From NCBI GenBank assembly GCA_028717265.1, contig JAQUOE010000009.1:1-48901 (forward strand): a stretch of 48,901 nucleotides of DNA. The letters run 5' to 3'. Below the pieces are notes generated by a model. The model ran no database searches, was not told the origin of the DNA, and saw only the letters and a list, made by a program, of their open reading frames with translations. This DNA comes from Actinomycetota bacterium (GTDB taxonomy: Bacteria; Actinomycetota; Humimicrobiia; Humimicrobiales; Humimicrobiaceae). Shown piece by piece: positions 1-48,901 of this stretch. A program made the position numbers and the translations under genes. The first letter of the stretch is position 1, and each line of letters begins with the position of its first letter.

Positions 1-1
1 G

Positions 2-478
2 ACCTATGGAAAGATAGAAGCAAGAATAAAACTTCCCCGGGGGAAAGGAATCTGGCCCGCTTTCTGGATGCTTGGAGAATCTTTTAATGCCACAAACTGG
101 CCGGGCTGCGGAGAGATTGATATTATGGAGATGATTGGCGGAGGATCAAATGAGGGGACCTGCCATTGTGCAATATACTGGGATAAAGATGGTCTGGTAT
201 CTGCAGCCGGAAGTACAATACTTCCAGACGGGATTTTTGCTGATGATTACCATGTCTTCGGAATAGATTGGGATAAAGAAGCCATACGATGGTTTCTTGA
301 TGGTAAAAAATATCATACCGAAAATATTACAAATGAAGATCAATCTGAACTGCATGATAATTTCTTCATAATTTTGAATTGCGCCGTAGGAGGTAACTGG
401 CCCGGGAGTCCTCTGAAATCAACAATATTCCCACAAAAAATGCTTGTAGACTGGGTGAGAGTTTACCAGAAAATATAG
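2..478 (+). CDS. GH16 family endo-beta-glucanase (laminarinase/lichenase type), 3' part only
   Basis: This is the C-terminal 158 residues of a glycoside hydrolase family 16 enzyme. The reading frame is open from the first bases of the window, so the real start lies upstream and the first internal Met is not the start. The catalytic motif EIDIMEM is visible at about residues 38-44 of the fragment, with the two active-site Glu flanking the Asp. Upstream of it is the conserved GIWPAFWML strand. The C-terminal FFIILNCAVGGNWPG and MLVDWVRVYQ are the usual last strands of the jelly roll, so the 3' end is complete. Family 16 enzymes cleave beta-1,3 or mixed beta-1,3/1,4 glucans. The exact substrate cannot be read from the fragment. 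Any signal peptide is outside the window. It lies 94 bases upstream of a beta-mannosidase on the same strand, consistent with a polysaccharide utilisation locus. Confidence 0.9.
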   Translation, partial: TYGKIEARIKLPRGKGIWPAFWMLGESFNATNWPGCGEIDIMEMIGGGSNEGTCHCAIYWDKDGLVSAAGSTILPDGIFADDYHVFGIDWDKEAIRWFLDGKKYHTENITNEDQSELHDNFFIILNCAVGGNWPGSPLKSTIFPQKMLVDWVRVYQKI

Positions 479-572
479 CCTGTTTAAAAATATCTTCTTT
501 ATTTCTTTACGTAAATCTTTTAATCTTATTCATAAATGCTTATGAAGTGTTTTGCTGCAATGAGGAAATATT

Positions 573-3080
573 ATGAAAACATACAGTCTGAATGGCGAAT
601 GGAAGATGAAAAATACCGGGAACAAGCATTGGGAAAATGGCCGTGTTCCAGGTTCTGTTTTCACGGATTTATTGCGAAATGGATTGATGGAAGATCCATT
701 TTACAGAGATAACGAAGACAGAGCTCTTGCACTTTCATACAATGATTTCGAATATGCAAGAGAATTTGAGATTAGCGGTGATTTATTAAAACATGATAAG
801 GTATTTCTATATTGTGATGGTCTGGACACTCTTACGGAAATAAAAATAAATAATAAGTTAATAGCCAGAACCAATAATATGCACCGCCGTTATGAATTTG
901 ATGTAAAAGATACTTTACGGGAAGGCAGCAATAATATTCATATCATATTTTTTTCTCCTACCCGTTACATTGAGAAAATGCAGAAAAAATTACCGCTTAT
1001 AAGGAGAATGAATGATATGGTAATCGATGGTTTTTATCATATCCGTAAAGCTCATAGTATGTTTGGATGGGATTGGGGACCAAAGATTCCGGATTCGGGT
1101 ATATGGAGAAATATTGGTTTAAGGTTCTTTAATGATGCGCGTTTAAAGGATATATATATAAGTCAGAACCATAAAAAGGATAAGGTCAGACTGGATGTCC
1201 GGATAAATTATGAAGTCTGGAAACATGGGGAGTTTGATCTGGAGGTTCTATTGATTTCTCCTGACAGCAAAAAAATCTGCAAAACGCAGCCAATTGATCA
1301 CCAGGGGAATAATTGCAGTATCAGCATTGAGATCGATGAACCGGAGCTCTGGTGGCCCAATGGTTACGGAAGGCAGCCTATTTATAGAGTTTCCGTAAAT
1401 TTAAAGAGTGGAAATATAATACTTGACTCAAGAGGAATCAGTACCGGTTTAAGGACTTTGACTGTAAGGCAAAAAAAAGATAGATGGGGCGAATCCTTTG
1501 AGTTTGTAGTAAATGGCTTACCGATTTTTGCACGTGGAGCGAACTATATAATAGAAGACAATCTGATGTCGGGATATTCGCGTATGCGAACCGAAAGATT
1601 GATTAAGGATTGTATTGAAGCACATTTCAATTGTATTCGTGTCTGGGGCGGAGGCATATATCCGGATGATTATTTTTTTGATCTATGTGACGAGTACGGT
1701 ATCATTATATGGCAGGATCTCATGTTTGCATGTTCAGTATATCCTGCAGATAAAGAATTTATAAGTAATGTAGAACAGGAATTAACGGATAACATTAAAA
1801 GAATAAGAAATCACCCGTGTCTGGGTTTGTGGTGTGGAAACAATGAGGTGGAATGGATAGTGGATATGGTAGAAAAACACTCTTTCCCCTCGGTACAAAT
1901 TCCTGGAGACGAATCATCACCTTCCATGAAAGAAACCAGGAAAACGTATACCCGGTTATTTGAAAAAATAATCCCGGAAATAGTAAAAAAATATGATCCG
2001 GATCGTTTTTACTGGCCTTCATCACCATCATCGGGTGGGAAGTTTGATAGACCGAATGACGAAGATAGGGGTGATGTGCATTACTGGGATGTGTGGCACG
2101 GCATGAAATCCATTGACGATTACCGTAACCATTATTTTCGTTTTACTTCGGAATTTGGTTTTCAGTCATTTCCAGGAATAAAAACAATAGAGAGTTTTAC
2201 AGCACCAGAGGATAGAAACATATTTTCGTATGTGATGGAAAAGCATCAAAAAAATGGAACGGCAAATGGGAGAATAATGACCTATCTTTCGGATACATTT
2301 AAATATCCAGTGGATTTTGAGTCCCTGCTTTATGCGACACAGCTTTTGCAGGCCGAAGCTGTAAAATACGGCGTTGAACATTGGAGAAGAAACAGGGGAC
2401 GCTGTATGGGTTCGCTGTACTGGCAGCTTAATGACTGCTGGCCCGTGGCTTCATGGGCAAGTATCGATTATTATGGACGCTGGAAGGCTCTCCATTATTA
2501 CGCGAAGCGCTTTTATTCACCTGTTTTAATATCCTGTTTTGAGCAAGGAACGAAGGTGAATATTCATGTCACCAATGATACAACTGAATATATCAAGAGT
2601 GTAATTGAATGGAAGTTAAGGGACAATGGTGCCGGTGTCATATTTGAAGATGAAAAAGATGTGGGGGTGGGACCATTAAAAACTAAAAAATGCCTCACAC
2701 TGGATTTAAAAAATATGGTAAGTAAAGAAAATATAAGAAATGTTTATCTTGAATTCTTTCTAAATATCAAAGGGGAAATTGTGAGTAGCGGAACATTATT
2801 ATTTGTGAAACCTAAATACTTTAGTTTTTTAAATCCTGAAATGAAGATATCTGTAAATGAAGTCAGGGACCAATTTATTATTACACTAAAAAGCTGTGCT
2901 TATGCAAGATCTGTTAAACTTGATTTAATTAAAGCGGACTGCAAGTTCAGTGATAATTATTTTGATCTCTCTGCGGGGTATATAAAAGAAGTCATAATAG
3001 ATAAGTCCAGCCTATCGTGTGAACTGAATATAAATGGAATAAGAGAACAGTTAAAGGTCCGGAGTCTTTATGATATTTAG
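573..3080 (+). CDS. Beta-mannosidase, GH2 family, cytoplasmic
   Basis: An 835-residue GH2 exo-glycosidase that removes terminal beta-linked mannose from oligosaccharides. The N-terminal sugar-binding domain carries the beta-mannosidase signature PGSVFTDLLRNGLMEDPFY (about 26-44). HSMFGWDWGPKIPDSGIW follows at about 161-178, and the TIM barrel starts near residue 300. The acid/base Glu is E425 in WCGNNEVEW and the nucleophile is E527 in RFTSEFGFQSFP. RVWGGGIYPDDYFFDLCDE and MGSLYWQLNDCWPVASWAS are further family blocks. There is no signal peptide, so it should act in the cytoplasm on sugars imported by the ABC transporter that follows. Length is normal for the family. It starts at ATG with a weak GAGG upstream. 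Specificity for mannose rather than another beta-glycoside is inferred from the signature blocks. Confidence 0.92.
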   Translation: MKTYSLNGEWKMKNTGNKHWENGRVPGSVFTDLLRNGLMEDPFYRDNEDRALALSYNDFEYAREFEISGDLLKHDKVFLYCDGLDTLTEIKINNKLIARTNNMHRRYEFDVKDTLREGSNNIHIIFFSPTRYIEKMQKKLPLIRRMNDMVIDGFYHIRKAHSMFGWDWGPKIPDSGIWRNIGLRFFNDARLKDIYISQNHKKDKVRLDVRINYEVWKHGEFDLEVLLISPDSKKICKTQPIDHQGNNCSISIEIDEPELWWPNGYGRQPIYRVSVNLKSGNIILDSRGISTGLRTLTVRQKKDRWGESFEFVVNGLPIFARGANYIIEDNLMSGYSRMRTERLIKDCIEAHFNCIRVWGGGIYPDDYFFDLCDEYGIIIWQDLMFACSVYPADKEFISNVEQELTDNIKRIRNHPCLGLWCGNNEVEWIVDMVEKHSFPSVQIPGDESSPSMKETRKTYTRLFEKIIPEIVKKYDPDRFYWPSSPSSGGKFDRPNDEDRGDVHYWDVWHGMKSIDDYRNHYFRFTSEFGFQSFPGIKTIESFTAPEDRNIFSYVMEKHQKNGTANGRIMTYLSDTFKYPVDFESLLYATQLLQAEAVKYGVEHWRRNRGRCMGSLYWQLNDCWPVASWASIDYYGRWKALHYYAKRFYSPVLISCFEQGTKVNIHVTNDTTEYIKSVIEWKLRDNGAGVIFEDEKDVGVGPLKTKKCLTLDLKNMVSKENIRNVYLEFFLNIKGEIVSSGTLLFVKPKYFSFLNPEMKISVNEVRDQFIITLKSCAYARSVKLDLIKADCKFSDNYFDLSAGYIKEVIIDKSSLSCELNINGIREQLKVRSLYDI

Positions 3081-3152
3081 AATAGACAAAAAAGGATCTT
3101 TATTTAAGTGCACCTGGCTTATCGGTTAAATTATAAAATAACTAAAAAATGC

Positions 3153-3180
3153 TTGACTACTCTGAAAGTTTTGTTATAAA
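3153..3180 (+). promoter_or_regulatory. Sigma-A type promoter of the sugar transporter operon
   Basis: TTGACT, a 16-base spacer and TATAAA lie 73 bases after the beta-mannosidase stop. Transcription would start near 3187, giving a leader of about 165 bases before the binding-protein gene. A perfect 8-bp palindrome falls right at the expected start site, which suggests repressor control. Confidence 0.55.
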
Positions 3181-3188
3181 ATACTTGC

Positions 3189-3196
3189 ACACGTGT
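3189..3196. promoter_or_regulatory. Palindrome ACACGTGT, candidate operator
   Basis: A perfect 8-bp inverted repeat with a central CG sits just downstream of the -10 box of the transporter promoter. LacI-family repressors of sugar operons bind palindromes with central CG, so this is a plausible operator core. No regulator gene is in the window, and an 8-bp palindrome can occur by chance. Confidence 0.3.
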
Positions 3197-3262
3197 TTAT
3201 ATAATAGAAAATCCAAGTTTGGGGTTGTTTCTACAAAAAGGGACAGCACCTTGTTCAAATGC

Positions 3263-3296
3263 TTTGTTCATATGGAAGGGAGGTGAAACGAACAAA
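3263..3296 (+). repeat. Inverted repeat in the mRNA leader, SD-like sequence in the loop
   Basis: TTTGTTC and GAACAAA form a perfect 7-bp stem. The 20-base loop contains GGAAGGGAGGTG, a strong Shine-Dalgarno-like sequence that no sizeable reading frame uses. It lies in the long leader upstream of the binding-protein gene, which has its own AAAGGAGG. It may affect mRNA stability or be chance; function unknown. Confidence 0.3.
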
Positions 3297-3351
3297 ATAG
3301 CTTTTACGCCATAACTTTCAATACCAAAAAACCTTAAAAGGAGGTTGAAGA

Positions 3352-5154
3352 GTGAAAAAAGTATTTATATGGCTACTTGTTATATCAATGATTGTAGTTT
3401 TTTCTCTTGTAGGTTGTAAAGAAGAAGCTGCAGCAGAAGAAGAAGAAGAAATGGCAGAAGAAGAAGTAGCAGAAGAAGAAGAAATGGCAGAAGAAGAAGC
3501 GGCACCGCTGGATATTCCATTAGGTTTTAGTTATGATCCAGCTATGGCTGCTGCAATTCTTGCCGATGCCGGATACGTTGATACAGACGGTGACGGACTT
3601 GTAGAGGCACCTGATGGTTCCAAGATTGAGCTTACTGTTACATGCCCGTTTGGATGGACAGACTGGATGGAAGCTATCAGTGTTATAAGTTCGAGTGCAA
3701 TGGAATCAGGTATCAATCTTGTGGCTGAAACTCCTGATTACGGAGCATGGAACACTGCACTTATGGACGGTACATTCAATGCTACCTTAAATAACTGGGC
3801 ATCACTGAGCAACACTCCATGGACGTTATACAATCTTTTATTCAGGCACCCGATCGTAGATTTGATGCAAAGCGGTAACTTTGGTAGATATGAAAATCAG
3901 GAAATATTTGATTTGGTTGATCAGCTTGCTGCAACTCAAACTGACGATATTGCTGGAATGCAGGATATATGCGGACAAATTCAAACAACCATGTTAACAG
4001 AGATGCCGATGATCCCGCTCTGGTACAATGGTTTGTGGTCTCAGTGGAACGATTCGGTCTGGTCAAATTGGCCTTCATCTGCAGAAGATGCTCCTAAGAG
4101 TCTTCCTACTTCATGGTCAGGTTACTGGCAGCTGGGTGGTTTGACAACCCTTGCTAACTTAGAGCCAGTAGAAGGTGTTGAAGCAGGAACAGGTACTTAT
4201 GCACGAAATGAAACACTATATATGAGTGGTGCAGCATGGGGTGCATTTTCAGACTTGAACCCGTTCTTACCTGGTACCAAAGCAAATTCAACAGGAACGA
4301 TAGGACTTCTGTATGAATCACTGTTCCAGTATGATCCTCTGACAAATGAAATGACACCGTTCCTTGCTGAAAGTGGAGAATGGACAGATGATAGTACTTA
4401 TGTAGTTAAAATAAGAGATGGAATAAAGTGGACTGACGGCCAGACACTTGATGCAAATGATGTTAAATTCACCTTTGAGCTTGGCCAGACATATCCCGGA
4501 GGAATATGGTATGCTCCTATGTGGGATTATCTGGATAGCATTGACCTGGTTGATGATTTAACACTTCAGTTTAACTTTACAGCACCTCTCTATCAGGAGT
4601 TCTCAAACAACCTGTACAATATCTTTATAGTTCCGGAACACATCTGGGCTTCCAGAACAGAAGAAGAGATAACAGCAGGAATAAATGAGAACCCGGTTGG
4701 TTCAGGTGCGTATGAGTGGGATGCCGCCGGTGTAGGTCCGGATAGAAATGTATGGACCAAGAACAATGATTGGTGGGCAATAGATGCGCTCGGTATGGAT
4801 GTTGCTCCAAATAAAATTGTTGATATCAGATTCTCAAGCAACAACGTTGCTCTCGGTTCGATTCTAAAAGGTGAAGTTGATCTTTCAAATAACTTCTTAC
4901 CAGGTGTTGCAGAGCTGGTAAATAAGGGTTATGTCAAATCTTACTTCCCAGAAGCTCCTTATATGCTATCTGCTAACACAGCTGTTCTATTTTTGAACAC
5001 AACTATAGCACCGATGAACGATGCAGCTTTCAGAAGAGCATTAGCTTTCGCTATTAATACAGGTGACATAGTCAATGTTGCTTATGCTAATCTGGTTAAG
5101 GCTGCTGATCCAAGTGGTTTACTCCCGAGCCTATCTACATTTAATAATTATTAA
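3352..5154 (+). CDS. Oligosaccharide-type ABC transporter binding lipoprotein (SBP_bac_5) with circularly permuted halves
   Basis: A 600-residue substrate-binding lipoprotein, starting at GTG after AAAAGGAGG. The signal peptide ends in a lipobox with Cys at residue 22. An almost purely Glu/Ala/Met linker follows (23-51). The rest is a family 5 binding protein in the wrong order. Residues about 56-275 are what is normally the C-terminal half: GFSYDPAMAAAILADAGY, the DTDGDG loop, GWTDWMEAI, MPMIPLWYNG, and GYWQLGGLTTLANLEP, normally the end of the protein. After a short Gly/Ala linker, residues about 285-600 are the normal N-terminal half: RNETLYMSGAAWGAFSDLNP, IRDGIKWTDGQTLDANDVKF, NPVGSGAYEWD, and FRRALAFAINTGDIV near the end. 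The new termini, LPSLSTFNNY and LGFSYDPA, would adjoin in the usual order. Close unpermuted relatives feed Opp-type oligosaccharide transporters, for example for mannobiose in Thermotoga. The ligand here is probably a beta-mannoside or beta-glucan oligosaccharide, by context. Confidence 0.85.
   Translation: MKKVFIWLLVISMIVVFSLVGCKEEAAAEEEEEMAEEEVAEEEEMAEEEAAPLDIPLGFSYDPAMAAAILADAGYVDTDGDGLVEAPDGSKIELTVTCPFGWTDWMEAISVISSSAMESGINLVAETPDYGAWNTALMDGTFNATLNNWASLSNTPWTLYNLLFRHPIVDLMQSGNFGRYENQEIFDLVDQLAATQTDDIAGMQDICGQIQTTMLTEMPMIPLWYNGLWSQWNDSVWSNWPSSAEDAPKSLPTSWSGYWQLGGLTTLANLEPVEGVEAGTGTYARNETLYMSGAAWGAFSDLNPFLPGTKANSTGTIGLLYESLFQYDPLTNEMTPFLAESGEWTDDSTYVVKIRDGIKWTDGQTLDANDVKFTFELGQTYPGGIWYAPMWDYLDSIDLVDDLTLQFNFTAPLYQEFSNNLYNIFIVPEHIWASRTEEEITAGINENPVGSGAYEWDAAGVGPDRNVWTKNNDWWAIDALGMDVAPNKIVDIRFSSNNVALGSILKGEVDLSNNFLPGVAELVNKGYVKSYFPEAPYMLSANTAVLFLNTTIAPMNDAAFRRALAFAINTGDIVNVAYANLVKAADPSGLLPSLSTFNNY
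3418..3503 (+). repeat. GAA-rich imperfect repeat coding a poly-Glu linker
   Basis: Runs of GAAGAAGAAG separated by ATGGCA or GTAGCA encode the acidic linker after the lipobox. A unit of about 27 bases, GAAGAAGAAATGGCAGAAGA plus GAAGAAG, occurs twice. Such triplet repeats are prone to slippage, so linker length may vary between strains. Confidence 0.7.
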
Positions 5155-5192
5155 ACACTGCTGAGGCGGTAAATAACTTGTGATGCAACTAA

Positions 5193-5230
5193 CGCCCCTC
5201 CTACTAATAGCGGGAGGGGCGATATTTTTA
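5193..5230 (+). terminator. GC-rich hairpin between binding-protein and permease genes
   Basis: CGCCCCTCC and GGAGGGGCG form a perfect 9-bp stem around an 11-base loop, followed by ATATTTTTAT. This is a rho-independent terminator or mRNA-stabilising hairpin with a short T tract. Such elements commonly sit after binding-protein genes, so that the binding protein is made in excess over the membrane components by partial read-through. Confidence 0.7.
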
Positions 5231-5256
5231 TAATTTTCTTTTTCTAAGGAGGCTTT

Positions 5257-6249
5257 GTGAGACGTTATTTCGGGAGAAAGATAGTCGTTTACCTGTCTAC
5301 GTTTTTTTTAGCCGTGACTATAGACTGGGCAATCCCGAGATTCATGCCAGGTAATCCTATTTTGAATCTGCTGACAAGGGTTGCGGGGCGTCCTGAGACT
5401 GTTCAACATATGTATAATTATTATTCAAGAATATTTGGATTGGATATACCTGTCTGGAAGCAATATATTAATTTCTGGATTGCCCTTTTTCATGGCGACC
5501 TCGGAACAAGTGTACTCATGTTTCCCCAGAAAGTAACAGCAATAATTATGAGAGCAGTACCCTATGATATATTCCTCCTGGTACCGGCAATACTGCTGAG
5601 TTTCTATGCGGGAAATAAATTCGGTGCCTTTGCAGCAAGAACTAAATGGCTTGATAACACGGTGCTGCCACTTGGATATATGCTCACGGCGACACCATAT
5701 ATGTGGCTGGGTATCTTACTCGCCTGGTCGCTGGGAATTGTGGCAGGTATTTTTCCCATAGCAGGTGCATACGGCTTTAATTTACAACCTTCACTATCAT
5801 GGGTTTTTATATTAAGTTTATTGGAACACTGGTTTTTACCTTTTGTTTCTCTGTTTTTAGTTTATTTTGGTGGTTGGGCAATTGGAATGAGAAATATGAT
5901 TATTTACGAGCTTGAAGCTGATTATTCTCATTATCTGGAAGCTCTGGGAGCACCCAGAAGCCTGGTCAGAAAATATGCATATAGAAATGCGATACTACCT
6001 CAAATTACAGGACTGGCACTCCAGCTTGGCGTAGTTGTGGCAGGAGCACTGGTTACAGAAGTTGTTTTTTCATATCCCGGTATAGGATACTGGATTTTAC
6101 AGGCTATTCAGAATCAGGATTATTTTCTCATACAGGGATGTTTTCTCTTCATTATAATTATGGTACTAATTGCTAATTTCATAATTGACATTGTTTATGT
6201 CATTGTAGATCCAAGAACACGGTTGGGAATGGTAGGTGGATCAGCATGA
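5257..6249 (+). CDS. Opp/Dpp-type ABC transporter permease (DppB-like)
   Basis: A 330-residue inner-membrane permease of the DppB/OppB family, first of two in this transporter. It starts at GTG six bases after a perfect AAGGAGG. The N-terminal segment (about 8-30) is the usual first membrane helix before a large extracytoplasmic loop. The loop includes PRFMPGNPIL and FGLDIPVWKQYINF, typical of the family. Four or five more hydrophobic segments follow. The cytoplasmic coupling loop that contacts the ATPase is near EADYSHYLEALGAPRSLVRKYAYRNAILP (split here at YLEALGAP, about 228-235). VVFSYPGIGYWILQAIQNQD is the conserved C-terminal block. The stop overlaps the next permease start by four bases, ATGA, implying translational coupling. 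Confidence 0.93.
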   Translation: MRRYFGRKIVVYLSTFFLAVTIDWAIPRFMPGNPILNLLTRVAGRPETVQHMYNYYSRIFGLDIPVWKQYINFWIALFHGDLGTSVLMFPQKVTAIIMRAVPYDIFLLVPAILLSFYAGNKFGAFAARTKWLDNTVLPLGYMLTATPYMWLGILLAWSLGIVAGIFPIAGAYGFNLQPSLSWVFILSLLEHWFLPFVSLFLVYFGGWAIGMRNMIIYELEADYSHYLEALGAPRSLVRKYAYRNAILPQITGLALQLGVVVAGALVTEVVFSYPGIGYWILQAIQNQDYFLIQGCFLFIIIMVLIANFIIDIVYVIVDPRTRLGMVGGSA

Positions 6250-7154
6250 CAGAACAAATCAATATCGAAAAATCGGAAAGAATGGATAAAGTTCCGGTTA
6301 AAAAACAAAAGAAAGTAAATGAATTCATTTACTTTGCTATAAGAAATAATAAATTAAAAATTGGACTAGGTATTGTTCTTCTCTTTATTTTACTTGCACT
6401 TATCGGTCCTTTATTTGCGAAATATGACTGGAATGCTTACATAGGTCCGATGTCGCAGCCACCCTCAAGAGAATTCTGGTTTGGTACCACGACATTCGGG
6501 CAGGATGTTTATACTCAGTTTGTACTGGGTCTGAGGGCAACGTTCCTTGTAGGTATTATTGGTGGTGGGCTCGGTACTCTTATAGGAATTATTATTGGTT
6601 TTGTCGCCGGTTATCGTGGAGGTATTGTGGATGAGGTATTGAATGTATTGACCAATGTAGTTCTTGTCATTCCGACATTTGCATTACTTCTAATAGTAGC
6701 GGCTTATCTTAAGGTCAGAGGTATTATGATCGAAAGTATTTTTATTGGACTGACCGCCTGGCCATGGGCGGCAAGGGCAATCAGGGCTCAGACTTTTTCA
6801 TTGCGTTCCAGAGATTTTGTTGATTTGGCCCGGATGAGCGGAATGAAACCCTTAAAGATTATTTTTACGGAAATCGCACCAAACATGATGTCTTATCTTC
6901 TTATGACATTTATCCTCCAGTTTGGAGGTGCAATACTTATTGCAGCTACACTTGATTTTATTGGACTTGGTCCGACAAATACAATTTCACTTGGTCTTAT
7001 GATGAACTATGCGGTTATGTGGGGAGCACTCCAGTTTGGTAACTGGTGGTGGTTCGTGCCGCCAGGCTTTGCCATAATGGCAATCGTAGGATCTTTATAT
7101 ATTATGAATGTTGGACTGGATGAAGTTTTTAATCCCAAATTGAGGGAGATGTGA
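6246..7154 (+). CDS. Opp/Dpp-type ABC transporter permease (DppC-like)
   Basis: The second permease, 302 residues, of the DppC/OppC family. A charged N-terminal stretch (1-33) precedes the first membrane helix (about 37-58). The extracytoplasmic part has the family motif FGTTTFGQDVYTQFVLGLRA, here about 79-98, followed by five further hydrophobic segments. The coupling loop is near RSRDFVDLARMSGMKPLKII. LDFIGLGPTNTISLGLMM is the conserved C-terminal block. It is translationally coupled to the upstream permease and only four bases separate its stop from the next ATPase gene. Together with the partner permease it forms the membrane channel. Confidence 0.93.
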   Translation: MTEQINIEKSERMDKVPVKKQKKVNEFIYFAIRNNKLKIGLGIVLLFILLALIGPLFAKYDWNAYIGPMSQPPSREFWFGTTTFGQDVYTQFVLGLRATFLVGIIGGGLGTLIGIIIGFVAGYRGGIVDEVLNVLTNVVLVIPTFALLLIVAAYLKVRGIMIESIFIGLTAWPWAARAIRAQTFSLRSRDFVDLARMSGMKPLKIIFTEIAPNMMSYLLMTFILQFGGAILIAATLDFIGLGPTNTISLGLMMNYAVMWGALQFGNWWWFVPPGFAIMAIVGSLYIMNVGLDEVFNPKLREM

Positions 7155-7158
7155 GAAA

Positions 7159-8121
7159 ATGAGTTTACAAACAAAAAATCTTAGAGTATATTACCAGACA
7201 CTCAGAGGGGATGTTAAAGCACTTGATGACGTGACATTCAACATCAAAGACGGAGAAATAATGGGGCTTGCAGGTGAATCGGGTTGCGGCAAGACCACAC
7301 TGGCCAATAGTATTATCTACTTAACCCCACCGATGAAATACATAGACGGCAGCGTTGAGCTTGATGGTGAAGAACTGCCAATCTGGGATATAGATTCAAT
7401 GAATACATTTAGATATAAAAAAGTATCTATAATACCGCAATATGCAATGAATGCCATGAATCCTACAAGAAAAATAGGAAAGATGACAGAAGAACTTTTA
7501 GTTTCAAAAAAGATCAGCTATAAAAAGACAAAAGCAGAATTAGATAGAAGATTGGACCTTGTGGAATTAAAAAACGATATACTGGGTATGTATCCCATAG
7601 AGCTTTCAGGCGGCATGAAGCAGAGAATGGTTCTTGTTCTTTCCACTTTACTTAATCCTTCATTGTTGATAGCGGATGAAATAACATCGGCACTTGATGT
7701 TTCCACCCAGAAAGCTGTTGCAGAGATGCTGGTTGAATTCAGGAATCGAAAAATTGTTAAAAGTATGATAGTCATTACACATGATATTTCAATACTTTAC
7801 CAGATAGCGGATAGTATTCTTGTAATGTATGCCGGAAAATTAGCAGAAAAAGCGTCTACTGAAGTGATAATTCATTCGCCCATGCATCCTTACACCAGGC
7901 TTTTGATTTCATCACTTCCAAAAGTAGGGGTAAAATATTCCGAAAAAAAGTTAACAGGGATTAAAGGAAATACGCCATTGTTATTTAATCCTCCGGTTGG
8001 ATGCCGTTTTAAGGATAGATGTCCTGTCGCATTTGATAAATGCATAAAAGAGCCGCCGTTTATTGAAATTGAAAAAGGCCATTTTGTTGCCTGCTGGAGG
8101 GAGTGTGAGAGGAATGCTTAA
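7159..8121 (+). CDS. Opp/Dpp-type ABC transporter ATPase (DppD-like)
   Basis: A 320-residue ABC ATPase, one of two in the importer. Walker A is GESGCGKT at 39-46, the signature LSGGMKQR is near 152-159, and Walker B is LLIADEI with the catalytic Glu, followed by ALDVSTQ (D-loop) and the switch His in ITHD. The C-terminal oligopeptide/sugar-transporter extension has the four conserved Cys, CRFKDRCPVAFDKC plus a later C before W. In related Dpp and Opp ATPases these can bind an iron-sulphur cluster. It starts at ATG after GAGATGTGAGAAA. Its last eight bases overlap the likely start of the second ATPase gene. Confidence 0.93.
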   Translation: MSLQTKNLRVYYQTLRGDVKALDDVTFNIKDGEIMGLAGESGCGKTTLANSIIYLTPPMKYIDGSVELDGEELPIWDIDSMNTFRYKKVSIIPQYAMNAMNPTRKIGKMTEELLVSKKISYKKTKAELDRRLDLVELKNDILGMYPIELSGGMKQRMVLVLSTLLNPSLLIADEITSALDVSTQKAVAEMLVEFRNRKIVKSMIVITHDISILYQIADSILVMYAGKLAEKASTEVIIHSPMHPYTRLLISSLPKVGVKYSEKKLTGIKGNTPLLFNPPVGCRFKDRCPVAFDKCIKEPPFIEIEKGHFVACWRECERNA

Positions 8122-9064
8122 ACTTGATAAGATATCAAAGGTTTATAGTACAGGAACATTCGGAGGGAAGCTTCTCCCTGCCGTAGTTGATGTCAGTTTC
8201 GATATCGGAGAAGGAGAAGTTGTTTCGTTGATTGGCGAAAGCGGGAGCGGAAAAAGTACAATAGGGAAAATGATCCTGCGCTTGATCACTATTTCTTCCG
8301 GAAAGATTATATTTAACGGAATTGATATCTCTACTTTTAAAAAAAATACGCTCAAAAGCTATTATAAGGAAGTTCAGGGTGTATTCCAGGATCCGTTCAG
8401 TTCTTACAATCCTATTTTTAAAGCCGACAAAATTTTTACAATAATAAGACAGGAATTTTTTCCAAAGATGAAAGATAAAGAGTGGGAAGAAAAGGTGGAT
8501 AGTTCACTTAAAGCTGTTGGTCTGAATCCCGATCAGGTATTGAATAAATTTCCTCACCAGTTAAGCGGGGGCCAGCTTCAGCGTTTTCTTATAGCCCGTG
8601 CATTGCTGCTGGACATTAAATTTCTGGTAGCAGACGAGATTATAAGTATGCTTGATGCATCTACACGCGTAGATGTTCTAAATTTACTGGCAGAGTTAAA
8701 ATCCCGGGGTCTATCCATACTTTTTATAACTCATGATCTATCGCTTGGCTATTATATAAGCGAAAAAGCAATAATACTTTACAGGGGAAGCGTCGTGGAA
8801 ATGGGCAACACAGAAAAAGTATATTCTAATTCACTTCATCCATATACAAAAATGCTCATGGCTTCAGTACCGCGTTTGGACAAAAAATGGGAAGAAGTAG
8901 AAGTGGAACTTAAAGCAAAACAAATAGAAAACACTATCGGTTGCGTTTATTATGATAGATGCCGTGTTCCTGATAAAGACGCAGGTTGTGCCGGAAGCAG
9001 ACCGCCGTTGATAAAGGTGGAACAGGATCATTTTGTGGCATGCAAGCATTGCATGAAAGAATGA
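8114..9064 (+). CDS. Opp/Dpp-type ABC transporter ATPase (DppF-like)
   Basis: The partner ABC ATPase, 316 residues. I chose the ATG that begins MLKLDKISKVY because homologues begin there and a purine-rich GGAGGGAGTGTGAGAGG precedes it. A longer in-frame form from 8063 would add 17 residues with no family counterpart. Walker A is GESGSGKST at 41-49, the signature is LSGGQLQRF, Walker B is FLVADEI, and the switch is ITHD. In the segment DEIISMLDAST the usual Ser-Ala before LDAS is replaced by Ser-Met, a mild variation. The C-terminal extension has Cys-containing YYDRCRVPDKDAGC. It is the last gene of the transporter operon, since a strong terminator follows. Confidence 0.92.
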   Translation: MLKLDKISKVYSTGTFGGKLLPAVVDVSFDIGEGEVVSLIGESGSGKSTIGKMILRLITISSGKIIFNGIDISTFKKNTLKSYYKEVQGVFQDPFSSYNPIFKADKIFTIIRQEFFPKMKDKEWEEKVDSSLKAVGLNPDQVLNKFPHQLSGGQLQRFLIARALLLDIKFLVADEIISMLDASTRVDVLNLLAELKSRGLSILFITHDLSLGYYISEKAIILYRGSVVEMGNTEKVYSNSLHPYTKMLMASVPRLDKKWEEVEVELKAKQIENTIGCVYYDRCRVPDKDAGCAGSRPPLIKVEQDHFVACKHCMKE

Positions 9065-9106
9065 TCATATCTTAAAAGTATAATTTATTTTTAGTATTTC
9101 ATATAG

Positions 9107-9157
9107 AAAAGTAAAGCATAATATTTTATAAATATTGTGCTTTACTTTTTCTTTTTA
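9107..9157. terminator. Rho-independent terminator after the transporter operon
   Basis: AAAAGTAAAGCA and TGCTTTACTTTT form a perfect 12-bp stem, with an AT-rich loop that can pair further through AATATT copies. TTTCTTTTTATA follows. The A-rich left arm means it could also stop transcription coming from the right. The remaining bases up to 9217 contain an imperfect dyad, TTAGTATATGCTAA at 9174-9187, just upstream of the GAGGGTGA site of the next gene. Confidence 0.8.
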
Positions 9158-9217
9158 TAAAATTAGTTAAACGTTAGTATATGCTAATATTTTTTTATAT
9201 ACTTAAGAGGGTGAATA

Positions 9218-10018
9218 ATGACAAAAAATGATAAAGAAACGATAATAGTCCAGATTTCCGATATTCATGTTGGCGAACAACATTTCGTGCCAAGTCTTCT
9301 TACAAGATGTATTGACGAAATAAATGAACTTTGTCCCGATATAGTAATCATAACCGGAGATCTTACTGCCAATGGATTCAGGATGGAATATGATACCGTA
9401 AAAAATTATCTCTCCCCCATAAAGTGCACAAACATACTGATTCAATTGGGTAATCATGATTCCAGAAATGTGGGATATCTGCATTTTGAGGATATTTTTG
9501 GTGACAGATATATTTCGTTTAATAATAACAAAGTATCGATTGTCGCAGCTGATTCAAGCGAACCGGATCTGGATAATGGGCAGATCGGCCGTGAGCACTA
9601 TGACTGGATCAAGAACGAGTTTAGCAAATGTGATAATAATAGTTTTAAAATCTTTGCCATGCATCATCACCTGGTGCCGGTTCCCAATACCGGAAGAGAA
9701 AGGAATATTGTAAATGATGCCGGTGATGTTTTAGAAACAGTAATCGATGCCGGAGTAGACATGGTATTATGCGGTCACAAACATGTGCCATATCTGTGGA
9801 GAATAGAGGATATGCTGGTGGTTACTGCCGGGACAGTTTCCTGTCTCAGATTAAGAGGTAAGATCGAACCAAGCTATAATATTATTTATGTAAGAGAGAA
9901 GGAAATTGATATTTACAGGAGGTCTCCTTTCGATAAGATTGAGAAAATTATCGGTGTAAGCAGAAAAGAGAAAAAGAGCAAAATCTATGATAAGTTTATT
10001 AAAGAAAAAAAGCAATAA
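9218..10018 (+). CDS. Calcineurin-like metallophosphoesterase (CpdA-like), candidate partner of cyclic-DPG pathway
   Basis: A 266-residue cytoplasmic metallophosphoesterase. All five metal-binding blocks of the calcineurin-like fold are present: D15-I-H17, G47-D48, G78-NHD, H149-HH, and G186-HKH. The overall order matches the cyclic nucleotide phosphodiesterase (CpdA/Rv0805) group, in which two metal ions hydrolyse phosphodiesters. The start has a good GAGGGTGA six bases before ATG. The last 32 bases overlap the 5' end of cyclic 2,3-diphosphoglycerate synthetase, which suggests co-translation and a linked role. It could open the cyclic trianion or act on an unrelated phosphodiester. The substrate is not visible from sequence, so that link is inference. 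Confidence 0.85.
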   Translation: MTKNDKETIIVQISDIHVGEQHFVPSLLTRCIDEINELCPDIVIITGDLTANGFRMEYDTVKNYLSPIKCTNILIQLGNHDSRNVGYLHFEDIFGDRYISFNNNKVSIVAADSSEPDLDNGQIGREHYDWIKNEFSKCDNNSFKIFAMHHHLVPVPNTGRERNIVNDAGDVLETVIDAGVDMVLCGHKHVPYLWRIEDMLVVTAGTVSCLRLRGKIEPSYNIIYVREKEIDIYRRSPFDKIEKIIGVSRKEKKSKIYDKFIKEKKQ

Positions 10019-11354
10019 AGATAAAAACTTAATTGCATTGATAGATGGGGAACATTACCCGCAGGTGACCAATGATGCGATCAAGATGCTTAAGAAGATC
10101 TATAAAGGTGATTTTAAAGGAATGATTTTTCTTGGAGGAACAGAAAAACTGGTAATAGATGATATTGAAGATTTCTTTAAGGAAAAAGTTTATATAATCA
10201 AAGATATCGATCTGGATTTCAATAAGGCACTTAAATATTTTAATCCGGATATTGTATATGATTTAAGTGACGAACCTGTGGTCAATCATATAAAAAGAAT
10301 GAAAATCGCTTCTTATTGCTTTGCGAATAAATGCAGCTATATGGGTCCTGATTTTTTATTTTCTTACGAGAATGAAGATATATATTGTAAAAAATTTACA
10401 TTATCTATTATAGGAACCGGCAAAAGAATAGGTAAAACAGCAGTAAGTTCTTATGTGACTAAAATATACACAGGGGAAGGTATCGATGTCTGCGTCATAG
10501 CTATGGGCAGAGGAGGACCTGAGACTCCTGAGATAATCAGGGGTGGTAAAATAGATATTACTTCCCGCTACCTTCTTGAAATCAGTAATAAAGGAATGCA
10601 TGCAAGTTCGGATTACATAGAAGACGCTCTTACAAGTAAGATTACCACCATAGGCTGCAGAAGATGCGGCGGAGGTTTCGGGGGTAAGATTTTTATGTCA
10701 AATATCAAAGAAGGAATAAAAATTGCAGAGAAGCTGAATCCCGATCTTGTAATAGTCGAGGGAAGCGGTGCCTCTGTGCCTGATGTCAAAACGGATGCTG
10801 TTATTTGTGTAGTGGGCGCTTACCAGGATTGGGAAGCGGTTGTAGGCTACCTGGGAATTTATAGAATATTATCTGCTGATCTCATAATACTTACCATGTG
10901 TGAAGAACCGGTGGCAAGCCAGGAGAAAATAGCCAATGTTAAAATAGAAATAAAAAAAATAAATCCAGATTCCATGATCATGGAAACTATCTTCAGACCT
11001 CAACCTTTATCGGATATAACCGGTAAAAAGATTTTTATGGGGATGACTTCAGATAAAATTATTGAACCTGTGATCAAAAATTATATGGAAAATAACTTTA
11101 ACTGCAGGGTCAAAAAAATAAGTTTTAATCTGGGGAATAGAGCTGCTCTTAAAAAAGATCTGGAAAAAACAAAGGATTATGACACGATAGTAACTGAACT
11201 CAAAGCGGCTTCTGTGGATATTTTAACGGACTATGCTTTCAGGCACAGGAAAGAAATAATCTATATGAATAACGTACTCATCGTAAAGGGCAGGAAGGGA
11301 GTGCTGGAAGCAGAATTGAAAAAGATATTTTCAGGGGGAGAAAAACTTTTATGA
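9987..11354 (+). CDS. cpgS: Cyclic 2,3-diphosphoglycerate synthetase
   Basis: A 455-residue protein I recognise as cyclic 2,3-diphosphoglycerate synthetase. The enzyme uses ATP to form the intramolecular phosphoanhydride of 2,3-diphosphoglycerate. The N-terminal part begins KNLIALIDGEHYPQVTNDAI, typical of the family, with IYKGDFKGMIFLGGTEKL just after. The central nucleotide-binding segment has a P-loop, GTGKRIGKT (143-151). MGRGGPETPEII, CRRCGGGFGGK and VIVEGSGASVPDV follow, all family blocks. The preceding gene overlaps it by 32 bases and the following 2-phosphoglycerate kinase by four bases (ATGA). That gives the two pathway enzymes adjacent and in one transcript. The best-studied enzymes are archaeal (Methanothermus fervidus); the surrounding genes here are clearly bacterial. 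Confidence 0.9.
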   Translation: MISLLKKKSNKDKNLIALIDGEHYPQVTNDAIKMLKKIYKGDFKGMIFLGGTEKLVIDDIEDFFKEKVYIIKDIDLDFNKALKYFNPDIVYDLSDEPVVNHIKRMKIASYCFANKCSYMGPDFLFSYENEDIYCKKFTLSIIGTGKRIGKTAVSSYVTKIYTGEGIDVCVIAMGRGGPETPEIIRGGKIDITSRYLLEISNKGMHASSDYIEDALTSKITTIGCRRCGGGFGGKIFMSNIKEGIKIAEKLNPDLVIVEGSGASVPDVKTDAVICVVGAYQDWEAVVGYLGIYRILSADLIILTMCEEPVASQEKIANVKIEIKKINPDSMIMETIFRPQPLSDITGKKIFMGMTSDKIIEPVIKNYMENNFNCRVKKISFNLGNRAALKKDLEKTKDYDTIVTELKAASVDILTDYAFRHRKEIIYMNNVLIVKGRKGVLEAELKKIFSGGEKLL

Positions 11355-12307
11355 TTTTAAAAAGTGAAGATGAGACGAATTCAAAAGTAATAGTAATTTC
11401 CGATAAAAAAGGCGGACTGCCTTTTTCAAAAGGGATACTTGCTTCTTCTATTTCAGTAGCGGGCCTTGATATCCTGACCGCTCATAAAATCGCATTTGAG
11501 ATTCAGGATTATTTTTTAAAGAATAAAATCTATTCGATATCTCTTGAAGAATTAAGATCGCTTGTATTCAGATTCATAAAAGATAAAGTAAATCTGGAAT
11601 ATGCCGAAAGATATTTGCTGTGGCAATCCGTGGGTAAACTTAAAAAACCGATCGTAATACTTATCGGAGGATCAACCGGAGTAGGGAAATCGACTATAGC
11701 TACTGTACTTGCCAATAGATTAAATATTACCAGGGTAGCTTCTACTGATGCTATAAGAGAGGTCATGAGAGCTTCCGTATCAGAAAAATTAATAAGGCCC
11801 CTGAGAGGATCTTCTTATAATGCGTATAGGAATTTAACACTTCCTCCTTCCGGTGTGGAGCCTGTTATTCTGGGTTTCAGGGAACAGGTACTCGCGGTCA
11901 GCATTGGGATAGAGGCGATAATAAAGAGAAATATTGAAGAAAAATCAGATATTATTATAGAGGGTGCGCATGTGGTACCGGGATATCTCGATCTTGGGAA
12001 TTATTTATCCACAGCAATAATACAGCAGATAGTCATATCGGTACCGGATATAAGTATTCATAAAGAACATTTTACAAAAAGAACCTTTGAAACACAGGGT
12101 TCAAGACCCATGGACAGGTACATAAAGCACCTTGATAAAATCGTAATGATTCAGGATTATATAGAGAAACTGGCCAAAGAGAAAAATATCAGAATTATAG
12201 AAAACTATAATCTTGATAACGTGGTAAATGAAATATTGGAACTGGTATTTCAAAGAATAAAAAGCGAATTCAGTAAAGTAGGTTCCGAGTATTCTAAAGA
12301 GAATTAG
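11351..12307 (+). CDS. 2-phosphoglycerate kinase
   Basis: A 318-residue kinase that phosphorylates 2-phosphoglycerate to 2,3-diphosphoglycerate, the first step towards the cyclic compound. An N-terminal ATP-cone-like domain (about 12-90: VIVISDKKGGLPFSKGILAS, then TAHKIAFEIQDYF) precedes the kinase domain. The kinase P-loop is GGSTGVGKS at 106-114, followed by RVASTDAIREVMR, the usual substrate-side block of this family. IEGAHVVPGYLDL is a further conserved segment. Start and upstream stop overlap as ATGA, and the SD is CAGGGGGAGAAA. The stop overlaps by four bases the stop of a convergent minus-strand gene. Archaeal 2-phosphoglycerate kinases have a similar length and domain order. Confidence 0.9.
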   Translation: MILKSEDETNSKVIVISDKKGGLPFSKGILASSISVAGLDILTAHKIAFEIQDYFLKNKIYSISLEELRSLVFRFIKDKVNLEYAERYLLWQSVGKLKKPIVILIGGSTGVGKSTIATVLANRLNITRVASTDAIREVMRASVSEKLIRPLRGSSYNAYRNLTLPPSGVEPVILGFREQVLAVSIGIEAIIKRNIEEKSDIIIEGAHVVPGYLDLGNYLSTAIIQQIVISVPDISIHKEHFTKRTFETQGSRPMDRYIKHLDKIVMIQDYIEKLAKEKNIRIIENYNLDNVVNEILELVFQRIKSEFSKVGSEYSKEN

Positions 12308-12738
12308 TTCCCATCCGTTATATGAAACTCTTCGGTGTTTTTTTTATCTCCATTTAAATAAGTTTCTACATTATAGCTTCCGGCGGAATAAGCATTATTA
12401 TGTTTGATCAGGGAGACTATTATTTTGCCGGAACCTTTTTTCTCCGGATTTATAATATTTTTTTGAATTACATCATAAGAATCATTTTCTATTTTTATCC
12501 ATTCCACTTCTATTTCATCTTCGGGACCAAAGTGTTTTACTTCCATTATAAGATAAATATCCGGGTCCTGAGTACTGAAAGTATGGTTATTATAAGGTTT
12601 CAACTTTTCGAAATCAAAATTTTTATCCAAACTCAGGTAAATATTTTTAATATCCGGTTTTTCATGAATTGTAGTTATCACAACTATTATTAGAAGACCG
12701 GTGCATATAATAAAAATAATTATATTTCTTTTTTTCAT
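12304..12738 (-). CDS. Small membrane-anchored or secreted protein, unknown function
   Basis: A 144-residue protein I do not recognise. The N-terminus is a clear signal or anchor: KKRN followed by a hydrophobic stretch to about residue 23. The rest is polar and rich in beta-branched residues, with NIYLSLDKNFD, an acidic EDEIEVEWIKIE and a final AGSYNVETYLNGDK, reminiscent of an immunoglobulin-like or other beta-sandwich domain. It should face outwards. It is the only minus-strand gene in this half of the window, and ends tail to tail with the 2-phosphoglycerate kinase gene. I prefer this strand over the overlapping plus-strand frame because of the signal peptide and soluble composition. No clear Shine-Dalgarno is seen. 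Confidence 0.65.
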   Translation of the reverse strand: MKKRNIIIFIICTGLLIIVVITTIHEKPDIKNIYLSLDKNFDFEKLKPYNNHTFSTQDPDIYLIMEVKHFGPEDEIEVEWIKIENDSYDVIQKNIINPEKKGSGKIIVSLIKHNNAYSAGSYNVETYLNGDKKNTEEFHITDGN

Positions 12739-12819
12739 ATTATTTTAAAAATAAAATATAATAGTTTTAAGATATTATAAAAGTTATTTAAAACATTGAC
12801 CATAAGTTACTTTAAATAT

Positions 12820-12848
12820 TTGACTAAAATCGCCAATTGATATATATT
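12820..12848 (+). promoter_or_regulatory. Promoter upstream of the FmdB-like gene
   Basis: TTGACT, a 17-base spacer and TATATT. A second TTGACC lies 24 bases further upstream without a good -10. Start of transcription would be about 30 bases before the ATG, which has GGAGGAAATAAAT in front of it. Confidence 0.5.
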
Positions 12849-12882
12849 TTCAAAATAATTTTGTTTCGGAGGAAATAAATAT

Positions 12883-13179
12883 ATGCCTATTTACAGCTAT
12901 AAATGCGAGAAATGCGGAAAGGTTTTCGATAAGTTTCAGAAAGTCGGGTGCGACGATATCGTCAAATGTATCTATTGCGATTCAAATGCAAGTAGATTAT
13001 TTTCGCCTGTGGGGATAATTTTCAAAGGATCTGGATTCTACACAACAGATTATAAATCAAGTTCTAAAAATCTTATTGGCAGCAGTACCGCAAAAGAAAA
13101 AGAAAAAGAAACCAAAAAGACCGAAGTAAAATCTTCAGGTAAAGGAGAAATCAGTACTGCGGCAAAAAAAAATAACTAA
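12883..13179 (+). CDS. FmdB family zinc ribbon protein
   Basis: A 98-residue protein of the FmdB/CxxC regulatory family. It starts MPIYSYKCEKCGKVFDKFQK, the classic FmdB opening, with C8 and C11 pairing with C29 and C32 to form one zinc ribbon. The SPVGIIFKGSGFYTTDY block is the conserved second part. The C-terminal 30 residues are a Lys/Ser/Glu-rich tail with runs such as KEKEKETKKTE, as often seen in the family. FmdB was named as a putative regulator of a methanol/formamide-type operon, but the function of this very widespread family remains unclear. It starts at ATG after GGAGG with its own promoter. It could lead a transcript into the next membrane genes. Confidence 0.88.
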   Translation: MPIYSYKCEKCGKVFDKFQKVGCDDIVKCIYCDSNASRLFSPVGIIFKGSGFYTTDYKSSSKNLIGSSTAKEKEKETKKTEVKSSGKGEISTAAKKNN

Positions 13180-13232
13180 ATCTCAAACATTATTGGTATA
13201 ATTAGAACAAAATATCAATATTTCAATTATCA

Positions 13233-13706
13233 ATGTTTTTATTATTAATTTTATCTATAACGTTAATATTCTTGTATATTTCCAGCCTGAGATTTATGAT
13301 AAAAACCAATGGCAGATATACCATACAGAAAAAAATCCAGGAACTCGAGAGCCATATGCCGGAACTGGAGAAAGAAATATCATCAAGATCTTTTCCACTG
13401 GTATTGGCTCTGGCTATAATTGTAGTTTTAAATTTAACAGAAATAGGTTATTTTATTTATAGTAATTATTTTTTTAATGATTTTGTGATCACTCTTGGAA
13501 GTGCAATTCTTATTGGTTATACGCTTTATTCTATGATAAAATTTTTACCCGGGATTAAAAAATTTGTCAGTAAGCCCTTAAAGTATTTTAAGGAAATAAA
13601 TCATGGTTTTGACAATACTCTGAATTTTATAATGGTGGCTCTGGAAATAGTATTTTGTGCTTATATAATGATAAAAATTTTTATTGAGTATATCTTACTC
13701 GGTTAG
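13233..13706 (+). CDS. Multi-pass membrane protein, unknown function
   Basis: A 157-residue integral membrane protein that I do not recognise. Hydrophobic segments lie at about 2-21, 54-75, 83-104 and 132-155, separated by short charged loops. KKIQELESHMPELEKEISS is a predicted short helix or coiled coil on the cytoplasmic side between the first two segments. There is no good Shine-Dalgarno before the ATG, only an A/T-rich stretch, so the exact start is uncertain. It is followed closely by a lipoprotein gene and xseA on the same strand. Confidence 0.6.
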   Translation: MFLLLILSITLIFLYISSLRFMIKTNGRYTIQKKIQELESHMPELEKEISSRSFPLVLALAIIVVLNLTEIGYFIYSNYFFNDFVITLGSAILIGYTLYSMIKFLPGIKKFVSKPLKYFKEINHGFDNTLNFIMVALEIVFCAYIMIKIFIEYILLG

Positions 13707-13718
13707 CGAAATAAAAAA

Positions 13719-14261
13719 ATGAAAAAAATATTTATTATTTTTATAATTACTTCTATTTTACTGATAACTATTGTTAGCAGTTCATGTTTTAATTCAGGCA
13801 GTGATCAGGGAAGTGAAATAACGGAAAATATCGGCACTGAAGGAATAAGCGGCGGCTCCGAAGAAATGTCGGAGGAAAAGTTAACCGATCTTCTGGACGA
13901 CGAGGGCTTCATGGACGTATTCAATAGTTTTTACTATCCGGATTCTCTGATAGAGGAGGCGGGTACGGTTGAAAGCGATGAGAATCTGGCTTATATATTA
14001 TCGGAAGTATCGGAGAATTTTCAAAAAGTCGAGCAATATTACAAAGATAAAAAAGTTCAATCGATATGGAGCAGAGGTCTTATATTCGAAGAAAGTTCCG
14101 GGGATATAGAAGAAGAATTCCTGACTTCAGAAGATGATGAAATACCCACCTTTAAATTTACCTACTACAGCAATGAAAAAGATAAAGTTGTAAATGTCCT
14201 GATCAAGGGCCTGGAAGAGAACAGAACCCAGATAATGATCATATACTGGACTCTTCAGTAA
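13719..14261 (+). CDS. Putative lipoprotein, unknown function
   Basis: A 180-residue exported protein. The N-terminus is MKKIFIIFIITSILLITIV, followed by SSSC with Cys at residue 23. That is a weak lipobox (Ser rather than Ala or Gly at -1), but a hydrophilic Ser/Gly/Glu-rich linker follows directly, as in lipoproteins. The remainder is acidic, with EVSENFQKVEQYYKDKKVQS and a final beta-rich block, VVNVLIKGLEENRTQIMIIY. This resembles small extracytoplasmic proteins that follow the time course of two strands plus helix. I do not assign a family. Its stop is two bases before the xseA start. Confidence 0.6.
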   Translation: MKKIFIIFIITSILLITIVSSSCFNSGSDQGSEITENIGTEGISGGSEEMSEEKLTDLLDDEGFMDVFNSFYYPDSLIEEAGTVESDENLAYILSEVSENFQKVEQYYKDKKVQSIWSRGLIFEESSGDIEEEFLTSEDDEIPTFKFTYYSNEKDKVVNVLIKGLEENRTQIMIIYWTLQ

Positions 14262-14263
14262 AT

Positions 14264-15649
14264 ATGGAAGACGGCACCACAGTAAAATCAAAAATCTACA
14301 CTGTCAGCGAGCTTAATCTGGAAATAAGAAAAAGTCTCGAAAAGGATTATTCTCTTATATGGGTAGAAGGCGAAGTAAGTAATTTTTATTTCCGTGATAA
14401 AAAGCATATGTACTTTGATTTAAAAGACGAGAGTTCAAAAATCAAGGTGGTTATGTTTCATAATAATAATAAAAATCTAATTTTTGACATAGAAGAAGGG
14501 CTGCACATATTAATAAATGGCTATATTTCCGTATATGAAAAAAGGGGCGAATATCAGATAATAGCTCTTAATGCCAGACCGGTAGGTAAAGGTTCCCTGA
14601 TTCTGGCATTTGAACAGTTGAGAGAAAAATTGGAAAAAAAAGGATATTTTGACCGAATTTATAAAAAAGAAATACCCATTCTTCCGGCGAAGATAGGTGT
14701 TGCAACCTCTATAGGAGGTGCAGTAATCAGAGATATAATCCAGGTTCTAAGGCACAGGTTCGAGAATTTCCATCTTATCGTAAGAGATGTTAATGTTCAG
14801 GGTGCGACTTCAAGCGATGAAATTTGTGAGGCGATAGACGATTTATGCCAGTACGGCGTAGATGTGATAATAATTGCAAGAGGAGGAGGTTCGCTTGAAG
14901 ATCTATGGGCGTTCAACACAGAAAAACTGGCAAAAAAAATTTTTGATTGTCCCATTCCTTTGATCTCAGCGGTCGGCCATGAAACAGATTACACTATTTC
15001 AGATTTCGTATCGGATAAGCGTGCAGCGACACCTTCTATTGCCGGGCAGCTGGTCATATTAAGCAAAACGGAAGCATTGGAAAAAATAAAGGATCTTAAT
15101 AAAAGAATGTTCCATCTTACTGATACGAAAATAACAATGCTAAGAAAAGAGGTAAATTTTTTTATCAAAAAAAGGATCTTCATAAAACCGGAGACTCTTT
15201 TAAATAAGTTCGACCAGGCAGCTTTCGAATTCCATGGCAAGTTGATTGAGAATATGAAAAGGATTATCCGAATGGGGTATGAAAATATTTCCAGTTACAG
15301 ACAGCTGATAGACAAAAGAAATATATTTAAAAAGATCTATATGCATAAAATGGTAATAGGGAACATAAACGCCAGAATGATTTCAGGTGTAAAGAACAAA
15401 CTCAATTTCAGTAAAGGTAAATTAAAACTGATACTAGAGAACCTGAAAGAAAAAAATCCTATTGCTGTAATGGATCGTGGTTTTGCTATAATATATGAAG
15501 CAGAAGAAGATAAAAGTATCAGAAGCATAAACGAAGCCAGTATTAATCAAAAGGTCAGAATAATTTTAAGGGATGGGATACTAAACGCCAGGATATTTGA
15601 TAAAATATATAAAAAATTGGAGTTAGGTTCAGGTAATGAAAATCGATAA
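14264..15649 (+). CDS. xseA: Exodeoxyribonuclease VII large subunit
   Basis: A 461-residue catalytic subunit of exonuclease VII, which degrades single-stranded DNA in both directions to short oligonucleotides. The N-terminal OB-fold DNA-binding domain starts with YTVSELNLEIRKSLEKDYSL and contains the usual WVEGEVSNF and GHMYFDLKD-like KHMYFDLKDE. The catalytic region carries IGVATSIGGAVIRDIIQVL, followed by RGGGSLEDLWAFNTEKLA and the AVGHETDYTISDFVSDKRA block. Long charged helices, expected for the extended coiled-coil domain, follow from about 270 to 400. The C-terminus has the typical LERGFAI-like VMDRGFAI. It overlaps xseB by 14 bases. Confidence 0.95.
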   Translation: MEDGTTVKSKIYTVSELNLEIRKSLEKDYSLIWVEGEVSNFYFRDKKHMYFDLKDESSKIKVVMFHNNNKNLIFDIEEGLHILINGYISVYEKRGEYQIIALNARPVGKGSLILAFEQLREKLEKKGYFDRIYKKEIPILPAKIGVATSIGGAVIRDIIQVLRHRFENFHLIVRDVNVQGATSSDEICEAIDDLCQYGVDVIIIARGGGSLEDLWAFNTEKLAKKIFDCPIPLISAVGHETDYTISDFVSDKRAATPSIAGQLVILSKTEALEKIKDLNKRMFHLTDTKITMLRKEVNFFIKKRIFIKPETLLNKFDQAAFEFHGKLIENMKRIIRMGYENISSYRQLIDKRNIFKKIYMHKMVIGNINARMISGVKNKLNFSKGKLKLILENLKEKNPIAVMDRGFAIIYEAEEDKSIRSINEASINQKVRIILRDGILNARIFDKIYKKLELGSGNENR

Positions 15650-15875
15650 AATGAGTTTCGAAGAGTCAATTAAAAAATTAGAAGAAATCGTCAGAGAACT
15701 TGAAGATGAAAATATATCTCTGGAAGAATCAATGGAAAAGTTTGAATCAGGTATCAAGCTTTCTTCTAATTGTCTTAAAAAATTAAATGAAGCAGAGGGA
15801 AAAATAGAGGAACTCACGAGATCCGAGGACGGGAAACTGGTTACAAGAGAACTGGATTTGAAGAAGGGCAGTTAA
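15636..15875 (+). CDS. xseB: Exodeoxyribonuclease VII small subunit
   Basis: A 79-residue partner of xseA. The family block is complete: MSFEESIKKLEEIVRELEDE, followed by SLEESMEKFESGIKLSSNC and LNEAEGKIEELTR. It forms a short helical hairpin that binds the large subunit in multiple copies. The start inside the end of xseA, 14 bases before its stop, implies translational coupling. It has GGAGTTAGGTTCAGG in front. Confidence 0.93.
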   Translation: MKIDKMSFEESIKKLEEIVRELEDENISLEESMEKFESGIKLSSNCLKKLNEAEGKIEELTRSEDGKLVTRELDLKKGS

Positions 15876-16077
15876 GACTTTTTCGGGTCCGGTTTTTAAC
15901 TTTTTTCGGTATGTTCATAAAAATCGGCCGCTAAATTAAAAATTTTAAAAGACAACATATAGTATATAATTCCGGTAAAATATATAGCAATCATCTATAT
16001 ATAGTTTCGATATTACTATTGAACAAATACTAAATCAAATAATCATAATTACCTCTATATTTTTTTATACATAATAG
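15876..16077. other. AT-rich intergenic stretch between xseB and the dcw promoter
   Basis: No reading frame of interest. GACTTTTTCGGGTCCGGTTTTTAACTTTTTT, of which CGGGTCCGG and the two T tracts are the notable parts, may be a weak terminator for xseAB, but no stable stem of more than a few pairs is seen. The rest is TATATA-rich sequence without recognisable sites. The dcw promoter begins at its right end. Confidence 0.4.
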
Positions 16078-16106
16078 TTTACAAATTGATTTTATTGTGG
16101 TATTTT
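16078..16106 (+). promoter_or_regulatory. Promoter of the dcw cluster (mraZ)
   Basis: TTTACA, a 17-base spacer and TATTTT. Transcription would begin near 16112, a few bases before the putative MraZ boxes. Leader length to the mraZ GTG is about 70 bases. Confidence 0.5.
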
Positions 16107-16118
16107 ATTGTTGTGATG

Positions 16119-16143
16119 TGGGGAATAGTGGAGGAAAAGGGAT
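16119..16143 (+). promoter_or_regulatory. Putative MraZ operator: TGGGG, TGGAG, GGGAT at 10-bp spacing
   Basis: Three five-base units, TGGGG, TGGAG and a weaker GGGAT, are each separated by exactly five bases. In Escherichia coli MraZ binds TGGGN direct repeats separated by five bases just upstream of mraZ. Here the repeats lie right after the predicted start of transcription, a fitting site for autorepression. The third unit departs from the consensus. Confidence 0.55.
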
Positions 16144-16181
16144 GTGAATCCCTATTAATAGTGTAGAGATGGAGCAAAAGA

Positions 16182-16616
16182 GTGTTTTCAGGAACGTATC
16201 ATAGGACAATAGACAATAAAGGAAGGGTTTTCGTTCCTTCGATATTCAGAGATGAATTAGTCAGGGGACTGATGGTATCGAAGGGATACGGCTTAAAATG
16301 CCTCTGTCTGTATTCTATGGAAAAATGGGAAAAAATAGATGAAAAAATAATTGAAAATAAAGTTGCAGAGGGAGACGTACAGAGATTCAAAAGATGGTTT
16401 TTTAGTTCTGCAGTCAAAGAGGCCATCGATCAGCAGGGTAGAATCAGAATACCTCAGAATCTAATAGAATATGCCGGGCTTGAGAAAGATATTGTTTTGG
16501 TGGGTGTTTCCAATAGAGCTGAGATATGGAATAAGGAAAACTGGCAGGAATATTATGGAGATGCAGAATCTAAATATAAGAAAAACACAGATGTGTTTGA
16601 AAAATTGGAGCTTTAA
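16182..16616 (+). CDS. mraZ: Transcriptional regulator MraZ
   Basis: A 144-residue DNA-binding protein with two AbrB-like swapped-hairpin domains. It opens the division and cell-wall cluster and usually represses its own promoter. It starts at GTG with GGAG eight bases in front, giving the characteristic opening MFSGTYHRTIDNKGRVFVPS. The second domain carries SSAVKEAIDQQGRIRIPQNL at about 72-91, the counterpart of the first DNKGR loop. VLVGVSNRAEIWNKENWQEY is the usual last block. The length is that of the family (about 143). Its promoter region has repeats that fit the MraZ box. Confidence 0.96.
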   Translation: MFSGTYHRTIDNKGRVFVPSIFRDELVRGLMVSKGYGLKCLCLYSMEKWEKIDEKIIENKVAEGDVQRFKRWFFSSAVKEAIDQQGRIRIPQNLIEYAGLEKDIVLVGVSNRAEIWNKENWQEYYGDAESKYKKNTDVFEKLEL

Positions 16617-16627
16617 AAGAGTACATA

Positions 16628-17572
16628 ATGAATTTAGAAGAGGTTCATATACCGGTTCTTTTAAAGGAGGTTTTAAAATATTTAAATTTAAAGCAGGGAA
16701 ATATCATTTTTGATGGAACGCTTGGCGGTGCTGGTCATACAGTAGAAATTATTAAAGCCATTGCCCCCACAGGCAGAGTAATTGGAGTCGATCTTCATAG
16801 TCAGACTATAAGCACCGCCGCCACTAAACTGAAAAAGTATTCCGAAAATGTGATTTTATTGAATGATAACTTTGCAAATATCAAAGGAATTTTGAAGAAA
16901 ATAAATATTGATAGTATTGATGGATTACTGTTAGATCTGGGATTATCCTCTTTTATGATTGACAAATCGGAAAGAGGGTTTAGTTATCTGAAAGATGAGA
17001 AACTGGATATGAGATTTGGTAATGACATAAATTTAAGTGCATTCGATGTAGTGAATGATTATCCTCAGGAAAAATTAATAGAAATTTTTCGGAAATATGG
17101 GGAGGAGAGATGGTCCGGACCGATTGCTGAGAATATTGTCAAATACAGAGAGAGCGGTGACATAAGGTCCACAAAAGAACTGGTGGAGATCATCAAGAAT
17201 TCGATACCTCTAAAATTCAAATACAGGAGGAAAGGGCATCCGGCAAAAAGGATTTTCCAGGCAATCAGGATGGAAGTAAACAGAGAATTGGATAATTTAA
17301 GGAAAGCAATTGATGATGGATTTGAAGTATTAAAAAGCGGTGGACGAATGGCAATTATTTCATACCATTCTCTGGAGGATAGAATAGTAAAAAGTAAATT
17401 CTTGCAATATGAAGGTAAATGCATCTGTCCCCCCGATTTCCCGGTATGCAGATGCGGCAGAAATGAAAGAGCCAGAATCATTACCAGAAAGGCAATAAAA
17501 CCGGATCCTGAAGAAATCAGCCGTAATCCGCGTTCAAGGAGTGCAAGGTTAAGGGTTCTGGAAAAGTTATAG
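16628..17572 (+). CDS. rsmH: 16S rRNA (cytosine-1402-N4) methyltransferase
   Basis: A 314-residue S-adenosylmethionine-dependent methyltransferase that modifies C1402 in the decoding centre of 16S rRNA. The N-terminus HIPVLLKEVLKYLNLKQG is typical. The SAM-binding block is FDGTLGGAGHTVEI at about 31-44. The LLDLGLSSFMIDKSERGFSY segment (around 102-121) and the RVFQAIRIEVN-like RIFQAIRMEVNRELD follow. ISYHSLEDRIVK is the last large block. A CxC pair near the C-terminus (CICPPDFPVCRCGR) is common in Gram-positive homologues. It follows mraZ by 11 bases, the standard dcw order. Confidence 0.96.
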   Translation: MNLEEVHIPVLLKEVLKYLNLKQGNIIFDGTLGGAGHTVEIIKAIAPTGRVIGVDLHSQTISTAATKLKKYSENVILLNDNFANIKGILKKINIDSIDGLLLDLGLSSFMIDKSERGFSYLKDEKLDMRFGNDINLSAFDVVNDYPQEKLIEIFRKYGEERWSGPIAENIVKYRESGDIRSTKELVEIIKNSIPLKFKYRRKGHPAKRIFQAIRMEVNRELDNLRKAIDDGFEVLKSGGRMAIISYHSLEDRIVKSKFLQYEGKCICPPDFPVCRCGRNERARIITRKAIKPDPEEISRNPRSRSARLRVLEKL

Positions 17573-17614
17573 CGAGGTTCCTTATTTATCAAAAGGATTT
17601 GATGAGTTTTAGAA

Positions 17615-18151
17615 ATGAACTTAAGATTGGCAGAAAAACAGGATATTTGCAAAAGAAGATCTTACCCTCTTTTATATCTGGTAAAGGAACCGGATGGCGG
17701 AAGAGAGAAGGAAAAGGTTGTCTATAGTAATAGTGGTCTTTTCTATATATTTGTTGTGGTTATCATATTTGTTTGCCTTGGAGTCCTCTTGAATATCGGA
17801 CTTAAAATACAGAGTGTGAATTATCAGAGAAATATATACGAAACCAATGGAATGATCTCATTGGAAAAAGAAAGGAGTGACCGTTTACTTCTAAAGATAT
17901 CGGAATTAAGGTCCCCCTCGAGAGTTATCGAGGCTGCTGAAAATGATCTCGATATGAATATGACAGATAATTTAAAAATTATCGATATTTCAAACAGCGG
18001 TTTAGAAAATAACGAAAAAATATACAACTATATATCTGCGAATACTGATACTATAACTAGGAATTACGATGGTTTCCTCGGTGCGATTTATTATATCCAG
18101 GATATAGTACTGGTAGTTTCGGAAAGCGTATTGACATTTTTTATACCCTAA
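17615..18151 (+). CDS. ftsL: FtsL-like cell division protein, with long flanking tails
   Basis: A 178-residue bitopic membrane protein placed exactly where ftsL always sits, between rsmH and the division transpeptidase. A cytoplasmic tail of about 40 residues precedes the membrane helix (LFYIFVVVIIFVCLGVLLNI). The extracytoplasmic part has a heptad-like helix with NYQRNIYETNGMISLEKERS and then the FtsL-type LRSPSRVIEAAENDLDM. FtsL/DivIC proteins of this kind link FtsQ to FtsW and the transpeptidase. Homologues are often 100-130 residues; here an extra 45 residues at the C-terminus end in a hydrophobic stretch, AIYYIQDIVLVVSESVLTFF. No good Shine-Dalgarno is near the ATG, so the start may be a little off. 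Confidence 0.75.
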   Translation: MNLRLAEKQDICKRRSYPLLYLVKEPDGGREKEKVVYSNSGLFYIFVVVIIFVCLGVLLNIGLKIQSVNYQRNIYETNGMISLEKERSDRLLLKISELRSPSRVIEAAENDLDMNMTDNLKIIDISNSGLENNEKIYNYISANTDTITRNYDGFLGAIYYIQDIVLVVSESVLTFFIP

Positions 18152-18171
18152 TTATTATGTTAGATTAAAAA

Positions 18172-19878
18172 ATGCTTAGAAATAATAATAATATCAGGAT
18201 AAACAGGAGAAGAATATATTTCCTGTTTATTTTATTTTTAATGGCCTTTTCGGCAATAATCTACAGGCTGGTTTATGTACAGTTCTTAAATGCATCGGAG
18301 TTTAAAAGTTATGCCGAATATCAGCATATAGGTGAATTTATACTTAGTTCAAAAAGGGGTAAAATTCTGGATAGAAACGGAGTTGAACTTGCAACAAGTT
18401 TAAATGAGAAGACCGTATATGCAAATCCAAAATTAGTTCTTGATTCCGAATATGAATCGAAAATTCTGGCAGAAATATTAGAGTTAAATCCGGAGGATAT
18501 AAAAGAAAAACTGGACAGCCAGGATCTGGGATTCATATATATACAGAGAAAGGTTCCAACAGAAAAAGCAGAAGAAATCATAGAGTACAATCTTCCCGGC
18601 ATCTATATTCAAAATGAGTCTATGAGATACTACCCTCTGAACGATATTGCTTCTTCAGTTATAGGATTTACAGGAATAGACAATAATGGTTTATCCGGAA
18701 TCGAATTGCAGTATGAGAATATTTTAAGGGGAATAGATGTCAAAGTAGTTGCCGAAAAAGATGTTTTTGGCGATATAATCCCGGAGGAAGGCAATGTATC
18801 GAAAGAGCCTATCAATGGTAAAGATGTGATCCTTACTATCGATTCGCAGATTCAATACATCGTACAGGAAAAATTGGAAGAACTGGTCTCACAGTATAAT
18901 GCATTGCAGGCAATCGCCATAGTAATGAATCCCAAAAATGGTGAAATTTATTCAATGGCATCTTATCCGGGTTTCGATTTAAATAATTACGGGGAAGCTG
19001 ATCCGGAACTATTTAAAATACAGGGTATATCCTTTACATACGAACCAGGATCTACTTTTAAAATTATAAACATTGCATCTGCGGTTGAAAATAATACAGT
19101 TGGCATATACCAGTTATTCAATCTGGCTCCTTCAATCAGAGTCGGCGATAGAATAATAAAAGAAATATTCAGGACCTATAATATCACCTGCAGCACCGGT
19201 GAAATAATAAAAAATTCCTGGAATGTCGGAGCCGTTACCGTTGCCTTAAGTATGGGGGAAAAGATCTTCTGGGAAAGTATAAAAAAATTTGGATTTGGTG
19301 AACCTACCGGTATAGAATTACCCGGAGAAGAAAGAGGACTTTTTTATGATTATAAGACCTGGCCCGCATCAACTATAGGGGCACTGGCCATAGGGCAGAG
19401 TATTTCAGTAACCCCCCTGCAGATGCTGCGGGCTGTTTGCACTGTTGCAAATGGGGGCTACCTCGTCACTCCCACTATTGTAAAGGAAATAAAATTATTG
19501 GAAAATGATGAAGATAATAACATGAAGATTGAAGAAGGAAACAGGATTATCAGTATCGAGACGGCTAATGCAGTAAAGGATATGATGCTTTCAGTAGTAG
19601 AAGAAGGAACCGGGACAAAGGCGCAGATAGAGGGAGTAAAAGTCTGTGGGAAAACAGGTACCGCTGAAAAAGCCAACAAAAATGGAGTTGGCTACAGCGA
19701 GGGAAGACAAATAACTTCTTTTATAGGTTTTGCCCCTTACGAGGATCCGAAAGTTGCAATAATAGTAGTGGTAGATGAACCGCAGGGTGAAGAAAATACT
19801 ATCTGGGGAGGAACAGTAGCGGCTCCTGCATTCAGGGATATAATGGAATTTTCTTTGAGGAGGCTTAAGCTCTCTTAA
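18172..19878 (+). CDS. ftsI: Septal peptidoglycan transpeptidase (PBP2B/FtsI type)
   Basis: A 568-residue class B penicillin-binding protein that cross-links septal peptidoglycan. A single membrane helix (about 15-35) is followed by the dimerisation domain, with KRGKILDRNGVELATS at 61-76, as in FtsI. The transpeptidase motifs are complete: S294-TFK with the active serine, S349-WN, and K494-TG in CGKTGTAEK. There are no C-terminal PASTA domains, so it resembles FtsI/PBP3 and not SpoVD. It lies between the ftsL-like gene and murE. The following 100 bases contain no gene. Confidence 0.94.
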   Translation: MLRNNNNIRINRRRIYFLFILFLMAFSAIIYRLVYVQFLNASEFKSYAEYQHIGEFILSSKRGKILDRNGVELATSLNEKTVYANPKLVLDSEYESKILAEILELNPEDIKEKLDSQDLGFIYIQRKVPTEKAEEIIEYNLPGIYIQNESMRYYPLNDIASSVIGFTGIDNNGLSGIELQYENILRGIDVKVVAEKDVFGDIIPEEGNVSKEPINGKDVILTIDSQIQYIVQEKLEELVSQYNALQAIAIVMNPKNGEIYSMASYPGFDLNNYGEADPELFKIQGISFTYEPGSTFKIINIASAVENNTVGIYQLFNLAPSIRVGDRIIKEIFRTYNITCSTGEIIKNSWNVGAVTVALSMGEKIFWESIKKFGFGEPTGIELPGEERGLFYDYKTWPASTIGALAIGQSISVTPLQMLRAVCTVANGGYLVTPTIVKEIKLLENDEDNNMKIEEGNRIISIETANAVKDMMLSVVEEGTGTKAQIEGVKVCGKTGTAEKANKNGVGYSEGRQITSFIGFAPYEDPKVAIIVVVDEPQGEENTIWGGTVAAPAFRDIMEFSLRRLKLS

Positions 19879-19980
19879 TAGCTGGTAAAGAACTGTTTCG
19901 ATATAATAAAAATAGAATGGTTGAGTTTTGAATAAGTGTTTTTTAAAGTTTAAATAAAAAAACCGGATAGATGTGAAAAA

Positions 19981-21489
19981 ATGATATTGGATAACGTACT
20001 GAAGGAAATCAATTATAAGAAGATTTGCGGAAATACTGAGATGGACATAAAGAGTCTTTCGATAAATTCGAAAAATGAATTAAAAGATAGCCTGTTTATT
20101 GCTATTGACGGTTTTAAGCAAGATGGACATGATTATGTAAAAGAAGCTGCTTCCAATGGAGCGATAGCATCAATTGTTCAGAAAAAAGTGAGTGCTCCTC
20201 TGCCCATGACCATGATTATGGTCGACAGTACAAGAGAGGTGTTGCCGATTTTATGCAGGAATTTTTATAAAGAGCCTGCCGGGTCATTTAAGTTGATCGG
20301 AATTACGGGAACCAACGGGAAAACGACCACCTGTTATCTGATAAATTCTATTTTAAATAAGACGGGTATGAAAACTTCACTTATTACCACTGTCGAATCT
20401 TTTTTAAATGGAAAGAGGGTATCTTTTAAGCGCACTACTCCCGAATCCACGGATTTAAATGATTTCTTCGATAAAAGCAGGAAAGAAAAAATAGATGTTG
20501 CCTGTATGGAAATATCTTCTCATTCCATAGATCTGCACAGGATCGATTACCTTGATTATGACTATTTCGTATTTACCAATCTTTCCCAGGACCATCTGGA
20601 TTATCATAAAGATATGGCCGCTTATTTCAATGTAAAGAAAAAGTTGTTTTTAAAAGAATACAGAAAAATATATGGAGGAAAGAAAGCTATAATAAATGTA
20701 GATGATAGTTACGGGGAAGAAATATTCGAATCTACGGACCTTGAAAGAGTGTCTTATTCGCTCATATCCGATAGGGGGAACAACATATGGGCAAGCAATA
20801 TTAAAAATTCTGTTTCCGGCATTGAGATGAATATAAATACTTCAGATGGCAAAATACTGGATATATCATCTCCCCTGTGCGGATACTTCAATGTCTATAA
20901 TATTCTGGCTGCTGTCGGTGTATGCATCGATATGGGTATTGATAACAGATCGATACAGGAGGGTGTAAGATCCTTAAGCGGAGTGCGGGGCAGATTCGAG
21001 AAGCTGGATTTCGGTAACAGGTTTACGGTTATAGTTGATTATGCGCATACACCTGATGGTATGGAAAAAGTACTTACAACCACAAAACAAATTTTGAAAC
21101 CCGGAGGTAAAATAATAACGGTTTTTGGATGCGGGGGAGATCGTGACACGAAAAAAAGAAAGATCATGGGCAGTATTTCAGGAAAATATGCAGATTTTAC
21201 GATTTTAACATCCGACAACCCGAGAACAGAAGAACCTGATTCTATAATACGCATGATAGAGAAGGGTCTGATCGAGTCTGACAGTAAGGAATATATCAAA
21301 GAGGCTGATAGGAAAAAAGCAATATTTATGGCTCTTGAAATGGCAAGTAAAAATGATGTGATTGTTATTGCGGGTAAGGGCCATGAAGAATATCAGGAAT
21401 TTAAAGATTGCAGGATACCTTTTAGCGATCGCTGCATAGCGGAGGAATGGCTAATTAAAAAAAATGAAAGAGAACATAAAAGTAAATGA
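19981..21489 (+). CDS. murE: UDP-MurNAc-L-Ala-D-Glu:meso-diaminopimelate ligase
   Basis: A 502-residue Mur ligase that adds the third residue of the stem peptide, using ATP. The P-loop is GTNGKTT at 110-116, with FKRTTPESTDL and EISSHSIDLHRID, the lysine-carbamate and substrate blocks, following. The specificity motif is DNPR (412-415), which in characterised enzymes recognises the free end of meso-diaminopimelate. Lysine-adding enzymes have other residues here. VIAGKGHEEYQE is the last conserved block. So the cell wall should be of the meso-DAP type. It starts at ATG with only a weak upstream purine stretch, and its last 26 bases overlap murF. Confidence 0.95.
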   Translation: MILDNVLKEINYKKICGNTEMDIKSLSINSKNELKDSLFIAIDGFKQDGHDYVKEAASNGAIASIVQKKVSAPLPMTMIMVDSTREVLPILCRNFYKEPAGSFKLIGITGTNGKTTTCYLINSILNKTGMKTSLITTVESFLNGKRVSFKRTTPESTDLNDFFDKSRKEKIDVACMEISSHSIDLHRIDYLDYDYFVFTNLSQDHLDYHKDMAAYFNVKKKLFLKEYRKIYGGKKAIINVDDSYGEEIFESTDLERVSYSLISDRGNNIWASNIKNSVSGIEMNINTSDGKILDISSPLCGYFNVYNILAAVGVCIDMGIDNRSIQEGVRSLSGVRGRFEKLDFGNRFTVIVDYAHTPDGMEKVLTTTKQILKPGGKIITVFGCGGDRDTKKRKIMGSISGKYADFTILTSDNPRTEEPDSIIRMIEKGLIESDSKEYIKEADRKKAIFMALEMASKNDVIVIAGKGHEEYQEFKDCRIPFSDRCIAEEWLIKKNEREHKSK

Positions 21490-22894
21490 TATTATTTCCT
21501 GGACAAACTGTAAGGTAATTTCAGGAAACATCGAAAAATATATTGGTAATATATCTACTGATTCAAGAACTATAAAGAAAGGTGATTTCTTTATACCTCT
21601 TACGGGTGAGAATTATAACGGTCATGATTTTATTGAATCGGCTTTAAATAAGAAGGCCTCTGGCTTTGCATTTGAAGCTGGATACGGGGAAAGATTGGAG
21701 CTGCTAAGGAAAATGGCCGGATATGGGGATCAGAATAGTCTCATAATCCTGCAGTCGGACAGTACTTTGGATTTCTTAAAAAGCATTGCATATAATTATA
21801 TTCGCAAATTCAAACTAACCGTTATAGGAATTACAGGAAGTGCGGGTAAGACAACCACAAAAGATTTTCTGGCAAATATTTTGAAAAAGGAGCACAGGGT
21901 TGTTTTTACTCCCAGGAATTACAATACAGAAATAGGAGTATCCAAATCGATCCTTGAAATTGATAAAAGTACCGATTTTTTTATCGCAGAACTGGGTATG
22001 AGAGGAAAAGGTCAGATAAGGGTGCTTTCCGATATATGTAACTTGAATATAGGGGCAATTACTTCCGTGGGCCAATCGCATATGGCTTTTTTCAAAGACC
22101 TGGAGGAGATAGCAGTTGCAAAAGCGGAAATGAGTGAAATCCTTCATAAGAACAATGGAACGCTGTTTTTAAATAATGACGATGGATTCAGTAATTTTAT
22201 AGAAAATAGAGTAGATTGCAGAGTTGAAAAATTCGGAAGAAATAGTAATATTTCATTTAATTTCATAGAAGAAAAAATGGATGATCTGGGAAGATTTACT
22301 TTTAACTTTTTTAAAAATGATAAAAAGATTATAAATATAAGGTTGAATATACCCGGATATCACAACATATATAATGCCTGCTGCGCAGCAGGAATAGGCC
22401 TTTATTCAGGTGTTAGCGGCGGGTCCATTAAAGAAGGAATCGAAGGTGCAATTATCGAAGGTTCCAGAATGGAAATTTTAAAGAAAAAAGACAGAATGGT
22501 CATAAATGATTGCTATAATGCAAGTCCTCTCTCGATGAAAGGTGCAATAGACTCATTAATTTCAATTTCAAAAAAGAGAAATATGAGAAGTGTGGCCGTA
22601 TTGGGAGACATGCTGGAACTGGGTTCTGTTTCGGACAGGCTTCATAAAGAAATCGGGCATTATCTCTCAGCCAAAAAAGTGGATGTACTAATTGCTGTTG
22701 GCAGTCTTGCTCATAATATATATGAAGGATACAGGAAAGAAAGTAATTTTAATAAGAATGACGGTTCCTATTTTTATTTTAAAAGTAAAGAAAAGCTGTG
22801 TGAGAAGATCCATGATCTGCTGGAACCCGGGGATTTGATTCTGGTAAAAGGTTCAAGGGCAAATAAAATGGAAGATATTATTAATATACTATAG
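21464..22894 (+). CDS. murF: UDP-MurNAc-tripeptide:D-Ala-D-Ala ligase
   Basis: A 476-residue Mur ligase that attaches D-Ala-D-Ala to the tripeptide. The N-terminal domain has DSRTIKKGDFFIPLTGENYN, the usual MurF opening. The P-loop is GITGSAGKTTTKDF at about 122-135. The RNYNTEIGVSKSIL, AELGMRGKGQIRVL and NDCYNASPLSMKGAI blocks follow, and VLGDMLELGSVSDRLHKEIG near the end is diagnostic. The start lies within murE, and AATGAAAGAG is the start region. Coupled translation is likely. Confidence 0.95.
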   Translation: MKENIKVNDIISWTNCKVISGNIEKYIGNISTDSRTIKKGDFFIPLTGENYNGHDFIESALNKKASGFAFEAGYGERLELLRKMAGYGDQNSLIILQSDSTLDFLKSIAYNYIRKFKLTVIGITGSAGKTTTKDFLANILKKEHRVVFTPRNYNTEIGVSKSILEIDKSTDFFIAELGMRGKGQIRVLSDICNLNIGAITSVGQSHMAFFKDLEEIAVAKAEMSEILHKNNGTLFLNNDDGFSNFIENRVDCRVEKFGRNSNISFNFIEEKMDDLGRFTFNFFKNDKKIINIRLNIPGYHNIYNACCAAGIGLYSGVSGGSIKEGIEGAIIEGSRMEILKKKDRMVINDCYNASPLSMKGAIDSLISISKKRNMRSVAVLGDMLELGSVSDRLHKEIGHYLSAKKVDVLIAVGSLAHNIYEGYRKESNFNKNDGSYFYFKSKEKLCEKIHDLLEPGDLILVKGSRANKMEDIINIL

Positions 22895-22908
22895 ATTGGA
22901 ATTGGTAT

Positions 22909-23922
22909 ATGACCTGGATATTTTTATCGATCATAATAGGATGTTTAGTTTCACTCCTAATAACACCCCTGTTTATAAAATTTCAAAAGAATAAAAAAAT
23001 TGGCGAAAGGATTCGCGTAGACGGTCCCAAATCCCACTCTACCAAAATGGGCACACCTACAATGGGCGGGGTAATATTCGTTTTATCCTCACTGGCTGCA
23101 TTTGCAATAGTGACACTTATCAAATATTACAGGCATGAAGTTTACAGTATCGAGGGTATATTTGCCGTTTCCGTACTTCTGTTATGCAGTTTGATAGGAT
23201 TTATTGATGATTATATGGCGTTAAAAAAACAGAGATCTCTTGGTTTAAGATGGTGGGTAAAGATATCTCTTCTTGCCATAGTATGTTTGTATTTTATATT
23301 GTTTTCGAGATATATACTTCATGCCAGTACTTATATAGGGATGCCTTTTACCAATATCAAACTTGAACTTGGGAACTGGTACTACATCATCGTGGTGCTT
23401 ATCATCATAAGCACCACAAATGCGGTCAATTTGACTGATGGACTTGATGGTCTTGCGGCAGGAACTTCTTCTATTGTACTGGGCGTATTTTGCCTGATTG
23501 CATTTTTGGAATGGTCCGTTCTGGATGTTTCTTATGGAATAGACATAGCGGTAATAAGCGGAGGAACGCTTGCGGCCTGCGTGGGTTTTTTATGGTGGAA
23601 TACGGCACCTGCAGAGATTTTCATGGGAGATACCGGAGCTTTCGGCGTCGGGGGGCTGATAGCGGCAATTGCAATAATTCTGAAGCAGGAACTGCTGCTT
23701 GTTATTATTGGGGGATTATTTGTTATCGAAACTTTATCTGTAATAATCCAGATTTTATGGTTTAAAATTTTTAAAAGAAGGGTTTTTAAAATGGCTCCTA
23801 TCCACCATCATTTTGAACTTCTTGGGTGGCCGGAAACCAAAATTATAATAAGATTCTGGCTGGTAAGTGCTTTATTTGCCGGAGTGGGATTTTTTATTTA
23901 TTATTTAAAATTCATAGACTAA
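22909..23922 (+). CDS. mraY: Phospho-MurNAc-pentapeptide transferase
   Basis: A 337-residue integral membrane enzyme that moves phospho-MurNAc-pentapeptide onto undecaprenyl phosphate to give lipid I. About ten membrane helices are visible. The catalytic Asp pair is in IGFIDDYMALKKQRSLGL, followed by TNAVNLTDGLDGLAAGTS and the FMGDTGAFGVGG motif. The His cluster MAPIHHHFELLGWPE is near the C-terminus. TPTMGGVIF is in the first cytoplasmic loop. Length and order are standard. It is followed by murD after five bases. Confidence 0.96.
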   Translation: MTWIFLSIIIGCLVSLLITPLFIKFQKNKKIGERIRVDGPKSHSTKMGTPTMGGVIFVLSSLAAFAIVTLIKYYRHEVYSIEGIFAVSVLLLCSLIGFIDDYMALKKQRSLGLRWWVKISLLAIVCLYFILFSRYILHASTYIGMPFTNIKLELGNWYYIIVVLIIISTTNAVNLTDGLDGLAAGTSSIVLGVFCLIAFLEWSVLDVSYGIDIAVISGGTLAACVGFLWWNTAPAEIFMGDTGAFGVGGLIAAIAIILKQELLLVIIGGLFVIETLSVIIQILWFKIFKRRVFKMAPIHHHFELLGWPETKIIIRFWLVSALFAGVGFFIYYLKFID

Positions 23923-23927
23923 TAAAA

Positions 23928-25364
23928 ATGGCAGATATATTTGATCCGGTCAAAAATAAAAATTTGCTTGTAATCGGTCTTGGTAAAACAGGAATTTCAG
24001 TAATAAAAAAATTGCTTGATCAATGTTCTTCCATAACAGGAATCGATAGTAATCCGGGATTGAATCCTGAGGATGCATTTAACGGGTTTCCGTATGCGGA
24101 GCATAGTAATCTGGAAATATTGCTGGGTAAGAATATATCAGGGGGAAAAGAGATATTGAAAAAAACGGATCTTGTAATAATCAGTCCCGGTGTTCCGGGT
24201 AATTTTCCGATAATAAAACTGGCGTCAAAATACGGGATTCCTATCTGGAGCGAATTGGAACTGGCGTGGAGGCTATTGAGTAATGAGGCACAGAATAAGA
24301 CTATTGCCGTAACCGGTACAAATGGAAAAACGACAGTGGTAAATCTGATTGGAAAACTTCTCGAAGATGCAGCGAATAATTGCATAGTTTGCGGTAATGT
24401 AGGATTGCCATTAATAGATACCATAGATCCCGAAAATGCAGATTCAGATTATCAGAAGAGTCTGGTAAGGGTAATAGAGGTCAGCAGTTTTCAATTGGAA
24501 CGGATATATGATTTCAAACCGCACATAAGCGTGATTTTGAATATTACAAGTGATCACATGGACAGGCATGAGACTTTTGAAAACTATATCAATTTGAAAT
24601 TAAAATTGATGTTAAACCAGAATGAAAATGATTGGTCGATTGTCAACAACGATGACAGGAACATAAACGAAAAAATAAAGATCATTTTAAAAAACCGCAG
24701 CCGATTACCGGAAATAATTAAGTTTGGTCTGGAACCAAAAGAGAATGTGAATCTTTTTTATAAGAATAACCATATCTATTACCGGATATGGAAAAACAGT
24801 GGAGACATCAATATAAAAAATACCCTTTTAAAGGGCAAACATAATATATCCAATATCATGGCTTCTGTTGCAGCAGCGGTTTTAATGGGGACAAACAAAA
24901 AAAGCATTAAAGGAACAATTGATAGTTTTAAGCCCCTCGACCATAGATTGGAATACCTGGGTTATATAAAAGGTTTAAGGTGCTTTAATGATTCTAAATC
25001 AACCAATCCTGATGCGACTATTGTGGCCATCGATGGCTTTGGTAAAGAAATTACATTGATCATGGGCGGTAAAGACAAAGACATGGATTTTTCCGGGTTA
25101 ATACCGGTTCTGAATAAAAAAGTAAAGAATCTTATCTTGATCGGAGAAACTTCTCAATCCATTTATAAAGAAGTGATGAAAAGTTACTGCGATTATAATG
25201 TATATAAATGCGGCACACTTGAAGATGCCGTAAAAAAAGGATTTGAAGTTGCTGCCCCGGGAGAAGTGCTGTTGCTCTCACCCGCATGTGCAAGTATGGA
25301 TATGTTTAAAGATTATAAAGAAAGAGGGAACAGGTTTAAAAATTTGGTATTTTCCGAAAAATAA
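23928..25364 (+). CDS. murD: UDP-MurNAc-L-Ala:D-Glu ligase
   Basis: A 478-residue Mur ligase adding D-Glu to UDP-MurNAc-L-Ala. I chose the ATG giving MADIFDPVKNKNLLVIGLGK because it starts just after the mraY stop and yields the family N-terminal Rossmann fold with GLGKTGISV. A longer frame running back into mraY is the track of another frame and lacks homology. The P-loop is VTGTNGKTTVVN, with NITSDHMDRHETFENY and the DSKSTNPDATIVAI block later. GGKDKDMDFSGL and LLSPACASMDMFKDYKERG are the final conserved segments. No clear Shine-Dalgarno is seen. MurD alone of the four ligases here is slightly longer than usual (about 450). Confidence 0.94.
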   Translation: MADIFDPVKNKNLLVIGLGKTGISVIKKLLDQCSSITGIDSNPGLNPEDAFNGFPYAEHSNLEILLGKNISGGKEILKKTDLVIISPGVPGNFPIIKLASKYGIPIWSELELAWRLLSNEAQNKTIAVTGTNGKTTVVNLIGKLLEDAANNCIVCGNVGLPLIDTIDPENADSDYQKSLVRVIEVSSFQLERIYDFKPHISVILNITSDHMDRHETFENYINLKLKLMLNQNENDWSIVNNDDRNINEKIKIILKNRSRLPEIIKFGLEPKENVNLFYKNNHIYYRIWKNSGDINIKNTLLKGKHNISNIMASVAAAVLMGTNKKSIKGTIDSFKPLDHRLEYLGYIKGLRCFNDSKSTNPDATIVAIDGFGKEITLIMGGKDKDMDFSGLIPVLNKKVKNLILIGETSQSIYKEVMKSYCDYNVYKCGTLEDAVKKGFEVAAPGEVLLLSPACASMDMFKDYKERGNRFKNLVFSEK

Positions 25365-25370
25365 AGTGCT

Positions 25371-26549
25371 ATGGAAAAAAGAATCAATGTCAGACGATAT
25401 AATTTTTTAAAAGTTGATATAGAATATTATTTTCTATTTATTCTGACTTTAATACTGTCGATAATCGGACTCATTATGATATCAAGTTCTTCTACCTCGA
25501 TAGGCGAGAGATACTTTAACGATCCCTACTGGTTTATAAGAAGACAGATAATATGGTGGGTAATTTCTTTTATTTTTTTTATCATAACTTCGAGGATAAA
25601 CTATCATCATTATAGAAAATTATCCAACTATATAATGCTTATATCGATAGCGTTGCTTGCTCTGGTCTTTATACCGGGTTTTGGAATCGTGATCAATGGA
25701 TACAGAAGATGGTTGAATTTCTGGTTCTTCAGCATTCAGCCTTCCGAATTTGTGAAGATAGCTCTGCTTATTATGTTTTGTGATAATCTCGATCGGAGAT
25801 ATAAGGATAATAAACTTATTAAAAATATAATTTTCCCATCATTTCTGGCATTATGCGTGGTTGCTGTTCTGATATTCCTGGAACCTGATCTGGGTACGGT
25901 GGTGGTCATAGGATTAATAATATTTATAGTTTTATATGCAGGGGGAGTAAGCTTTAAACATTTTTTTGGTCTTGGATTTATTGGATTGACTGTGACATTA
26001 GCATATTTATTTTCAGAAGATTATCAAAGGCAGAGGCTTTTCGCCTTTATCAGCAGGATAATCGGACTCTTGAATGGAAAAGGTGAAATAGGAGAGGTCA
26101 ATTTTCAGATCTCTCAGTCTCTGATTGCTCTGGGTTCGGGAAACCTGACCGGATTAGGTCTTGGAAATAGTATACAGAAGTATTCCTATCTTCCGGAAGC
26201 ACATACAGATTTCATCTTTGCGATTATAGGTGAAGAATTGGGACTGGTAGGTACCATTCTTGTAGTCATTCTATTTGTTCTATTCATGGTTTTTGGAATC
26301 AGAGTCTGTATGAAAGCAAAAGATTATTTTGGCAGAGTAATGGCAGTCGGTCTTACAAGTATTATAATAATCCCTGCGCTGATCAATATTTCCGTGGTAA
26401 TCGGACTACTTCCAATAACCGGCCTGACGCTTCCTTTTATCAGTTCCGGAGGGTCATCACTTCTTGTCAGTATGATAACAGCCGGTATGCTTTTAAATAT
26501 ATCAAGACAAAATTCATTACCTCAAAAGAATCCGGAATTATCGGAATAA
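25371..26549 (+). CDS. ftsW: Septal SEDS glycosyltransferase FtsW
   Basis: A 392-residue polytopic protein of the SEDS family that polymerises septal glycan from lipid II, working with the FtsI-type transpeptidase encoded upstream. About ten membrane helices are present. Family blocks include MISSSSTSIGERYFNDPYWF in the first external loop, GYRRWLNFWFFSIQPSEFVK, LEPDLGTVVVIGLI with the conserved Asp, and LPEAHTDFIFAIIGEELGL. PITGLTLPFISSGGSSL is the C-terminal signature. Position between murD and murG is the classical one for ftsW rather than rodA. Confidence 0.94.
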   Translation: MEKRINVRRYNFLKVDIEYYFLFILTLILSIIGLIMISSSSTSIGERYFNDPYWFIRRQIIWWVISFIFFIITSRINYHHYRKLSNYIMLISIALLALVFIPGFGIVINGYRRWLNFWFFSIQPSEFVKIALLIMFCDNLDRRYKDNKLIKNIIFPSFLALCVVAVLIFLEPDLGTVVVIGLIIFIVLYAGGVSFKHFFGLGFIGLTVTLAYLFSEDYQRQRLFAFISRIIGLLNGKGEIGEVNFQISQSLIALGSGNLTGLGLGNSIQKYSYLPEAHTDFIFAIIGEELGLVGTILVVILFVLFMVFGIRVCMKAKDYFGRVMAVGLTSIIIIPALINISVVIGLLPITGLTLPFISSGGSSLLVSMITAGMLLNISRQNSLPQKNPELSE

Positions 26550-26588
26550 TTTAAATAAGATAATCTGAAATCTAAGCGATAGGGTCAT

Positions 26589-27719
26589 ATGAGAAAAAAA
26601 ATATTAATATGCGGCGGAGGAACCGGAGGGCATCTTTATCCGGCCATGGCAATAATAGAATATATAAAAGACAATTATCCTTTATGCGAGCTTTTTTTCA
26701 TAGGGTCCGATAAAGGATTGGGAAAAGAATTGATACCGGCATTTAATATAAACTATAAAAACATAAAATCCAGCGGTTTGATTCTCAGCGGAAATATATT
26801 TAGAAAATTCCTAAACATAGTGAAATTTTTATACTGGTTTACTTCAGGTTTTTTTCAATCATTAAAGATAGTGTTGAGGTTTAAACCTGATATAATACTG
26901 GGTATGGGTGGTTATATTTGTGCCCCGGTCCTTGCAGCAGGTATTTTTAATTTTAAAAAGATAGCTCTGCATGAACAAAATTATATTCCCGGAAGGCTGA
27001 ATAAATTATTTTCCAGATTTTCAAAATATATTTTTATTAGTTTTGAAGATACGGCCAGATATTTTAAAGTAAAAAAAGGCAGGGTGGTTTTTACCGGAAA
27101 TCCACTAAGAAAAGCGATAAGACAATCGGGTAAAATAAAATCGGAATTCAAGAAATGGGGCCTTGAAGAAGGTAGATTCACAGTAGTCGCGTTTGGCGGA
27201 AGTCTGGGTGCCGAAAAAATAAATAATACTGTTATGGATCTTTACAATCATTTTAGAAATAAAGATGAGATCCAGATATTGCTTATTTGCGGCAGCCGTT
27301 TCTACGGTAAACTTGTCGGTAGCAAAAATAAATTTTTCAAATCCCGGGATAAGTTGGTTTTAAATATTTTCCCATATATACATGAAATGCAGGAAATATA
27401 TAGAATTTCGGATTTGATAATTTCAAGAGCGGGCGCAAATACTGTATCGGAATTAATTGAATATAACATACCCTCGATACTTGTTCCTTATCCGGATGCA
27501 GTTGCCAATCATCAATTCTATAATGCGGTTTTTCTGGCAAAAAGAGGTAAAGCAATTCTAATCGAAGACAGGGACCTTGACAGTGGAAAAATAGCTGAAG
27601 TTATAGAATCGCTTATGAGGGATAACCATAAAAAATATAAGAATATGAAAAATATAGAAATAAAGGACAGGTATATAAATAGTGCACAGATTATCACTTC
27701 AAAACTGATGGAGAACTAA
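26589..27719 (+). CDS. murG: UDP-GlcNAc:lipid I N-acetylglucosaminyltransferase
   Basis: A 376-residue GT28 glycosyltransferase that turns lipid I into lipid II on the inner face of the membrane. The first G-loop is GGGTGGHLYP at 9-18, the second is MGGYICAPVLAAG. HEQNYIPGRLNKLFSRF is the lipid-facing block. The C-terminal donor domain has AFGGSLGAEKINNTV and then ISRAGANTVSELIEYNIPSI, followed by LVPYPDAVANHQ. Length is normal. The gene precedes murC with two bases between them. Confidence 0.95.
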   Translation: MRKKILICGGGTGGHLYPAMAIIEYIKDNYPLCELFFIGSDKGLGKELIPAFNINYKNIKSSGLILSGNIFRKFLNIVKFLYWFTSGFFQSLKIVLRFKPDIILGMGGYICAPVLAAGIFNFKKIALHEQNYIPGRLNKLFSRFSKYIFISFEDTARYFKVKKGRVVFTGNPLRKAIRQSGKIKSEFKKWGLEEGRFTVVAFGGSLGAEKINNTVMDLYNHFRNKDEIQILLICGSRFYGKLVGSKNKFFKSRDKLVLNIFPYIHEMQEIYRISDLIISRAGANTVSELIEYNIPSILVPYPDAVANHQFYNAVFLAKRGKAILIEDRDLDSGKIAEVIESLMRDNHKKYKNMKNIEIKDRYINSAQIITSKLMEN

Positions 27720-27721
27720 AG

Positions 27722-29122
27722 TTGAAAAATAATTATGATGTTTTAAAAAAGAGCAAAAGATGCTTTCTTATCGGGATAGGCGGAGCAGGGATGAGCGCAA
27801 TAGCCCACGTACTGCATTGTATGGGATTTAAGGTTTCAGGTTCGGATATAAAGGAATCCCACTATACGAGTGTTCTAAAAAATGAAGGCATTAAAGTCTT
27901 TATTGGTCACAACCAAAAAAATATCGAAAGTGCCGATACAGTTATTTATTCTACAGCGATACCTGAAAATAATGTGGAAATGAGAGCTGCGGTTAATAAA
28001 AAAATTCCCCTGCTTGCCCGATCCGATGTATTGGCCTGGATCTTGAACAGCAGGAAAGGCATTGCAATTTCAGGAACCCACGGTAAGACTACCACAACTT
28101 CTATGATTTCTCTGATATTCAGGGGACTGGATCTGGATCCAATTATAATGGTTGGAGGAGAGTTAAATGAATTGGGATCAAATGCAAGACATGGGAAGGG
28201 TGAATACGTGGTAGCGGAAGCATGTGAAAGCGATGGATCCTTTTTAAAATACAAGCCTTTTATAAGTGTGGTAACCAATATAGAGGGAGATCATTTTGAT
28301 TTCTATAAAGATATTGATGAAATAAAACAGAGCTTTCTAAAATTCATAACCAATACCATATCCGGAGGTATGGTAATTCTTAATGGTGACGAAGAATATC
28401 TGAAGGATTTCTTCAAATCCGATGATAAAAAAATCATATATTATGGGATCAATCCTGAAAATCATATTTATGCCGAAAATATAAAATTTTCCAATCTTAC
28501 TTCCTCTTATACCCTTGTTATCCGTGATAAAGAGAAAGATAAAAAATCCGGGAAGATAAAAGTAAAGCTAAACGTACCGGGTCTGCATAACATAAAGAAC
28601 AGCCTGGCAGCATTTGCGGTATGTTATGGTATGGGTCTTGATATGGAAAAAGCTTCCGATATACTTAAGTTTTTTACCGGAGTAAAGAGGAGATTTGAAA
28701 AAAGAGGAGAAAAAAAAGGTGCCGTTATTTTTGACGATTACGCACATCATCCTTCTGAAGTAAAAGCAACGCTGGAAGCTGCCATGCAGGAAAAGAATAA
28801 AAGAATAATCATAGTTTTTCAGCCGCATAGATATTCCAGGCTGGCTAATTTAAAGGATAAATTCAACGGTTGTTTCGATACAGGCGATATCCTTATAATT
28901 ACCGATGTCTATGGTTCGGGAGAACAGCCAATACCGGGTATTACCGGTAAAACTTTGATTGACACTCTGTTAGATAATGGTTTTAGAAAAAAAATAATCT
29001 ATATTCCAAAATTGCAGGATGTAACCGAATATCTGGAAATCAATATGAAGCAGGATGATATGATACTGTTAATGGGAGCAGGAGATATTACCAGGGTCAC
29101 AGACGAGATATTAAAAATTTAA
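27722..29122 (+). CDS. murC: UDP-N-acetylmuramate:L-alanine ligase
   Basis: A 466-residue Mur ligase adding the first stem-peptide residue, L-Ala. The start is TTG, preceded by GGAG eight bases upstream inside the murG end. No in-frame ATG lies before the Rossmann motif GIGGAGMSAIAHVLH, which begins only 17 residues in, so TTG is well supported. The P-loop is GTHGKTTTTSMI, and ACESDGSFLKYKP and NIEGDHFDFY follow. FDDYAHHPSEVKATLEAA and VFQPHRYSRLANL are diagnostic of MurC. VYGSGEQPIPGITGKTL is also typical. Confidence 0.95.
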   Translation: MKNNYDVLKKSKRCFLIGIGGAGMSAIAHVLHCMGFKVSGSDIKESHYTSVLKNEGIKVFIGHNQKNIESADTVIYSTAIPENNVEMRAAVNKKIPLLARSDVLAWILNSRKGIAISGTHGKTTTTSMISLIFRGLDLDPIIMVGGELNELGSNARHGKGEYVVAEACESDGSFLKYKPFISVVTNIEGDHFDFYKDIDEIKQSFLKFITNTISGGMVILNGDEEYLKDFFKSDDKKIIYYGINPENHIYAENIKFSNLTSSYTLVIRDKEKDKKSGKIKVKLNVPGLHNIKNSLAAFAVCYGMGLDMEKASDILKFFTGVKRRFEKRGEKKGAVIFDDYAHHPSEVKATLEAAMQEKNKRIIIVFQPHRYSRLANLKDKFNGCFDTGDILIITDVYGSGEQPIPGITGKTLIDTLLDNGFRKKIIYIPKLQDVTEYLEINMKQDDMILLMGAGDITRVTDEILKI

Positions 29123-29137
29123 TTATGATATATTAAT

Positions 29138-30073
29138 ATGAAAGTGGAAATACTGACCAGAGAAGAAATCAAGAGAGCAGTAAAGTGTACTTCGCTTGAT
29201 AATATCGTTTTTGATGCGGATATATCGGTCTTGACTTCAATCAAGACCGGCGGAAAAGCACTGTGTTGTTTTGCTGCGGATAGAATGGAAGATTTAAAAA
29301 AAATTATAGATACCTGTATAAAAAATAAAATTAAGTTTATAGTAGTGGGAGATGGTACAAACATTATATTTAACGATGAATATAATGATATTGTGATCAT
29401 AAGACTCGGAAAGGATTTTGATTTTCTGAGATTTGCGGATGGAGATAAAATCATTGCCGGGGCGGCTTATAACCTTTCGAAATTCGTGAATAGTTCAGCG
29501 GAAAGAGGATATGATTTTTCGGACCTCTCCGGCATACCCGGTACAATTGGCGGCAGTGTAATGGGCAATAGCGGAAGCAAAAATACGGGAATCTGCAATT
29601 TTATAGAGAGTATAAGCTATATATCAAATAATGACGGAATTATCATGGAAAAATCCAGTGTTCTGAAAAACAGTGATTTCAATTACCGTCATTTCTATAT
29701 TCCGGATCTGGCGGTACTTACAGGGGTAGTTTTAAAAACCAGGAAATCCGATAGAAATAATATTTTAATAAAAATAAAAGAGAGAATAAAAAATAAAAAA
29801 TTAACGCAACCGGTAAATGCAAAAAGCGCCGGCTGTTTTTTTAGGAACCCTATTTACGGTTCCGGATCGGCCGGAGAATTGATAGAGGCATGCGGTTTAA
29901 AGGGTTTTATTTATGGCGGATCCAGGATATCGAGCAAGCACGCAAATTATATCGAAAATTTTGACAATGCCACATCGAAAGACATATTCATCCTCTCTAA
30001 AATAGCAAAGAGTATGGTTATGGAAAAGTTTGGAATAAAATTAGAATATGAAGTGAAGCTAATCGGATTTTAA
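29138..30073 (+). CDS. murB: UDP-N-acetylenolpyruvoylglucosamine reductase
   Basis: A 311-residue FAD-dependent reductase that makes UDP-MurNAc. The FAD-binding part has TSIKTGGKALCCFAADRMED, then VVGDGTNIIFNDE and FSDLSGIPGTIGGSVMGNSG. In the C-terminal domain SAGCFFRNPI is the block that holds the proton donor. A Cys stands where Ser is found in E. coli, as in a number of Gram-positive homologues. SSKHANYIENFDNATSKDI is the last block. It is a short type IIb form. The Shine-Dalgarno is poor. The gene is 15 bases after murC and one base before ddl. Confidence 0.94.
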   Translation: MKVEILTREEIKRAVKCTSLDNIVFDADISVLTSIKTGGKALCCFAADRMEDLKKIIDTCIKNKIKFIVVGDGTNIIFNDEYNDIVIIRLGKDFDFLRFADGDKIIAGAAYNLSKFVNSSAERGYDFSDLSGIPGTIGGSVMGNSGSKNTGICNFIESISYISNNDGIIMEKSSVLKNSDFNYRHFYIPDLAVLTGVVLKTRKSDRNNILIKIKERIKNKKLTQPVNAKSAGCFFRNPIYGSGSAGELIEACGLKGFIYGGSRISSKHANYIENFDNATSKDIFILSKIAKSMVMEKFGIKLEYEVKLIGF

Positions 30074-30074
30074 T

Positions 30075-31052
30075 ATGGCTGACTTATTAAAAAAATTTCA
30101 GGATCCCGAAATCAGAAAAAAGAAAAAATCGTTAAGAATCGGAGTGATAGCAGGTGGAATTTCCTCTGAAAGAGAAATATCACTTCTAACCGGAGAAAAT
30201 ATTTACAGGTCGCTTTTGAAATCAGGATATAATACTACTTTCATAGACTTAAAAAATGATTTCTATAATGACTTAAAAAAGATAAATCTGGCATTCCTGG
30301 CTCTTCATGGAAGATACGGCGAAGATGGTACGGTCCAGGGACTGATGGAAATCATGAAAATTCCATATACAGGTTCGGGTGTGCTGGGCAGCGCTATTGC
30401 AATCAATAAGGTACTCACAAAGAGGATCTTAGAATATGAAGGCATACTTACTCCTCAATACGCCACTCTGGATGCAGGTAACAAAAAAAATTCGTCGAAA
30501 ACAGGTCTATTTTTAGGTAGAAAACTTTCTTATCCGGTAATAGTCAAACCGAATAGCGAAGGTTCAACTATAGGAGTCAAAATTGCGGGAAGTGACGAAC
30601 AATTGGAACATGCCATTGAAGATGCATCAAAATATGATGAAAAAATTTTAATTGAAGAATATATAAAGGGCCGTGAATTGACAGTAAGTGTCATAGGTAA
30701 GGATCCGGTTGCACTTCCGATAATTGAAATAAAACCCAGAAGCGGTTTCTATGATTATGAGGCAAAATATACAAAGGGAATGACGGAATATGTAGTTCCT
30801 GCGGAACTCTCCAGTGAATTAACCCGTCATATATCGGAAACAGCAGTAAAATGCCATAAAGTACTCGAGTGCAGCGGGATATCGAGGGCTGACTTTATTC
30901 TGGACGGAAAAAACAATGCTTATTTTTTTGAATTAAACACAATGCCCGGCATGACTGCTACAAGCCTGGTTCCTAAAGCAGCCGAAGCTGCAGGAATTAA
31001 TTTTGATCTATTAGTGGAGATAATATTGGATCTGGCAAGTTTGAAAGTATAG
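30075..31052 (+). CDS. ddl: D-alanine:D-alanine ligase
   Basis: A 325-residue ATP-grasp enzyme that makes D-Ala-D-Ala for MurF. The N-terminal domain has IGVIAGGISSEREISLLTGE, then LALHGRYGEDGTVQGLMEI and PYTGSGVLGSAIAINKVLTK. The ATP-grasp part has VVKPNSEGSTIGV-like VIVKPNSEGSTIGVKIA, followed by LIEEYIKGRELTVSVIG. FFELNTMPGMTATSLVPKAA holds the magnesium ligands and the omega-loop. All key residues look intact. It follows murB by one base. The ftsQ frame begins within its last 50 bases. Confidence 0.95.
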   Translation: MADLLKKFQDPEIRKKKKSLRIGVIAGGISSEREISLLTGENIYRSLLKSGYNTTFIDLKNDFYNDLKKINLAFLALHGRYGEDGTVQGLMEIMKIPYTGSGVLGSAIAINKVLTKRILEYEGILTPQYATLDAGNKKNSSKTGLFLGRKLSYPVIVKPNSEGSTIGVKIAGSDEQLEHAIEDASKYDEKILIEEYIKGRELTVSVIGKDPVALPIIEIKPRSGFYDYEAKYTKGMTEYVVPAELSSELTRHISETAVKCHKVLECSGISRADFILDGKNNAYFFELNTMPGMTATSLVPKAAEAAGINFDLLVEIILDLASLKV

Positions 31053-31066
31053 TTTCAGGTGATAAA

Positions 31067-31837
31067 ATTAAAAATAATGAAAATATCATACTGACAAGAA
31101 AAAGAAAGATTCTCAGAAGAAGAATCTGGAGTTTTATTAAATTACTGCTTATTGTTATATTTTTTGCATCAGCGGTCTGGGGATTGAATTTTTTTTATAA
31201 CAGCGAATATTTTAAAGTAAAAAATATAGACATAGAAGAGAATACACATTACAAGAATGAAGAAATACTGGATCTGATACCCGAAGTAATAGGGGCCAAT
31301 ATATTTGAAATCAATAAGAAAACAATTGAAGAGACAATAACGGGAGGATTGACCTGGGTAAAAGAAGCGGAACTCAGAAAAATTTTTCCTGACAGGGTAA
31401 TAGTAAAACTGACCGAGAGAAAACCTGAACTTATAATAGTGTATAAGAACGATTATTTCCTTATGGATGGCGAAGGAGTGATTCTGGACAGGATAACAGA
31501 AAAAAATCTGAATAGTTACAAAGATTTACTTCTGATAAAAAATGCAGTCAGTTATAATATCAATGTAGGAGAAAAAATTGCAAAAAAGAACGCATTGAGC
31601 TGTATAGATATTTATAAAGCCTTTGACATCGAAATGAAAAATATAATAAACGAGGCAAGGCTTGAAGATAATATATCAGGAGACATTGTATTTGAAACAA
31701 CAGATGGAAAAGAAATAATTTTTGGTGACAGCAGTAATACGGTTAAAAAAATAGAAATACTAAAAAAGATATTAGAGGAAGAAATGGATTATAATGTAAT
31801 TGATATAAGAAGTCCGGAAAGTCCTGTATTAAGATAA
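31067..31837 (+). CDS. ftsQ: Cell division protein FtsQ/DivIB, probable ATT start
   Basis: A bitopic protein with an N-terminal cytoplasmic Lys/Arg-rich tail, a membrane helix (IWSFIKLLLIVIFFASAVWG), and a POTRA domain beginning YFKVKNIDIEENTHYKNEE. DRVIVKLTERKPELIIVYK and LMDGEGVILDRI are the conserved following strands. The frame is closed upstream at 31004-31006. Between that stop and the TTG at 31184 it contains no ATG, GTG or TTG, and that TTG is inside the membrane helix. AGGTGAT stands three bases before an ATT codon at 31067, the same site and spacing as used for ftsZ nearby. ATT initiation is known for infC in Escherichia coli. I therefore give 256 residues. A CTG at 31091 lacks any ribosome site. 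A single-base sequencing error is the alternative. Confidence 0.8.
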   Translation: MKNNENIILTRKRKILRRRIWSFIKLLLIVIFFASAVWGLNFFYNSEYFKVKNIDIEENTHYKNEEILDLIPEVIGANIFEINKKTIEETITGGLTWVKEAELRKIFPDRVIVKLTERKPELIIVYKNDYFLMDGEGVILDRITEKNLNSYKDLLLIKNAVSYNINVGEKIAKKNALSCIDIYKAFDIEMKNIINEARLEDNISGDIVFETTDGKEIIFGDSSNTVKKIEILKKILEEEMDYNVIDIRSPESPVLR

Positions 31838-31853
31838 GATAGCGGAGGTCCAA

Positions 31854-33107
31854 TTGTCGGCAAATGAAGAATACATCGCAGGTATTGATATAGGAACTAC
31901 TAAAATCACCACTTTGATCGGAAAGGTAGAAAAAAACAATATACTAAAAATAAAAGGTTATGGGATTTCCCATTCCAATGGCATAAAGAAGGGTCTTATT
32001 GTAGATATTAATGAAGCGACAAAGTCCATACTTCATTCGATAGAAATGGCAGAAAGAACCACAAAGGTATTTGTTGATAGCGCCTATATAGGGGTAACGG
32101 GAAAGCATATTTCTTTTATTAGTAACTGGTGCGATGTAAACATCAATTCACCTAATAATATAATAAGAAAAGCAGATGTAGATAGACTTATTTCGACAGC
32201 AAATAAAGTGAACCTGTCTTCTCAATATGAGATTATACACACTCTGATCAAACAATTTGTCATCGATGAGGAAAAAGGCATTATAGATCCGATAGGTTTA
32301 TCGGCAAATAAATTATCTGTCGAGCTTCTGGCTGTTTATGGAACGGCTTCTCTTATAAATAATGTAGTAAATAGTGTAAGGGCTGCTAAAGTTGAAGTAG
32401 AGGACATGATAATAGAGGCACTTGCCTCAAGCGAGGCAGTGCTGACTCCGGAAGAAAAAGAAAGTGGAGTGATACTCCTTGATATAGGAGGGGGAACGAC
32501 CGATGTGGCAATATATAAAGATAAGAAGATGGTATTTACATACTGCCTGCCTGTAGGAGGAGATTTGATAACGAATGATATTTCCATCGGCCTCAACATA
32601 ACACTTCCAAAAGCAGAAGAAATCAAAAGAAAATTTGCCAATGTAGACTACAATTTTTATGATACTTTAAACAAAGTAAATATAGGCGACATAAAGATAG
32701 ACAGTAATAAGACAACATTAAACATAAGATTGTATAATATAGTTAATTGCAGGGTAAAGGAAATGCTGGGTCTTGTTAAAGAAAAGGTTGAAGGTTATAG
32801 TTTCATACATGAAGTTCCCTGCGGACTGGTTATAACAGGAGGGTCATCTATGCTTAAAGGACTGGCTCCGCTTGCAAATTCTGTTTTTAATTTACCTGTG
32901 AGATTGGGAGTTCCATATGACACTGAAGGACCCCAGGAAGTAATAAGCGATCCTATCTATTCCACAGGAGTGGGTTTATTAAAATATGCCTATCAGATGA
33001 AGAATTACCGGACTCTGGACCAGATAGGGGAAAAGAAAGAGCAAAATACTTTTGCTAACAGATTTAAAGAGTTTATTTTAAAAATTTTAAAAAATGAAAG
33101 TAGGTGA
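31854..33107 (+). CDS. ftsA: Cell division actin-like protein FtsA
   Basis: A 417-residue actin-fold ATPase that ties FtsZ filaments to the membrane. It starts at TTG, four bases after GGAGGTCC, and gives the family N-terminus EEYIAGIDIGTTKITTLIG. The 1C subdomain starts with GYGISHSNGIKKGLIVDINE. ESGVILLDIGGGTTDVAIYK is the phosphate-2 block, and GLVITGGSSMLKGLAPLA the adenosine motif. The last 15 residues, FANRFKEFILKILKNE, form the expected amphipathic membrane-targeting helix. The stop overlaps the ribosome site of ftsZ, so the two are coupled. Confidence 0.95.
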   Translation: MSANEEYIAGIDIGTTKITTLIGKVEKNNILKIKGYGISHSNGIKKGLIVDINEATKSILHSIEMAERTTKVFVDSAYIGVTGKHISFISNWCDVNINSPNNIIRKADVDRLISTANKVNLSSQYEIIHTLIKQFVIDEEKGIIDPIGLSANKLSVELLAVYGTASLINNVVNSVRAAKVEVEDMIIEALASSEAVLTPEEKESGVILLDIGGGTTDVAIYKDKKMVFTYCLPVGGDLITNDISIGLNITLPKAEEIKRKFANVDYNFYDTLNKVNIGDIKIDSNKTTLNIRLYNIVNCRVKEMLGLVKEKVEGYSFIHEVPCGLVITGGSSMLKGLAPLANSVFNLPVRLGVPYDTEGPQEVISDPIYSTGVGLLKYAYQMKNYRTLDQIGEKKEQNTFANRFKEFILKILKNESR

Positions 33108-33112
33108 TAGCA

Positions 33113-34255
33113 GTGAGCATGGATTTTGATAAAAGCTATTACGCAGTCATAAGGGTAATAGGAGTAGGCGGAGGCGGCAATAATGCCATAAATAGGATGA
33201 TGGAAGATAATTTGAGCGGATGTGAATTCGTGGCGGTAAATACTGATGCCCAGGCTCTTATGATGTCAAGTGCCGACAGGAAGGTGCTGATAGGCGAAAG
33301 CGGACTGGGTGCAGGATCTAACCCTGAAATAGGAAGAGTGGCTGCAGAAAAATCCATAGAATCTATTAAAGAGGTTGTAAAAGATGCGGATATGATTTTT
33401 TTGACCATAGGCGAAGGCGGTGGGACGGGAACCGGTGCCGCTCCTATTATTGCTGCGGCTGCCAGAGAAGCGGGGTGCCTGACGATTGCGGTTGTAACAA
33501 AACCATTCACATTTGAAGGCAGAAAAAGGATGTGCCAGGCCGAAGAAGGAATCGACAATTTAAAAGACAAAGTCGATACTCTGATAATCATACCAAATGA
33601 CAGGCTGCTGGAGATTTCCGATGATAATACCACGCTTATTAATGCATTCAGGTTGGCAGATAATGTACTCCGGGCAGGTGTAAGAGGGGTCACTGATTTA
33701 ATAACTCTGCCCGGGCTTATTAATCTGGATTTCGCGGATGTAAAATCTATTATTAAAAATGCAGGGAATGCAATACTGGGGGACGGAACGGCATCAGGTG
33801 AAAGCAGGGCTATCAAAGCTGCCCAGAACGCGATCAACAGTCCCCTGATTGAAACTTCCATAGAAGGGGCAAATGGAATTCTGCTTAATATATCCGGCGG
33901 GCCGGATTTAAAACTTTTTGAAGTCAATCAGGCAGCGGAAATCATAAGGAATGCTTCGAGTCCAAATGCCAATATTATCTTTGGGGCGGTTATCGATGAA
34001 AGCATGAATGATAATGTAAAGGTCACTATCATTGCCACAGGATTCGAATCCCGGAAAGCTCCAAAAGCAAAACCGGATGAAAATCAGAAGAGGAAAAAGG
34101 AAGTAGAGAAGAAATTATTTGAATTTGAAAAAGAAATATTATCCGAAAAAAATAAAAAAGAAGATTTTAAAAAAATATCAGAAGATGACTTCAAATCTAT
34201 AGAAGATGACGATTATCTCGATATACCTACTTTCTTAAGAAAAAATAAAAAATAA
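33113..34255 (+). CDS. ftsZ: Cell division tubulin-like GTPase FtsZ
   Basis: A 380-residue GTPase that forms the division ring. I chose the GTG at 33113 because AGGTGAT ends four bases before it. A GTG at 33104 lies within that ribosome site, and an ATG at 33119 is also possible. VIGVGGGGNNAINRM is the first nucleotide loop, and the tubulin signature GGGTGTGAAP is at about 102-111. The synergy loop NLDFADVKSI is intact. A charged linker of about 50 residues, Lys/Glu-rich, leads to the C-terminal peptide LDIPTFLRK, which binds FtsA and SepF, both encoded here. Confidence 0.96.
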   Translation: MSMDFDKSYYAVIRVIGVGGGGNNAINRMMEDNLSGCEFVAVNTDAQALMMSSADRKVLIGESGLGAGSNPEIGRVAAEKSIESIKEVVKDADMIFLTIGEGGGTGTGAAPIIAAAAREAGCLTIAVVTKPFTFEGRKRMCQAEEGIDNLKDKVDTLIIIPNDRLLEISDDNTTLINAFRLADNVLRAGVRGVTDLITLPGLINLDFADVKSIIKNAGNAILGDGTASGESRAIKAAQNAINSPLIETSIEGANGILLNISGGPDLKLFEVNQAAEIIRNASSPNANIIFGAVIDESMNDNVKVTIIATGFESRKAPKAKPDENQKRKKEVEKKLFEFEKEILSEKNKKEDFKKISEDDFKSIEDDDYLDIPTFLRKNKK

Positions 34256-34265
34256 TCTATCTCAA

Positions 34266-35081
34266 ATGATTGGAAAGTTTGAAATGATAGATATGGAAAA
34301 TATATCGGCGCATAACCTCCCAGTATATTTATCGAATTATTTAAAAAATAATCATGGAATAATTTTTTGTTTTACAACCAGTAAAGGCGTACAGGATAAT
34401 GGCGAGTCTGATCCTTTTAATATCGATTACCATACCGGTGAGAGCGAGGAAAATGTCAGGAAGAACAGGGAAACGATTTTAAAGAAACTTGAACTGAAAA
34501 AAAATAGGAAAATATATTCGGCAAAACAGGTACACGGAACAAATATATTGAATATCAATAAAAATATGAAACTTGAATCGGACAATATTATGGAAGAAGC
34601 TGATTGCCTGATTACTGATTTGAAAAATATACCGATTATGGTAATGGGAGCGGACTGTAATCTGATACTGATGACAGATATAGACAACAAAGTGATTGCT
34701 GCCGTTCATGCAGGATGGAGAGGAACCTTGAAGGAACTGCCGGCAAAAGTAATCTCATATATGAAGATAAATTTCGGAAGTAAAAGCAAAGATATTTTTA
34801 TTGCTTTTGGTCCCAGTATAAGGAAATGCTGTTATAAAATCGATAGTAATATTCTAAAAAAATTTACGGATAAATTTGGTCTGGGAAGTTTTTTTGCAAG
34901 GAAAAACAATGATATTTACCTGGACCTTGTTGATCTAAATCGCATTCAGTTGGGAAAATCAGGGATAAGTGAAGAAAATATTTATGATTGTGGGAAGTGT
35001 ACTTATTGTAATGAGAATTTTTTTTCATACAGAAGAAACAAGGAAACCGGAAGACAGGCAGGAATAGCAATTATCAGGTAA
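34266..35081 (+). CDS. pgeF: PgeF/YfiH (LACC1-like) purine nucleoside enzyme, peptidoglycan editing factor
   Basis: A 271-residue protein of the YfiH family. Zinc and catalytic residues appear in QVHGTNIL, MGADCNLILM, AAVHAGWRGTL and FGPSIRKCCYKID. The last block is CTYCNENFFSYRRNKETGRQ. Family members act on purine nucleosides, with phosphorolysis and adenosine deamination. In E. coli YfiH also keeps L-Ser from being misused in place of L-Ala in cell-wall precursors. The place right after ftsZ is conserved in many Gram-positives. The start is ATG; the first 25 residues before LSNYLKNN are poorly conserved, so it may be slightly long. Confidence 0.9.
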   Translation: MIGKFEMIDMENISAHNLPVYLSNYLKNNHGIIFCFTTSKGVQDNGESDPFNIDYHTGESEENVRKNRETILKKLELKKNRKIYSAKQVHGTNILNINKNMKLESDNIMEEADCLITDLKNIPIMVMGADCNLILMTDIDNKVIAAVHAGWRGTLKELPAKVISYMKINFGSKSKDIFIAFGPSIRKCCYKIDSNILKKFTDKFGLGSFFARKNNDIYLDLVDLNRIQLGKSGISEENIYDCGKCTYCNENFFSYRRNKETGRQAGIAIIR

Positions 35082-35097
35082 TTGTAATTATTAAATT

Positions 35098-35805
35098 ATG
35101 AAAGATAGCATTGGTCCAATTAAGGAAACTGAAAGATTAAAAAGGAATATCAATAATCTAAAAAAAGAAATAGATGCCGTCTGTAATAAAATCGGTAGAG
35201 ACAGCAGAGAAATAAAAATAATAGCTGCTGCTAAATATGCTTCCGCCGGACAGGTAAAATCGGTTTATGATCTGGGTATTAGAAACTTTGGGGAAAATAG
35301 AGCAGATCAGTTGGAAGAAAAATACAATGCGGTTAAAGGAGATCCGGTGTGGCATTTTATTGGACATCTTCAGAGCAGGAAAATAAAAGTAGTAGTTCCG
35401 CTGGTAGAATTCATACATTCAATAGATAATATAAGTACTTTAAATAAAGTAAACGATGAAGCTAAAAAATTAAATAAAGTTCAAAGACTATTGGCAGAGG
35501 TCAACATTTCCGGGGAACAGTCTAAATATGGCATGAAACCGGAGGATTTGCATGATTTTATTGAAAAATCGTTAAATTTTAAAAATATAAATTTAGAAGG
35601 TCTGATGACTATTGCGCCTTTAACAGATGATTTCGGATACATAAGGGAAATTTTCAGTGGATTAAGAATTCTCCGGGATAAATCGAATAATGATTTTAAA
35701 AATATCAGGTTAAAAGAACTATCGATGGGGATGAGTAATGATTACAGGGTGGCAATCGAGGAAGGTGCCACAATGATAAGGATCGGTTCTATCATTTTTG
35801 AATGA
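35098..35805 (+). CDS. yggS: YggS/PLPBP family pyridoxal phosphate homeostasis protein
   Basis: A 235-residue PLP-binding TIM-barrel protein. The PLP lysine is K46 in IAAAKYASAGQV. LGIRNFGENRADQLEEKY, WHFIGHLQSRKIK and the IHSIDN segment follow in normal order. LLAEVNISGEQSKYGMKPED and GLMTIAPLTDD are further blocks. The last, LSMGMSNDYRVAIEEGATMI with RIGS, is the phosphate-binding part. The family keeps free PLP balanced and has no known catalysis. It is encoded between pgeF and sepF, its usual place in Gram-positive division clusters. Confidence 0.95.
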   Translation: MKDSIGPIKETERLKRNINNLKKEIDAVCNKIGRDSREIKIIAAAKYASAGQVKSVYDLGIRNFGENRADQLEEKYNAVKGDPVWHFIGHLQSRKIKVVVPLVEFIHSIDNISTLNKVNDEAKKLNKVQRLLAEVNISGEQSKYGMKPEDLHDFIEKSLNFKNINLEGLMTIAPLTDDFGYIREIFSGLRILRDKSNNDFKNIRLKELSMGMSNDYRVAIEEGATMIRIGSIIFE

Positions 35806-35830
35806 ATTTTAATCATACAGAGGAGGCTGA

Positions 35831-36343
35831 ATGAGTAGATTTTTTAAGAAGACTCTTTCTTTTTTTGGTATATCTGATGAAGATGAAATAGATCTGGACG
35901 AAACAGAAGGCATGGAAACAGAAAAAGTAAAAGTCAGAACATTGAGAGATAAAAGTGGTAAAATAGATTCTGTTCATGAAAAAGAGAATCCGGGGAGGGG
36001 CCATATTTTTGGTTCAAAAACACCAAGAAAAATTTCATCGATCGATTCCGGAAGAGATGGAATCAAATCGAGGGTTTTTATTGCAGAACCCAAAGAATTC
36101 GAGGAGATACAGATAATTGCAGATAATTTCAAGGATAATATTCCCGTGATAATCAACCTGCAGAAAGCTGATCAGGAACTGGGTAAAAGAGTTATAGATT
36201 TTTGCAGCGGGCTTACTTATGCTCTGGAAGGTAATATCAAAAAGGTGGCAGAAAAAGTTTTTTTGATTACTCCCTTCAATGTAGAAGTCAACTCCGAGGA
36301 AAAAGAATTGCTGCGGGAAGAGGGTTTTTACGATCACTTTTAA
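35831..36343 (+). CDS. sepF: Cell division protein SepF
   Basis: A 170-residue FtsZ-binding membrane anchor. The N-terminal amphipathic helix, SRFFKKTLSFFGI, would insert in the membrane. An acidic and charged linker (about 17-75) follows. The SepF core runs from about residue 80, with VFIAEPKEFEEIQIIADNFK, VIINLQKADQELGKRVIDFC, and SGLTYALEGNIKKVAEKVFL, the ring-forming domain. It starts at ATG after AGAGGAGGCTG. SepF with FtsA and DivIVA is typical of Gram-positive bacteria, and both partners are in this cluster. Confidence 0.94.
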   Translation: MSRFFKKTLSFFGISDEDEIDLDETEGMETEKVKVRTLRDKSGKIDSVHEKENPGRGHIFGSKTPRKISSIDSGRDGIKSRVFIAEPKEFEEIQIIADNFKDNIPVIINLQKADQELGKRVIDFCSGLTYALEGNIKKVAEKVFLITPFNVEVNSEEKELLREEGFYDHF

Positions 36344-36360
36344 AAAAAGAGGGTATTCAT

Positions 36361-37182
36361 TTGTACAGTTATAAACTGGGAATGATAGGCTGTGGAAATA
36401 TGGGCGAAGCAATACTTGGAGGAATACTGGATTCAGGCTTTTTGAACACTGAAGAAATTATATCCTATGACATAGACGGTTCCCGCAGAAAATATATTAA
36501 AACAAAATATAATGTATGTATTGCTGGAGGAATTTCGGATATTGTAAAAAAAAGCAGATATGTTCTTTTATCTGTGAAACCAAAGGATATCAAAACCGTA
36601 TTGTATGAACTCAGAACCTGTTTTGATTATAAGGTAAATTCAATCATAAGTATTGCAGCCGGGGTATCTACAGATTATATAGAAAAAATTTTAGATTCGA
36701 ATGCTTCAGTCATACGGGTAATGCCCAACTATCCGGCATTGTTTAGAAAAGGCATGGCTGCCATAAGCAGGGGCAAATTTACAAGAGATGAGGATTTATC
36801 CTTTACTGAAAAATTGATGAAAAGCACAGGAGATTATGTGATAATCGATGATAAATACCAGGATGTAGCAACCGCTCTGAGTGGAAGCGGACCGGCCTAT
36901 TTCTTTCTTTTTTGTAAATATTTGATAAAATCTGGAATAAATAATGGTCTGGATCCGGAAATATCAAAAAAATTGGTGATTGCTACAATGAACGGAACAG
37001 GAACTGTTATTGCTGAATCCGGAATCGAACTTGACGATTTAATCAAAAAGATTGCGTCTCCTGGCGGTACAACCGAAAGAGCCATTGAAGAATTTGAGAA
37101 AAAAAGACTTGATAAAATAATTTACGGGGCCATAGAAAGTGCTAAAAAGAAAGCGAACGAACTGAAGGATCTGCTTGATTAG
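36361..37182 (+). CDS. proC: Pyrroline-5-carboxylate reductase
   Basis: A 273-residue NAD(P)H-dependent reductase making L-proline. The start is TTG with AGAGGG seven bases upstream; the Rossmann motif MIGCGNMGEAILGG begins eight residues later, so no other start fits. LLSVKPKDIKTVLYEL, RVMPNYPALFRKGMAAIS and the diagnostic ALSGSGPAYFFLF follow. The C-terminal ISPGGTT-like IASPGGTTERAIEEFE is normal. It sits between sepF and divIVA, where many Gram-positives have yggT. Confidence 0.94.
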   Translation: MYSYKLGMIGCGNMGEAILGGILDSGFLNTEEIISYDIDGSRRKYIKTKYNVCIAGGISDIVKKSRYVLLSVKPKDIKTVLYELRTCFDYKVNSIISIAAGVSTDYIEKILDSNASVIRVMPNYPALFRKGMAAISRGKFTRDEDLSFTEKLMKSTGDYVIIDDKYQDVATALSGSGPAYFFLFCKYLIKSGINNGLDPEISKKLVIATMNGTGTVIAESGIELDDLIKKIASPGGTTERAIEEFEKKRLDKIIYGAIESAKKKANELKDLLD

Positions 37183-37252
37183 AAGGCTGCAGTATTTTTA
37201 AAGTTTTATATAAAATATAGATATATACGGATAAAAGTATGGGGAGGAAATA

Positions 37253-38074
37253 ATGAATATAAATGCGGAGAGTATCCAGAAAAAAGAATTTCATGTCGTA
37301 TTTAAAGGATACAAACCTGAAGAGGTCGATAAATTTTTAGATATTCTTACGGTGGAATTCGATAAATTGCAAAGATCTCAAAAAGAGCTTCAGGAAAATA
37401 TCGAAAGATTAAAATACGAGGGAAATAAAGAATCAGGTGAAATGAAAAAAGTAATCCAGGAAGCACTTGTATCTGCCCATAAGATTGCCGAGGATATAAA
37501 ACAGAAGGCAGAATTGGAAGCCGAGGAGTTGATAAGAACTAAAGTTGCAGAGCAGGAGAAATCATATAAAGATTTATTGAGCAGGAAAGCAGAGCTGGAA
37601 AGGGATATAAAAGAACTGAGCGTGAAATATGAAGACTTTAAAGATAAAATTGAAAAACTGGTAGAGGATTTGAAAAAAAACACTTCAAAATTAGGTGAAG
37701 GAATATCTCTTAATATTCCTGAGATTGGAAAGAAGGATTTAGATACAAATACCACTGATGCAGATGAATATGTCCGGGAAAATAAAAAATCAACATATTT
37801 AAGTGAAAAAGGATTAAATATACTCGAAAACATAAGGGAGAATAAAAGAACAGAAATAGAGGAAGAAAAAGAAATAGAAGAAGAAACAGATAAAGAGGAG
37901 GAAAAAGAAGAGGAAGGGGGAGCCGATATAGAGAAAAAGGAACAATCGGAAATTTATCAGTCCGAAGAAAAGGAAGAAATGGATTATGACTATAAACCCA
38001 GGAGAATGAAAAAGAAAATAGATATAGCCAATCCGGATATAATCAATGATTTCTTTAAAACCGATGAAGACTGA
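37253..38074 (+). CDS. divIVA: DivIVA-domain protein with acidic C-terminal tail
   Basis: A 273-residue coiled-coil scaffold that marks curved membrane at poles and septa. The membrane-binding N-terminal domain reads QKKEFHVVFKGYKPEEVDKF at about 8-27. A long coiled coil (about 30-165) follows, with EEVDKFLDILTVEFDKLQRS at its start. Residues about 195-245 are extremely acidic (EEEKEIEEETDKEEEKEEEG), then a short basic block, PRRMKKKIDIANPDIINDFF. The tail is longer than in Bacillus (164 residues in all). Its role in pole marking is by family; partners are unknown. It begins at ATG after GGGGAGGAAATA. Confidence 0.9.
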   Translation: MNINAESIQKKEFHVVFKGYKPEEVDKFLDILTVEFDKLQRSQKELQENIERLKYEGNKESGEMKKVIQEALVSAHKIAEDIKQKAELEAEELIRTKVAEQEKSYKDLLSRKAELERDIKELSVKYEDFKDKIEKLVEDLKKNTSKLGEGISLNIPEIGKKDLDTNTTDADEYVRENKKSTYLSEKGLNILENIRENKRTEIEEEKEIEEETDKEEEKEEEGGADIEKKEQSEIYQSEEKEEMDYDYKPRRMKKKIDIANPDIINDFFKTDED

Positions 38075-38333
38075 AACAATAAAATTAATTGTAAAACCTG
38101 ATTCAGCGGTTACCCGTGTTCATGGTTTTTACGGTGACAGAATAAAAATAAAACTTGCTGCTGTGCCCGAAAAGGGGAAGGCCAATAAAGAACTTATAAA
38201 TTTTATTTCCGGCAAGATTGGCGTACCCAGGAAAAATATAAAAATAATTGCCGGTGAAAGATCGATATATAAAGAAATCAGTATAAAATCAGATGAAGAT
38301 TTAAAATTAACCGCAAAGCTTCTTTCAAGTTAA
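38046..38333 (+). CDS. DUF167/YggU family protein
   Basis: A protein of up to 95 residues of the small, widespread YggU/DUF167 family, whose function is unknown. It has TIKLIVKPDSAVTRVHGFYG, then KIKLAAVPEKGKANKELINF and KIGVPRKNIKIIAGERS, the complete family core. The frame starts inside the end of divIVA. A second ATG at 38064 would shorten it by six residues and begin nearer the usual family start. Neither has a strong Shine-Dalgarno. Families of this type often end division clusters, and a gap of 220 bases follows. Confidence 0.88.
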   Translation: MISLKPMKTETIKLIVKPDSAVTRVHGFYGDRIKIKLAAVPEKGKANKELINFISGKIGVPRKNIKIIAGERSIYKEISIKSDEDLKLTAKLLSS

Positions 38334-38499
38334 TCCTGACTTTTGTGTATTTTAGTTTGAAAAAACCAATTCATGCTTTTCAATTGACTCATGTAACTAT
38401 AATCATCCTATTTGAACCCGGAATAATTTAAAATTCCTTATCTTTTTAAGTCCCGGCATAAAATAACAGTAACAAGCACTAAATTGGCCAGAATAACTG

Positions 38500-38528
38500 T
38501 TGACAATCAAATGTTATAGTTCTATTAT
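38500..38528 (+). promoter_or_regulatory. Consensus promoter upstream of the CpaE-like gene
   Basis: TTGACA, a 17-base spacer and TATTAT, the best promoter match in the window. Transcription would start near 38535, about 48 bases before the likely ATG. The rest of the gap (38334-38499) shows no gene and no clear terminator. Confidence 0.65.
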
Positions 38529-38582
38529 TGATTTATAACTATTCTATAATTATTGTATTATAATTTAGCAATACTTCAAAAT

Positions 38583-39665
38583 ATGGAAATAATTCTTGTA
38601 ATAACCGAAAAAAAAGAATTCATCCAAAATTTACCGCGTATAAAATTGAAAAATCACAATATATTGATTTTAAACAATACAAGCTACATCAAGCATTATT
38701 TAGAAGAATATATGCCTAAATATATTGTATTATCTGCAAAATTAAAAAATTATGAAGAAATCTCGGGTTATATAAATGATAATACTGATAGTGAGGTTAT
38801 TATTACCGACTCAAATGATAAAAAAAGTGCCCTGCCCGGGAATATTTTTACCGGAAATATAGAAAAATTAGATGATCTGAAGAGGATACTGGAGATTGTA
38901 GATGATTTGAATTTTAAGCCGGCTCCAAAAGATAAAGAAAAATACAGATTTATAACACAACAGGTGATTTCTTTTTACTCGGTACAGGGTGGAGTCGGAA
39001 AAACCAGCATAGTTTTTAATTTCGCCTGGTATTTGAAAGATATTGTCAGAGGGAAAATACTGATTATAGATCTAAATTTTTGTGAGGGTCCGTCGGATCT
39101 CGCCATTAATCTTGATTTGAATTTATCACCGAATTTAAGCGTGTTCATCGAAAAGATTACCCAGGGAATAGATTGTTTTGATAAATCCGTAATAAGTCTG
39201 ACCGGTAATGACAGGATCGATATCCTTCAGCCCCCATTGTCCATATATCAGAGCGATAAATTCAATATTGATATGCTGGACAGTATAGTTTATTCTGCCA
39301 GGAGCAAATATGACATAATAATAGCCGATGTTCCTTTCAGGTATGACAATATTTCGCTTGAGATGTTAAATCTTTCTACTGCTTCCATCCTGGTACTATC
39401 TCCGGATATAAAGATGGTTCCGAGAGTTATCAATTTTCAAAAATTCCTTCCCCCGGGGCAGAGAAAAGGGATTATTTTCAATAAGATTAACCGGAATGAA
39501 AAGACTTATATAGACGAATGGAAAGATATATCGGGTATTTCCGTATATGACCGGATATCTTTTATACCAGAAGATAGAAGAAGAATCATAGCCAGCGGCA
39601 GAAGTTCCTTTGATATTCTTGATTTACAGGCAGGTATGCCTGATCTGGAAAAGGTTATTTTTTAA
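38583..39665 (+). CDS. CpaE/TadZ-like MinD-family ATPase with N-terminal receiver-like domain
   Basis: A 360-residue P-loop ATPase. The ATG at 38583 is chosen over a TTG ten codons upstream because it follows the promoter with a normal leader. Neither has an obvious Shine-Dalgarno. Residues about 1-115 alternate strands and helices like a degenerate receiver domain (MEIILVITEKKEFIQN). The ATPase follows with FYSVQGGVGKTSIVFNFAWY at about 131-150, IIDLNFCEGPSDLAINLDL, and DIIIADVPFR. The MinD-type Walker A normally has Lys at the first position of KGGxGKT; here it is Gln (Q135). The next gene, two bases downstream, is a DNA-binding protein. CpaE/TadZ proteins place pili or signalling machines at poles, but no pilus gene is in the window. 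Confidence 0.75.
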   Translation: MEIILVITEKKEFIQNLPRIKLKNHNILILNNTSYIKHYLEEYMPKYIVLSAKLKNYEEISGYINDNTDSEVIITDSNDKKSALPGNIFTGNIEKLDDLKRILEIVDDLNFKPAPKDKEKYRFITQQVISFYSVQGGVGKTSIVFNFAWYLKDIVRGKILIIDLNFCEGPSDLAINLDLNLSPNLSVFIEKITQGIDCFDKSVISLTGNDRIDILQPPLSIYQSDKFNIDMLDSIVYSARSKYDIIIADVPFRYDNISLEMLNLSTASILVLSPDIKMVPRVINFQKFLPPGQRKGIIFNKINRNEKTYIDEWKDISGISVYDRISFIPEDRRRIIASGRSSFDILDLQAGMPDLEKVIF

Positions 39666-39667
39666 AA

Positions 39668-40054
39668 ATGGATGAAGAAAAAAAATTATATACCATAAAA
39701 GAAGTTTCGGAGATGGTTGGTATAAGCGAGGCAGAGGTAATAAGAGTGGTTATGATAAAGAAATTACCGGCTATAAGGATGGGTAAAGCTATAAGAATAA
39801 AAGAGGATGACCTGGAAGTGTTTTTAAAAGAATTCATAGGCGAAGATGCAGTGAAACCGGATTACAGGGAACCGGTATTATATACAGCTGAGCAGGTTGC
39901 AAGAATTTTAAAATTATCAGTGGATAATATATGGAACTTATTGAAAACAGGAAGGCTGAAGGGATTTAAGGTAAGGGAAGGCAGAAGTTCATGGAGGATT
40001 CCGGCGGGCAGCCTGGATGATTTTATAGAAAGCAGAACCAGACAATCAATATAG
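39668..40054 (+). CDS. Double excisionase-type (MerR-like) helix-turn-helix protein
   Basis: A 128-residue protein built of two similar winged-helix units of the HTH_17/excisionase type. Unit one (about 7-55) is LYTIKEVSEMVGISEAEVIR with a wing RMGKAIRIKEDDLEVFLKE. Unit two (about 71-122) is LYTAEQVARILKLSVDNIWN with the wing SSWRIPAGSLDDFIESR. Each has the helix-turn-helix, a hairpin wing and a final helix. The tandem form suggests binding to a two-part DNA site as a regulator. No integrase or phage genes are near, so an excisionase role is unlikely. It directly follows the CpaE-like ATPase and precedes two tiny membrane proteins. Confidence 0.8.
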   Translation: MDEEKKLYTIKEVSEMVGISEAEVIRVVMIKKLPAIRMGKAIRIKEDDLEVFLKEFIGEDAVKPDYREPVLYTAEQVARILKLSVDNIWNLLKTGRLKGFKVREGRSSWRIPAGSLDDFIESRTRQSI

Positions 40055-40066
40055 ATTTATAATGTG

Positions 40067-40228
40067 ATGGTTGGTAACGAAGATAAAAAATCCCGATTTA
40101 CCGTATGGGAGAAGGTAGCAATAGCCGTAATTGTAATTTTGATAATTATAATAATTCTATTGATTTTCAACCAGGAGATTAAAGAGTATATAGAAGTCTT
40201 CAAGAACTGGTATAGAAGTAAAATTTAA
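40067..40228 (+). CDS. Small single-pass membrane protein, 53 residues
   Basis: A short frame that ends 22 bases before the ribosome site of the next peptide. It has a charged N-terminus, MVGNEDKKSRFTVWEKV, one very hydrophobic helix made of Ile, Val and Leu (about 18-34), and a polar C-terminus, NQEIKEYIEVFKNWYRSKI. A GTG one codon upstream is also possible. No good Shine-Dalgarno is visible. The regular anchor and tail, the same strand, and the tight spacing after the helix-turn-helix gene support a real gene. No known function. Confidence 0.6.
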   Translation: MVGNEDKKSRFTVWEKVAIAVIVILIIIIILLIFNQEIKEYIEVFKNWYRSKI

Positions 40229-40266
40229 TTAACAGTGATTTATTTGTTTTAGAGGAGGTGAAAATA

Positions 40267-40338
40267 ATGAAAAAATTAGTAAGAATTTTAATAGCGCTGG
40301 CTTCTCTGATCGGAATAGCTGCCAATGTTAGATGGTAA
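40267..40338 (+). CDS. 23-residue hydrophobic peptide with a very strong ribosome site
   Basis: A tiny frame, MKKLVRILIALASLIGIAAN plus VRW. It follows AGAGGAGGTGAAAATA, one of the best Shine-Dalgarno sequences in the window, at six bases from ATG. A basic start and a hydrophobic core fit a membrane-inserting peptide or a short signal-like peptide. No other frame can use the site. It lies between a 53-residue membrane protein and the promoter of an HD-GYP enzyme. It could be a small regulatory membrane peptide, a toxin or a pre-signal peptide; the sequence does not decide. Confidence 0.5.
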   Translation: MKKLVRILIALASLIGIAANVRW

Positions 40339-40376
40339 GTAGACAATAAATTTATATTATAACAAACTATATTTTT

Positions 40377-40409
40377 TGGTATAATGCTCTATATTTTACT
40401 AAAATATAG
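40377..40409 (+). promoter_or_regulatory. Extended -10 promoter with a palindrome at the start site, before the HD-GYP gene
   Basis: TGGTATAAT is an extended -10 (TGnTATAAT) with only a weak TTATAA 17 bases upstream. Right after it a perfect dyad, CTATATTTT-ACT-AAAATATAG (40389-40409), covers the expected start of transcription. A regulator, possibly the nearby helix-turn-helix protein, could bind here. The dyad could also be a 5' hairpin in the transcript. Confidence 0.5.
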
Positions 40410-40420
40410 GAGTACATAGT

Positions 40421-41677
40421 TTGGTAGAAAAAAATAGTAGCCCGGTTTTAAAGATATATATTTACTTTATATTTATAACCGGGCTATCTATATTTGTATA
40501 TATCCTTTTAAAGTATAGAGATATATCATTAATTGGGATGGCTTTATTTGGTGCACTGGCTTTTATGGCAGATAATCTTTCATCACCACTTCCAAGAACT
40601 GGTAGTGTTGCGGTAAATTTTGAAATTTCATTTGCAAGTTTAATTCTTTTCGGCCCCTCTACTGCTATTTTAGTTACAGCATTTTCTATTTTTAATATAA
40701 AAGAATTCGTTAAAAAAGTTCCCCACTATAAACATCTTTTTAATGCTGGTCAATATTTGATATCCATAGGCGCTGCAAGCATAGTATTCGAAAATACATA
40801 TAATAGAGCTGTTCTTAATTTCTTTAATCCTGCCAATATCGGTTTTATATTCTTAGCTGCTTATATCGGATTTTTCTTAAATACATTACTTACAGCTGAG
40901 GCTATTTCTATCAGTGAAAATAAAAATTTTATAAATATGTGGATCTATAATTATGCATGGTTGATTCCATTTAAATTATTTTTAATTGTTATGACAATTG
41001 CTGTAACTTTTTTATATAAGTTGTATGGACTATTTACAATTATTTTTACATTACTCCCATTGATAATTGCTCAATATGCTTATATGCTTAGAGTCAAAGA
41101 AAGAAAGACACTTTTAAACAGCATCAAGCAGATTGTGAAAATAATAGACGCAAAGGATCCATATACTGCCGGACACTCAGTAAGGGTGGCAGAGTATGCC
41201 GAAAAGATTGCCAGGAAGTTAAGGCTTAATGAATTTGATGTCGATATATTGATAAATATCGCTAATCTGCACGACATAGGTAAAGTACAGATAGATTTAA
41301 GCATCCTCAACAAACCGGGGAAGTATGATGATGCCGATTGGATGGAAATGAAAAAACATCCCGAAGTAGGGTATGAAATAGTAAAGGAAATCGTATTTTT
41401 AAAAAATTCAGCAAATGCAATCTTATACCACCATGAAAAAATAGATGGCAGTGGATATCCATCCGGGATAGAAGGAGATAAAATCCCTCTTTTTGCCAAA
41501 ATACTTACAGTGGCGGATGCATATGACGCAATGACTTCAAACAGGCCCTATAAAACGGCGTTGACTCAGAAAAAAGCCATAAAAGAGCTGGAAAGATGTT
41601 CCGGTAAAGACTTTGATAAGAAGATAAGTAAAATAATGATAGATATCATAAAAGAGGAAAATCCTTCGGAATGTTAA
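40421..41677 (+). CDS. Membrane HD-GYP domain phosphodiesterase (c-di-GMP type)
   Basis: A 418-residue protein with a membrane sensor and an HD-GYP enzyme. The TTG start has AGGAG eight bases before it. Residues about 10-222 contain six to eight hydrophobic segments, without a periplasmic domain. The HD-GYP domain starts near 235 with H252 in DPYTAGHSVRVAEYAEKIA. HD is H284-D285 in NLHDIGKVQ. H313 is in KKHPEVGYEI, and HH337-338 precede DGSGYPSG with the GYP motif at 345-347. All metal ligands for activity are present. Such enzymes hydrolyse c-di-GMP to pGpG and GMP. The stop overlaps the next membrane gene by seven bases, so they are likely coupled. Confidence 0.9.
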   Translation: MVEKNSSPVLKIYIYFIFITGLSIFVYILLKYRDISLIGMALFGALAFMADNLSSPLPRTGSVAVNFEISFASLILFGPSTAILVTAFSIFNIKEFVKKVPHYKHLFNAGQYLISIGAASIVFENTYNRAVLNFFNPANIGFIFLAAYIGFFLNTLLTAEAISISENKNFINMWIYNYAWLIPFKLFLIVMTIAVTFLYKLYGLFTIIFTLLPLIIAQYAYMLRVKERKTLLNSIKQIVKIIDAKDPYTAGHSVRVAEYAEKIARKLRLNEFDVDILINIANLHDIGKVQIDLSILNKPGKYDDADWMEMKKHPEVGYEIVKEIVFLKNSANAILYHHEKIDGSGYPSGIEGDKIPLFAKILTVADAYDAMTSNRPYKTALTQKKAIKELERCSGKDFDKKISKIMIDIIKEENPSEC

Positions 41678-42186
41678 AACAGTATTTTTCAATTTTTCTA
41701 AAATGCCTGCTTATCCTCCTTGCGGGAGCTGCTCTGGGTTTTTTATTTTTTTATTTTTTCAAGAATGCAAGCGTCTTTATAACGGATAAATTCAAAATAC
41801 TGCAGAGTGTTTTTGGAATACGCGAATACCGGGAAGGCATGTCCTATGGTTATATATTAGCGGCTATTTTTCTGGGAAATCTTTTATCCACTTCGGGATA
41901 TTTCGGTCTGGGCTACTTGAAAGCGGCATTTCCTGCAAGTTTTATCACTGGTCTTTTTACTATTATATTTTTGTTTTCAGGGACCATAAGGCATGGAACC
42001 TCTATTCCGGGAGAAGTAATAACACTTTTTTCCATTGAAATATTCTATCGCGTAATGGCGTTGACCACAGGCGAATACATAAACAGAAATAAATTTAAGA
42101 ATAAGGCCATTCCGGTCACTTCTTTGATTATCATATTTGTCATGTTTTTGTCTGCAGTTTTTTATGAGTTATATCAGATTTTTTAA
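41671..42186 (+). CDS. Multi-pass membrane protein, unknown function
   Basis: A 171-residue protein with about four or five membrane helices (near 10-31, 60-80, 84-104, 148-168, and a shorter one near 112-132). The loop YGYILAAIFLGNLLSTSGYF and GTIRHGTSIPGEVITLFSIE are the most distinctive parts. The layout faintly recalls the SpoIIM/DUF95 group, which also has small polytopic proteins with a conserved Gly/Asn-rich loop, but I do not claim membership. It overlaps the HD-GYP gene and is probably made with it. It ends 11 bases from the end of a minus-strand glycosyltransferase gene. Confidence 0.65.
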   Translation: MLKQYFSIFLKCLLILLAGAALGFLFFYFFKNASVFITDKFKILQSVFGIREYREGMSYGYILAAIFLGNLLSTSGYFGLGYLKAAFPASFITGLFTIIFLFSGTIRHGTSIPGEVITLFSIEIFYRVMALTTGEYINRNKFKNKAIPVTSLIIIFVMFLSAVFYELYQIF

Positions 42187-42197
42187 TTGATGGTCCG

Positions 42198-42923
42198 TCA
42201 TTTCTTACTGAACCTGCGCTTCCATTTAAGGCTTTTAAATACCAGTTTAAAAAATTTAATGGTATCGGTAATAGGATTTACATAACTGACGAAATCTTTA
42301 TGATATATAGTAGCAATAGGTATGTTTTTTATATTATACCCCAGCCAGCTTGCTTTGATGACTGTTTCCGGTTCGGTATCAAAGTTTCTGGTTTCCAGCT
42401 TGATGTTTTTTAGAACTCTCGTGCTTATATACCTGAATCCTGACTGCACATCGCTGATTCTCCTCCCCGCGATATTAGAAATGATCCAGGAAGTAAAGAC
42501 ATTTGTGGCCAATCTTACGAATGGCATATTTTTGGTATTTCCAAGCCTGTTACCTATTATCAAATCCGGTTTATCTTTTTCAATGGCTTTTAAGAAGTTC
42601 TCGATTTCACGGGTATCGTGCTGCCCGTCAGCATCGATAGTTATAATCCCGGAATAATTATTCTCGACAATATAGCTGAAACCTGTTTTAAGAGACTGTC
42701 CCTTTCCCCTGTTTATAATATGTTTAATCGGTATTATTTTGATATTTTCCGGTGCTTTGATTGATTCTACAATTTTAATAGTATTGTCGGTTGAACCGTC
42801 ATCGATAATGATTATATCAAGATTATATTCAAGGCAGCCTTTAATTACAGCTTCAATATACTTCTCTTCATTGTAGGCCGGAATAAGAATTGCTATACCG
42901 GCACTATAATCGCGATCATTCAT
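42198..42923 (-). CDS. Family 2 glycosyltransferase (dolichol-phosphate mannose synthase-like)
   Basis: A 241-residue GT2 enzyme. It has AILIPAYNEEKYIEAVI at the N-terminus, IIIIDDGSTDNT, and IINRGKGQSLKTGF with the nucleotide-sugar blocks. The metal-binding DxD is in ITIDADGQHD. DVQSGFRYISTRVLKNI is the acceptor-side part. The C-terminal end is basic, KFFKLVFKSLKWKRRFSKK, a likely membrane-contact patch, and there are no membrane helices. Relatives move a sugar from a nucleotide to a polyprenyl phosphate. The donor is unknown. It ends the minus-strand run of genes. Confidence 0.88.
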   Translation of the reverse strand: MNDRDYSAGIAILIPAYNEEKYIEAVIKGCLEYNLDIIIIDDGSTDNTIKIVESIKAPENIKIIPIKHIINRGKGQSLKTGFSYIVENNYSGIITIDADGQHDTREIENFLKAIEKDKPDLIIGNRLGNTKNMPFVRLATNVFTSWIISNIAGRRISDVQSGFRYISTRVLKNIKLETRNFDTEPETVIKASWLGYNIKNIPIATIYHKDFVSYVNPITDTIKFFKLVFKSLKWKRRFSKK

Positions 42924-42996
42924 ATTATTTTTACTTTTTTTATAACATCATTATCAATAATGGATTATATATTACCGGTTCCCGTAATCTATTATT

Positions 42997-43611
42997 CTAT
43001 TTCATAAGAATATTCTGAGGATAATAAATTCCAGTATCCGTGATCAAAAGATCGACCTTGATATCATTTTTAGATACAGGAATCATATCAATTACCTGGA
43101 TATCAAAACAAAGTGATATTTTTTTAACTCTCTTTGGAATATGCGCGAGAAGTCTATCATAAAAACCGCGGCCGTATCCCAGACGGTTAAGATTTCTATC
43201 GAATACCACTCCCGGGACAACAGCCAGATCCATATCGGAGATTTTAGCTTTCTCGCATAAGACAGAATTGGGTTCCATGATACCATAAGCTCCTCTCTTT
43301 AACTGCTTTTTCGTATCATCTACATAGAAGAGTTTTAACCGTTGGCCACTGACTCGCGGAAGAATAATATTTTTACCGTCTTTCAAAGCTTTATTTATGA
43401 CAATTGTAGTGTCAACTTCGCTTCCGAAAGGATAATAAATCAAGATGTTATTCGAATCGGTATAATAATCCGTATCGAAAAATTTCTCTGCTATGATATT
43501 GCTAACTTCTTTTCTAAACGGGATCAGCAGATTATCTCTTTTATCCTGTAGTATTTTTCTTATGTTTTTTTTTAAAAATCCGGTACTCTCGAATTCATTA
43601 TCATTATTCAT
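42997..43611 (-). CDS. 5-formyltetrahydrofolate cyclo-ligase
   Basis: A 204-residue folate enzyme (MTHFS family) that converts 5-formyl-THF to methenyl-THF using ATP. The N-terminal part has KNIRKILQDKRDNLLIPFRK. YYPFGSEVDTTIVINKALKD is the substrate block, and VVPGVVFDRNLNRLGYGRGF followed by YDR is the ATP-binding signature. LLITDTGIYYP ends it. Its ATG overlaps the stop of the upstream DegV gene by eight bases, consistent with one transcript running to the left. Confidence 0.92.
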   Translation of the reverse strand: MNNDNEFESTGFLKKNIRKILQDKRDNLLIPFRKEVSNIIAEKFFDTDYYTDSNNILIYYPFGSEVDTTIVINKALKDGKNIILPRVSGQRLKLFYVDDTKKQLKRGAYGIMEPNSVLCEKAKISDMDLAVVPGVVFDRNLNRLGYGRGFYDRLLAHIPKRVKKISLCFDIQVIDMIPVSKNDIKVDLLITDTGIYYPQNILMK

Positions 43612-44449
43612 AAAAAGTTATACCAAGACCTCCTGGTCCAAGATGAGAACCGACTACGATACCAATATCTACCCTGTATATTTTTTTGGGATTAAATGCC
43701 TCTTTTATCTTTTTATACATTTCATCCGCATCGTCTTTTGCATCAGAGTCTCCTATTGATACCATAAGATTTTCGGGATTTTTTACCATAGTTTTCATGG
43801 AATTTATTAATTCTGTTTTAGCCTGATTCCATCTTCTGGCAGTTTTAAATTGAGATATCTCGCCATCATGAATAGTGAGTATTGGCTTTATCTCTAAAAG
43901 TGAAGCGATAAGTCCTTTCGCCTTTCCTATTCTCCCGCCTTTTTTTAAATATTCCAGAGTACTGGGTACGATTAGAACTTTAATCTTTGATTTTAAATCA
44001 TGCACTTCCTTTAAGATCTCTTCTTTTGATTTACCCTCATTAGCGAGTTGAGCTGCTTTTATTACCATAAAACCAAGGGGCATATGAACACATTCGGAAT
44101 CGATTATTTCTATGTCACTACCTGGCATTTCCTTTTTTGCCATCTCCGCAGAATTTATAGTACCGGACATTTTTTTTGAAATATGGATGGAGATAACGCT
44201 ATCACTTGTTTTAAGGATATCCGAATATAGCTCTATAAAATTTTTTGGGGTAGGCTGGGTTGTAGTGGGCAGTTTTTCAGATGATCTGATTTTTTTATAA
44301 AATTCTTTTATTGTTATATCTTTTCCATTATCCAGAAAACTTTCCTCACCAAAGATTACTGAAAGCGGTATAGTCTTTATATCCAATTCTTTCACCAAAT
44401 ACTCAGGTATATCAGAAGTACTATCGGTAACTATTGCTACTTTACTCAT
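43604..44449 (-). CDS. DegV family fatty acid-binding protein
   Basis: A 281-residue DegV protein. These bind a fatty acid and may hand it to the FakA kinase. VAIVTDSTSDIPEYLVKELD is the diagnostic start. SEKLPTTTQPTPKNFIELYS, VISIHISKKMSGTINSAEMA, and EIIDSECVHMPLGFMVI follow. KVLIVPSTLEYLKKGGRIGK and IKPILTIHDGEI are the usual C-terminal blocks. AAGGAGGTTAA precedes ATG at four bases. No FakA gene is in the window. Neighbours are purine nucleoside phosphorylase upstream and the folate cyclo-ligase downstream. Confidence 0.93.
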   Translation of the reverse strand: MSKVAIVTDSTSDIPEYLVKELDIKTIPLSVIFGEESFLDNGKDITIKEFYKKIRSSEKLPTTTQPTPKNFIELYSDILKTSDSVISIHISKKMSGTINSAEMAKKEMPGSDIEIIDSECVHMPLGFMVIKAAQLANEGKSKEEILKEVHDLKSKIKVLIVPSTLEYLKKGGRIGKAKGLIASLLEIKPILTIHDGEISQFKTARRWNQAKTELINSMKTMVKNPENLMVSIGDSDAKDDADEMYKKIKEAFNPKKIYRVDIGIVVGSHLGPGGLGITFYE

Positions 44450-44483
44450 TTAACCTCCTTTTTTGATTTCTAATTATTATAAT

Positions 44484-45341
44484 TTATGCTTTTTTTAAAA
44501 TATTTTCAATTAATCTGGCAATCTTTTCACTTATAATAATTTCTTTTGCGTAACCTTCAGAATGTCTGAATTTCTTATCTTTCCCGAAAGCGGATTTCTT
44601 TAAGCCTGCAATGTTCCTTATATGGGACAGGCCGAGTACCTTAATTTTTAGAAAATTTGCCATTATGACTTCCGGAACAGTTGACATACCTACCGCATCC
44701 GCTCCTAATTTATACATAGCATTTATTTCTGCATTGGTCTCAAGAATAGGTCCTTTTACACCAGCATATACACCTTTCTTTAATTTTAGACCAGAATCCT
44801 TTTCTGAGCTAAATGCTATATCCGATAATTTTTTGTCATAAGGGCAACTCATATCGATAAAATAATCATGCTCCATATCATATTTACTGCCGAAGAAAGG
44901 ATTATCAGCCATTAGATTTATGTGGTCCTTTATGATCATTATATCGTCTTCGGCAAATCCGGGATTTATCCCTCCTGCTGAGTTAGTTACTATTAAATTG
45001 GCGGCTGATAAATAAGATAATAAACTGACGGGGTACACTACTTCCTTTATATCATATCCTTCGTATAGATGAAGTCTTCCGCAGAATATCAGAATATTTT
45101 TATTTTCCAGATTTCCATAAATAATTGTTTTGCCATGTCCGGGTATTTTCGGAGCAGACATATGGGGTACGTCGGCTATTTCAAGGGTAATTTTATTTTG
45201 AAGGGGTAAGAATTTTATGCTTTTTTCCAGGAATGATCCAAGTATCAATCCAAAGTCGATTCTTTGAGGTATACCACGTGTGCTCAGGTAGTCATATGTC
45301 TCTTTAAGTCTTTTTTTTATTTGAAAAGCTGATTCATTCAT
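44484..45341 (-). CDS. Purine nucleoside phosphorylase (PNP I/PunA type)
   Basis: A 285-residue enzyme that splits purine nucleosides with phosphate. The ATG giving MNESAFQIKKRLKETYDYL is preferred because homologues begin there. Another ATG nine codons upstream is possible. FGLILGSFLEKSIKFL is the start block, with a Phe replacing the second Gly of the usual LGSGLG. PHMSAPKIPGHGKTIIYG, CGRLHLYEGYD, IVTNSAGGINPGFAEDDIMI and IKDHINLMADNPFFG follow. VGMSTVPEVIMAN is near the C-terminus. The Asn-Ser-Ala-Gly-Gly and Ser-Thr-Val-Pro-Glu residues for the base and sugar are intact. Confidence 0.92.
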   Translation of the reverse strand: MNESAFQIKKRLKETYDYLSTRGIPQRIDFGLILGSFLEKSIKFLPLQNKITLEIADVPHMSAPKIPGHGKTIIYGNLENKNILIFCGRLHLYEGYDIKEVVYPVSLLSYLSAANLIVTNSAGGINPGFAEDDIMIIKDHINLMADNPFFGSKYDMEHDYFIDMSCPYDKKLSDIAFSSEKDSGLKLKKGVYAGVKGPILETNAEINAMYKLGADAVGMSTVPEVIMANFLKIKVLGLSHIRNIAGLKKSAFGKDKKFRHSEGYAKEIIISEKIARLIENILKKA

Positions 45342-45368
45342 AAGATATAAAGACACCCTGCAGGCCAT

Positions 45369-45501
45369 AATGTATTATTTTTTAAATTTTAGCATACTTT
45401 TATGAAAAAAATTATTATTTTGGATTTTTTGCTATAATCCTATATAATCTTTCTATTATTTTTTATCTTTTATTTTGATTTTTATATTCCGGAGTGAATA
45501 A
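45369..45501. promoter_or_regulatory. Divergent intergenic region between the PNP and LivK-like genes
   Basis: TATAAT at 45433-45438 may serve the plus-strand binding-protein gene, but there is no good -35 in front. On the minus strand TGCTAAAAT (about 45395) looks like an extended -10 for the PNP gene. A GGAGTG lies seven bases before the plus-strand ATG. The region is AT-rich and holds nothing else I recognise. Confidence 0.35.
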
Positions 45502-46695
45502 ATGAATTCAAAAAGAATATTTTTAATCCCTGTTTTTAAACTTTCTTTCCTGTTTTTAATGTTTTTTTTATCAATTTACTTACTTGTTAATCTCCAGGCA
45601 TGCGAATCAAAACAAAGAGTGATCAAGATAGGCAACCAGTCAGTTCTTTCAGGTGAATACAAATCTTTCGGAGAAAATCAGCTGGTCAGCATAGAACTTG
45701 CTGCTTCAAAATTGTCTCCGGTAAGAATAGGCGGATTCGACTATGAAATCCAGATTATCACCAAAGATGATGAAGGTAATCCTGAGAAAGCTTTTCTGAT
45801 TGCACAGGAGATGATAGACGAGGGAGTAGCCGGTGTAATAGGATCGACATTTGATGGGACGACTAAAGCTTCCATACCAGTTTATGATGAATATAACATA
45901 CCTGTAATCTCTCCATCTGCTCAGGATCCGGAAATCTCGGGGATAGGAAATAATTTTTTTAGAATGCTGATGAATAATGAACAGAAAGTAGAAAATATTG
46001 CCGAATTTATTAAAAATGAAATCAATCCTCAGAAAATCATACTTATAAATAACCAGGAGGAATATTCCATAGGGCTGGTAGATTATCTGAAACAAGTATT
46101 GTCTGATAATGGCATTGAAACTCTGCAGCCAATGTCAATAAAAATAAATGAAGAAGATGCAGGTATTATTGCAGAGAATTTATTAATAGAGGGTCCTGAT
46201 ACGATATTTTATTGTGCAAGTTATAATGAGGTGGCAACTCTCATATCCAGAGTTAGAGAAATTGGCCTGGAGTCAAAATTCATAACAGAAACACTTGGAA
46301 TGGATGATAATATTTTTGTATTATCGAATGCTCAATATCTTGAAGGTTTGATTGCAGTGATTCCGGAACCTCCTTCTCTGGCTGATTATTCTCAAGATCC
46401 CAAAGCTGTAAGTTTCTGGTATGATTTTAATAATTATTTAAACCGAATGGATGATACCGACATAAGCATTGATGGCCCCGGACCATATGCTCCCTATAGT
46501 TATGATTCTGTTTTCGTGATTATTGAAGCGATGAAAAAGGCCAATTCCATTTTGCCTCAAGATTACATAGATGAACTCAGAACCATTTCTTATGATGGAA
46601 TCGCAGGGCACATTGAGTTTGATTCCATTGGCGATAGAATAAATCCATTATCGACAGTCTTTGTGGTAAAAGACGGCGCATGGGTAAGATATTAA
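45502..46695 (+). CDS. LivK-like periplasmic binding lipoprotein (orphan)
   Basis: A 397-residue type 1 periplasmic binding protein. The signal peptide is long and basic at its start, and ends in the lipobox LQAC with Cys at 34. The mature part begins with VIKIGNQSVLSGEYKSFGEN, followed by FDYEIQIITKDDEGNPEKAF and VAGVIGSTFDGTTKASIPVY, the branched-chain amino-acid/amide-binding fold. IPVISPSAQDPEIS is the ligand-side loop. IEFDSIGDRINPLSTVFVVK is the usual C-terminal block. No LivHMGF-type permease or ATPase is near. It may share a remote transporter or serve as a sensor subunit. It ends tail to tail with the next gene, with four bases of overlap. Confidence 0.88.
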   Translation: MNSKRIFLIPVFKLSFLFLMFFLSIYLLVNLQACESKQRVIKIGNQSVLSGEYKSFGENQLVSIELAASKLSPVRIGGFDYEIQIITKDDEGNPEKAFLIAQEMIDEGVAGVIGSTFDGTTKASIPVYDEYNIPVISPSAQDPEISGIGNNFFRMLMNNEQKVENIAEFIKNEINPQKIILINNQEEYSIGLVDYLKQVLSDNGIETLQPMSIKINEEDAGIIAENLLIEGPDTIFYCASYNEVATLISRVREIGLESKFITETLGMDDNIFVLSNAQYLEGLIAVIPEPPSLADYSQDPKAVSFWYDFNNYLNRMDDTDISIDGPGPYAPYSYDSVFVIIEAMKKANSILPQDYIDELRTISYDGIAGHIEFDSIGDRINPLSTVFVVKDGAWVRY

Positions 46696-47570
46696 TCCCT
46701 GACAATAAAATTTAACGTTTTTGGAACTATCTTAAAACTGGCAGGTAGCTTGCAGATATATTCTCCGTCAGCAAAAACACTGAACCTGTATTCACTATCG
46801 ATAAAGAAGCTGTCATTTCTGAAAATCTCGACATGTGTATCTTCGACATGTTTTCCCTCATAGACTTTTGGAAAAATTTTTATAAAGTGCAATTTACTCA
46901 TTCTTTTAATTATACATATATCAAATACCCCATCCTGATGATCCGCTGCAGGAGTTATTTTCATGCCGCCTCCATACATGGGCATGTTAGCGACTGCGAT
47001 CATCATTCCACAGATCTCTCTTTGATTGCCACTATAATCTATAAAGAATTTCTTTGATTTAAATGTGATCAGAGTTTTATATACGGCATATGTATATTTC
47101 ATTGGCCCCCTTAACGGCAGGCGGGTGTTATTTGCAAGATCGTTTACCTGTGAATCAAAACCTGAACCAGCAACGCAAAGATAATAATATTTGCCATTTA
47201 TAAGACCAAGATCTATTCTTTTCGTTCTGCCTTTCTTTATGATCTGACAGCAGGTTCTGATATCAGAAGGAATTCCAAGACTTGTTGAGATATCATTTCC
47301 TGAGCCGGTTGGTATTACACCCAGCTTTTTATCGGTTCCTGCCAGAGCATTTGCAATATAGTGAACGGTGCCATCGCCTCCCACGGCTATGAAATTAGAG
47401 AAATCATTATTCAGGTTATCTTTCACAGTGTCAAAAATATCCTGCGAGTCTTTACTTATATGAATATGATAGTCCAATTGAATTTTTTGGAATTCAGATT
47501 CAATAAGTTCTTTCGTTCCGAGAGCGTTTCCTTTTGCAGCAACGGGATTTAAAATTATAAGTGTTTTCAT
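46692..47570 (-). CDS. Diacylglycerol kinase family lipid kinase (YegS/DgkB-like)
   Basis: A 292-residue soluble lipid kinase. LIILNPVAAKGNALGTKELI is the start. The nucleotide part is FIAVGGDGTVHYIANALAG at about 80-98, with the GGDGT motif. GVIPTGSGNDISTSLGIP is the second signature. MMIAVANMPMYGGGMKITP and ADHQDGVFDICII form the C-terminal sandwich. Members phosphorylate diacylglycerol or sphingoid/other lipids, and DgkB-type enzymes recycle diacylglycerol made by envelope polymer synthesis. The substrate here is unknown. The start is ATG with a weak upstream site, in a gap of 200 bases shared with a plus-strand gene. Confidence 0.92.
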   Translation of the reverse strand: MKTLIILNPVAAKGNALGTKELIESEFQKIQLDYHIHISKDSQDIFDTVKDNLNNDFSNFIAVGGDGTVHYIANALAGTDKKLGVIPTGSGNDISTSLGIPSDIRTCCQIIKKGRTKRIDLGLINGKYYYLCVAGSGFDSQVNDLANNTRLPLRGPMKYTYAVYKTLITFKSKKFFIDYSGNQREICGMMIAVANMPMYGGGMKITPAADHQDGVFDICIIKRMSKLHFIKIFPKVYEGKHVEDTHVEIFRNDSFFIDSEYRFSVFADGEYICKLPASFKIVPKTLNFIVRD

Positions 47571-47738
47571 TTCTTTTTATCCTGTTGGTCAAATATGACA
47601 AAATTTTCATTATACCTCATCATTAATGAATCAATCCATAAAGAACGTCGAAAAATCTATATTTTATTGGACTGTTTTTGGAGATAATTGTTTTAATGAT
47701 TGTTAAAGATGTTCTATTCCCTGTACTGTCCGGATTTA

Positions 47739-47765
47739 TTGACTTTTTATAATGCCTATTATAAT
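47739..47765 (+). promoter_or_regulatory. Possible promoter of the AmaP-like gene
   Basis: TTGACT and TATAAT are separated by 15 bases, shorter than ideal. An overlapping TATTAT is three bases closer. Start would be near 47772, 36 bases before the ATG that has GGAGGTG in front. Confidence 0.4.
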
Positions 47766-47807
47766 CTTTAAATGTTTTTAAAAAATAAAGGATTGTGGAG
47801 GTGTTAT

Positions 47808-48437
47808 ATGAATATATTTAACAAGATAGTAGTAATGCTGATACTGATATTTCTGATCGGTTTCTCAATTGTTTCTATGGTGAATGTTTTCGCAGGATAT
47901 TTTGAATGGTCAAGTCTGGCTGCGCAAATCTTTAATCCTGCAAATAGTATAAATGCATTTGTTGCATTTCTTGCTTTAGTGGCTGTATTTGCAATAAGCG
48001 TATTTCTTCTGATTTTGGAGTTCTATAGAAAAAAAACAAGAGTGGCTAATATATCCAGTTCTAAAACAGGAAATGCCATGGTAACTATAGAAACAGTAGC
48101 CGGACAGATCAAAAATGAAGTGACTAAAATAGACGGAGTAGAAGACGTCAGGGTAAAGATAGTTCCAAAACCAACAGGGATAATAATAGATATGAACGCC
48201 AGGTTAAGCGATGATTCAGATATTCCTGACAAGATGCAGGAAATAATAAATAGAGCTTCCGGTATTGTATCGGATAAGCTTGGCATTAAAGTTGTAAAAA
48301 CGAACCTTACCATTATCGGCCTTGTTTCAGGCGGAGAAGGGGGAAAATCGAAGAAAAAAAATACAAAGGAAAAAGCGGCTGAAGCTGTACCGGCAGAGGT
48401 CGAAGATATTATCGAAACGGAAGATGACGATGAGTAA
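47808..48437 (+). CDS. AmaP-like membrane protein (Asp23 family anchor)
   Basis: A 209-residue protein with two N-terminal membrane helices (about 8-30 and 48-71), then a soluble Asp23-type alpha/beta domain. GNAMVTIETVAGQIKNEVTK, VRVKIVPKPTGIIIDMNARL and SDKLGIKVVKTNLTIIGLV make up that domain. The tail is Lys-rich and then acidic. In Staphylococcus AmaP anchors Asp23 in the membrane and helps with the alkaline and cell-wall stress response. I chose the ATG right after GGAGGTG at four bases. A longer frame from 47772 has no ribosome site. No Asp23 gene is in the window. Confidence 0.85.
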   Translation: MNIFNKIVVMLILIFLIGFSIVSMVNVFAGYFEWSSLAAQIFNPANSINAFVAFLALVAVFAISVFLLILEFYRKKTRVANISSSKTGNAMVTIETVAGQIKNEVTKIDGVEDVRVKIVPKPTGIIIDMNARLSDDSDIPDKMQEIINRASGIVSDKLGIKVVKTNLTIIGLVSGGEGGKSKKKNTKEKAAEAVPAEVEDIIETEDDDE

Positions 48438-48438
48438 G

Positions 48439-48469
48439 CCGGAGAAATAATCTGGATTATTTATTCTGG
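48439..48469 (+). terminator. Weak hairpin after the AmaP-like gene
   Basis: CCGGAG-AAATAAT can pair with ATTATTT-A-TTCTGG around CTGG, with one bulged base and two G-T pairs. It has no strong T tract, so it may be a weak terminator or chance. Confidence 0.3.
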
Positions 48470-48565
48470 TAATTAAGATTAAATCGGGGAATTAAGGTTT
48501 TGGAATATAACCAAGATCGGGCTGGCTAAAAAAGTATCGATCTCGTAGAGCATGTTTAGTATAAA

Positions 48566-48639
48566 GCGGACTTAGTATATTGGTAGTACATGAGCTTCCC
48601 AAGCTCAAGAGGCGGGTTCGATTCCCGTAGTCCGCTCCA
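48566..48639 (+). tRNA. tRNA-Gly(CCC)
   Basis: The full cloverleaf is seen. The acceptor stem is GCGGACT with AGTCCGC, the D arm is GTAT/GTAC, and the anticodon stem is TGAGC with GCTCA. The anticodon loop is TTCCCAA, giving CCC, which reads GGG (Gly). The T arm is GCGGG-TTCGATT-CCCGT. Discriminator T and an encoded CCA end (48637-48639) follow, 74 bases in all. GGG is read by this anticodon only, so it should back up a UCC tRNA. Confidence 0.95.
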
Positions 48640-48659
48640 TAGATGAAAGGAAGAGCAAT

Positions 48660-48812
48660 ATGGCAGACATACTATCGGAACTTGATAAATATATCCCTGA
48701 AGATAATCCCAGAAAATGGGCAAAACTCTCAAGCGATGTTGATTTCAGAAGACTTCAATTAACCCTTTTAAAAGAGATACTTATTGAATTAAAGCAAATA
48801 AATGCCAAATAA
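48660..48812 (+). CDS. Small 50-residue protein after tRNA-Gly, unknown
   Basis: A short frame, starting MADILSELDKYIPEDNPRKW, with GAAAGGAAGAG before ATG at six bases. AKLSSDVDFRRLQLTLLKEI and a helical, charged end follow. The composition is soluble, with probable helices. It lies 20 bases downstream of the tRNA and may be co-transcribed. I do not recognise it. Confidence 0.55.
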   Translation: MADILSELDKYIPEDNPRKWAKLSSDVDFRRLQLTLLKEILIELKQINAK

Positions 48813-48814
48813 CC

Positions 48815-48860
48815 GGTGACCTCATGAATACAAATAACAGTTTTGATATAATAGGTCACC
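48815..48860 (+). promoter_or_regulatory. Inverted repeat flanking an extended -10 box at the right end
   Basis: GGTGACCT and AGGTCACC are perfect 8-bp arms, 30 bases apart. TGATATAAT (extended -10) sits directly before the right arm. It might be a looping operator or a promoter for a gene beyond the window. Alternatively the arms form a long-loop hairpin after the small gene. Confidence 0.35.
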
Positions 48861-48901
48861 ATAACATATTTTATCCGGGATATCTTTGAAGTAAATTTAA
48901 A

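Follow-up and report, generated by a model that had tools for sequence, protein, structure and literature searches.

Does the gene at 3352–5154 of the window (the whole stretch of 48,901 nucleotides of Actinomycetota DNA that was analysed) encode a natural circular permutation of a family 5 solute-binding protein, and does its product serve a working importer? The reading favoured here, with a probability of roughly 0.85, is a permuted cluster C lipoprotein that would have originated by tandem fusion, would carry its anchor on domain III and would act in an importer.

The gene and its product

The open reading frame for the SBP_bac_5 lipoprotein (3352–5154, forward strand, as are its parts and the neighbouring importer and mannosidase genes described below) has a GTG start, a ribosome-binding site reading AAAGGAGG and no internal stops, and encodes 600 amino acids. 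Pfam SBP_bac_5 (PF00496) matches residues 333–593 on profile positions 1–250 with 182.4 bits against a cut-off of 32.4. Its sequence places the protein among the solute-binding lipoproteins of family 5 (SBP_bac_5, cluster C). Assignment to cluster Bc, the TpMglB-2 type with a type I (cluster B) fold and MglB homology, was rejected, the strong matches all being to cluster C family 5 proteins.

The protein begins with a lipoprotein signal peptide and lipobox (residues 1–22, 3352–3417, ending FSLVG before Cys22). The lipobox LVGC at residues 19–22 is a putative export and lipidation signal, and LLLAGC in L009, the protein of a relative, matches its position. An acidic, Glu-rich tether (residues 23–56, 3418–3519) leads from the lipid anchor to the fold and is disordered in the model. 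The usual C-terminal part follows (residues 57–272, 3520–4167, LGFSYDP to LEP), as delimited by phmmer and a tblastn order test. A junction linker (residues 273–282, 4168–4197), near-identical in two relatives, then connects the old C-terminus to the old N-terminus, and the usual N-terminal part, placed second, extends to the stop codon (residues 283–600, 4198–5154, YARNETLY to LPSLSTFNNY; phmmer and Pfam). The same type of signal peptide and Glu-rich tether recurs at six other loci of the same genome (G000:C11, C3, C30, C23, C25 and C59) and resembles a standard leader module of exported lipoproteins.

Order of the two parts and their junctions

In a phmmer search of the PDB, residues 282–593 align with residues 2–308 of 4pft (307 bits) and residues 57–271 with residues 323–536 of the same chain (178.5 bits). 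These two inverted stretches on a single TM1223 chain span nearly the whole mature window protein. The canonical N-to-C order of SBP_bac_5 is not followed, the C part preceding the N part both by phmmer and in the tblastn order test. The window protein is homologous to SBP_bac_5 by descent and is a permuted variant rather than an ordinary member. The evidence supports a natural circular permutation carried by a single, apparently working gene. The initial annotation had placed the usual C-terminal half first, and this order is borne out by the inverted placement of both parts on one normal-order chain and by the two relatives.

The linker, which had been described as a short Gly/Ala segment, is in fact acidic/Gly/Thr in composition, reading VEGVEAGTGT in the window and VEGVEPGTGT in both relatives. 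It joins the C tail LEPVE to the N head GTGTYARNETLY. At this junction of the old termini the tail of the normal C part (LEPVPPSE in L053, the nearest normal-order relative found) continues into the head of the normal N part (ATYARGETLY in L042); the resulting sequence is LEPVEGVEAGTGTYARNETLY, and no signal peptide is left over between them.

At the site of the permuted protein's two ends L053 has an intact loop, AKYVDQAVVDELGFSYDP, and reads LPSLAKYVDQAVVDELGFSYDP across the cut; the permuted protein ends with LPSLSTFNNY and begins with LDIPLGFSYDP. In normal-order proteins block 1 (the usual C part) starts 24 bases past the end of block 2 at most loci. Approximately eight residues (VDQAVVDE in L053) are lost or replaced at the cut, mainly the short helix 372–378 of the L053 model. 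The cut does sit in the loop, as had been proposed, but it is not perfectly clean, since about eight residues of the normal loop, including this helix, are missing or replaced. The C-terminal ends of the three permuted proteins are nearly level (LPSLSTFNNY in the window, MPHLSDFIMVK and MPHLSDFIIVK in the relatives).

Predicted structure and position of the lipid anchor

The AlphaFold2 model of the permuted protein was built from an input alignment of the permuted proteins together with separate half-fragments of normal-order relatives. It has a pLDDT of 86.3 and a pTM of 0.83, and the model of the normal-order control L053 has values of 83.4 and 0.82. Only the leader and tether (residues 13–53) of the permuted model fall under a pLDDT of 50, and the residues of the junction linker are modelled at a pLDDT of approximately 82–86. 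A complete bilobed cluster C fold is confidently predicted. The best structural match found by Foldseek is TM1223 bound to mannobiose or mannohexaose. Foldseek alignments preserve sequence order; the L053 control aligns to 1vr5 over 543 columns (1.5 Å, TMq 0.87), whereas the permuted model aligns in one block only, of 308 columns (1.3 Å, TMq 0.50). This one-block match, set against the full-length match of the control, is the signature of a permutation that leaves local structure unchanged. Both parts combined cover nearly all of TM1223.

In VcCBP, domain I (Upper1) is formed from residues 1–35, 140–239 and 489 to the end, and domain III (Lower) from residues 240–488 (PMC10667598). The new ends of the permuted protein map to approximately residues 290–320 of the Vibrio proteins, within domain III, and the old ends map to Upper1 (domain I); the lipid anchor would therefore have moved to the other lobe. 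A shift of the anchor had been claimed in the initial annotation and is supported by this mapping of old and new termini onto the cluster C domain boundaries. In the proposed arrangement the short linker would bridge the old ends, which both belong to domain I, a helical connector of domain III would hold the new ends, and the lipid anchor with its acidic tether would hang from domain III, the lower lobe, rather than from domain I. The sugar cleft between the lobes would retain its residues, and the protein would still close on the sugar and hand it to the permeases. By alignment ends and offset, W102, D104 and W255 may correspond to the VcCBP ligand residues W362, D364 and W512.

Permutation has been suggested as an adaptation to membrane tethering (PMC4990184). 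Close normal-order relatives such as L053, like the permuted protein, have a lipobox and a long tether, and tethering alone therefore does not explain the permutation. That the permutation was adaptive, moving the tether from domain I to domain III, giving the protein a new orientation towards the membrane and the permeases and becoming fixed across genera, is a doubtful proposition; if true, cluster C importers would have gained a new geometry of tethering.

Recurrence in relatives and selection

A search of related genomes for the permuted order found it in two genomes of another genus of the same family (G022 and G008), giving three genomes of two genera with shared linker and ends. The G022 protein aligns with residues 1–597 without a break at 73% identity, and the G008 protein with residues 77–597 at 75% identity. 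Because the contig of G008 starts within the gene, two genomes show the junction between leader and C part, whereas all three show the internal junction. At the DNA level the window is approximately 73% identical to the two contigs, which come from one low-coverage metagenome (5.6x and 6.3x). No close normal-order homologue is present in 40 genomes of the window's class, nor is a close normal-order copy found in the window's own genome. Both grounds for rejection set out in the initial annotation, assembly from two neighbouring genes and a normal-order homologue with matching junctions in near relatives, fail in view of the recurrence in independent contigs and of this absence. Further permuted members were found neither in 397 genomes of the window's phylum, nor in 400 genomes of the phylum of G398 and L053, nor in a collection of 84,980 species at the sensitivity of two conserved 7-mers, and viral contigs yielded no permuted homologue. 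The distribution is patchy (3 of 35 genomes of the family and 1 of 7 in the window's own genus), and loss or horizontal transfer must therefore have occurred.

Between L009 and L010, the proteins of the two relatives, the Nei–Gojobori method gives a dN of 0.0174 and a dS of 0.548, a dN/dS of approximately 0.03 that is similar in both parts. The window and L009 differ by a dN of 0.195 and a dS of 1.36, the latter near saturation. Of 113 columns that are at least 95% invariant across 38 normal-order proteins, 108 are kept in the window. By these measures the permuted gene is under strong purifying selection in both parts, which agrees with the earlier view that the gene architecture looks like a working one. 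Its occurrence in related bacteria and its maintenance under selection mark the arrangement as real and not as a sequencing error.

Ancestry and route of origin

A scan of 84,980 species genomes gave 49 related loci, two of which are the G022 and G008 contigs themselves. Normal order is found in 46 database loci, and all of the remaining loci that the tblastn order test resolved are of this order. They belong mostly to Chloroflexota and Bipolaricaulota, with a few from Thermotogota and archaea. The highest identity to a normal-order protein is to L053, at 68% in the N part and 73% in the C part. Trees of the N part, of the C part and of both re-joined group the three permuted proteins with one another (SH-aLRT 99 and 93 for the parts; 100/99 for the combined tree). 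In each tree this trio lies inside the same 18-row clade with the Chloroflexota protein L053 as the nearest normal-order row. The agreement between the N-part and C-part trees indicates that one parental lineage supplied both blocks. The junctions fit a route on which a normal-order gene would have been duplicated or fused in frame (leader-N-C-N-C) and would then have lost its first N part and its last C part. Remnants of these outer parts were looked for in the flanking DNA and none was found (best match at E 0.12, on the wrong strand), nor was any intermediate of the duplication route.

Operon, hairpin and likely substrate

Downstream of the permuted gene lie ABC permease 1 (5257–6249; BPD_transp_1, DppB/OppB type), ABC permease 2 (6246–7154; BPD_transp_1 and OppC_N), ABC ATPase 1 (7159–8121) and ABC ATPase 2 (8063–9064), both ATPases with ABC_tran and oligo_HPY matches in Pfam, from which all four assignments derive. 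The listed TTG start of ATPase 2 is probably too far upstream, the real start lying further downstream (MLKLDKIS in the window); an overlap of the two ATPase reading frames is also present in L038, the permuted locus of G022, and in L053. The order of the two permeases and two Opp-type ATPases is identical in the window, in G022 and in the normal-order L053. Within the family, a close homologue of permease 1 is restricted to the three genomes that have the permuted gene.

Between the binding-protein gene and that of permease 1 lies a GC-rich stem–loop (5193–5221, −21.7 kcal/mol, z −4.2) with arms CGCCCCUCC and GGGAGGGGCG. It was missed by a consensus terminator scan because of the scan's loop limit of 8, and was found by folding. 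Equivalent hairpins occur at 2163–2272 of L038 (permuted) and at 7627–7729 of L053 (normal order). The hairpin possibly stabilizes or attenuates the message so as to give an excess of binding protein. Its presence in all three operons suggests that the permuted gene occupies the original place in the operon.

A GH2 β-mannosidase-type glycosidase gene (573–3080; Pfam Glyco_hydro_2_N2, Mannosidase_ig and Ig_mannosidase) adjoins the permuted operon on its upstream side in the window, and a homologue lies beside the one in G022. The neighbours of the L053 operon are a gene of the GH130 β-1,4-mannooligosaccharide phosphorylase family and an epimerase-family gene. From homology and gene neighbourhood, the permuted protein most likely captures β-1,4-manno-oligosaccharides as the binding subunit of an Opp-type ABC importer.

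Alternative explanations

A misjoining of neighbouring binding-protein genes, or of a collapsed tandem repeat, during assembly or binning might mimic a permutation, and the three permuted genomes are indeed draft assemblies of tens to hundreds of contigs, two of them sharing the low-coverage metagenome. Yet the internal junction and the 3′ end recur in three separate contigs and the leader junction in two, the linker is conserved across the three permuted genes, the flanking operon genes are intact in two independent contigs, and the window genome lacks a close normal-order copy that could have contributed to a chimera. The probability of such an artefact is negligible, an assembly chimera being ruled out in practice by the independent recurrence in other contigs. 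Bacterial family 5 genes often lie in tandem, and the halves of two different paralogous binding proteins could have been fused, an event that is nevertheless highly improbable here. For TpMglB-2 such an origin of the permuted part has been considered (PMC4990184). For the window protein, however, the trees of the two parts agree on the same clade and on L053 as the nearest normal-order row, to which the parts show similar identities (see above), and on the strength of these congruent trees a fusion of two paralogues is rejected.

With its anchor moved, the protein would face the permease differently, and a sensor or decoy, degraded or without a transport role, might have been kept after permutation broke delivery. 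This is improbable: the gene is the first of an intact five-gene operon in both the window and G022, the hairpin is as in the normal-order operon, a dN/dS of about 0.03 goes together with retention of family-invariant residues, and the genome has no other close homologue to serve the permeases. It is also conceivable, though unlikely, that the ligand of the permuted protein is a different one, for instance a cello-, gluco- or laminari-oligosaccharide; the window has a GH16 fragment at 68–478, and the homologues include the cellobiose-binding protein 2o7i and chitin-oligosaccharide-binding proteins. Against this, the closest structures are those of TM1223 and TM1226 with mannobiose or mannohexaose bound, and mannosidase-type GH2 enzymes adjoin the operon at two permuted loci, as GH130 and epimerase-family genes adjoin that of L053. 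Uptake of manno-oligosaccharides by a permuted binding protein remains the preferred reading.

Relation to known proteins

TM1223 and TM1226 of Thermotoga maritima (4pft, 4pfy, 1vr5 and 4pfu) are manno-oligosaccharide-binding SBP_bac_5 proteins that share family, fold and the GWTD motif with the window protein; they run from N part to C part, whereas the window protein runs from C part to N part. Identity to TM1223 is approximately 49% in the Foldseek match, and the ligand of the window protein is presumably also of sugar type. The nearest normal-order relatives found are Chloroflexota and Bipolaricaulota orthologues such as L053, with the same operon layout including the hairpin.

A natural permutation has been described in TpMglB-2 (Tp0684) of Treponema pallidum, which binds glucose, is proposed as ‘Type Ic/Cluster Bc’ and has homologues in other treponemes and in Gram-positive bacteria (PMC4990184). 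Like the window protein it is a membrane-tethered, naturally permuted sugar-binding protein of an ABC importer, but its fold is of Type I (cluster B) and that of the window protein of cluster C. The permuted segment of TpMglB-2 is only approximately 13% identical to the canonical one, too diverged to prove a common origin, in contrast to approximately 70% for the parts of the window protein. The permuted imelysin-like protein PIBO of Bacteroides is likewise a natural permutation, related to nutrient uptake and with close unpermuted relatives (PMC3143127); it is all-helical and, unlike the window protein, does not belong to the solute-binding proteins of ABC importers. In the literature searched, mostly open-access, no permuted family 5 or cluster C protein was found to be described, only cluster B or engineered cases. 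The novelty claimed for the permutation therefore holds within family 5 but not for solute-binding proteins as a whole, a permuted one being already known in cluster B.

It is rare for a natural circular permutation to have close unpermuted orthologues in an operon of the same type. As both parts are approximately 70% identical to a normal-order relative, the rearrangement can be followed nearly at the level of single residues. The locus offers a natural test of which cluster C lobe needs anchoring for delivery to the permease, and, for biosensor design, a useful example of where such a protein can be split and joined in living cells. Automated annotation would label the permuted protein as an ordinary SBP_bac_5 member, and more such proteins may therefore be hidden.

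Other features of the window

The GH16 (β-glucanase family) fragment at 68–478 is a C-terminal one, lies upstream of the mannosidase gene and is probably cut by the start of the contig. Further downstream, 11351–12307 encodes a 2-phosphoglycerate kinase-like protein (304.9 bits, under the NCBIfam cut-off of 343). The open reading frame at 9987–11354, which is without an NCBIfam match, overlaps this gene on its upstream side and may encode a cyclic 2,3-diphosphoglycerate synthetase partner; the pair would be unusual for a bacterium.
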